A stretch of DNA of 38,435 nucleotides from Lachnospiraceae bacterium (GTDB lineage: Bacteria > Bacillota > Clostridia > Lachnospirales > Lachnospiraceae), in assembly GCA_017626095.1 (NCBI GenBank), contig JAGAJL010000006.1, positions 1 to 38,435 of the forward strand. The letters run 5' to 3'. Under the pieces are notes generated by a model. That model was not told the DNA's origin. It saw only the letters and a list, made by a program, of their open reading frames with translations, and ran no database searches. Position numbers and translations under genes: made by a program. This document shows positions 1 to 38,435 of the stretch, one piece after another (position 1 is the stretch's first letter; each line of letters opens with the position of its first letter).

Positions 1-21
1 GGTAACTATGCACTAACATAG
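1..21 (+). CDS. 3' end of an unidentified ORF, possibly the transposase helper of an IS
   Basis: The frame starting at base 1 reads GNYALT and stops at TAG (19-21). It is immediately followed by the repeat-rich terminus described at 22-133. In IS21-family elements the istB gene ends just before the right terminus, so this could be its tail. Six residues are far too few to identify the protein; the call rests only on position. Confidence 0.2.
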   Translation, partial: GNYALT

Positions 22-133
22 GTGGGTCAAATCACAGTGTAAAAATCAGAAATAATAAAAAAACTGACCCATACCCGAAAAATATTGGGGTGGGTCAGTT
101 TTAAACGAAAAAGTGGGTCAATTTTACTTGACA
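22..133. mobile_element. Probable terminus of an IS21-like insertion sequence
   Basis: The motif GTGGGTCA occurs three times in direct orientation (22-29, 90-97, 113-120) and once inverted as TGACCCA (65-71). The last copy runs into TTTTACTTGACA ending at 133, so the terminus read inward on the minus strand begins TGTCAAG. Several short repeats close to a TG...CA end are characteristic of IS21-family termini. The body of the element would lie left of the window. No target duplication can be checked because the other end is absent. Other IS families with multi-repeat ends are possible. Confidence 0.4.
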
Positions 134-156
134 ATCCACAAGGGGAGGAATTTAAA

Positions 157-264
157 ATGGGAAGACATGGCGGTGCATCCAATGCCGCACAGAATGAGGT
201 TTGTCCTTATTGTGGAGGGTTATTAAAAATTAGCGATGGCAATAAAAAATTTGTCAGCTCGTAG
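157..264 (+). CDS. Small CPYCG zinc-knuckle-like protein (35 aa)
   Basis: This short frame starts at ATG 157, eight bases after a good ribosome site (GGGGAGG near 142-148), and ends at TAG 264. The peptide contains a single CPYCGG motif (residues 17-22), which resembles half of a zinc ribbon. With only two cysteines it would need to dimerise, or it is the stump of a longer protein. It begins 24 bp outside the putative IS end, so the insertion may have cut its upstream region or fused a foreign promoter to it. The function is unknown. The ribosome site favours a real gene, but a remnant is equally possible. Confidence 0.4.
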   Translation: MGRHGGASNAAQNEVCPYCGGLLKISDGNKKFVSS

Positions 265-354
265 CGGGCGGAGTTTAAACATTTTTTGATTGCGGGAGTA
301 GAGAGTATAAAGCAATCAGGAGAACAAAGTATAAAAGATTGAGAGAAGACAGAA

Positions 355-1002
355 ATGAAATACAAACTTGCAATATTTGACATGGACGGTACGATATTAA
401 ATACGCTTGAGGATTTGACAGATTGCATGAATTATTCCCTGGCAGTCCATGATTATCCACAAAGAACAATTGACGAAGTAAAAAGCTTTGTAGGAAATGG
501 AATAAAAAAGCTTGTGGAAAGAGCTGTGCCTACAGGGATAAGCAAAGAAGAGGTTGAGAAAGTTTTTCAAACATTCAATGATTATTACAAAGATCACTGT
601 GCAATTAAAACAAGACCGTATGATGGTATCAATGAAGTGATAAGGGAAATGAAAGAGAAAGGAATTCTGACAGCCGTTGTGTCAAACAAGGCGGATTATG
701 CGGTAAAAAGTCTTTGCGATGACTATTTTAAGGGTTTGTTTGATTTTGCAATCGGAGATCGCCCGGGGCATCGGAGAAAACCATATCCGGATAATATCAA
801 CGCCATTTTGGAAAACTTTAAAATAGATAGAAGTGAAGCTGTATACATCGGAGATTCCGAAGTCGATTTGCAAACGGCGAAGAATGCTGATATGGATGTG
901 ATTATGGTAGGCTGGGGCTTTCGGGATGAAGATTTTATTAAAAGTCAGGGAGCGGAATTTGTAATCCAAAATCCTTTGGACTTATTACCTTTTTTTAAAT
1001 GA
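355..1002 (+). CDS. HAD-superfamily phosphatase, phosphoglycolate phosphatase-like
   Basis: This is a 215-residue cytoplasmic hydrolase of the haloacid dehalogenase superfamily, Gph/PGP-like subgroup. Motif I is FDMDGT with nucleophile D9 and acid D11. Motif II is VVSNK (S110), motif III is the lysine in RRKPYPD (K142), and motif IV is GDSEVD (166-171). The helical cap between residues about 15 and 85 is the subtype usual for phosphoglycolate and beta-phosphoglucomutase-like enzymes. A purine-rich GAGAGAAG precedes ATG 355. It stands alone between the IS end and the chemoreceptor. The natural substrate cannot be read from sequence: phosphoglycolate, pyrophosphate or sugar phosphates are all possible. 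Confidence 0.9.
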   Translation: MKYKLAIFDMDGTILNTLEDLTDCMNYSLAVHDYPQRTIDEVKSFVGNGIKKLVERAVPTGISKEEVEKVFQTFNDYYKDHCAIKTRPYDGINEVIREMKEKGILTAVVSNKADYAVKSLCDDYFKGLFDFAIGDRPGHRRKPYPDNINAILENFKIDRSEAVYIGDSEVDLQTAKNADMDVIMVGWGFRDEDFIKSQGAEFVIQNPLDLLPFFK

Positions 1003-1093
1003 TTTTTATTATTTTATCGATTTGTCATAATTTTTCAAAAAGAGATTTGTATTGTCCGGAGGATGTAAAGATAACTGGAAAGAGAAAAACTCT

Positions 1094-1121
1094 TTTACAA
1101 GAGAAAACCATAGTCTATAAT
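1094..1121 (+). promoter_or_regulatory. Sigma-A-type promoter of the chemoreceptor gene
   Basis: TTTACA (1094-1099) and TATAAT (1116-1121) are separated by 16 bp and sit 40 bp upstream of the chemoreceptor ATG. I saw no sigma-28-like motif here, so the receptor appears to use the housekeeping factor rather than a flagellar one. Confidence 0.6.
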
Positions 1122-1160
1122 AGTAATTGGATTGAGTGTTTGTAAAAAAGGAGGGGGAAT

Positions 1161-3086
1161 ATGAAGCTTAAGACAAGACTTTCATTAATCTTTGGAACCG
1201 TTGTTCTTGTGATTGTCGCAACAATTGGAATTGTAACATACAATAAAAACGTGGAAATGGGAACAGCAGATGCCAAAAAGACAATGCAGATTTCCGCAGA
1301 ATTGGCGGCAAAGGAAATTGAGGGGAAATTATCTGATTTTAAGAATATGGCGCAGGCGTCCGGATACGATTCTGTTTTAGCTTCGTCAGGACAGGATGAT
1401 GTTGTTGCAAATCACATCGATAATCTTGCAGAAAACTATGAATTTACCAGCGGCAATATTCTTACGATCGATGGGGTTAGCCGTAAGGACGGAACAGATT
1501 TTAGTGATCGTGATTATGTAAAAGAAGCGTTGGCAGGAAATGTCAATATTTCTAACTTAACCTTGAGTAAATACACCGGCAATTACGGATTTAGCGTGGC
1601 CTCTCCTGTTCGTGACAAGAATGGGGAAATAAATGGTGTTGTCTATTTCCGTATGGACGTTGATTTCATGAGTAAGATCCTTGATCAGATTGTAATCAGC
1701 GAAGGAAGCTATACATATTTGGTCGACGGAAACGGAATGGTAATCGTTCATCCGGATGAGTCGTTGATCGGAGAATACAATATCACAGATGCCGAAAAAG
1801 GTATGGGAAGTGTTTCTGACATGATATTGTCCCAGACCTCAGGTGCAGGGGCATATGATAACAACGGTACGGAGTATTTATGCGGATATAGTCCGGTTGC
1901 AGGTACGAATGGCTGGACGATTGTTGTAACAGCGCCGAAAAATGATTTTATGGGTGCAACCTATGATACCATGAAGACGCTTTTGGTAGTAGATGTTGTG
2001 GCACTTGTCGTGGCGCTTGTTTTGGCCGTATTTTTTGCGGGAAGCATAGGAGAAGCGGCTCATCAGGTCAGTTTGGCGTTAACCTCTCTTTCCGAAGGGA
2101 ACCTAAATCATGAAATTAAGCCCGGTATGCGAACAGATGAGATCGGACAGCTTCAGAATTCTGCCAGAGAGTTACAGCAGACATTTAAAAAGATAATAAA
2201 TGAGACAAACAAGATTTTGGGCGGAATGGCAGATTACGATTTGACACAGCCTGCTATGAATTCCTATCCGGGAGATTTTAATCAGTTATCAGATTCTGTA
2301 AATCAAATCAGAGTGATTCTTCAGAGGCTCATTAAGGAAGTGCAGGAATCGGCATATTCTGTCGGAACGAGCTCCCGCGAATTGACGAATGCGGCAGATT
2401 CGCTGGCATCGGGCAGCGTTACACAAGCATCCTCCATCAATCAGCTGGTATCAAATGTTGAAGATATGGCAGAATGCATTGCACGCAATTCGGAAAGTGA
2501 GGAACAGGTACAGGAACGTTTGCAGAAATTGGATGCCCTGATTATAGATGGTAATCATAAAATGGAGCAGCTTTGTGAAGCTGTTAATCAGATTGAGAAT
2601 ATGTCATCCGGTATTCAGAATATTATCGGTACGATTGAATCGATTGCATTCCAAATCAATATTTTGGCATTAAATGCATCTGTGGAGGCTGCGCGTGTCG
2701 GAGAAAGCGGGCTTGGATTTGCGGTAGTTGCCGATGAGGTTGGCAATTTGGCAACTAAGACGACAGAGTCTTCTAGGCAGACAGCGGAGATGGTCACCGA
2801 TTGTTTGAATAAAATCGAAGGTGCTATGCACTGCGCAGATTCAGCTTCAAAATGTCTGAGGGATATTGTTGAAAATTCTGAGCAGATTTCAAAAGCATTT
2901 AAAGATATCTCAATAGATACAAAGGAACAGGCAGATAAATCATCACATATCAAGCTTGAGATATCAAATATTTCAGAAGTTGTTCAGGTTAACTCTGCTA
3001 CTGCGGAGGAAACTGCGGCAGCAACAGAAGAGTTATCTGAGCAGGCCAAGAATCTGACTCAGTTGATTTCAAAATTCCGCGTATAA
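1161..3086 (+). CDS. Methyl-accepting chemotaxis protein with dCache sensor
   Basis: This 641-residue transmembrane chemoreceptor starts at ATG 1161 behind AGGAGGGGG. Domains in order: TM1 (about 7-27); an extracytoplasmic Cache-type ligand domain (about 30-265), with LTIDGVSRKDGTDFSDRDY and a second repeat around SYTYLVDGNGMVIVHP indicating a double Cache; TM2 (about 272-294); HAMP (about 295-348) followed by a second HAMP-like stretch; and the cytoplasmic signalling domain (about 395-641). The hairpin tip around IAFQINILALNASVEAAR (495-512) is the CheA/CheW contact. No C-terminal CheR-docking pentapeptide is present; the protein ends ISKFRV. A two-domain hemerythrin gene follows 99 bp downstream, which suggests, without proving, a link to oxygen or redox taxis. 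The ligand is unknown. Confidence 0.93.
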   Translation: MKLKTRLSLIFGTVVLVIVATIGIVTYNKNVEMGTADAKKTMQISAELAAKEIEGKLSDFKNMAQASGYDSVLASSGQDDVVANHIDNLAENYEFTSGNILTIDGVSRKDGTDFSDRDYVKEALAGNVNISNLTLSKYTGNYGFSVASPVRDKNGEINGVVYFRMDVDFMSKILDQIVISEGSYTYLVDGNGMVIVHPDESLIGEYNITDAEKGMGSVSDMILSQTSGAGAYDNNGTEYLCGYSPVAGTNGWTIVVTAPKNDFMGATYDTMKTLLVVDVVALVVALVLAVFFAGSIGEAAHQVSLALTSLSEGNLNHEIKPGMRTDEIGQLQNSARELQQTFKKIINETNKILGGMADYDLTQPAMNSYPGDFNQLSDSVNQIRVILQRLIKEVQESAYSVGTSSRELTNAADSLASGSVTQASSINQLVSNVEDMAECIARNSESEEQVQERLQKLDALIIDGNHKMEQLCEAVNQIENMSSGIQNIIGTIESIAFQINILALNASVEAARVGESGLGFAVVADEVGNLATKTTESSRQTAEMVTDCLNKIEGAMHCADSASKCLRDIVENSEQISKAFKDISIDTKEQADKSSHIKLEISNISEVVQVNSATAEETAAATEELSEQAKNLTQLISKFRV

Positions 3087-3185
3087 GCGGAGTGTAGAAC
3101 TGCTTTGTGGAAAGAGACACAGGATACACAAGAATAATTCTGATGAGAAAAAAGAAAGAGATGTTTCTTAAAAGGAGAAAGGAAA

Positions 3186-4007
3186 ATGTTTCAATTTACG
3201 AAAGACTGCATGCTTGGAATCGAGCAGATTGATAAAGAGCATCAACATTTGTTTGAATTAATCAATGATGGAATCGAAATCCTGCAAAATGAATATGTAG
3301 GAGAACATTATCGAGAAATCAAGGAGCTGCTGGCAGAGTTAGAAGAATATGCAGAGGAACATTTTGCCCATGAGGAAGCCTATATGGAAAAAATACGTGA
3401 TCCGGAACTGATTCTGCAAAGGACACAGCATATGTTTTTTAGGGAGAAAATCCGGGAATGGTCGTTCTATAATATCGATGAGGAAGAAAGCCAGAGAGAA
3501 CTTTTGGGAGCTTTGATGCAGTTTCTGGCAAAGTGGCTGTATCATCATATTATAGGCAGTGATGTCATGATTGGAAAATTGCCGCCGCTTGAGGAATGGA
3601 TGATTCGAGAGAATCCATGTGAATTCACAGAGGAGTATATGACAGGAATCGAGTTGATTGATAAAGAGCATCAGACCTTGTTTGAGATTATGGAACGTGC
3701 AAACCGTCTGATTCATAATTATGTGGTCGGAGATGCTTATGATTCCATTATGGAAATTCTGCAGGAACTCAAGCAGTATACCGTCTGCCATTTTTCAGAT
3801 GAAGAAGAGTATATGGAGAGTATTCATTATGCCGGGCTGGAAGCACAGAAAAGGGCACACGCAGCATTTATTGATAAAATCGATGGCATCCGTACAGAAG
3901 ATATCGACCAGAATCCGCGTGAATATTTAGAGAGTCTGATGGAATTTCTGCTCGGCTGGTTGGTTAATCATATATTATATTCGGATAAAAAAATCGCACA
4001 AGAGTAG
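3186..4007 (+). CDS. Bacteriohemerythrin with two tandem hemerythrin domains
   Basis: This 273-residue soluble protein is two hemerythrin domains in a row (about 1-131 and 145-273), so twice the usual single-domain length. Hemerythrins bind O2 at a non-heme di-iron site. Visible ligands are H19, H59, E63, H82, H121 and D126 in the first domain, and H162, H202, E206, H225, H262 and D267 in the second. In both domains the histidine expected four residues before H82/H225 is glutamine (Q78, Q221), so each site lacks one canonical iron ligand. AAGGAGAAAGG precedes ATG 3186. The gene lies between a chemoreceptor and a GH3 enzyme and may buffer or sense oxygen in an anaerobe. Confidence 0.9.
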   Translation: MFQFTKDCMLGIEQIDKEHQHLFELINDGIEILQNEYVGEHYREIKELLAELEEYAEEHFAHEEAYMEKIRDPELILQRTQHMFFREKIREWSFYNIDEEESQRELLGALMQFLAKWLYHHIIGSDVMIGKLPPLEEWMIRENPCEFTEEYMTGIELIDKEHQTLFEIMERANRLIHNYVVGDAYDSIMEILQELKQYTVCHFSDEEEYMESIHYAGLEAQKRAHAAFIDKIDGIRTEDIDQNPREYLESLMEFLLGWLVNHILYSDKKIAQE

Positions 4008-4035
4008 CAGAAATTAAAATGGGAGATTATGCAAA

Positions 4036-6321
4036 ATGAAAATAGAGCAGATCAAAGAACTCGTAGGGAAAATGACGTTAGAGGAGAAGGCGGGTTTATG
4101 TTCGGGTGATGATTTCTGGCATACAAAAGCCGTGGAGAGGCTGGGAATTCCGGCAATCATGGTTTCAGATGGCCCTCACGGTCTTCGAAAACAGGATCAG
4201 GAAGCTGATCATCTGGGTGTGAACGAAAGTATTAAGGCTGTTTGTTTTCCGACAGGCTGCGGTGTGGCAACATCCTTTAACAGAGAACTGATCGGCAAAA
4301 TGGGACAAACACTTGGTAATGAATGTCAGGCAGAGAATGTCAGCGTGATTTTAGGACCGGCGGTCAATATCAAACGTTCTCCGCTCTGTGGAAGAAATTT
4401 TGAGTATTATTCAGAAGACTCTTATCTGGCAAGTGAGATTGCGACGGCCCATATTAACGGGGTACAGAGTAAGCATGTAGGAACCAGTATAAAGCATTTT
4501 ATGGCAAACAATCAGGAAACGAGAAGAATGTCGGTAGATGCCATCATTGATGAGCGTGCCCTGCATGAAATATATCTTGGTGCTTTTGAAGGCGCAGTGA
4601 GACAGGCAAAGCCGTGGACAGTCATGAGTTCCTACAATAAAGTAAATGGTAGCTATGTGGGTGAAAACAAGGAACTGTTGACGGATATTCTGCGCGATGA
4701 ATGGGGCTTTGATGGCTTTGTTGTCAGTGACTGGGGTGCTGTAAGTGACCGTATCAAAGCATTACAGGCAGGACTGGATTTAGAGATGCCGGCTTCAGGT
4801 GGAATGCGGGATGCTCAGATTGTAAAAGCCGTACAAGACGGAACACTTAATGAGAATGTACTTGATACGACATGTGAACGTATCTTAAACATCGTATACC
4901 GCTATATGGAGAATCGCGATGAAAATGCCGTATTTGATTTAGAGGCAGATCATGAAAAGGCGAGAGAAGTTGCACATGAGACCATTGTACTTTTGAAAAA
5001 TGAGGATGATATTTTACCTCTCAAAAAAGATGCAAACATAGCGTTTATCGGAAAATATGCACAAAAGCCGAGGTATCAGGGCGGTGGAAGCTCTCATATC
5101 AATAGTAAAAAAGTAACCTCTGCGCTGGATGCGATTAAACAAGCCGGAATCACAAACATTACTTTTGCGAAAGGCTTTGACGATCAAGTTGACGTAGTAG
5201 ATGAGGTCTTGGAGGCAGAAGCGATAGAGGCAGCAACCAAAGCAGACGTTGCGGTTGTGTTTGCCGGATTACCGGATGCTTTTGAATCGGAAGGCTTTGA
5301 CAGGGAGCATATGCGCATGCCGGAATGTCAGAATCATTTGATTGATGAAATTTTAAATGTGCAGCCTAACACCGTTGTGGTTTTACACAACGGCTCCCCT
5401 GTGGAGATGCCCTGGGTCAATGAGGTAAAAGGTATTGTAGAAGCATATCTTGGTGGCGAAGCTGTCGGCGGAGCGGTTGTTGATATTCTGTTTGGCGATG
5501 TAAATCCGAGTGCAAAGCTGGCAGAGACCTTCCCTTATCAGCTTGAGGATAATCCGTCTTATTTAAGCGGATTTGGCAGTGGTGACAGCGTAAATTATGC
5601 AGAGAGTATTTTTGTCGGTTATCGTTACTATGATAAGAAAAATATGCCCGTCATGTTCCCATTTGGCTTCGGACTTTCCTATACAACTTTCGATTACAGC
5701 AATTTGAAAGTGGATAAAAAAGAGTTATCAGATCAGGAAACTTTAACTGTCAGTGTAGATATCACAAATACGGGAAAAGTGACAGGTAAAGAGATTGTAG
5801 AACTCTATGTGGCAGATAAAGAGAGTACGGTCATCAGACCACTCAAAGAATTAAAAGGTTTTGAAAAAGTTTTGTTACAGCCGGGTGAGACAAAGACCGT
5901 GACTATGACTTTGGATTGGCGTGCGTTTGCTTATTATGAGCCGAAGATGAAAGACTGGAATGTGGAGACGGGAGAGTTTGAAATCCTGATTGGTAAGTCT
6001 TCGGAGGAGATTGTTCTTACCGAAACAGTTGTAGTAAAAGGTACAAAGAAGATGCCGGTTACTTATACGGTAAATACCACGTTTGGTGATTTGCCGACCA
6101 TGCCGCAGGCAATGGAAATTATAGAGCCGATTTTAACGGCGTATAATCAGAGTCAAATAACTTCTGATGATGAGAATTCTTCTGCTTCTGAAGCAATTAC
6201 AGCCGAAATGAATGCTGCCATGGAGAAATTCATGCCCCTGCGTGCAGTTATTTCTTTCTCAGACGGAAAGATTACACCGGATCAGATAGAGGAAGCTGTT
6301 AATAAATTGAACAAATTATAA
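4036..6321 (+). CDS. GH3 beta-glucosidase (cytoplasmic)
   Basis: This 761-residue glycoside hydrolase family 3 enzyme cleaves beta-linked glucosides or xylosides and has no signal peptide, so it probably acts on imported oligosaccharides. The N-terminal barrel shows SIKHFMANNQE and GFVVSDWGA with nucleophile D232. The second alpha/beta domain begins near AHETIVLLKNEDDILPL. A fibronectin-III-like domain follows (TNTGKVTGKEIVELYV and LKGFEKVLLQPGETKTV). An acidic C-terminal extension of about 90 residues, rich in Ser/Glu, follows and is not needed for the fold. The ribosome site is GGGAGA, and the gene starts 28 bp after the hemerythrin stop, so cotranscription is likely. A strong terminator follows. 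Confidence 0.93.
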   Translation: MKIEQIKELVGKMTLEEKAGLCSGDDFWHTKAVERLGIPAIMVSDGPHGLRKQDQEADHLGVNESIKAVCFPTGCGVATSFNRELIGKMGQTLGNECQAENVSVILGPAVNIKRSPLCGRNFEYYSEDSYLASEIATAHINGVQSKHVGTSIKHFMANNQETRRMSVDAIIDERALHEIYLGAFEGAVRQAKPWTVMSSYNKVNGSYVGENKELLTDILRDEWGFDGFVVSDWGAVSDRIKALQAGLDLEMPASGGMRDAQIVKAVQDGTLNENVLDTTCERILNIVYRYMENRDENAVFDLEADHEKAREVAHETIVLLKNEDDILPLKKDANIAFIGKYAQKPRYQGGGSSHINSKKVTSALDAIKQAGITNITFAKGFDDQVDVVDEVLEAEAIEAATKADVAVVFAGLPDAFESEGFDREHMRMPECQNHLIDEILNVQPNTVVVLHNGSPVEMPWVNEVKGIVEAYLGGEAVGGAVVDILFGDVNPSAKLAETFPYQLEDNPSYLSGFGSGDSVNYAESIFVGYRYYDKKNMPVMFPFGFGLSYTTFDYSNLKVDKKELSDQETLTVSVDITNTGKVTGKEIVELYVADKESTVIRPLKELKGFEKVLLQPGETKTVTMTLDWRAFAYYEPKMKDWNVETGEFEILIGKSSEEIVLTETVVVKGTKKMPVTYTVNTTFGDLPTMPQAMEIIEPILTAYNQSQITSDDENSSASEAITAEMNAAMEKFMPLRAVISFSDGKITPDQIEEAVNKLNKL

Positions 6322-6327
6322 AAACGG

Positions 6328-6360
6328 ACAGTATCTGGTAAAACAGATACTGTTTCTATT
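6328..6360 (+). terminator. Rho-independent terminator of the GH3 gene
   Basis: ACAGTATCTG (6328-6337) and CAGATACTGT (6344-6353) form a perfect 10-bp stem with a six-base loop, followed by TTCTATTT. It sits directly after the GH3 stop codon. Confidence 0.85.
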
Positions 6361-6390
6361 TAGAAAAATCTAAAAAACGCAGAAAAGCGC

Positions 6391-6420
6391 TTGACAAAGA
6401 AAACGGTCGTTAACTAATAT
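6391..6420 (+). promoter_or_regulatory. Promoter with probable TetR operator
   Basis: TTGACA (6391-6396) is followed 18 bp later by TAATAT (6415-6420). Between them lies the perfect palindrome AACGGTCGTT (6402-6411). A palindrome inside the promoter spacer, just upstream of a TetR gene, is the standard arrangement for self-repression, so it is inferred to be the operator of the next gene. Confidence 0.6.
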
Positions 6421-6504
6421 AGTAATATAAGAAAGAAAAAGGATAAACGCAAAAAATACCATTTGACTTCAATAATAGATACTATATTTCGCATGGAGGG
6501 ATCA

Positions 6505-7107
6505 ATGTTGAGTAATTTAACAACAAAGGAAAAGATTTTGAATTCGGCACTTACTCTATTTTCTGAAAAGGGATATGACGGTGTAGGAGTAGACTTGATT
6601 GCAGAGAAAGTGGGCTTAAAGGGTCCTTCCATTTATAAGCATTTCAAAGGAAAAGAAGAGATACTGGAGATTCTGATTGGCAATGTTGAAAACTATTATG
6701 AGATGAATTTTGGTTCCGAAATTCATCCGGGAAAAATGCCTTCTTCCATGGATGAGTTGATTGAGATTACCAAGAAACGAATTCAATTTACCATGCATGA
6801 CGAAACCATCCGGAAAACGAGAAGAATTCTGATGATGGAACAGTTTCGCAACCAACGTATTGCGAAGCTTGCTACGCGATATACCACAGAAGGGATACAA
6901 GGAATTTATCAGAAAATCTTTGAGGAAATGATGGATAAAAACTTGATGCGTCGGGAAGATTCGGCTGTAGTTTCCATGTTATTTGTGGCTCCCATTACTC
7001 TTTGGATTCATATGTGTGACAGAGAACCGGAACGGGAGCAGGAAGCATTGCAGCGGATAGATGAGCATCTTGCTTATTTTGCAAAGGAATATGCAATTGC
7101 AGATTAG
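6505..7107 (+). CDS. TetR/AcrR-family transcriptional regulator
   Basis: This is a 200-residue regulator. The N-terminal helix-turn-helix reads KILNSALTLFSEKGYDGV followed by GPSIYKHFKGKEEIL, the classic TetR signature. The remainder is a helical ligand and dimer domain with no recognisable ligand class. The start chosen is ATG 6505 because GGAGGG lies five bases upstream; the frame stays open to ATG 6463 but that start has no ribosome site. A palindrome in its promoter suggests self-repression. The MutS-like gene begins 75 bp downstream on the same strand with no visible terminator between, so the two probably share regulation. Confidence 0.9.
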   Translation: MLSNLTTKEKILNSALTLFSEKGYDGVGVDLIAEKVGLKGPSIYKHFKGKEEILEILIGNVENYYEMNFGSEIHPGKMPSSMDELIEITKKRIQFTMHDETIRKTRRILMMEQFRNQRIAKLATRYTTEGIQGIYQKIFEEMMDKNLMRREDSAVVSMLFVAPITLWIHMCDREPEREQEALQRIDEHLAYFAKEYAIAD

Positions 7108-7182
7108 ATTGTATTACGAAAGAAAACAGAGAGGAAATAGTGTTTGTGCCATCGGTCAAAGACGGCAGAATGGGGGATTTGT

Positions 7183-8910
7183 ATGGAATATGTTGATAAA
7201 AAAATCAGTTTATTATATCCGAAAGGAGAGAGCAACGGTTTTCGGATCATGTCTGAGGTTACCATGCATGATTTGGGGTTTGATACCATTTGTGAAGCGG
7301 TTGCAGATAAAAAGGATGGTCAGCAGGCTATGATTATGCGTGTCCTATCGAAGATGACGGATGATCCTTATGTGGCAAGGTATCGATCTGATATTTTTGA
7401 GGATATCTACAAGAATCCGGATATGTGTAAAAGCATGATGGAAATTCTGGATAAAATCAATTTTCTTAGAGATTATGGAAGCTTTAAAAAGAAATATGAG
7501 GAAGCATCCGGCATATGGGAACTGATGCACAGGCTGGAAGAAATCAATGAATATATCGGATATGTGGAAGCGATTTATCAGTGCCTGTCCACAGCAGATA
7601 TTCAGTCAGAGGGACTGCTTGGATTGCGGGAATATATCAATGAGATTTATCATGATAACGGATTTGAGGACCTAAAAAAGGATATTTCTAAATTAAAGTC
7701 TTCGACACAGGACTTAAAAAGTGTGACGGTCGGAATTAATTTAAATGAACGATTCGAAGCGAACAGTATAGGCCTGATTTCGATTAACAATAAATATTTT
7801 ACCAAATCCAATGTGATTGGAAATTTCTATGATAAGATTGCATCTAAAAGTCCGATTAAAGACGGCACCACATGGGACGGTTCTTACAAATTCCATCCCT
7901 TAAATCCGGTAATAGAGGATTTTCAATATGCATTGGAAAAAACTGTGATGGTCAATGTAGCGTCCCAAAATCCACTTTTGGTTGGGAAGCTGGCAGCCGT
8001 GCCGACCGGAGATACAACAGAAGATGTCACACGTTATATGGATCGTGTCACGAATCATATGTTATCACTTGTTGTAAAAAATCTGAGGGAAACGCTCAAC
8101 AAATATGTATCCATTTCCATAACGGAAATTACAAATCTGATTCCGGAATTTTCCTATTATATCCGCTTTGCTGAGTATATCAAAAAGCTGGAAAAACATG
8201 GACTGAAATTTTCTAAGCTACAGATTGCCGACGAAAAAGAGCCGGATTGCATGATGCGAGCACGCGGCATATACAATATGAAGCTTGCGTCTGTTGCAAT
8301 TTCGGAGCAGACGGAAATCATCACAAATGATTTAGACTATGATAAAGAGCATTTGGTTTATATTTTAACCGGTGCTAACCGAGGAGGAAAAACGACTATC
8401 ACACAGGCTATCGGACAGTTGTTTGTATTAGCACAGGGCGGAATTCGAATCCCCGGGGAATTCTTTTTGTTTCAGCCCGTAGACGCAGTATATACACATT
8501 TTCCGGCAGATGAAGATAAAACAATGGATCTCGGGCGTCTCGGCGAAGAGTGCAAGCGTTTTAAGGAACTGTATTTTGCAGCAACGAAAAACAGTCTGCT
8601 TTTGTTAAATGAGACCTTTTCAACCACATCTTTCGAGGAAGGGTATTATATTGCAAAGGATGCCATCAGAGCGGTTCTTCATAAGGGAATCCGGACCTTG
8701 TATAATACTCATATGCATAAACTGGCTTACGATATTGATACCTTTAATGAAGAGGAAACAGAAGGTAAGGCAGTTTCGCTGATTGTAAAAGCAAAGACCG
8801 GTCAAAGATCTTTTAAAGTGGAAATAGCTCCGCCGGAAGGCATGAGTTATGCTAAGGATATTGCTGAAAAATACGGCGTGACTTATGAAATGTTGATGGA
8901 AGAAAACTAG
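7183..8910 (+). CDS. MutS-like ATPase (MutS domain V family, not mismatch MutS)
   Basis: This 575-residue protein has a MutS-type C-terminal ATPase but lacks the mismatch-recognition domain; canonical MutS is about 850-900 residues. Walker A is GANRGGKT (397-404), matching MutS GPNxGGKS. Walker B is LLLLNET (472-478), with asparagine where MutS has aspartate and the catalytic glutamate (E477) kept. TTSFEEG and the NTH histidine (508-510) follow as in MutS. The N-terminal half is helical and resembles the lever/clamp region. GGGGG lies six bases before ATG 7183. Such MutS-related proteins are common in Clostridia and their role is unclear; DNA-structure binding is a guess. Confidence 0.82.
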   Translation: MEYVDKKISLLYPKGESNGFRIMSEVTMHDLGFDTICEAVADKKDGQQAMIMRVLSKMTDDPYVARYRSDIFEDIYKNPDMCKSMMEILDKINFLRDYGSFKKKYEEASGIWELMHRLEEINEYIGYVEAIYQCLSTADIQSEGLLGLREYINEIYHDNGFEDLKKDISKLKSSTQDLKSVTVGINLNERFEANSIGLISINNKYFTKSNVIGNFYDKIASKSPIKDGTTWDGSYKFHPLNPVIEDFQYALEKTVMVNVASQNPLLVGKLAAVPTGDTTEDVTRYMDRVTNHMLSLVVKNLRETLNKYVSISITEITNLIPEFSYYIRFAEYIKKLEKHGLKFSKLQIADEKEPDCMMRARGIYNMKLASVAISEQTEIITNDLDYDKEHLVYILTGANRGGKTTITQAIGQLFVLAQGGIRIPGEFFLFQPVDAVYTHFPADEDKTMDLGRLGEECKRFKELYFAATKNSLLLLNETFSTTSFEEGYYIAKDAIRAVLHKGIRTLYNTHMHKLAYDIDTFNEEETEGKAVSLIVKAKTGQRSFKVEIAPPEGMSYAKDIAEKYGVTYEMLMEEN

Positions 8911-8966
8911 AGAAACAGTTTTTATGAAAAGAAATAATAGTGATAAATAGTGATATAAATCAAAAT

Positions 8967-9008
8967 AATTGGAAAAGCAGTCAACTTGGTCGGCTGCTTT
9001 TTCCAATT
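8967..9008 (+). terminator. Rho-independent terminator after the MutS-like gene
   Basis: AATTGGAAAAGCAG (8967-8980) pairs with CTGCTTTTTCCAATT (8994-9008) with one bulged base and a 13-base loop. The stem is nearly symmetric and A/T-flanked, so it may stop transcription from both sides. Confidence 0.75.
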
Positions 9009-9118
9009 GGAATATTACAATAATTTTACATTGTTTTACGCATTTGAGATAGAGAGAATTGTCGGAATATGGTATGATAAATAATTAAAATGCTTCAGAT
9101 TGAAACAAGGAGGATAAA

Positions 9119-9417
9119 ATGCCGTCAAATTATGCACATTGTCGGATGGGGCAGGAAGTGCGGGATTGTCAGACGTAGAATATCTGGCATACTGGGGTTA
9201 TGCAGCCTCTGCAGCTACTCTGGTTGTAGCTTTGATGGGACCCATATGCGGCACTCTGGCAGATACCAAAGGATATAAAAAGCCTATTTTTATCATATCT
9301 CTTATGATCGGTGCGGTTTCCCAATTGACAGGCGATATCAACAAAGGAGTTGGGATGCTTTCTCTGATGTTTGTGATAGGAATTCTTATATTCAGATGTG
9401 CCGTGAAGGAAGATTAG
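9119..9417 (+). pseudogene. Remnant of an MFS transporter (UMF1-like) with internal deletion
   Basis: A strong AAGGAGG (9107-9113) precedes ATG 9119, but that frame stops after 19 codons. From about 9139 another frame encodes LSDVEYLAYWGYAASAAT and GPICGTLADTKGYKKPIF, which resemble TM2-TM3 and the loop signature of UMF1/Atg22-like major facilitator permeases. After about 50 residues it jumps to GDINKGVGMLSLMFVIGILIF, which looks like the last membrane helix of such a protein, then stops. A full transporter is over 400 residues, so the first helix and most of the middle are missing. This is best read as a gene decayed by deletions, not a small functional protein. Confidence 0.65.
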
Positions 9418-9564
9418 TCGAAATGATTTCATCAACTTGTAACGAATATTATTTCCCATTTTCCACATAATAACTCCAGAGTAAATAAAAGTCAGACAGG
9501 ATGTTTTTGTAATCATAGAGAAAGCACCTTGTTAAAATTTTTTAGAAAAATGGAGGAAAAGGTC

Positions 9565-10110
9565 TTGAAAGCAACAGGAATCGTTCGAAGAATTGATGAT
9601 TTGGGGAGAATCGTAATTCCCAAAGAAATCCGACGTACGTTACACATTCGTGAAAGCGATCCGATGGAAATCTTTACAAGCAAAGAAGGAGAAATCATAT
9701 TAAAAAAATATTCGCCTATTGGAGAAATGAGTACGTTTGCAAAACAATATGCGGAAAGCCTGGCACAGGTTTCCGGGAAGGTGGCGCTCATTGCCGACCG
9801 CGATCAGTTTATTGCGACAGCCGGAGGTGGAAAAGCCTTTAATGGAAAAGGTCTTTCCAGACATTTGGAGGATGCCCTGGAGCGAAGAGAGACCATTCTT
9901 GCGGGAAAAGGCGAAAAGCAGTTTTTAGAAATTGCGCATGAGATGCAGGATGCTTATGAGCAGGAAATGATTGCACCCATCATCTGTGAAGGGGATGTCA
10001 TCGGTGCCGTAATTTTACTGGATACGAATGAAAAAGGAAAAATGGGTGAAGTGGAAAAGAAACTGGCGCAATCGGCAGCAGCATTTTTGGGAAGACAGAT
10101 GGAGCAGTAA
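9565..10110 (+). CDS. spoVT: SpoVT/AbrB-family transition regulator
   Basis: This 181-residue DNA-binding regulator consists of an AbrB-type swapped-hairpin domain (KATGIVRRIDDLGRIVIPKE, about 2-50) and a C-terminal GAF-like domain (about 55-181). Length and sequence match SpoVT, a sporulation-stage regulator in Bacillus and Clostridia. The start is taken as TTG 9565: family members begin MKATGIVRRIDDLG, and GGAGG (9552-9556) sits eight bases upstream. Upstream ATGs in frame (9529, 9550) would add an atypical tail and one overlaps the ribosome site. It suggests a sporulating lineage, though SpoVT-like proteins persist in some non-sporulating relatives. Confidence 0.9.
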   Translation: MKATGIVRRIDDLGRIVIPKEIRRTLHIRESDPMEIFTSKEGEIILKKYSPIGEMSTFAKQYAESLAQVSGKVALIADRDQFIATAGGGKAFNGKGLSRHLEDALERRETILAGKGEKQFLEIAHEMQDAYEQEMIAPIICEGDVIGAVILLDTNEKGKMGEVEKKLAQSAAAFLGRQMEQ

Positions 10111-10146
10111 AAATGCATGGAAAAGGCGGTTTTGTGCTGATGATGC

Positions 10147-10176
10147 TTGACAATGCCCGATTTTGAGAATTATAAT
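10147..10176 (+). promoter_or_regulatory. Consensus promoter of the T-box/ileS transcript
   Basis: TTGACA (10147-10152) and TATAAT (10171-10176) are both perfect, with an 18-bp spacer. They lie just upstream of the T-box leader, so transcription should begin near 10183. Confidence 0.88.
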
Positions 10177-10182
10177 ACAAAC

Positions 10183-10443
10183 AGTTTGATAGTTTTAAAG
10201 ACGTTGACGAAGAGAGTACACAGTTTTGGAAAGTCAAAGCGAGCCGGAGATGGTGGAAGTCCGGTATGAGTAAAAGACTATGGAAAATCACTTCCGAGTT
10301 GCGGCCTGAACATCGAAGGATCTGTAGGTGCCGACGTTTTCTTGCGTTAAAAGAGCTCATATAAATCCGGTTTCGGAGAGTATGCTGTAATAGGTGGTAA
10401 CGAATGTATGGCTTTCGTCCTTTTACGGACGGGAGCCTTTTTT
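10183..10443 (+). ncRNA. T-box leader (isoleucine) of ileS
   Basis: T-box RNAs sense uncharged tRNA and let transcription proceed when charging is low. Stem I begins with GACGAAGAGAGTA, has the conserved distal-loop segment GAGCCGGAGATGGTGGAAG, and closes through GTAGGTGCCGACG. The specifier is ATC (Ile); two ATC triplets occur on the 3' side of the specifier region (10312-10314 and 10320-10322), the first preceded by the GAA of the loop-E motif. The tRNA-acceptor-binding T-box is the AGGTGGTAACG segment (10392-10402), diverged from TGGNACC. The competing terminator is the hairpin at 10410-10443. ileS directly downstream confirms the specificity. Confidence 0.92.
10410..10443 (+). terminator. 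T-box terminator hairpin
   Basis: GGCTTTCGTCC (10410-10420) pairs with GGACGGGAGCC (10426-10436), including two G-U pairs, then a T run to 10442. It is mutually exclusive with the antiterminator formed by the T-box sequence. Confidence 0.9.
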
Positions 10444-10469
10444 ATGGAAAAAGGAAAGGAGTACGTTTC

Positions 10470-13400
10470 ATGTATCAGAAAGTTGAGACAAATGCAAATT
10501 TTGTAGAACATGAAAAAGAGACAGAGAAATTCTGGAGAGAAAATAACATTTTCAAAAAGAGTATGGAAGCACGCAAAGAAGGACCTACCTATACTTTTTA
10601 TGACGGACCTCCGACTGCAAACGGAAAACCGCATATCGGACATGTTTTAACACGTGTTATCAAGGATATGATTCCGAGATACCGTACCATGAAGGGTTAT
10701 ATGGTTCCCAGAAAAGCCGGCTGGGATACCCATGGTCTTCCGGTTGAGTTGGAAGTAGAAAAATTGTTGGGATTAGACGGCAAGGAACAGATTGAAGAGT
10801 ACGGTCTGGATCCGTTTATTCAGAAATGTAAGGAAAGCGTTTGGAAATACAAAGGTATGTGGGAAGATTTCTCAGGTACGGTTGGTTTCTGGGCAGATAT
10901 GGATGATCCTTATGTTACTTACCATGATGATTTCATTGAATCTGAGTGGTGGGCATTAAAAGAAATCTGGAATAAAAAATTATTATATAAAGGCTTTAAG
11001 ATCGTTCCCTATTGCCCTCGCTGCGGAACTCCGTTATCTTCACACGAAGTAGCACAGGGTTACAAAGCCGTAAAAGAACGTTCTGCGACCGTACGTTTTA
11101 AAATCAAAGATCAGGATGCTTATTTCCTGGCATGGACGACAACTCCCTGGACATTGCCGAGCAATACCGCGCTTTGCGTAAATCCGGTTGAAACCTATGC
11201 AAAAGTCAAAGCAGCTGACGGATATACCTATATCATGGCTGAAGCTTTACTTGACACCGTACTTGGCAAACTGGCAGAAGATGGAAAAGCAGCTTACGAA
11301 GTGGTTGAGACCTATGTGGGAAATGATTTAGTCGGAACGGAGTATGAAGCTTTATATTCCTGTGCGTCAGATGTTGCCGAAAAACAGCATAAAAAAGCAC
11401 ACTTTGTTACCGCAGACAGCTATGTAACATTGACAGACGGTACCGGTATTGTACATATTGCACCTGCTTTTGGTGAGGATGATGCGAGAGTAGGACGCGA
11501 AAATGATTTACCTTTTGTTCAGTTTGTAGACGGAAAAGGTAATTTAACAGAAGAAACTCCTTTCGCAGGTCTCTTCGTAAAAGATGCAGATCCGAAAGTA
11601 TTAGTTGATTTGGATAGCAGAGGCTTACTGTTTGATGCTCCTAAATTTGAGCATGATTATCCGTTCTGCTGGAGATGTGATACACCACTTATTTACTATG
11701 CAAGAGAATCCTGGTTTATCAAGATGACAGCAGTAAAAGACGATCTTGTGAAAAACAACAAGACTGTAAACTGGATTCCGCCGAGTATCGGAGAAGGCCG
11801 TTTTGGTAACTGGCTGGAAAACATTCAGGACTGGGGTGTATCCCGTAACCGTTATTGGGGAACGCCTTTAAATATCTGGGAATGTGAAGACTGCGGACAT
11901 ATGGAATGTATCGGAAGCCGCGAAGAGCTTGCAAAGATGAGCGGCAATGTCGATGCAAAGACCGTGGAATTACACAGACCTTATATTGATGAAGTGACCA
12001 TTACCTGTCCGGATTGCGGCAAGACCATGAAACGTGTTCCGGAAGTGATTGACTGCTGGTTTGACTCCGGTGCAATGCCTTTTGCACAGCATCATTATCC
12101 TTTTGAAAATAAAGAATTATTTGAGCAACAGTTCCCGGCACAGTTTATTTCCGAAGCGGTTGACCAGACACGTGGCTGGTTCTATTCCTTAATGGCAGAA
12201 TCAACACTGTTGTTTAATAAATCACCCTATGAAAACGTTATCGTTCTGGGTCTTGTATTGGATGAAAACGGAAATAAAATGTCAAAATCCAAAGGAAATG
12301 CAGTAGATCCTTTTGAAGCCCTGGAAAAATACGGTGCAGATGCCGTACGCTGGTATTTCTATATCAATTCGGCTCCCTGGCTGCCCAACCGTTTTGACGG
12401 AAAAGCCGTACAGGAAAAATCACGTAAATTCATGGGAACCTTGTGGAATACTTATGCATTCTTTGCTTTATATGCAGAAATCGATCAGTTCGATGCGACA
12501 AAATACACATTGGATTATGATAAACTTCCCGTCATGGATAAGTGGTTATTGTCCAAATTGAATTCAGCCGTAAAAGCCGTTGATACAAACCTTGAAAATT
12601 ATCGTATTCCGGAAGCTGCCAGAGCTTTAGATGATTTTACCGATGAAATGAGTAACTGGTATGTTCGTCGTTCCCGTGAGCGTTTCTGGGCAAAGGGAAT
12701 GGAGCAGGATAAGATCAATGCTTATATGACTCTTTACACCGCGCTTGTAACCATCGCCAAGGCAGCAGCACCCATGGTACCTTTCATGACTGAAGAAATT
12801 TACCGCAACTTAGTCTGCAGCATTGATTCTTCTGCTCCCGAAAGTATCCATTTATGCGATTTCCCGACGGTAAACGAAGACTACATTGATACAAAGCTCG
12901 AAGACAGCATGGAAGAAGTTTTAAAAATCGTCGTTATGGGACGTGCGGCAAGAAATGCAGCCAACATCAAAAACCGTCAGCCGATTGGAAACATGTATGT
13001 CAAAGCGGCAAATGTGCTGGATGATTTCTATGTAGATATCATCGAAGACGAATTGAATGTAAAGAAAGTAACCTTTACCGATGATGTTTCTGATTTTGCT
13101 TCATACAGCTTCAAACCCCAGCTTCGTACCGTAGGACCCAAATACGGCAAACAGCTTGGCGGTATCCAGAAGACACTTGCATCCTTAGACGGAAGCAAGG
13201 CAATGGAAGAATTAAAAGCAAACGGAGCCATTACATTTGAGGTTGATGGTGTACAAGTAAGCCTTTCAGAAGAAGATCTTTTGATTTCAACAGAAAAAAA
13301 AGACGGTTTTGTAACCGAGGCCGATAATTATGTGACTGTTGTTTTAGATACGAATCTGACAGAAGAATTGATTAAAGAAGGATTTGTATTAGAAGTAATC

Positions 13401-13625
13401 AGTAAGATCCAGACAATGCGTAAGGATTCCAATTTTGAAGTCATGGATCACATCAAGATTGCAGTTACCGGAAATGAAAAGCTCGGAAAGATTGTCATGG
13501 ACAATAAAGATGCCATTGCTACCAAAGTACTTGCAGATGAAATGACAACAGAAGGTGCATTTGCAATCAGTAAAGAGTGGACAGTTAACGGAGAAAAGGT
13601 TACAATATCTTTAGAGAAAGCATAA
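10470..13625 (+). CDS. ileS: Isoleucyl-tRNA synthetase (type 2, IleRS2)
   Basis: This 1051-residue class I aminoacyl-tRNA synthetase charges tRNA-Ile. The HIGH motif is HIGH (55-58) within PPTANGKPHIGH and the KMSKS motif is at 603-607. The CP1 editing domain contains AWTTTPWTLPSNTAL. Zinc-knuckle pairs CPRC, CEDC and CPDC are visible. The length and the FSGTVGFWADMDDPYVTY region match the eukaryote-like IleRS2 class, which as a family is less sensitive to mupirocin. The start is ATG 10470 behind AAAGGAG; the frame extends to 10404 but that lies inside the T-box. Control is by the T-box riboswitch. The SseB-family gene follows after 13 bp. Confidence 0.97.
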   Translation: MYQKVETNANFVEHEKETEKFWRENNIFKKSMEARKEGPTYTFYDGPPTANGKPHIGHVLTRVIKDMIPRYRTMKGYMVPRKAGWDTHGLPVELEVEKLLGLDGKEQIEEYGLDPFIQKCKESVWKYKGMWEDFSGTVGFWADMDDPYVTYHDDFIESEWWALKEIWNKKLLYKGFKIVPYCPRCGTPLSSHEVAQGYKAVKERSATVRFKIKDQDAYFLAWTTTPWTLPSNTALCVNPVETYAKVKAADGYTYIMAEALLDTVLGKLAEDGKAAYEVVETYVGNDLVGTEYEALYSCASDVAEKQHKKAHFVTADSYVTLTDGTGIVHIAPAFGEDDARVGRENDLPFVQFVDGKGNLTEETPFAGLFVKDADPKVLVDLDSRGLLFDAPKFEHDYPFCWRCDTPLIYYARESWFIKMTAVKDDLVKNNKTVNWIPPSIGEGRFGNWLENIQDWGVSRNRYWGTPLNIWECEDCGHMECIGSREELAKMSGNVDAKTVELHRPYIDEVTITCPDCGKTMKRVPEVIDCWFDSGAMPFAQHHYPFENKELFEQQFPAQFISEAVDQTRGWFYSLMAESTLLFNKSPYENVIVLGLVLDENGNKMSKSKGNAVDPFEALEKYGADAVRWYFYINSAPWLPNRFDGKAVQEKSRKFMGTLWNTYAFFALYAEIDQFDATKYTLDYDKLPVMDKWLLSKLNSAVKAVDTNLENYRIPEAARALDDFTDEMSNWYVRRSRERFWAKGMEQDKINAYMTLYTALVTIAKAAAPMVPFMTEEIYRNLVCSIDSSAPESIHLCDFPTVNEDYIDTKLEDSMEEVLKIVVMGRAARNAANIKNRQPIGNMYVKAANVLDDFYVDIIEDELNVKKVTFTDDVSDFASYSFKPQLRTVGPKYGKQLGGIQKTLASLDGSKAMEELKANGAITFEVDGVQVSLSEEDLLISTEKKDGFVTEADNYVTVVLDTNLTEELIKEGFVLEVISKIQTMRKDSNFEVMDHIKIAVTGNEKLGKIVMDNKDAIATKVLADEMTTEGAFAISKEWTVNGEKVTISLEKA

Positions 13626-13638
13626 AGGAGTAAGCTTT

Positions 13639-14142
13639 ATGAAATTCAAAAAAGAAGAGCTTCAAAATGAAGCGCTCAATGCATGTATTCAGAAAATGAA
13701 AGAAGAAGTAAATGCAGATACACAGAGAGCCCTTTTGGATGAGGTTTTAAAGTGTAAATTATGGGTGCCTGCAAAGGTTACCCCCGGACCGATTAAGACA
13801 CCCAAGGGTGAATTTGTGGTTACTTCCAAGCACAAAGTCAGTATGGTATCTGCACATCATACCGTAAACGGACAGGATATCAGTTATTACATCGCATTTA
13901 CGGATAAAGATGCCTTTAAGACATGGGCCAATGGGAAAAAGCATGACATATTTACGGCAGAATTTGATGAAATTGCCGTCATGCTGTTAAGACCCACTGC
14001 AGTCTGTCGTGGTGTGATTTTAAATCCCGGTACAGACAACATCCGTCTGACAACGGAAGCCGTAAAGCAGTCCATTATCCATCGGGATAAGGTTGCAAGC
14101 GGGGAGATTGAGGATACATCTTCTGACACACAAGCTGAATAA
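13639..14142 (+). CDS. SseB-family protein
   Basis: This 167-residue cytoplasmic protein has the C-terminal SseB pattern: an FTDKDAFKTW segment, then hydrophobic VMLLRPTAVCRGVILNPG. E. coli SseB was named for effects on serine sensitivity, but the biochemical role of the family is unknown. GGAG precedes ATG 13639 and the gene begins 13 bp after ileS, so it is in the same T-box-controlled transcript. The tail SSDTQAE and the following bases are duplicated in diverged form at 16763-16805, on the far side of an AT-rich insert. This marks the 3' end of the gene as a likely insertion site. Confidence 0.8.
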   Translation: MKFKKEELQNEALNACIQKMKEEVNADTQRALLDEVLKCKLWVPAKVTPGPIKTPKGEFVVTSKHKVSMVSAHHTVNGQDISYYIAFTDKDAFKTWANGKKHDIFTAEFDEIAVMLLRPTAVCRGVILNPGTDNIRLTTEAVKQSIIHRDKVASGEIEDTSSDTQAE

Positions 14143-14166
14143 TTTGTAAAGTAACAAAAAGCTGTG
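14121..14166. repeat. Left direct repeat at the sseB 3' end (putative attL)
   Basis: This 46-bp stretch covers the last codons of the SseB gene, its stop and the first arm of its terminator. About 40 positions match the 43-bp copy at 16763-16805, starting with the identical TTCTGACACACAA and ending in AAAGCTGTG. It is read as the left boundary of the insert that ends near 16762. Confidence 0.55.
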
Positions 14167-14193
14167 CGCGAGGACTTCGTGCACAGCTTTTTT
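14157..14193. terminator. Bidirectional terminator between the SseB gene and the lipoprotein gene
   Basis: AAAAGCTGTGC (14157-14167) pairs with GCACAGCTTTT (14181-14191), followed by more T. A-runs on one side and T-runs on the other let it work for the plus-strand SseB gene and the convergent minus-strand lipoprotein gene. Confidence 0.85.
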
Positions 14194-14203
14194 GTAAAAG
14201 ATA

Positions 14204-14761
14204 TTATTCTGTTTGAGCAACAGTACTTACACAATAAGTTATATTTTGAGAACCATATATATCAATATAATATGCAGGTTCACTTCCAATTTCTATTTCG
14301 ACATATTTTAAATCATTTTGCTCATTTGATTTATATATGCATTTTGGCTCGCCAACTCTTGATCCATTTATATCAGAGATATAGTAATTTATTTGAAAAA
14401 TACTGTCTCTAATAGGAATAGCTATTCGATCCCCTTCTCTATAAGCATAGAAACCTCCCTCGTATAATACGGATTGAACACTGGTTGTTTCATTGGATAT
14501 TGCTAAGCAAATATCTTCTGTATTCTCTTGTGCAGCAAAAATTTCCCAGTCTATCATAGACGAAACAGGAGCTTCATAGGGTTCTTCTTCATTACTTGTA
14601 TTTTCATTGACATCTTGTTCTTCTTGGTTTGCAGATGTCTCTTCTAAAGAATTTGTTTCCTCTGCCACCGCGGGCTCTTGTTCATTTGCTGCAGTTGCAG
14701 GTGCGCTTTCTGTCTGCGAATTTCCACAACCAAAAAGCATCATAGATATCATTGCTGTCAA
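14204..14761 (-). CDS. Secreted lipoprotein of unknown function, 5' end out of frame
   Basis: The open frame encodes 185 residues: a hydrophobic stretch ending in a lipobox (LFGC), then a long Glu/Ala/Ser/Asn-rich linker (about 15-65) typical of surface lipoproteins, then a C-terminal domain of about 115 residues (GGFYAYREGDRIAIPIRDSI and so on) that I do not recognise. In its own frame it starts only at TTG 14761, which has no ribosome site and leaves the signal peptide without its charged N-terminus. A perfect start (GGAGGA at 14813-14808, ATG at 14802-14800) lies upstream one base out of frame across a run of eight A. With nine A it would read MKKKEPGFQNSFLVLTA, a proper lipoprotein signal. 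So it is either frameshifted, phase-variable, or expressed by slippage. Confidence 0.6.
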   Translation of the reverse strand: MTAMISMMLFGCGNSQTESAPATAANEQEPAVAEETNSLEETSANQEEQDVNENTSNEEEPYEAPVSSMIDWEIFAAQENTEDICLAISNETTSVQSVLYEGGFYAYREGDRIAIPIRDSIFQINYYISDINGSRVGEPKCIYKSNEQNDLKYVEIEIGSEPAYYIDIYGSQNITYCVSTVAQTE

Positions 14762-14791
14762 AACAAGAAATGAATTTTGGAAACCAGGTTC

Positions 14792-14813
14792 TTTTTTTTC
14801 ATAAAAATCCTCC
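14792..14813 (-). promoter_or_regulatory. Ribosome site, ATG and A8 tract of the lipoprotein gene
   Basis: Read on the minus strand, GGAGGA is followed five bases later by ATG and then eight A (14799-14792). The frame from this ATG stops after 14 codons. Adding one A restores the lipoprotein frame, so this tract decides whether the product is made. Confidence 0.6.
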
Positions 14814-14894
14814 TTAAGTACTATAAAGATAGTTGATAATTATTAATGATTTGCAATACTTTTTTGCTCAGCAAAAATTTGCTTTAGTTTATAT

Positions 14895-14949
14895 AAAGTA
14901 TTTACACAGACAAATTTTACCACCATATACTTGTCTGTGTAAATACTTT
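14895..14949. promoter_or_regulatory. Perfect 19-bp inverted repeat in the divergent intergenic region
   Basis: The sequence at 14895-14913 (AAAGTATTTACACAGACAA) is exactly reverse-complemented at 14931-14949, with 17 bp between. It lies between the divergent lipoprotein and XRE genes, where an operator would be. A third copy of the core ACACAGACAA occurs at 15013-15022, touching the XRE ribosome site. The likely reading is a set of XRE binding sites controlling both directions; a transcript through it would also form a stable hairpin. Confidence 0.55.
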
Positions 14950-15033
14950 TTATTTATGCAGATTATTCTTGGAACATGAATATATTTATACAATTGAGTA
15001 AAGAATATATACACACAGACAAAAGGAGTTCAT

Positions 15034-15354
15034 ATGGTTGCAGTAATTGATTATGAAAAGTTAGGAAATAAAATTAAATCGATCCGGCAATCAAAAAATC
15101 TTACGCAAGATTATATTGCAAATGCAATCGGTTGTAATGTATCACATGTTTCTAATATAGAAAATAATCATACGAAGGTTTCTTTGAATGTACTCTTTTC
15201 CATTGCTGATGTATTGGGAGTTACGATGGATTATTTATTAAGTGATCAGCTTTCTGATAAAAATGAAGTCTTAGAGTTGGAAATTATGAAATGTGTAAAA
15301 GAGATGCCCATAGATCAAAAAGAACAAGTACTTCGAATTATCCGTGTGTTGTAG
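15034..15354 (+). CDS. XRE-family (Cro/CI-type) transcriptional regulator
   Basis: This 106-residue protein has an N-terminal helix-turn-helix (about 7-65: IRQSKNLTQDYIANAIGCN, then SNIENNHTKVS and MDYLL) and a short helical C-terminal tail probably used for dimerisation. AAGGAG lies six bases before ATG 15034. It is divergent from the lipoprotein gene and flanked upstream by a perfect 19-bp inverted repeat whose core recurs at its own ribosome site, so self-regulation and control of the lipoprotein gene are inferred. It is the regulator of the AT-rich insert. No terminator is seen after it. Confidence 0.88.
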   Translation: MVAVIDYEKLGNKIKSIRQSKNLTQDYIANAIGCNVSHVSNIENNHTKVSLNVLFSIADVLGVTMDYLLSDQLSDKNEVLELEIMKCVKEMPIDQKEQVLRIIRVL

Positions 15355-15491
15355 AAAATAACGAATTATTATTATGTTTATGTTATTAATATGAGAGTCG
15401 AAAAAAAGTTTTTAAATGTATTATTTGTTGTATATTCTGGGATAATATATTATAATTAAGAAAAATTATTTCTATAAAGGAAGTTTTGTAG

Positions 15492-15623
15492 ATGAAAATA
15501 TGTGAAAGAGACGATGTAAGAAGATATAAAATCATATCCCAATTGTCTTCGAAGCAAATAGAAAAACTGGCCGAAATGGTGTATTTTCTTACAAAACGTC
15601 CTGTAAGAAAAAAGAACAAATAA
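15492..15623 (+). CDS. 43-residue basic protein of unknown function
   Basis: ATG 15492 follows AAAGGAAG (15476-15483) at eight bases, and a TATAAT (15451-15456) lies just upstream. The peptide starts MKICERDDVRRYKII, has one amphipathic helix (SSKQIEKLAEMVYFL) and ends in a lysine/arginine-rich tail. There is no signal or membrane segment. It sits between the XRE regulator and the ORF6N gene inside the insert. The spacing of ribosome site and start makes it a likely real small gene; the role is unknown. Confidence 0.5.
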   Translation: MKICERDDVRRYKIISQLSSKQIEKLAEMVYFLTKRPVRKKNK

Positions 15624-15763
15624 CATATTATTCGATTACATAAAAGTTCTAATCTATTTTTCTAAAATCAATTCTTAATTCATATGCTTTTTATCTTATT
15701 TTGGAACGCCTCTGAATAAAAATCAATATTGCGATAAAGAAAAAATGCCACAAAGGAGAATTA

Positions 15764-16741
15764 ATGGAAAATACAAATGAAATAAAGATTGTCAATCAAT
15801 CAGATGTAGAAAAACTTATTTATACAATACGAGGACAGAAGGTAATGCTAGATTCTGATTTGGCAAAGATATATGGGTATGAAACAAAAAGATTAAATGA
15901 GCAGGTAAAGCGTAATAAACGCAAGTTTCCAGATGATTTTATGTTTCAGCTTATAGATGAAGAAGTGAAAAATTTGTGGTCGCAAAATGCGACCGCAAAT
16001 ATAAATTCAATGTCGCGAAGTAACCCTTTTGTTTTTACAGAACAGGGCATTTATATGTTAATGACTGTGTTAAGAGGTGAATTGGCATACGCCCAAAGCA
16101 TTGTATTAATTCGAGTTTTCAAAGCTATGAAAGATTATTTATCTGACAACAAAATGCTTGTCACATCTGATGAATTTTGCCATCTCTCTACCATAACAGC
16201 TCAAAATACTTCTGACATAGCAAAAATCAAAGAAGAAATTGTTACAAAATCAGAGCTTGATAAATTTATTAAATCTTTTAATGATAAACGAATTGCAAAA
16301 GAATATGTCATCTTAAATGGACAAACTGTTGAGGCTGATTTGGCATATTCCGAAATATATTCATTGGCAAAGAAAACAATTTATATTGTAGATAATTATA
16401 TAGGTCTTAAAACCCTAAGTTTGTTAAAAACAGCACAGTTAGGAGTTACAGCAATAGTATTTAGTGATAATATACACAATATGCTAAGACTTACCGATTA
16501 TAATGATTATATGTCGCAGTATGGGCATCCGCCTATTACTTTTCAAAAGACAAATGGAAAGTATCACGACAGATATATTATCCTCGATTACAATACAAGA
16601 ACAGAAAAAATATATCATTGTGGAGCATCTTCAAAAGACGCAGGAAAGAAAATTACGTCTATCACAAAAATAGACGATAAAACAATGTATCATCTTATGG
16701 TAGATGAATTATTAAACAACCCATTCTTGATACTTAATTAA
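15764..16741 (+). CDS. ORF6N-domain protein with PLD-like C-terminal domain
   Basis: This is a 325-residue protein. Residues about 11-125 form an ORF6N domain (IRGQKVMLDSDLAKIYGYET, RNKRKFPDDFMFQL and FTEQGIYMLMTVLRG), a DNA-binding module found in phage antirepressors and mobile elements. A coiled linker (about 141-180) leads to a C-terminal domain (about 185-325) with HDRYIILD (268-275) and GASSKDAGKK (287-296), resembling a PLD-superfamily fold. The catalytic lysine of the HKD motif is replaced by arginine (R270), so nuclease activity is doubtful. GGAG precedes ATG 15764. Lower GC than the surrounding genes and its place inside the flanking repeats point to horizontal transfer. A phage-response or defence role is possible but unproven. 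Confidence 0.8.
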   Translation: MENTNEIKIVNQSDVEKLIYTIRGQKVMLDSDLAKIYGYETKRLNEQVKRNKRKFPDDFMFQLIDEEVKNLWSQNATANINSMSRSNPFVFTEQGIYMLMTVLRGELAYAQSIVLIRVFKAMKDYLSDNKMLVTSDEFCHLSTITAQNTSDIAKIKEEIVTKSELDKFIKSFNDKRIAKEYVILNGQTVEADLAYSEIYSLAKKTIYIVDNYIGLKTLSLLKTAQLGVTAIVFSDNIHNMLRLTDYNDYMSQYGHPPITFQKTNGKYHDRYIILDYNTRTEKIYHCGASSKDAGKKITSITKIDDKTMYHLMVDELLNNPFLILN

Positions 16742-16762
16742 CTTAGTCAGCATGGATAGTTT

Positions 16763-16805
16763 TTCTGACACACAAACAGAATAATTCGTAAGTAATAAAG
16801 CTGTG
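16763..16805. repeat. Right direct repeat, vestige of an sseB 3' end (putative attR)
   Basis: This 43-bp stretch reads in one frame SDTQTE then stop, parallel to SDTQAE at the true SseB C-terminus, and continues to the AAAGCTGTG that begins its terminator. The second terminator arm is missing. Differences from 14121-14166 are six or so substitutions and gaps. It marks the right edge of the insert. Confidence 0.55.
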
Positions 16806-16916
16806 TATTGTCGAAAATTACAACCTTGTATAGAAAGATAATAAAATCAAAGTAAAAATCATGTAGAAGATAAGCAACTTTTTTTGAAAACTCTTTTTAT
16901 TTAAAGCGTTCTATTG

Positions 16917-16922
16917 TATAAT
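16917..16922 (+). promoter_or_regulatory. -10 element of the glycogen phosphorylase promoter
   Basis: A perfect TATAAT lies 60 bp before the glgP start. Only a weak -35 (TTTTTA, 16894-16899) is seen at the usual distance. Confidence 0.45.
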
Positions 16923-16982
16923 ATTTCTTGGTATGAACATGAACAAATGATTTTTGAATGAGAAAACCTGAGGAGGAAACAA

Positions 16983-19478
16983 ATGGCAACAAAGAAAGAA
17001 ACAACCGTTTTATCTAACTTTGACAAAGAGTTGTTTAAAAGAAGCGTTCTTTACAATGTAAAGACTCTTTATCGTAAAACTCTTGAAGAGGCATCCAACC
17101 AGCAGATTTTTCAAGCTGTATCCTATGCAATTAAAGATGCAATCATTGATAACTGGTTAGAGACACAGAAAGAATATGAGAAAAAAGACCCCAAAACAGT
17201 TTATTATATGTCCATGGAATTTTTAATGGGTCGTGCACTTGGTAACAACATCATCAATTTACAGGCATATGATGTGGTAAAAGAAGCACTTGATGAATTA
17301 GGTGTGGATGAAAATGTGATTGAAGATCAGGAACCGGATGCGGCGTTAGGTAACGGTGGTTTGGGAAGACTTGCCGCATGTTTCCTTGATTCACTTGCAA
17401 CATTAGGTTATTCCGCATACGGATGCGGAATTCGTTACAGATATGGTATGTTCAAACAGGAAATTCGTGACGGTTATCAGGTAGAAGTGCCGGATAACTG
17501 GTTAGCAGACGGTAACCCTTTTGAACTTCGTCGTCCTGAATATGCAAAGACCGTTAAATTCGGTGGTTATGTGGCAGTACATCAGGATGAAAACGGACGT
17601 AATGTATTTACACAGGAAGGTTATCAGTCCGTAACAGCCATTCCTTATGATATGCCTATCGTAGGTTACGGTAATGGTATTGTAAATACACTTCGTATCT
17701 GGGATGCTCAGCCGGTTGAGTGTTTCCAGCTTGATTCCTTTGACAAAGGTGATTATCAGAAAGCGGTTGAGCAGGAAAATCTGGCAAAAAATATCGTAGA
17801 AGTACTTTATCCCAACGACAATCACTATTCCGGCAAAGAGCTCCGCTTAAAACAGCAGTATTTCTTTGTATCTGCGTCTGTTCAGGAAGCTGTTGCAAAA
17901 TACATGAGAAATCATGATGATATTCGCAAATTCCATGAAAAAGTTACATTCCAGTTAAATGATACTCATCCGACCGTTGCCGTAGCAGAGTTGATGCGTA
18001 TTTTACTGGATGAATATTATTTAGAGTGGGATGAAGCATGGGAAGTTACAACCAAGACCTGTGCATATACCAACCACACCATTATGTCAGAAGCACTTGA
18101 AAAATGGCCGATTGAATTATTCAGCCGTCTGCTTCCCCGTATTTATCAGATCGTTGAAGAAATCAACCGTCGTTTCTGCCAGAAGATTTCCGCTGCTTAT
18201 CCCGGCAATCAGGAAAAAATCCGCAAAATGGCAATCATTTATGACGGACAGGTTAAGATGGCACATCTTGCAATTGCAGCAGGCTACTCTGTAAACGGTG
18301 TTGCAAGATTACATACGGAAATCTTAAAGAATCAGGAATTAAAAGATTTCTATGAATTAATGCCTGAAAAATTCAACAATAAAACAAACGGTATCACACA
18401 GAGACGTTTCTTATTACATGGTAACCCGCTTTTGGCTGCATGGGTAACCGACCATGTTGGGGCTGACTGGATTACAGACCTTCCCAAGATCAAAAAATTA
18501 AAAGTATTTGCGGAAGATGAAAAAGCTCAGCAGGAATTCATGAATATCAAATACCAGAATAAAGTACGTCTGGCAGAATATATTTTACAACACAACGGAA
18601 TTGAAGTGGATCCTCGTTCCATCTTCGATGTACAGGTTAAGAGATTACATGAGTACAAACGTCAGTTGTTAAATATCCTTCATGTAATGTATTTATACAA
18701 CGAGATCAAAGAACATCCGGAAATGGATTTTTATCCTCGTACCTTTATCTTTGGTGCAAAGGCAGCAGCCGGATACAAAAATGCAAAACTTACCATTAAA
18801 TTAATCAACTCTGTTGCAGATGTTATCAACAACGACGAATCCATCAACGGAAAGATTAAAGTTGTATTTATTGAAAACTATCGCGTATCCAATGCAGAGT
18901 GGATTTTTGCGGCAGCAGATGTATCCGAACAGATTTCTACAGCTTCCAAAGAAGCATCCGGTACCGGTAACATGAAGTTCATGTTAAACGGTGCGCTGAC
19001 ATTGGGAACTATGGATGGTGCCAATGTGGAAATCGTTGAAGAGGTTGGCGAAGAAAACGCATTTATTTTTGGTCTTTCTTCCGATGAAGTTATCCGTTAC
19101 GAAAACTACGGCGGATACAACCCCATGGATATTTTCAACAACGATGCCGATATCCGTAAAGTCTTAATGCAGTTAATTAACGGTACATACAGCCAGGATA
19201 CAGAGTTGTTCCGTGACTTATACAACTCATTATTAAATACAAAATGTACGGCAAAGGCAGATACCTATTTCATCTTAAAAGACTTCAAGTCCTATGCAGA
19301 AGCACAGAAACGTGTAGAAGCTGCTTACAGAGATGAAAAAGGCTGGGCTAAGAGCACTATTTTAAATGTAGCATGCTGCGGTAAGTTTACTTCAGACAGA
19401 ACCATTCAGGAATACGTGGATGAGATCTGGCACTTAGATAAAGTTACATTACCGAAAAAGAAAGTATCTACAAAATAA
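16983..19478 (+). CDS. glgP: Glycogen/starch phosphorylase
   Basis: This 831-residue cytoplasmic enzyme (GT35 family) releases glucose-1-phosphate from alpha-1,4-glucans using pyridoxal phosphate. The cofactor lysine is K665 in ASGTGNMKFMLNGALTLG. Other family landmarks are ALGNGGLGRLAACFLDSLATL, the substrate-site FQLNDTHPTVAVAELMRIL and HEYKRQLLNILH. Length is typical of bacterial phosphorylases. AGGAGG sits before ATG 16983. It has its own promoter, separate from the insert upstream, and ends at a terminator. No other glycogen gene is adjacent. Confidence 0.97.
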   Translation: MATKKETTVLSNFDKELFKRSVLYNVKTLYRKTLEEASNQQIFQAVSYAIKDAIIDNWLETQKEYEKKDPKTVYYMSMEFLMGRALGNNIINLQAYDVVKEALDELGVDENVIEDQEPDAALGNGGLGRLAACFLDSLATLGYSAYGCGIRYRYGMFKQEIRDGYQVEVPDNWLADGNPFELRRPEYAKTVKFGGYVAVHQDENGRNVFTQEGYQSVTAIPYDMPIVGYGNGIVNTLRIWDAQPVECFQLDSFDKGDYQKAVEQENLAKNIVEVLYPNDNHYSGKELRLKQQYFFVSASVQEAVAKYMRNHDDIRKFHEKVTFQLNDTHPTVAVAELMRILLDEYYLEWDEAWEVTTKTCAYTNHTIMSEALEKWPIELFSRLLPRIYQIVEEINRRFCQKISAAYPGNQEKIRKMAIIYDGQVKMAHLAIAAGYSVNGVARLHTEILKNQELKDFYELMPEKFNNKTNGITQRRFLLHGNPLLAAWVTDHVGADWITDLPKIKKLKVFAEDEKAQQEFMNIKYQNKVRLAEYILQHNGIEVDPRSIFDVQVKRLHEYKRQLLNILHVMYLYNEIKEHPEMDFYPRTFIFGAKAAAGYKNAKLTIKLINSVADVINNDESINGKIKVVFIENYRVSNAEWIFAAADVSEQISTASKEASGTGNMKFMLNGALTLGTMDGANVEIVEEVGEENAFIFGLSSDEVIRYENYGGYNPMDIFNNDADIRKVLMQLINGTYSQDTELFRDLYNSLLNTKCTAKADTYFILKDFKSYAEAQKRVEAAYRDEKGWAKSTILNVACCGKFTSDRTIQEYVDEIWHLDKVTLPKKKVSTK

Positions 19479-19497
19479 ATAATTCTGTATCAAATGC

Positions 19498-19540
19498 GAT
19501 ACCCGCCGATGAATAGCCGGCGGGTATCTATGTGTTTTTT
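19498..19540 (+). terminator. Terminator between glgP and the hydratase gene
   Basis: GATACCCGCCG (19498-19508) and CGGCGGGTATC (19518-19528) form a GC-rich perfect stem, followed by TATGTGTTTTTT. The T run ends right at the AGGAGG of the next gene, so read-through rather than a separate promoter may set expression of that gene. Confidence 0.85.
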
Positions 19541-19553
19541 AGGAGGTATATTC

Positions 19554-21863
19554 ATGGTTTCATTGTTAGAAGGCGGTGCATATTTAGTAAACGGCACCGA
19601 AATCATTCCCGATAGTGCAGAAGCGTTATCGGCTGTTGCGGCTAAGACAGGAAAAATTATTACAAAAGAAGATGCGGCAAAAGGTACCATTGCATATGGA
19701 ATTTTAGAAAGTCACAATACGTCCGGCAATATGGACAAGCTGAAAATTAAATTTGATAAACTGACATCACATGACATTACATTTGTCGGTATTATTCAGA
19801 CAGCAAGAGCATCAGGACTGGAAAAATTCCCGATTCCCTATGTTTTGACCAACTGTCATAATTCTCTTTGCGCGGTTGGCGGTACGATTAATGAAGATGA
19901 CCACATGTTTGGTCTTACCTGTGCGAAAAAATACGGTGGAATTTATGTTCCTCCTCATCAGGCAGTTATTCATCAGTTTGCAAGAGAAATGCTTGCAGGC
20001 GGAGGAAAGATGATTTTGGGTTCCGATTCCCACACCCGTTATGGAGCGCTTGGTACCATGGCAATGGGTGAAGGCGGCCCCGAGCTTGTAAAACAGCTCT
20101 TAAATCAGACATATGATATCAATATGCCCGGTGTAGTTGCCGTATATCTGACAGGTGCGCCGATTCCCGGTGTTGGACCTCAGGACGTTGCTCTGGCTAT
20201 TATCGGTGCAGTTTTTGGCAACGGATATGTTAAAAATAAAGTCATGGAATTTGTAGGACCCGGTGTGGCAAGCTTAACCCCCGATTTCCGTATCGGTATT
20301 GATGTAATGACGACGGAGACAACCTGTCTTTCATCTATCTGGCAGACAGACGATCAGGTCAAGGAATTCTATGAAATTCATGAAAGAGCAGAAGAATACA
20401 AAGAGTTAGCACCTACTAACGTTGCATATTATGATGGCGTCATCGAAATCGATCTTTCTACAATCAGACCTATGATTGCGATGCCGTTCCATCCCAGCAA
20501 TACCTATACCATTGATGAAGTCAATGCGAACTTAAAAGATGTTTTACACGATGTGGAAGAAAGAGCAAAAGTATCCTTAGACGGTGCTGTTCCTTATTCT
20601 TTACAGGACAAAGTTGTAAACGGCAAATTTATGGTTGATCAGGGTATTATCGCAGGTTGTGCCGGCGGCGGATTTGAAAACATCTGTGCCGCAGCGGATA
20701 TCTTAAAAGGAAAATATATCGGTTCCGACGGATTTACCTTATCCGTATATCCCGCATCTATGCCTGTTTATATGGAATTAATCAAAAACGGTTGTGCCGC
20801 AACTATCATGGAAACAGGTGCAGTCATGAAAACAGCATTCTGCGGACCTTGCTTTGGTGCCGGAGATACACCTGCCAACAATGCTTTTTCCATCAGACAT
20901 TCAACCCGTAACTTCCCCAACAGAGAAGGGTCCAAGTTGCAGAATGGTCAGATTTCTTCCGTTGCATTGATGGATGCTCGTTCCATCGCAGCAACTGCAG
21001 CCAATAAAGGTGTCCTGACACCGGCAACAGAATTTGATGGCGAAATCGGTAAATACAAATATCACTTTGATGCAAATATTTACAAAAACCGCGTATTTGA
21101 TTCAAAGGGCGTTGCAGATCCTTCCGTAGAAATCCAGTTTGGCCCCAATATCAAGGACTGGCCTGCTATGGTTGCCCTGACAGATAACCTGGTTTTGAAA
21201 GTTGTATCCGAAATACATGATCCGGTTACAACAACCGATGAATTAATTCCTTCCGGTGAAACAAGTTCTTATCGTTCTAATCCGTTGGGACTTGCTGAGT
21301 TTGCACTTTCCCGTAAGGACCCTGCATATGTAGGACGCGCAAAAGAGGTGCAGAAGGCAGAAAAAGCCAGAGAAGCACTGATTGCCGGAACAAGCGATGT
21401 ACATCCTTGCAAAGAATTGCCGGAAATCAAGCCCGTTATGAATAAAATCAAAGAGATGTTCCCGGATTTGACACACGAAAGCTTTGGTATCGGTTCAACC
21501 ATCTTTGCAGTAAAACCCGGTGACGGTTCTGCCAGAGAACAGGCAGCAAGCTGCCAGAAAGTACTTGGCGGTTGGGCAAATATTGCCAATGAATATGCTA
21601 CCAAGAGATATCGCAGCAATTTGATTAACTGGGGTATGCTTCCTTTCATCATTGATGAAGGTGAACTTCCATTCAAAAATCTGGATTACATTTTTGTTCC
21701 CAACATCAGACAGGCTGTCATTGATAAAAAGACAGAAATACCTGCATATGTTGTAAAAGAAGACGGACTGAAAGAATTCACCTTAAAACTTGGTGAATTG
21801 ACAGATGAAGAACGCGAAATCATCTTGAAGGGATGCCTGATTAATTACAATAGAGTATCGTAA
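19554..21863 (+). CDS. Aconitase-family hydratase (4Fe-4S)
   Basis: This 769-residue member of the aconitase superfamily is predicted to hydrate or dehydrate a tricarboxylate or related acid using a 4Fe-4S cluster. Landmarks are [12 protein letters not shown] (substrate/cluster histidine region), [11 protein letters not shown] and [12 protein letters not shown] supplying cluster cysteines, and [11 protein letters not shown] matching the aconitase RNF-GR signature. The overall form is like the YbhJ group of putative hydratases rather than the housekeeping AcnA or AcnB, so citrate/isocitrate specificity is uncertain. The start is ATG 19554, six bases after AGGAGGT; the upstream in-frame ATG at 19494 lies in the terminator. 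A terminator follows. Confidence 0.85.
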
Positions 21864-21891
21864 ATAATTAACGTTTTATTCTTAAGAAGTG

Positions 21892-21929
21892 CGGCATAGT
21901 TAGGTGTTTACCAGGCTATGCCGTTTTTT
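21892..21929 (+). terminator. Rho-independent terminator of the hydratase gene
   Basis: CGGCATAG (21892-21899) pairs with CTATGCCG (21916-21923), then six T. Confidence 0.85.
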
Positions 21930-22066
21930 GAAACAATTTATCCAACTGGTAGTTGGGTTGCCCGTTTTACAAGGGATTCAACCAACAGTTCGTGTTCTTT
22001 TTTACAAAAAAATCATATGCTCACATCAGAAAGAAGCCAAACGCGAACGAAAGGACGGAGAAAGAA

Positions 22067-22681
22067 ATGGATCAAATTAAGATTGGAAAGTTTATTGCGG
22101 CATGTAGAAAAGAAAAAGGATATACACAAGCTTCATTGGCCGAGGAGTTAGGTATTACTGACCGTGCTGTATCAAAATGGGAAACCGGAAAATCATTACC
22201 GGATTCGTCGATTATGTTAGAGCTTTGTGAGCTTCTTTCCATTAACGTAAATGAGTTATTGAAAGGAGAGCATATGGATATGGAAGAATATGCAAGAGCA
22301 TCACAGGAAATTATTTTGGATTTCAAAAAGAGAGATGAGGAAAAAACAAGGTTTTTATTAAAAGTGGAGACTTCCATGGGGATTTTGGTCATCATTACTT
22401 TTGCAACAATAATTTTAGTTGGCGCCTATCTGATGAATCAAAATCACATCTTGGGGACAGGATTGATATTGTTGAGTCTGGTGCTTCTGATTGGTTTTAT
22501 CCCGCTTGCAATTCGGATTGAGCAGTCAGCCGGCTATTATCAGTGTAAGGAATGTAACCATTGTTATGTTCCGACATACTCTCAGGTATTTATGGCACCG
22601 CATTATGGTCGTACCCGTTATATGAAATGCCCTAATTGCGGAAAAAGAAGCTATCAGAAAAAAATGATTACAAAAGAATAA
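22067..22681 (+). CDS. XRE regulator with membrane helices and C-terminal zinc ribbon
   Basis: This is a 204-residue protein. An N-terminal helix-turn-helix (about 5-62: CRKEKGYTQASLAEELGI, then VSKWETGKSLPD) is followed by two hydrophobic segments (about 105-150: GILVIITFATIILVGAYL and LGTGLILLSLVLLIGF) and a C-terminal four-cysteine zinc ribbon (CKEC and CPNC). Such membrane-anchored XRE proteins are common in Firmicutes; the signal they sense is unknown. The start is ATG 22067 with GGAG seven bases upstream. The frame is open back to 21953, but those 38 residues look non-coding. It is followed 40 bp later by the cysteine hydrolase, probably cotranscribed. Confidence 0.87.
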   Translation: MDQIKIGKFIAACRKEKGYTQASLAEELGITDRAVSKWETGKSLPDSSIMLELCELLSINVNELLKGEHMDMEEYARASQEIILDFKKRDEEKTRFLLKVETSMGILVIITFATIILVGAYLMNQNHILGTGLILLSLVLLIGFIPLAIRIEQSAGYYQCKECNHCYVPTYSQVFMAPHYGRTRYMKCPNCGKRSYQKKMITKE

Positions 22682-22721
22682 TCAAAAGAAAAATACGATT
22701 TTCACAGCGAGGGGAGATATG

Positions 22722-23222
22722 ATGAGTAAAGCACTATTAGTTGTTGACATGCAGGAATTAACTGTGGGAAAAAATCATGCAAAAATATTTGACTATCCGG
22801 TAGATTTTCTGGATAAGGTTAATACAGCAATTGGTAATACAGATGCAGATATTGTTATCTATATTAGAAATCTGATGAAAAATAATCTGATTAACAAGTT
22901 GGCTCCTTTTAAATGCTTTGAAGGAACAAAAGAAGCCGAACTTGTAGCAGAATTAAAGGTGGTTAGCAATAATGTGTTTGAGAAATATGAAGGTAATGCA
23001 TTCTCAAATACGGAATTGATATCTTTTTTAAAAAAAGAGAAAATTACTGAGATTGAGGTTATTGGTGTAGATGGAGGAGGATGCGTAGCTCTTACGGCTT
23101 TAGGAGCCCTGGAGTGTGGTTTTAAGGTTACTCTAAATACATCTTATATAGGAACAGTATTTGAAAAGCAGAGGGATAAGTATTATCAGAAATTGCAGGA
23201 AAAAGGTGCAGTTATTTTATAG
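22722..23222 (+). CDS. Isochorismatase-family cysteine hydrolase
   Basis: This is a 166-residue hydrolase of the isochorismatase-like superfamily, which includes nicotinamidase and related amidases. The catalytic triad is visible: D9 in LLVVDMQE, K88 in EKYEGNAFSNT and C121 in GVDGGGCVALTALGA. No metal-site DxHxxH as in nicotinamidase is seen, so that activity is unlikely. GGGGAG lies five bases before ATG 22722; the adjacent ATG 22719 is too close to it. It may share a transcript with the XRE regulator upstream. The substrate is unknown. Confidence 0.85.
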   Translation: MSKALLVVDMQELTVGKNHAKIFDYPVDFLDKVNTAIGNTDADIVIYIRNLMKNNLINKLAPFKCFEGTKEAELVAELKVVSNNVFEKYEGNAFSNTELISFLKKEKITEIEVIGVDGGGCVALTALGALECGFKVTLNTSYIGTVFEKQRDKYYQKLQEKGAVIL

Positions 23223-23253
23223 TTATATTTCCTTTTAAGCAGAATTTTATTGT

Positions 23254-23329
23254 AAACAAAACGGCGGTGAATTGACACAAACAAACGGCGGTGAATTGAC
23301 ACAAACGAGCGTTGACCGCCGTTTTGTTT
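23254..23329 (+). repeat. Terminator-like stem enclosing a 24-bp tandem repeat
   Basis: Two identical 24-bp units lie head to tail (23259-23282 and 23283-23306; core GGCGGTGAATTGACACAAAC). A third, inverted partial copy follows, so AAACAAAACGGCGGT (23254-23268) pairs perfectly with ACCGCCGTTTTGTTT (23315-23329). It could end the hydrolase transcript. The repeats, read in reverse, begin GTGTCAATTCACCGCC and recall multi-repeat IS ends, so a leftover IS terminus is an alternative. Confidence 0.55.
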
Positions 23330-23384
23330 TAGTGTATATTAATTACTTAATATAAGGAATTTTGGTTGAGCAGAGGATTATATC

Positions 23385-25562
23385 ATGAAAATTGTGAACC
23401 TGATTGAGAATAATATTGGAAATCCGGCCTGTATTGCACAGCATGGTTTGAGCTTCTATTTTGAAACAAAAAAACATAAGGTCTTGGTTGATTCCGGAGC
23501 GGACGCATCGTTTTTGGAAAATGCAAAGGTGCTTGGACTGGACCTGACACAAGTGGATGTTATGATACTAAGCCACGGACATTATGATCATGCCGGCGGT
23601 ATTTTAGGATTTGCCGATTTAAATCCGAATGCGACGATTTATATGCAGTCGACAGCGGATGGAGATTATTATGCAATTTCTAAGGACGAAAATGAATATA
23701 TCGGAATCGATAAAGAAATTACAAAGCTGAGACAGGTTCAAAAAATAGATGGAAATCTGAAGATCGATGAAGAATTATCGTTATTTTCCGGTGTTACCGG
23801 AAGAAGAGGTTTTTCGAAGAGCAATCTTAGGCTAAAGGAAATTGTAGGCGGAGACATCAGGCAGGATTCATTTTTGCATGAGCAATATCTTGTGGTGGAA
23901 CAGGAAGGAAAGAAATATCTGTTTTCCGGCTGTGCGCACAACGGTATTTTAAACATTCTGGATTGTTTTAGGGAAATTTACGGATGTGATCCGGATGTGG
24001 TCATCAGTGGATTTCACTATATGAAAAAAACGGCTTACTCGGAAGAAGAAGTCCGGATTATTACGGATACGGCAAAAGAACTTGCAAAATATCATACACA
24101 ATTTTTTACCTGCCATTGCACGGGCATTCCCGCATATGAGATGATGAAACCGATTATGGGAGAAAAACTTCATATGGTAAACAGCGGCGATATCATAGAG
24201 TTTTATCCGATAAAAAAGGCTGAGAATGTCAACACGGATAAAATCGTGCCCGTTGTGGTCCCGGGTTCAAAATCGATTACAAACAGGGCACTTTTAATCG
24301 CAGCCATGGCAAATGGAAAGAGTACCTTGAAAGGTTGTCTGACCAGTGAGGATGCCACTCATTTTTTGGAGTGCATTAGGACTTTGGGCTTTCCGGTAGA
24401 AGTAGTTAGCGATGGACAACTTGGTGGCGATATTACGATTACCGGATTTGGTGGGGATATTCCCAATAAAAAGGCAGAAATATATGTAGGAAGCGCAGGA
24501 ACCGCAGCCAGATTTTTGGTGGCTATGCTTGCTTTTTCACAAGGAGACTATGTGGTCAATTCTTCCAACCAGATGAAAAAGCGCCCCATGCAGCCGTTGA
24601 TTGAGACCTTGAGAAATGCCGGTGCTTTTGTAGAGTGCATGGAAGAAGAAGGTCATTTTCCGTTACATATCGTCGGTATTGGAAAGAAAGAAAAGATTCC
24701 GGAAAAAATATCCGTAAATATTGATAAAAGTTCTCAATTTTTGAGTGCGTTACTGATTGCTGCCGGAACTTTTGGCAAAAAAACAGAAATTGAAGTTGTC
24801 GGCTCTCATGGATTAAGCTATGTGGATTTGACGGCAGATATGATGAAAAGTTTCGGTGTTTCTGTTATCAAAAAAGAGGTAGATGGTCAGGTATTTTATG
24901 AACTTTCCGGAACCGACTGTTATCATGCGCTAACCTATGATGTTGAGCCGGATATGTCGGCAGCTGCGTATTTTTATGCACTTGCAGCGATTCTCGGAGC
25001 AAAGATTTCGGTAAGTGGTGTTAGAGAGGATATGCTTCAGGGAGATACGCAGTTTCTGGATCTCTTAGAAAAGATGGGATGCAGGAAAAAGCTGATAGAT
25101 CAGACTTTAATAGATGCACAAAAACTTTCCGATTCGTGTCTGGGAAATATTCTGTTAGAAGGTCCTGCAGGCGGAAAATTAAAAGGCGGATTTACCATAG
25201 ATATGTCTGCGTTTTCCGATCAGGCACTTACGCTTGCTGCCATTGCCCCTTTTGCGGATGCTCCTATTTCTATTGTCGGAATTGGTCATATCCGTTTGCA
25301 GGAATGTGACCGGATTCGGGCCATTGTCGATAATTTGACCGCAATGGGCATCCAAGTCGAAGAAAAAGAGGATGCTGTTACCATTTATCCGGGGCTTCCA
25401 CACTGTTGCGACGTCGCAACATATGATGATCATCGTGTGGCGATGTCATTTGCCCTGACCGGCTTGCGGACAGAGGGGATTTACATTATGAATCCCGCCT
25501 GTTGCAAAAAGACCTTTGCACAATATTTTGACGTGTTGGAAGATACCTTAAAAAAATTGTGA
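23385..25562 (+). CDS. Metallo-beta-lactamase-fold domain fused to EPSP synthase
   Basis: This single 725-residue frame joins two enzymes. Residues 1-275 are an MBL-fold metallohydrolase of the MptE/RomA-like group: HGHYDH (64-69) plus H185, H211 and H244 supply the metal site. Residues about 284-725 are a full-length 3-phosphoshikimate 1-carboxyvinyltransferase (AroA), step six of the shikimate pathway: PGSKSITNRA (293-302), GSAGTAARF (369-377), KRPMQPL, DKSSQFLSAL, acid D523 in EPDMSAAAY, E640 in RLQECDR, and DDHRVAMSF. Normal AroA is about 430 residues. There is no stop, frameshift or ribosome site at the junction, and AroA's usual first strand is shortened against a linker of about 10 residues. 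AGAGGA precedes ATG 23385. No other aro gene is nearby. Confidence 0.9.
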   Translation: MKIVNLIENNIGNPACIAQHGLSFYFETKKHKVLVDSGADASFLENAKVLGLDLTQVDVMILSHGHYDHAGGILGFADLNPNATIYMQSTADGDYYAISKDENEYIGIDKEITKLRQVQKIDGNLKIDEELSLFSGVTGRRGFSKSNLRLKEIVGGDIRQDSFLHEQYLVVEQEGKKYLFSGCAHNGILNILDCFREIYGCDPDVVISGFHYMKKTAYSEEEVRIITDTAKELAKYHTQFFTCHCTGIPAYEMMKPIMGEKLHMVNSGDIIEFYPIKKAENVNTDKIVPVVVPGSKSITNRALLIAAMANGKSTLKGCLTSEDATHFLECIRTLGFPVEVVSDGQLGGDITITGFGGDIPNKKAEIYVGSAGTAARFLVAMLAFSQGDYVVNSSNQMKKRPMQPLIETLRNAGAFVECMEEEGHFPLHIVGIGKKEKIPEKISVNIDKSSQFLSALLIAAGTFGKKTEIEVVGSHGLSYVDLTADMMKSFGVSVIKKEVDGQVFYELSGTDCYHALTYDVEPDMSAAAYFYALAAILGAKISVSGVREDMLQGDTQFLDLLEKMGCRKKLIDQTLIDAQKLSDSCLGNILLEGPAGGKLKGGFTIDMSAFSDQALTLAAIAPFADAPISIVGIGHIRLQECDRIRAIVDNLTAMGIQVEEKEDAVTIYPGLPHCCDVATYDDHRVAMSFALTGLRTEGIYIMNPACCKKTFAQYFDVLEDTLKKL

Positions 25563-25579
25563 TATAGCAATATGATATG

Positions 25580-25646
25580 ATACCAGGGTCAAAAGGTCAT
25601 ACTTTTCATGCTCGCATGAAAAAGTATGACTTTGGGACCCTGGTAT
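25580..25646. terminator. Long nested hairpin after the fusion gene
   Basis: ATACCAGGGTC (25580-25590) pairs with GACCCTGGTAT (25636-25646). Inside it, GTCATACTTTTCATG (25596-25610) pairs with 25615-25630 with one bulged A. The 67-nt hairpin may terminate the fusion gene, but it is much longer than needed and part of it (25589-25609) recurs at 34676-34696, so it is likely a dispersed repeat. Confidence 0.6.
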
Positions 25647-25701
25647 TATTAAATTCTCATACTTGCGCAGAGCGCGAAACAATTCGTAGATATCATGGAT
25701 A

Positions 25702-25937
25702 GCAAGTCGCTCTCACAGAATAAAATATATCTTTGACCGCGGAATTTGGCGAGGTTTCTTGGTATTTCTTAGCGGCATAAGCGAACAAAATAATGCCCGG
25801 TTTCAACTGTTCGAAGACGAAGTCTGAGTTTTGAAACCGGGCATTTAATATATATTTTGTGAGCATGCCGCTTAGAACGGCTAAAAACCGAAGTACGAGA
25901 CGGTAAAGATATAGTATTTTCTGTAAGAACGACTTGC
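25702..25937. repeat. Fold-back palindromic element of about 236 bp
   Basis: The arms match across the whole element. GCAAGTCG (25702-25709) pairs with CGACTTGC (25930-25937). CAGAATAAAATATATCTTT (25715-25733) pairs with the region 25904-25923 with few mismatches. AGCGGCAT (25771-25778) pairs with ATGCCGCT (25865-25872). ATGCCCGGTTTCAA (25793-25806) pairs perfectly with 25831-25844. No convincing gene lies inside. The 476-bp gap between genes here is filled by this element, the 67-nt hairpin and the next promoter. It may be a MITE-like element or a structured RNA. Confidence 0.6.
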
Positions 25938-25994
25938 GTCCTACAAAGAGTAAACACAAATCCGAAAATACTTTAAAAAATTTATAAAAAAATA

Positions 25995-26038
25995 TTGACA
26001 CAGCAGTTCACCGGTGCTATGGTTAGTTACATAAGTAA
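25995..26038 (+). promoter_or_regulatory. Promoter and operator-like palindrome of the GntR/ABC operon
   Basis: TTGACA (25995-26000) and TATGGT (26018-26023) are 17 bp apart. The palindrome TTACATAAGTAA (26027-26038) follows at the expected transcription start, a position suited to repression by the GntR protein encoded next. Confidence 0.55.
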
Positions 26039-26070
26039 TGAACCAAAAAACAAAAGAAAGGAGATTTTCG

Positions 26071-26436
26071 TTGAAAGAAATATTAAATCAGGAAAAATCG
26101 ATTTATATACAGATTGCCGAGATGATTGAAAATGATATTTTGCGCGATGTCATAATAGAAGAAGAGCGGGTGCCAAGTACCAATGAGCTGGCAAAGCTTT
26201 ATACCATTAATCCGGCAACTGCTGCCAAGGGAATTAATCTATTAGTTGACAATGGAATTTTATATAAAAAGAGGGGTGTTGGAATGTTTGTAAGTAGTGG
26301 CGCTAAAGCGGCAATCAGGGAAAGCAGAAAAGCGGAGTTTTATGACAAATATATCAAGAGCCTCTTGCAGGAAGCAGAAGGACTTGGAATTGATAAGGCG
26401 GAATTGATTCGTATGATTGAAAAGGAGGATAAATAA
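26071..26436 (+). CDS. GntR-family regulator, YtrA subfamily
   Basis: This short regulator has a winged helix (IYIQIAEMIENDILRDVI, then VPSTNELAKLYTINPATAAKGINLLVDNGILYKKRGVGMFV) and a brief helical dimer tail, as in YtrA-type GntR proteins that control adjacent ABC transporters. I choose TTG 26071 (121 residues) because AAAGGAG (26057-26063) lies seven bases before it. An in-frame ATG at 26038 has no ribosome site and overlaps the putative operator. The ATPase gene starts directly after its stop, so they form an operon. It probably represses the operon until an inducer, perhaps a cell-envelope antibiotic, is present. Confidence 0.88.
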   Translation: MKEILNQEKSIYIQIAEMIENDILRDVIIEEERVPSTNELAKLYTINPATAAKGINLLVDNGILYKKRGVGMFVSSGAKAAIRESRKAEFYDKYIKSLLQEAEGLGIDKAELIRMIEKEDK

Positions 26437-27318
26437 ATGAGTTTAACAATAAATCAGGTTAGTAAGGTATATGGTAAGAAAGTTGCATTAAATCAATTAA
26501 GTCTGGAATTGGAGGATGGAAAAATCTATGGCTTGATTGGAAGAAACGGAGCCGGTAAAACAACGTTATTGTCCATTGCGAGTGCACAAAATGCAGCAAC
26601 AGACGGAGAAGTTCTTCTTGATGGGAAAAGGGTTTGGGAAAATGAAGAAGCGTTAAAAGATATCTGTTTCTCAAGAGAAATCGCAACAACTGCAACTGAC
26701 AGCCGTAATACCAGTAAGGTTTGCGAGTATTTAAGAATTGCATCGATTTTATATCCGAACTGGAATGCAGAGCTTGCAGATGAATTGATAACAGAATTTG
26801 GTTTAGACCGCAAGATGCGGATGAATAAATTATCAAAAGGTATGCAGTCCATGGTTACCATTATTGTGGCTTTGGCAAGCGGTGCAAGATTTACCTTTTT
26901 AGATGAGCCTGTGACAGGACTGGACGTGGTTGCGAGAGAGTATTTTTACAAGGTGCTTTTGGATGAATATGCAAAAGGAGAAAGAACCTTTGTTATCTCT
27001 ACACATATTATCGAAGAAGCTGCTAATGTTTTTGAAGAAGTCATTTTCATTCATGAGGGCAAAGCTTTGTTAAAAGAAGAAACGGATTCCTTATTGGAAA
27101 GAACCGTTCATATCAGTGGAAAAGAAGAAGATGTAGATGCTGTATGTGATGGTAAAAAGGTGCATCATGTGGAAAAACTCGGACGTAGCAAAGCCGTGAC
27201 AGTTTTATTGAATCCGGGTGAAGAACCGGATACAAAAGGACGCGATGTGGATATTCGTCCGCTGTCTTTACAGGATGTATTTGTTGCCCTTTGCGGCAAG
27301 GAGGAGAGCTATGAGTAA
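26437..27318 (+). CDS. ABC transporter ATP-binding protein
   Basis: This 293-residue ATPase has Walker A GRNGAGKT (35-42), a signature loop LSKGM in place of LSGGQ, Walker B FTFLDEP, and the STHIIEEA switch histidine. The Q-loop region (CFSREIATTATDS) lacks an obvious glutamine, as in some YtrB-like subunits. The C-terminal 70 residues are an extra regulatory segment. ATG 26437 abuts the GntR stop, and its own stop overlaps the permease start (ATG 27311). It drives the two membrane proteins that follow; export or envelope-stress resistance is the usual role in YtrA-linked systems. Confidence 0.92.
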   Translation: MSLTINQVSKVYGKKVALNQLSLELEDGKIYGLIGRNGAGKTTLLSIASAQNAATDGEVLLDGKRVWENEEALKDICFSREIATTATDSRNTSKVCEYLRIASILYPNWNAELADELITEFGLDRKMRMNKLSKGMQSMVTIIVALASGARFTFLDEPVTGLDVVAREYFYKVLLDEYAKGERTFVISTHIIEEAANVFEEVIFIHEGKALLKEETDSLLERTVHISGKEEDVDAVCDGKKVHHVEKLGRSKAVTVLLNPGEEPDTKGRDVDIRPLSLQDVFVALCGKEESYE

Positions 27319-27952
27319 GGTGTTTCGTATTATGAAGGCAGACTTTAGAAGTACCGCTTCTGTATACCTGAGATCATTGATGATGGTAGCATTCTTTTTT
27401 ATCTATTTCAGAATTTTTTGTGGCGGTACATTTATTAATCTTGGTATGTTATTAATCTGGAGTCAGGCAATTATGATTTATATGCTGTCGATGCAGGATA
27501 TTTCAAACAGTATTCCGACTTACATCGGAATGGGGTGCACCAGAAAGAGTGTCAGCATTGCCATTTGGATCAGATGGTTTTTATTGCTCATGATTTCTAT
27601 CGGTATCTATGCTTTGGTTTGTGCCATTCTTTATCCGGAAATGCTGACAATAAAATTGTTTATTACCCAGATTTCTACATTTATGATGATGTTGGGACTT
27701 AATTCGGTAATTATGGTTATCAGGGATAGAAATCAATGGATTGGTGTAGTATTCGGATGTCTCATGGCAGCCGGAATAGGAATTGGGACGGTTGCTTTTA
27801 CAAAGACGACAGAAAGTGCCGGTATCATTGCACAAAAGATAGGATCCGTATCAGATGGAATTTTTTCGACATCCTTTTTCATTGCTGTCGCTGTACTGTT
27901 ATTTGGTATTGTGTTCCATACAATAAGACTGAAAAAATATTCGGTCAGATAG
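27311..27952 (+). CDS. ABC transporter membrane subunit
   Basis: This 213-residue integral membrane protein has about six hydrophobic segments and no soluble domain. AAGGAGGAGAG precedes ATG 27311, which overlaps the end of the ATPase gene by eight bases. The frame is open upstream to 27218, but that part is a shadow of the ATPase gene. GMGCTRKSVS in the first third matches the pattern GFGMTRKKFF in the next gene, so the two subunits look distantly related and may pair as a heterodimer. Confidence 0.85.
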   Translation: MSKVFRIMKADFRSTASVYLRSLMMVAFFFIYFRIFCGGTFINLGMLLIWSQAIMIYMLSMQDISNSIPTYIGMGCTRKSVSIAIWIRWFLLLMISIGIYALVCAILYPEMLTIKLFITQISTFMMMLGLNSVIMVIRDRNQWIGVVFGCLMAAGIGIGTVAFTKTTESAGIIAQKIGSVSDGIFSTSFFIAVAVLLFGIVFHTIRLKKYSVR

Positions 27953-27974
27953 ATTTTGGACAGGAGATGATGAT

Positions 27975-28712
27975 ATGTTAATTCAGGGAATTCAATTGAG
28001 AAAAAATACGTTAAATATATATCTTTTAACCACGTTAATCGGATTTGCATTTGGGTCCATACTTTTGCTGGTTATGAGCATTTTATTCAATGCGGGTATT
28101 ATAAAAGACAATGAATATACAGTTGCAGTTGTAGGGACTTTGATGTCGTTGATTTTATTCTTTGCAGTCTATGTGTTTTGGGGAATGAGTGAGTTGAATA
28201 CCAACTTCAATAAATTCATTGGTTTTGGTATGACAAGGAAAAAATTCTTTTTACAGGAATTGTTTTCTTCCTATGCATTTATCGGAATCAGTATGCTGGC
28301 AATTTTCGTTCTGTATTATATTGAGCTTGCAATACTGAAAATCCCTTTTTACAGACAGTTTGTCTATGAGGAATTGTTTACTTCCAAAGTGCTTATGCTC
28401 GTTCTTCTTTGCGTTGTCATTTGTGCACCTATCCTTCGGATGTTCTTGGGATCGTTGTTGCTAAAATACGGAAATTCAAAGGGCTTCTGGATTATCTGGG
28501 CTCTTTGGATGGTTGGCTGTATGGCTCCCGGATATATTCAGGATACTATTTTAAGAGAAGGACCTCGAAACGGCATGGAGGAAGTGGTGCTTAGAATGGT
28601 GATGGCTGTTAGGGGAGTTCCAAAAGCAGTATGGATTGTGATTGGATTCGCGGTGCTTGCCGTGTTTTTAATTATCTCTTGGCAAATGATACGTAAGAAA
28701 GCGGTTGAATAA
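27975..28712 (+). CDS. ABC transporter membrane subunit (second)
   Basis: This 245-residue membrane protein has about six hydrophobic segments (for example LLTTLIGFAFGSILLLVM and VLMLVLLCVVICAPIL). AGGAGATGATG precedes ATG 27975, 22 bp after the first permease. It shares the GFGMTRKKFF motif with its neighbour and a C-terminal basic end. It completes the GntR-ATPase-permease-permease operon. No clear terminator follows before the convergent pseudouridine synthase gene. Confidence 0.85.
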   Translation: MLIQGIQLRKNTLNIYLLTTLIGFAFGSILLLVMSILFNAGIIKDNEYTVAVVGTLMSLILFFAVYVFWGMSELNTNFNKFIGFGMTRKKFFLQELFSSYAFIGISMLAIFVLYYIELAILKIPFYRQFVYEELFTSKVLMLVLLCVVICAPILRMFLGSLLLKYGNSKGFWIIWALWMVGCMAPGYIQDTILREGPRNGMEEVVLRMVMAVRGVPKAVWIVIGFAVLAVFLIISWQMIRKKAVE

Positions 28713-28832
28713 TCATCTGGTTGCATTTCAAAAATTGCATATGGTAATTAAATTTATAGTTTACAGAAATTATTTTTGAGCAATCAGATTTACATTTTTG
28801 AGAAACACATATGGACAATTGGATTACATTTT

Positions 28833-29765
28833 TTAGAGAGAAAAAGCAGGAAAAAATAATTTCATATCCTCCGGCATGGGTGCAATAAAAGACAGGACTT
28901 CTTTTGTGATCGGATGCCGAAAGGACAATTTTCCTGCATGCAGAGCCTGTCGAGACATATGCGTATCTTCGGGATTGTATAAAAAATCTCCGATAAGGGG
29001 ATGCCCGATTGCCTGCATATGGACACGGATTTGGTGGGTTCGACCGGTATCTAAATGTAATTCTAAAAGACAGAGGCCATTGCTTGTTGCCAGAATACGG
29101 TAATGAGTGATGGCTTTATCGCCATTTTCCAAATCTACCATCCTCGCAATTGCCGAATCCGGTTTCCTTCCAAGAGGCAGATCAATCGTTCCCTCGGATG
29201 TGAGTTCACAGGAAAAAGGAGCATCGCAAACCGTGTTCTGTAAAACAATGGCATAATAAGTTCTGTTAATTCTCCTTTGTTCCATCTCATCATACAAAAT
29301 CCCACAACTCAAATAATGCTTTGCTAAAATCGTCAATCCCGAAGTGTCACGGTCTAAGCGGTTGATGCAGCGAAAAATAAAAGGTTCCTTTTTTTCTTTA
29401 AAATAATAGGCGACGGCATTTCCCAAGGTGTTTTCATAATTGTTCATGGAAGGGTGAATGGGCATGTTTGAGGGCTTGTTTAATATAAGAATATCCTCAT
29501 CCTCATAAATAATGGATAAAGGTAAATCAACCGGCGGAATTTTTTTGGAGGATTCCTGCTCTCTTACATAAATCGTCAGTAAATCATTTTTTGAAAGAAT
29601 GCGGTTGATAAATCCCGGTTCGTTGTTTAGACAGACATTGGATACATCGCTTTTCAATTTAATCAGAGATTTTGTTGAAATTCCCTGATTTCTTAAAAAT
29701 TCGGATATTTTATGACCTTCATATGCACTTGGTATTTGATAATGGATGATTCTTTCTTTTGTCAT
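28833..29765 (-). CDS. RluA-family 23S rRNA/tRNA pseudouridine synthase
   Basis: This enzyme of about 310 residues isomerises specific uridines in RNA. An S4-like N-terminal domain (about 18-50) precedes the catalytic domain with IYEDEDILILNKPSNMPIHPS and the active-site motif RLDRDTSGL, where D138 is the catalytic aspartate. LHTGRTHQIRVHMQAIGHPLIGD is shown here as LDTGRTHQIR and IGHPLIGD near the C-terminus. I start at ATG 29765; a TTG at 29792 in the same frame would add nine residues, and neither start has a well-placed ribosome site. RluD or RluC specificity cannot be told. It is the only housekeeping gene on the minus strand here. Confidence 0.9.
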   Translation of the reverse strand: MTKERIIHYQIPSAYEGHKISEFLRNQGISTKSLIKLKSDVSNVCLNNEPGFINRILSKNDLLTIYVREQESSKKIPPVDLPLSIIYEDEDILILNKPSNMPIHPSMNNYENTLGNAVAYYFKEKKEPFIFRCINRLDRDTSGLTILAKHYLSCGILYDEMEQRRINRTYYAIVLQNTVCDAPFSCELTSEGTIDLPLGRKPDSAIARMVDLENGDKAITHYRILATSNGLCLLELHLDTGRTHQIRVHMQAIGHPLIGDFLYNPEDTHMSRQALHAGKLSFRHPITKEVLSFIAPMPEDMKLFFPAFSL

Positions 29766-29860
29766 ATTGGTAGTGTAAAATTTCCTTTTCAAAAAATGAT
29801 TATTATTGCATCATTTTAACAAATTCTTGAGAAATCGCCAAGAAATCATTGCACTAGAGT

Positions 29861-29889
29861 TTGAAATTTGTATTCAGAGATGATAAAAT
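29861..29889 (+). promoter_or_regulatory. Promoter of the phosphofructokinase gene
   Basis: TTGAAA (29861-29866) and TAAAAT (29884-29889) are separated by 17 bp, 69 bp before the start codon. Confidence 0.5.
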
Positions 29890-29958
29890 ATTTTAGAAAA
29901 AGGACTTTCGATCATCCGGATCCGAAATTATCAAAAGACAGAAAAAGGAGGACGTAAT

Positions 29959-31035
29959 ATGAAGAGAATTGGTATGCTGACCAGTGGTGGAGACTGCCAG
30001 GCTTTAAATGCTGCTATGAGAGGTGTTGTAAAAAGTGTCACAAATTCCAAAGAGGATGTTGAGATTTATGGCTTTATAGACGGTTACAAAGGATTGATTT
30101 ATGGTAATTTCACAATGCTTACCAGCAAAGATTTTTCCGGCATCCTGACAAAGGGCGGAACGATTTTAGGAAGCAGTCGTACTCCTTTTAAGACAATAAA
30201 AGATCCCGATGAAAACGGTCTGGATAAAGTTGAGGCAATGAAGCAAAACTATTATAAGCTTCGTCTGGATTGCCTGGTTATCTTGGGCGGTAACGGAACA
30301 CATAAAACTGCAAATCTTTTAAGAGAAGAAGGCTTAAATATTGTTACACTGCCCAAAACAATTGATAATGATTTATACGGAACGGATATGACCTTTGGTT
30401 TTCAGAGTGCCGTAAATGTTGCAACTGATGCGATTGACTGCATTCACACAACTGCGGCTTCCCATGGACGAGTATTTATTGTGGAAGTAATGGGACACAA
30501 GGTTGGATGGCTTACCTTAAATGCCGGTATGGCAGGCGGCGCCGATATCATCCTGATTCCTGAGATTCCTTATGATATTGATAAAGTTATTGAAGCGATT
30601 GAAAGACGTCATCAAAATGGTAGTAAGTTTACCATTTTAGCTGTTGCGGAAGGTGCTATCTCCAAAGAAGACGCCGCATTAAGCAAAAAAGAATACAAGG
30701 AAAAAATGAAAAAATATCCTTATCCGTCAGTTTCTTATGAAATTGCGGACAAGATCCAGAAAAAATCCAAATATGAAGTAAGAGTAACCGTACCCGGACA
30801 CACCCAGAGAGGCGGAAGTCCTTGCCCGTATGACCGTGTATTTGCATCCCGCCTCGGTTCCGAAGCAGGCAAGTTGATTATGAATGGCGAATACGGATTT
30901 ATGGTAGGTTACAAAAATCGCGAGATTGTAAAAGTTCCATTGGAAGATGTGGCCGGCAAATTGAAATATGTTTCTCCGGACGCATCCATCATTCAGGAAG
31001 CAAAGATGCTTGGCATCAGCTTTGGAGATGAATAG
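29959..31035 (+). CDS. 6-phosphofructokinase (PFK-A family, group III-like)
   Basis: This 358-residue glycolytic kinase makes fructose-1,6-bisphosphate. The nucleotide loop is GGNGT (110-114): the glycine at the E. coli G104 position (G113) suggests ATP rather than pyrophosphate as donor, while K133 in PKTIDND is a feature of the PPi/group III lineage. The combination of G104 and K124 equivalents is known for ATP-using group III enzymes. The usual aspartate of GGDG is asparagine here (N112). HTTAASHGRVFIVEVMGHKVGW matches the substrate and effector region. An unusually strong AAAAAGGAGG precedes ATG 29959. dnaX follows after 31 bp. Confidence 0.92.
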   Translation: MKRIGMLTSGGDCQALNAAMRGVVKSVTNSKEDVEIYGFIDGYKGLIYGNFTMLTSKDFSGILTKGGTILGSSRTPFKTIKDPDENGLDKVEAMKQNYYKLRLDCLVILGGNGTHKTANLLREEGLNIVTLPKTIDNDLYGTDMTFGFQSAVNVATDAIDCIHTTAASHGRVFIVEVMGHKVGWLTLNAGMAGGADIILIPEIPYDIDKVIEAIERRHQNGSKFTILAVAEGAISKEDAALSKKEYKEKMKKYPYPSVSYEIADKIQKKSKYEVRVTVPGHTQRGGSPCPYDRVFASRLGSEAGKLIMNGEYGFMVGYKNREIVKVPLEDVAGKLKYVSPDASIIQEAKMLGISFGDE

Positions 31036-31066
31036 ATTATAGATTATTGTTGGAAAGAGTGAGCGC

Positions 31067-32638
31067 ATGGCTTATCAGGCATTGTACCGAAAGTTCCGTC
31101 CTGCGGCATTTGAAGATGTCAAGGGACAGGGACATATTGTTGAAACACTGAAAAATCAAATAATGGCCGATAGAATTGGACATGCGTATCTTTTTTGCGG
31201 TACACGTGGTACCGGTAAGACAACCATCGCAAAAATCTTTGCAAGAGCCGTCAATTGTGAGCATCCGGTAGACGGAAGTCCCTGTGGAGAATGCAAGACT
31301 TGCAAGGCGATTGCTTCAGGAGCCAGTCTCAATGTCATTGAGATTGATGCAGCGTCCAATAACGGTGTTGACAACATACGTGAAATTGTGGAAGAGGTTA
31401 CCTACTCACCGCAAGAGGGAAGATATAAGGTTTACATTATCGATGAAGTGCATATGCTTTCCATCGGAGCTTTTAATGCCTTGTTAAAGACGTTGGAAGA
31501 GCCGCCGGAATACGTAATCTTTATTCTGGCTACAACTGAAGTGCACAAGATTCCGATTACTATTATGTCCCGTTGTCAGCGTTATGATTTCAAACGAATT
31601 GACATCGAGACCATTACCGCGCGTCTGCGTGAACTGATGCAGAAAGAAAATGTTGAAGTAGAAGAAAGAGCCCTGCGTTATGTGGCAAAAACTGCTGACG
31701 GCTCTCTTCGTGATGCACTGAGTCTGTTAGACCAGTGTCTGGCTTTTCATTTTGGAAAGACACTTACCTATGACATGGCATTGGATGTTTTAGGTGCCGT
31801 AGACGGAGAAGTATTTAGCAGATTGCTGCGGAATATGCTGGAACGCAATGTCATCGGATGTATTACACTTTTGGAAGAAATTGTGATGCAGGGACGCGAA
31901 CTGGCACAGTTTGTTACGGATTATACCTGGTATTTGCGCAATTTGTTGTTGGTCAAAAACTGTGATGATGCAGAAGATGTGCTGGATGTTTCAAAAGAGC
32001 ATCTGGTATTGCTGAAGGAAGAAGCCGAAATGGCGGATATTCATACCATTATGCGTCTGATTCGTATTTTTTCCGAATTGTCAGGACAACTTCGTTTTTC
32101 CACATCAAAGCGTGTTTTAATCGAAATGGCGATGATTAAGGCGTGCAGACCACAGATGGAGACCGACACGGATTCGGTTTTAGACAGGGTGCGTCTGTTG
32201 GAAGAAAAATTGGAAAGCGGACAGTTTGTATCAGGCATCATGCCTTCCGGTACGCAGGAAGGAGCGGTTCTTTCTCCGCAACCGGAGCTTCCCGATGCAG
32301 ATGCCGATGATGTCAACAAGATTGTCAATCGTTTTCAGGAAATTTTGATAAATTTCCCGCGTAAGGGTGCAAAAGCCATGATGAAAAGTGCTACCCCGCG
32401 CGTAGGGAAAAATGGGGATTTAGAGATTTTTCTCAATCCCATTGAGTATAATGTAATCACAAAGGATACGACCAGCCTGCGGGAAACATTGAATGCCTAT
32501 ATCAATGAGACCGTTGGGAAAAAGGTCTCTATCTCTTATTTTATGATTGAATCAGGAAAAAGAAATAACAGGGAAGATAATGATTCAGTGGACTTTGATT
32601 CCGTCATATCAATACCTGTAAGTGAAGTGGAGGATTAA
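31067..32638 (+). CDS. dnaX: DNA polymerase III subunit gamma/tau
   Basis: This 523-residue clamp-loader ATPase of the replisome has Walker A GTRGTGKT (45-52), zinc cysteines C64, C73, C76 and C79 (CEHPVDGSPCGECKTC), Walker B VYIIDEVHML, and the sensor motif MSRCQRYDF. The C-terminal part beyond about 370 is a short tau-like extension with acidic linkers. The start is ATG 31067 with GGAAAGAGTGAG upstream. It leads the conserved dnaX-ybaB-recR cluster. Confidence 0.97.
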   Translation: MAYQALYRKFRPAAFEDVKGQGHIVETLKNQIMADRIGHAYLFCGTRGTGKTTIAKIFARAVNCEHPVDGSPCGECKTCKAIASGASLNVIEIDAASNNGVDNIREIVEEVTYSPQEGRYKVYIIDEVHMLSIGAFNALLKTLEEPPEYVIFILATTEVHKIPITIMSRCQRYDFKRIDIETITARLRELMQKENVEVEERALRYVAKTADGSLRDALSLLDQCLAFHFGKTLTYDMALDVLGAVDGEVFSRLLRNMLERNVIGCITLLEEIVMQGRELAQFVTDYTWYLRNLLLVKNCDDAEDVLDVSKEHLVLLKEEAEMADIHTIMRLIRIFSELSGQLRFSTSKRVLIEMAMIKACRPQMETDTDSVLDRVRLLEEKLESGQFVSGIMPSGTQEGAVLSPQPELPDADADDVNKIVNRFQEILINFPRKGAKAMMKSATPRVGKNGDLEIFLNPIEYNVITKDTTSLRETLNAYINETVGKKVSISYFMIESGKRNNREDNDSVDFDSVISIPVSEVED

Positions 32639-32641
32639 AAA

Positions 32642-32989
32642 ATGGCAAAACGTGGAGGATATCCCGGAGGAATGGGAATGCCCGGCAACATGAACAATCT
32701 GATGAAACAGGCGCAGAGAATGCAGCGTCAGATGGAAGAAAGTCAGAAAGAATTAGAGACAAAAGAATTTACTGCAAAAGCAGGTGGTGGTGCGGTTGAA
32801 GTAACCGTGACCGGAGCAAAGGAAGTTACAAAGGTTATCATTGATAAAGATGCCGTTGATCCGGATGAAACAGAAATGCTGCAGGATATGATCATGGTTG
32901 CCGTAAATGACGCGCTTCATCAGGCAGAAGAAGCCAATGCGGCAATTATGGGCAAAATGACAGGTGGTCTGGGAGGATTTCCTTTCTAA
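32642..32989 (+). CDS. YbaB/EbfC-family nucleoid-associated protein
   Basis: This 115-residue DNA-binding protein has the usual Gly/Met/Gln-rich N-terminus ([20 protein letters not shown]) and the core [20 protein letters not shown]. It lies three bases after dnaX and its stop overlaps the recR start, the common dnaX-ybaB-recR order. GTGGAGG at the end of dnaX provides its ribosome site. Confidence 0.95.
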
Positions 32990-33588
32990 TGGATTTATAT
33001 AGTGGATATATCAGCCGATTAATTGAAGAATTGTCTGCTTTGCCCGGAATCGGTAATAAATCCGCACAGCGTCTGGCGTTTTATCTGGTAAACCAGCCCA
33101 AAGATAAGGTGAAAAAGCTTTCGGATGCTATCGTGGAGGCCAGGGATAAAGTGCAATATTGTTCCTGCTGCTGTACGCTGACGGACCGTGAGATATGTCC
33201 GATTTGTGCCAATGAGAAAAGGGATCACAGTACGATTATGGTTGTGGAAAATCCGCGCGATCTTGCTGCCTATGAAAAAACAGGCAAATTTGAAGGGGTA
33301 TACCATGTCCTTCATGGTGCGATTTCGCCGATGCTTGGAATCGGACCCGGAGATATCAGGTTAAAAGAATTGATGCAGCGTTTACAGACGGATGACGTTA
33401 CAGAAGTTATCATTGCAACAAATTCCAGTCTTGAAGGTGAAACGACGGCTATGTATATCAGCAAACTGATTAAACCGACGGGAATTAAGGTGACGCGGAT
33501 TGCGAGCGGAGTGCCGGTCGGAGGAGATTTGGAATACATCGATGAGATTACTCTGTTGCGGGCTTTGGAAGGACGCACGGAGCTATAA
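32989..33588 (+). CDS. recR: Recombination mediator RecR
   Basis: This 199-residue repair protein works with RecO/RecF in loading RecA at gaps. A helix-hairpin-helix ([19 protein letters not shown]), a C4 zinc finger (C58, C61, C70, C73) and a Toprim domain (about 81-175, [15 protein letters not shown]) are visible. The start codon overlaps the ybaB stop by one base, which indicates translational coupling. Confidence 0.97.
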
Positions 33589-33619
33589 ATATGAAGGGTA
33601 CCATAAGGGAGGATGCAAT

Positions 33620-34663
33620 ATGATTACAGAAAAGGTTTTCGGACAGACGCAGGACGGACAGACAGTCACACTCTATTCGATTTCCAATGAAAATGGATTT
33701 CAGGCAGATGTTATGAATTACGGAGCGATTCTTGTCAATCTGTTTGTGCCGAACAAAAGAGGAAAAGTAGCCGACGTGACCCTTGGCTATGACAATTTAA
33801 AAAAATATTTTACAAACAGTAACTTTTTCGGCGCATCGGTTGGACCGATTGCAAACAGAACCGCAAATGCTGTTTTTGAAATCGATGGTACGAAGTATCA
33901 GTTGAAAGTAAATGATGGTGTGAACAATCTGCACACGGATTTTGATGGCGGATTTCACAAAAAGCTTTGGAAAGCTAAGATCGATAAAAAGAATAACAGT
34001 GTCATTTTTTCACTGACAATGGAAGATGGTGAGCTTGGGCTCCCGGGAAACAGAGAGTTTTCCATTACATATTCCGTGACGGATGATAACGGATTAAAAA
34101 TTGTTTATACGGGAAAGACAGATAAAAAGACAATTTTCAATCCAACCAACCATTCTTACTTCAATTTAAAAGGACATGATGCAGGAAGTGTTTTAGATGA
34201 AACACTTTGGTTAAACTGCTCAAAATATACAAAGATTGTTCCCGGTGCGATTCCGACGGGTGAGCTTATAAGTGTAGAGGATACGCCGCTTGACTATACC
34301 AAAGAGATGCCTTTGGGAGCACGTATTCGTCGCCATTTTGAACAGATGACCATGGTATGCGGTTATGATCACAACTATGTCAGTGATGCCAAACCCGGCA
34401 AGCTGGAAAAAATTGCCGTATTATCCGATGCAAAAGCCGGCAGGACGATGGAAGTCTATACGGATATGCCAGGTATTCAGGTTTATACGGGCAATCACAT
34501 CGGAAGACATTTGGGCAAAGGCGGAGCGCATTACAAGAGAAGATGCGGCGTTGCGCTGGAAACACAGTTCTTCCCCAATAGTGCAAATGATGAGCACTTT
34601 ACCAGACCTTTACTTGAACCCGGCAAGGTATTTAAATCTACAACGATTTATAAATTTGTATAA
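33620..34663 (+). CDS. galM: Aldose 1-epimerase (galactose mutarotase)
   Basis: This 347-residue enzyme interconverts alpha and beta anomers of galactose or glucose. Catalytic histidines lie in VNNLHTDFDGGFHKKLW and NPTNHSYFNL, and the catalytic glutamate in ALETQFFPNS. AGGGAGG (33606-33612) is seven bases before ATG 33620; the frame is open back into recR but that part is a shadow. It follows recR by 31 bp and may ride on the dnaX transcript, or have a promoter inside recR that I cannot see. No GalK or GalT is nearby. Confidence 0.95.
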   Translation: MITEKVFGQTQDGQTVTLYSISNENGFQADVMNYGAILVNLFVPNKRGKVADVTLGYDNLKKYFTNSNFFGASVGPIANRTANAVFEIDGTKYQLKVNDGVNNLHTDFDGGFHKKLWKAKIDKKNNSVIFSLTMEDGELGLPGNREFSITYSVTDDNGLKIVYTGKTDKKTIFNPTNHSYFNLKGHDAGSVLDETLWLNCSKYTKIVPGAIPTGELISVEDTPLDYTKEMPLGARIRRHFEQMTMVCGYDHNYVSDAKPGKLEKIAVLSDAKAGRTMEVYTDMPGIQVYTGNHIGRHLGKGGAHYKRRCGVALETQFFPNSANDEHFTRPLLEPGKVFKSTTIYKFV

Positions 34664-34675
34664 TTTAAATGATAA

Positions 34676-34731
34676 TCAAAAGGTCGTACTTTTCATCTCT
34701 GCCAATTTTGTTATCGACAAAATGAAAAGGA
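34676..34731. repeat. Second copy of the dispersed hairpin repeat
   Basis: Bases 34676-34696 match 25589-25609 at 20 of 21 positions. Here the matching arm CTTTTCAT pairs with ATGAAAAG downstream, and ATTTTGT (34705-34711) pairs with ACAAAAT (34717-34723). Only the left part of the first hairpin is shared. Confidence 0.45.
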
Positions 34732-34766
34732 AATCTTTTTCGTGTCCTATGTTTTTATGTATAAAA

Positions 34767-34797
34767 AAGACTGTTTCGATAAAACGGTCTTTTTTTA
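34767..34797 (+). terminator. Terminator after galM
   Basis: AAAGACTGTTT pairs with AAACGGTCTTT (one T-G pair) around a small loop and is followed by a run of T. Confidence 0.8.
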
Positions 34798-34886
34798 TTT
34801 CCTTTTTTGTCATAAAAAAGAAAAAACGTCTGCCGGAAAATGATAAAATTCGCCATCCCGTATATGTTATATACATAGTAAGGAAA

Positions 34887-34914
34887 TTGAGACAGGCTTT
34901 TTGCCGGGTACAAT
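34887..34914 (+). promoter_or_regulatory. Candidate promoter of the LysM gene
   Basis: TTGAGA (34887-34892) and TACAAT (34909-34914) are 16 bp apart, 59 bp before the start codon. Confidence 0.45.
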
Positions 34915-34972
34915 TTTTCCGCAAGCATTTTCAATGATCAAAGATACAGTAATAAAGAAAGAGGGTAATCGT

Positions 34973-36433
34973 ATGATAGAGATTGTGAAAGAGAACGGAA
35001 ATGTGGTTGACAAGAGAGAAATTCCGGCTAACTTAAGACCGGTGGGAGACCCGAAGGGAAATGAAAAAATATATATTGAAGACTATATTGAAACGTTTAT
35101 TAAACAAATTGCGGTTAAAGACGATTCCCCCAAGGTATTGATCTTATATGGAGAAAACCGGCAGGAAGATGAAATGATTCACCACTATGTTTGCGGAGCG
35201 ATTCTCGCAGAGGAAATTCTGACTGATGAAAAAATGATTTTCAGGGATTCAATATGGAAAGACGTAAACTGGAAGGCGGGGCATTTTTTTCCCAATCTTC
35301 AGGTAGTCGGATGGGCTTATATCCGATATGATTTAGCAGATTTTGCGCAGGGTAAGGTGCAATATACACACAACCGTTGTTTTAGAAAAGATCAGAATGT
35401 GTATCTGGAATATTCTGCAGTAGAAAAAAAAGAAGAAGTTTTTTTGGTTAAAAATGAAGTTATGGAAAAACAGAGTGGCCATTTTATATATTATGAAAGA
35501 AATGAGCAGATGCAGAATTATATGGTTACCATGAAACAGGACGAGCCGGAAGAAATCAAACCGGAGGTTGATCTTGCTGCAAAAAAATGCAGAGGGATTG
35601 TCAGAGGCAAAAAAGAAGAATTGAAACATAAACAGACCATGGGAATGTTGTATGGGACAAGCATGGCGATGCTTTTGGTGATTACGATTGTCGGAGTGAC
35701 TTTGTTAAACAATTACAACAAGATGCAAGATATGGAAAAGGTGCTCTCTGATATTTCCAATCAGATGTCACAAAGTAACCGGAATGATCTTGAAGAGACG
35801 AATGCCATTTCAGATTCCGTTCTTGCAGATAAGGATGCTTTGCCTCAGGAAAATCTTTTGGCAGAAAACACAGAAGGAATGGAAGCGGATGAGATTGTGA
35901 ATAAAGATGCAGATGGCATTGCAAATGAAAACGAGGATGGCGATACGAATAGTTCTGCATCTTCAGAAAACGGAGAATTGGCTTTGGCAGATACTGCAAC
36001 GGATGCATCAGCAGAAGCAGCCGATAAGACAAAAGAAACGAATGGTACGAATGATGTATCAGAAACAAATGCAGAGCAAACAACGGTATCGGATTCTGCA
36101 AATAATTCATCTCAAAAAAGTGCAGATGAAACGGCAAATAGTGCAACAGAAAAAGTTGTTTTGCAAACGAGTGATGAGGAAGTCCTTATATCAAATGATG
36201 ATTCGGTGGAGATTACAGAACAGGAAAATGCAGATACAACTCTTGCAGATTCGCAGGGATCATCGGATCAGACTATTCAGAATAAAACTTATCGGATAGA
36301 AAAGGGTGATACCTTAAGTAAAATCAGTTTGAAATTTTATGGAGATGAGTATCATATTGATGAGATTTGCAGACTGAATCAGATTTCAGATAAAAATGAA
36401 ATACGATACGGTGTTAACATCGTTCTTCCATAA
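34973..36433 (+). CDS. Single-pass membrane protein with C-terminal LysM domain
   Basis: This is a 486-residue protein. A cytoplasmic N-terminal domain (about 1-215) is followed by one membrane helix (about 222-246, MLYGTSMAMLLVITIVGVTL), a long Asp/Glu/Asn/Ser/Thr-rich extracellular linker (about 260-430) and a LysM peptidoglycan-binding domain (about 439-486, YRIEKGDTLSKISLKFYGDE). The N-terminal segment with LQVVGWAYIRYD recalls an MPN/JAB fold whose catalytic HxH motif is absent; this is a weak inference. GAGGG lies seven bases before ATG 34973. It probably anchors the membrane to the cell wall. It heads a three-gene cluster with the next two genes. Confidence 0.8.
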   Translation: MIEIVKENGNVVDKREIPANLRPVGDPKGNEKIYIEDYIETFIKQIAVKDDSPKVLILYGENRQEDEMIHHYVCGAILAEEILTDEKMIFRDSIWKDVNWKAGHFFPNLQVVGWAYIRYDLADFAQGKVQYTHNRCFRKDQNVYLEYSAVEKKEEVFLVKNEVMEKQSGHFIYYERNEQMQNYMVTMKQDEPEEIKPEVDLAAKKCRGIVRGKKEELKHKQTMGMLYGTSMAMLLVITIVGVTLLNNYNKMQDMEKVLSDISNQMSQSNRNDLEETNAISDSVLADKDALPQENLLAENTEGMEADEIVNKDADGIANENEDGDTNSSASSENGELALADTATDASAEAADKTKETNGTNDVSETNAEQTTVSDSANNSSQKSADETANSATEKVVLQTSDEEVLISNDDSVEITEQENADTTLADSQGSSDQTIQNKTYRIEKGDTLSKISLKFYGDEYHIDEICRLNQISDKNEIRYGVNIVLP

Positions 36434-36479
36434 AATAGTCAGATATGCTACAATATCCTTGTTGTAAAGGAGTAGTAGT

Positions 36480-37640
36480 ATGCGGGAAGAAAAGCTCTCA
36501 TTTCAGGATAAAATCATAAAGCATCATCTGACGAAAATATATCGCGTTATACTTTGCGTTGTTTTGGTGATCGTGATTGCCACCAGTATTCATTTCTACA
36601 GAGAGGGAAAGGTATATACCGAATATGAGGTGACAAAAACCTATGATTCCATAGGTTCCAAAGATAGCAAAGTTGAGGTGTACAATCAAAATAATATTTT
36701 ATGTTACAGCAGAGACGGCGTTTCTGCGTACAATGCCAAAGGCGAACAACTTTGGAACAGGACATTTGAAATGCAGTCTCCGATTATCCGTACAAGTGGC
36801 GAATATGTTGTCGCCGGAGATTATAAAGGAAACGAAATTTATCTGATGAATGCATCGGGACCTTGTGTCACCATCACGTGCAACAAGATCATTGTGGATG
36901 TCAATGTTTCACAGGGTGGAGTCGTGATTGCAACATTGGATGATTCTTCCGTGACCTGGTTAGAGTTGTATGCCTCAGACGGAACCAGTCTTGCAACCAT
37001 TCGTACAACCATGGATCAGACGGGATTTCCGGTTAAATTGTCAATGTCTCCCGACAATAAAAAAATGATGGTCTCCTATTTAAAGGCAAGAGGAAACGGG
37101 ATTCAGACCAGTTTGGCTTTTTACAATTTTGGGGATGTTGGTCAGAATATGACGGATAAAATTGTCAGCGGCTATGATTATGCCGAAAAGGTGATTCCAT
37201 TTTTGCATTATGTGGATGAGAATACGGCGGTCTGTGTAGGGGAGGATGTACTTCAGATTTATTATGGAAAGCAGATCCCCGAATTAAAAACACAAGTGGA
37301 AGTAGAAAAAGATATTCAAAGTGTTTTTTACGGAGAAGGATATACCGTGCTTGTTTACCGCAATGAAGAAAGTGAAGATAAATATCGTGCGGATATCTAT
37401 GACTTAAATGCTAAATTGGTACTCACAAAAACATTTAATATGGAATATGATAATATTGTGATATCCAATAAAAATATACTGATATATAATAGTGCAGAAG
37501 TTTTGATGTGGAATTTGAAAGGCTTAGAGAAATATAACGGAGAACTCGGCACCGACATCAAAGCGATTATTCCTACAAAAAATGAGATGAAGTTCATTGT
37601 TGTCAGAGATGACGGCGTGGAAACGGTGAAATTAAAATAA
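36480..37640 (+). CDS. Membrane-anchored beta-propeller-like protein (DUF5711-like)
   Basis: This 386-residue protein has an N-terminal membrane helix (about 21-40, YRVILCVVLVIVIATSI) and an extracytoplasmic domain made of repeated short beta segments, for example SRDGVSAYNAKGEQLWN and ASDGTSLATIRTTM, resembling PQQ/WD40-type propellers. It fits the DUF5711 family of Lachnospiraceae by pattern only. AAAGGAG precedes ATG 36480, 46 bp after the LysM gene. The stop overlaps the next start. Function unknown; a cell-envelope scaffold role is plausible from context. Confidence 0.72.
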   Translation: MREEKLSFQDKIIKHHLTKIYRVILCVVLVIVIATSIHFYREGKVYTEYEVTKTYDSIGSKDSKVEVYNQNNILCYSRDGVSAYNAKGEQLWNRTFEMQSPIIRTSGEYVVAGDYKGNEIYLMNASGPCVTITCNKIIVDVNVSQGGVVIATLDDSSVTWLELYASDGTSLATIRTTMDQTGFPVKLSMSPDNKKMMVSYLKARGNGIQTSLAFYNFGDVGQNMTDKIVSGYDYAEKVIPFLHYVDENTAVCVGEDVLQIYYGKQIPELKTQVEVEKDIQSVFYGEGYTVLVYRNEESEDKYRADIYDLNAKLVLTKTFNMEYDNIVISNKNILIYNSAEVLMWNLKGLEKYNGELGTDIKAIIPTKNEMKFIVVRDDGVETVKLK

Positions 37641-38143
37641 TGGAAGTATTTGTTGTAATTTGTTATGGGATCTTGATTGTCATGACTATTCTTGGGTTTT
37701 CCCTGGGGATGGTCCGTGTGTTGACACCGCTTGTATCCGGAATATTGTCTCTTCTATTAATGCTTTTGCTCAAAAACTGGGCATTTGGATTTTTGTTTCA
37801 ATGGGCGGTTTTTCAGGGAGAGCATATTCTGTCGAGAATTGTGGTCATTCTTTTGACCTTTGTACTGGGCTCTTTGCTGTTTCGTTGGGTTGTTAAAGCA
37901 CTCTGCCTTTTGACGAAGCTTCCGATTATACACGGGCTTAATCGTATCCTTGGTGCGGCAGCGGGTTTTTTTGAAGGGACCATGCTTATCTGGCTTATCA
38001 TGTTTTTTATAGCTGTATTTCCGACCGTTCCGTTTTTTCAAAATTGTTATGGACAGCTTGTGACGATGCCTTTTCTTTCTTTTTTATATGAGCATAATTT
38101 TGTAAAGTTTCTTATGGAAATGTTTACACAAATCAGAGTATAA
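37640..38143 (+). CDS. CvpA-family membrane protein
   Basis: This 167-residue protein has about four membrane helices (for example VFVVICYGILIVMTILGFSLG and VVILLTFVLGSLLFRWVV) and the glycine-rich stretch HGLNRILGAAAGFFEGTMLIW typical of CvpA/colicin V production proteins. Its start codon overlaps the previous stop by one base, so it is translationally coupled. The CvpA role in other bacteria is envelope-related and ill defined. It is the last gene before the rRNA leader. Confidence 0.85.
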   Translation: MEVFVVICYGILIVMTILGFSLGMVRVLTPLVSGILSLLLMLLLKNWAFGFLFQWAVFQGEHILSRIVVILLTFVLGSLLFRWVVKALCLLTKLPIIHGLNRILGAAAGFFEGTMLIWLIMFFIAVFPTVPFFQNCYGQLVTMPFLSFLYEHNFVKFLMEMFTQIRV

Positions 38144-38162
38144 CGGCCTTTTTGGGCCGTTA
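38141..38162 (+). terminator. Hairpin overlapping the CvpA stop codon
   Basis: TAACGGCC (38141-38148) pairs with GGCCGTTA (38155-38162). There is no good T run after it, so termination strength is uncertain. Confidence 0.5.
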
Positions 38163-38205
38163 AATCGCTTTTTGAAAAAAAATATAAAAAAACCGAAAAA
38201 AGTTG

Positions 38206-38234
38206 TTGACAATAAAAAAATGAAATGATACTAT
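38206..38234 (+). promoter_or_regulatory. Strong promoter, probably of an rRNA operon
   Basis: TTGACA (38206-38211) and TACTAT (38229-38234) are 17 bp apart within an A/T-rich tract rich in A-runs upstream, as in Firmicute rRNA promoters. Confidence 0.6.
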
Positions 38235-38239
38235 AAATG

Positions 38240-38435
38240 AGCCGCGTGTGAAAAGCATGCGGCAAAAAAACGGTTTTCTTTTTATAAAAGAAGCCAGAAC
38301 CTTGAAAACTAAACAGCAATGCAACCCTGAAAAATTCCAAGAGAAAATTTCAGAACGTCTCGAAAGAGACAAACCAAAAACAGTAAAGAAAGAACGGTTA
38401 AAATTAGCCAAGTTGATTTTGACTGGGATTAACGA
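38240..38435 (+). ncRNA. Probable 16S rRNA leader (start of an rRNA operon)
   Basis: This untranslated stretch carries GAACCTTGAAAACTAAACAG, a sequence type common in rRNA leaders and spacers of Clostridia, plus several hairpins. GTCTC-GAAA-GAGAC (38357-38370) is a perfect stem with a GNRA loop, and GTTAA...TTAAC brackets another stem at 38398-38432. The mature 16S would start just past the window edge, so the identity is an inference from the leader and its strong promoter. Confidence 0.6.

Follow-up and report, generated by a model that had tools for sequence, protein, structure and literature searches.

A metallo-beta-lactamase-fold domain and an EPSP synthase encoded in one reading frame in a small clade of Lachnospiraceae

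EPSP synthase, the product of aroA, is the target of glyphosate. In fungal AROM it lies within a longer chain whose other parts are further shikimate enzymes, and two NCBIfam models describe bacterial proteins in which it shares one chain with a different enzyme, namely AroA-cytidylate kinase (NF008816) and prephenate dehydrogenase-AroA (NF011381). A preliminary description of the locus analysed here, in which AroA was said to be normally stand-alone or part of AROM, was therefore incomplete with respect to bacteria. Multi-domain EPSP synthases are reported to be rare in bacteria and usually to comprise two domains (PMC9394408). For the metallo-beta-lactamase (MBL)-fold protein Tflp, a study of the superfamily describes an Asp-to-Cys change in motif 4 and an additional Cys after the motif-5 His, near the di-iron centre, as well as an Fe-S centre held under reducing conditions (PMC7785958). 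In a limited literature search, no biological role for Tflp-like MBL proteins was found (cf. PMC7785958).

In the 38,435-nucleotide stretch of Lachnospiraceae DNA analysed here (the window), both kinds of domain are encoded by a single gene that starts with ATG, ends with TGA and contains no internal stop (Table 1), confirming the uninterrupted two-domain frame of 725 codons first described. Only Lactamase_B (residues 21–107, whole-protein E 2.9e-14), Lactamase_B_2 and EPSP_synthase (residues 290–718, E 4.5e-92) exceed the Pfam cut-offs in the fused protein, and its sequence relatives in the PDB are EPSP synthases, AROM entries among them, for the C-terminal part and Tflp (2p4z) and TM1679 (3h3e) for the N-terminal part. 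The structural model of the fused protein proposed in the preliminary description was of low confidence (mean pLDDT 62.6, pTM 0.43, five-sequence alignment), being too weak for the spatial relation of the two domains, and was used solely for assigning the fold of the AroA part. A fold search with this model retrieved EPSP synthases with TM-scores by target length of up to 0.87, and the best 50 of 899 matches (130 at E <= 0.001) were EPSP synthases or AROM/Aro1 chains together with one designed protein (4n3p). No metallo-beta-lactamase was among these best 50, leaving the MBL part without confirmation from the fold search.

Table 1. Features of the fused gene and its flanks, in window coordinates.
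Feature	Coordinates	Strand	Basis or remark
Upstream inverted repeat, 18-nt arms 40 nt apart	23254..23329		Inverted-repeat scan
Promoter-like TTGACC-17-TATATT, 44 bases before the ATG	23312..23340	+	Consensus match only; best of 14 in the region
Fused gene, MBL-fold domain and EPSP synthase	23385..25562	+	725 aa; frame, Pfam, NCBIfam
Tflp/TM1679-like MBL-fold domain, residues 1–273	23385..24203	+	Conserved H64, H66, D68, H69, E166, C183, H185, H211, H244, C245
GGGAG, then in-frame ATG (M264) after 11 bases	24158..24176	+	Kept in 3/3 carriers; also encodes the MBL tail
AroA N-terminal segment right after the junction, residues 274–289	24204..24251	+	Comparison with stand-alone relatives
EPSP synthase domain per family models, residues 290–725	24252..25559	+	TIGR01356, 359 bits; EPSP synthase folds
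Downstream inverted repeat, 30-nt arms 13 nt apart	25577..25649		Inverted-repeat scan; possibly a terminator

Promoter consensus matches are more frequent in the region than in shuffled sequence (14 vs 6.2). A terminator scan with a loop limit of 8 bases listed one site, inside the gene (23784–23804), and did not pick up the two inverted repeats in the flanks. Elsewhere in the window, a frameshift suspected from overlapping open reading frames at 33500–36433 turned out to be two genes, for an aldose epimerase and a LysM-domain protein.

By whole-protein search, the fusion is present in three of the nine genomes of the genus: the window's own, G151 (97% protein identity; locus L045 in MAG RGIG406, from dairy cattle colon) and G086 (95%; locus L046 in MAG SRR11489746_bin.3). 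All three are draft assemblies, of 55, about 60 and about 70 contigs. In the family it was found in two genomes, the window's and G086, both in a search of 150 genomes (among the matches listed) and in a stricter one of 397 genomes (E <= 1e-130), which gives the count of the two-domain order in Lachnospiraceae that the preliminary description had proposed. Searches of 392 genomes of the order and 398 of the phylum (each at E <= 1e-110) returned the window's own fusion only; the family, order and phylum samples overlap, and the three strict searches may miss fusions of two poorly conserved parts. A pattern scan of an 84,980-species collection, which detects close relatives only, yielded four loci, two of them fused, one with a lone aroA (L047) and one with a lone MBL gene (L048). 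The lone aroA belongs to the ninth member of the genus (G155, RUG305). Among the genomes sampled, the fusion is restricted to one small clade.

The C-terminal part scores as AroA (TIGR01356, 359.3 bits vs a cut-off of 287.25) and far below the cut-off of the murA model (42.7 vs 392.7). The motifs PGSKS, SAGTA and DDHR are present, and D523, E640, K296, R301, R400, R643, R684 and K709 are invariant in all 34 aligned AroA rows, of which we take D523 and E640 to be catalytic and the others to bind substrate. A complete EPSP synthase carrying D523 and E640, as originally proposed, is thus borne out by the full-length family match, and the AroA part is expected to make EPSP canonically from shikimate-3-phosphate and PEP. 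The window's genome (86.6% complete) contains three PF00275 genes, of which only the fusion exceeds the aroA cut-off and the two others score as MurA; likewise, nothing but the fusion exceeds the TIGR01356 cut-off in G151 (99% complete) and G086 (100%). This search for a second aroA in the host, also suggested at the outset, makes the fusion the only recognised AroA of all three carriers within their assemblies. In line with the described position outside any aro operon, aroC, the sole other aro gene located, lies on another contig; aroC was found in all three carriers.

Five other members of the genus (G150, G152, G153, G154 and G156) have only a distant AroA-side match, with 27–29% identity to the fusion. 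The two of these tested, G150 and G152, have a gene that passes the aroA cut-off, and in three loci read among L037–L040 and L044 PGDKSISHRA replaces PGSKSITNRA. The distant types suggest that the AroA lineage was replaced within the genus. G152 additionally has two stand-alone MBL matches. A folate link was also considered. An MBL-type dihydropteroate synthase, as in archaea, could have become fused to the pathway that produces chorismate. A literature search did not turn up this enzyme, and there is no need for it, a canonical folP being over cut-off in all six genomes tested, including the three carriers.

The N-terminal part matches Tflp over fusion residues 5–267 (E 2.3e-33) and TM1679 over residues 19–256 (E 5.8e-21). 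The HxHxDH motif and the histidines H185, H211 and H244 named in the preliminary description are present, although its list of the metal site left out two invariant cysteines: in all nine aligned MBL rows H64, H66, D68, H69, H165, E166, C183, H185, H211, H244 and C245 are unchanged. Tflp and TM1679 likewise keep HxHxDH, E166, C183, H185, H211 and H244–C245, including the two cysteines, whereas an Asp stands in place of H165; their chains, of 284 and 267 residues, have no second domain, unlike the fusion. By our own reading of the sequence C183 occupies the motif-4 position. Since C183 and C245 fit the description of Tflp, a redox or iron-type site appears more likely for the MBL part than a plain zinc hydrolase of the classical kind. 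The cut-offs for class B beta-lactamases are missed widely (30.8 bits vs 240 for subclass B3 and 31.3 vs 100 for the class B core), and among the best 25 of 47 NCBIfam families listed no beta-lactamase model comes near its cut-off.

Neighbouring genes, named by eye from open reading frames, vary among seven loci with stand-alone MBL relatives, and guilt by association therefore gave no common neighbour. The window's genome itself encodes one more MBL of this family, which stands alone (L069, 9590–10396, 56% identity), adjoining a small gene that by eye resembles a glyoxalase/VOC protein. In L048, a gene ahead of the stand-alone MBL gene (22–5901) encodes a repetitive, Cys/His-rich protein of very large size that includes a long ETPTPEPV repeat.

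The two parts look to have been joined end to end, and the first strand of AroA to have been kept whole. In five of eight stand-alone MBL relatives the chain stops where fusion residue 272 or 273 aligns, and the other three (L076, L077 and L042) extend past it; L048 has the tail HMVHSGECLDI where the fusion has HMVNSGDIIEF. For AroA, the distance from Y274 to VPGSKS is 18 residues (the Tyr counted), exactly as in the nearest stand-alone AroAs read, L006 and L047, which speaks against the earlier view that this strand was shortened; in more distant relatives the stretch varies in length. The starts of stand-alone AroAs are uncertain, having been taken as the last ATG more than 12 residues ahead of the motif, and under this rule L007, L009, L015 and L027 begin after the Tyr, with the first ATG of L047 lying 26 residues before it. 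The junction had also been described as free of a ribosome site, which is not quite so: the GGGAG ahead of M264 is a possible but weak candidate for an internal start, one that might allow some separate synthesis of AroA. A putative MBL remnant before aroA in RUG305, aligned through a common GxLHM, was not convincing, the local DNA alignment score of 31 being just above the 95th percentile of 500 single-base shuffles (30, maximum 41) over a stretch that includes the shared AroA start.

The flanks of the fused gene were compared with those of aroA in RUG305. The neighbours named here were mostly read from translations. L047 and the window share an aconitase gene farther upstream and, downstream, genes for a GntR regulator, an ABC protein, a pseudouridine synthase and phosphofructokinase, and between these flanks L047 has aroA without an MBL at the corresponding place. 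Directly upstream of aroA, L047 has genes for a TetR regulator and for an ABC exporter, where the window carries one for an HTH regulator and one of the isochorismatase-fold type; the fused gene's immediate upstream neighbours in the window are partly different from those in L046 too. Because these neighbours differ, the flanks do not show how the MBL gene arrived. The isochorismatase-fold gene just upstream (window 22719–23222) aligns continuously with L045 and not with L046.

In the AroA tree (16 rows) the fused proteins of the three carriers group together as a clade (100/98) adjoining the non-fused L047 (91/91, below the 95/80 mark), and in the MBL tree (11 rows) the fused clade (99/96) adjoins the stand-alone L048 (99/98); both trees hold part of the rows, and midpoint rooting was for drawing only. 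Within the sequence retrieved, an MBL match was absent from all 50 non-fused loci with an AroA match (tblastn, E <= 1e-3). Of these, 45 are of the same AroA type (type A) and represent 40 gene places, with that of L052 cut at a contig end, and the flanks covered were as a rule about 1.1–1.5 kb upstream, about 8–10 kb for three and 6 kb for RUG305. As a refuting case, the preliminary description had named relatives in which each part is consistently a gene of its own, with a stop at the junction; the relatives examined have no MBL gene here, and an ancestral MBL and aroA operon was rejected for want of a neighbour pair among the non-fused aroA places. The simplest reading of the trees and gene order would be that an MBL gene arrived once ahead of aroA and was joined to it once, in a recent ancestor, a scenario preferred, not firmly, to a loss of the MBL part in RUG305.

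Several other explanations of the fused frame have to be weighed. An assembly or sequencing merge of two genes comes to mind because all three carriers are draft assemblies and the two named records are MAGs. In agreement with the preliminary description, it is nevertheless scarcely credible, since the same frame and junction recur without a stop in three assemblies that differ by 2.5–5.5% of bases over the fused gene. In estimates based on these three sequences, dN/dS is 0.125, 0.083 and 0.078 for the three pairs in the MBL part and 0.133 and 0.128 for two pairs in the AroA part, the value of 0.29 for the window and L045 resting on only two changes; the junction segment has 1–2 synonymous and 1–2 nonsynonymous changes per pair, too few to judge (ratios 0.53, 0.13 and 0.13). 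Both domains are under purifying selection, which together with the common junction speaks against a merge as well as against a decaying MBL part. Between the window and L045, DNA identity is 99.8% in the AroA part (24252–25559) and 93.8% in the MBL part, suggesting recent recombination within the fused gene. A neutral joining, in which the MBL has a function of its own and the fusion brings only a shared promoter, would agree with the occurrence of the fusion in one small clade among the genomes sampled and with the scattered MBL relatives. We consider it unlikely in view of the frame kept unbroken across this divergence; the MBL as a decaying passenger is opposed by its dN/dS of 0.08–0.13 and by its conserved metal-site residues.

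Enzyme fusions often join steps of one pathway. Such a link, and the selection on both domains, could favour a true two-step enzyme, with a metabolite of the shikimate pathway or compounds derived from EPSP or PEP as the substrate of the MBL domain, close to the hydrolase near the shikimate branch that was first envisaged. The Cys-bearing, Tflp-like site does not favour such a hydrolase, no MBL match lies beside any of the 40 non-fused type-A aroA places within the flanks covered, and the stand-alone MBL relatives keep differing company; a two-step enzyme is thus very doubtful. A redox- or metal-responsive regulatory domain tuning EPSP synthase activity would suit C183 and C245, which match the pattern of Tflp with its reported Fe-S centre under reducing conditions (PMC7785958). 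There is no sign of contact between the domains, the predicted structure being of low confidence, and we hold this role to be distinctly improbable. Highly speculative as well is a role of the Tflp-like domain as a redox sensor or redox enzyme with iron or an Fe-S centre, which would govern the sole EPSP synthase of a gut anaerobe or be governed by it; if true, the synthesis of aromatic amino acids would be switched directly by redox state.

The account we favour, and regard as probable, is a young end-to-end join of a canonical EPSP synthase and a tethered, independent Tflp-like activity. In the ancestor of a small clade within this Lachnospiraceae genus, a Tflp-like MBL gene would have landed directly 5' of a stand-alone aroA and then fused with it end to end. 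The single polypeptide would then supply the cell's only recognised EPSP synthase, working by the canonical reaction, and the independently folded, metal-binding N-terminal domain would carry out separate, probably redox- or iron-related chemistry. The tether would set a 1:1 supply of the two activities, with substrate passing between the domains not indicated. As the fusion is the only recognised AroA, the enzyme seems to tolerate a large N-terminal domain, and a natural fusion of this kind suggests that EPSP synthase works with such a domain attached. In addition, the fusion could offer a handle on Tflp-like MBL proteins.

Compared with stand-alone AroA (TIGR01356, PF00275), to which it matches in full length, the fusion differs by its N-terminal domain of about 273 residues. 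Like NF008816 and NF011381, it places EPSP synthase and another enzyme in one chain, but the partner is a different one: the scores are 294.9 and 164 bits vs cut-offs of 943 and 902, and no cytidylate kinase or prephenate dehydrogenase domain exceeds the Pfam cut-off in the fused protein. As in AROM, EPSP synthase is part of a longer chain, whereas none of the shikimate enzymes that accompany it there is detected by Pfam. A targeted literature search found no report of an MBL-AroA fusion, in agreement with the preliminary description, although a data set of 1175 multi-domain proteins (PMC9394408) might include one. Bacterial AroA fusions are thus a known kind, here with an MBL partner for which no report was found in the literature searched, and the present case appears to be a recent fusion of local extent, not a novel type of system.
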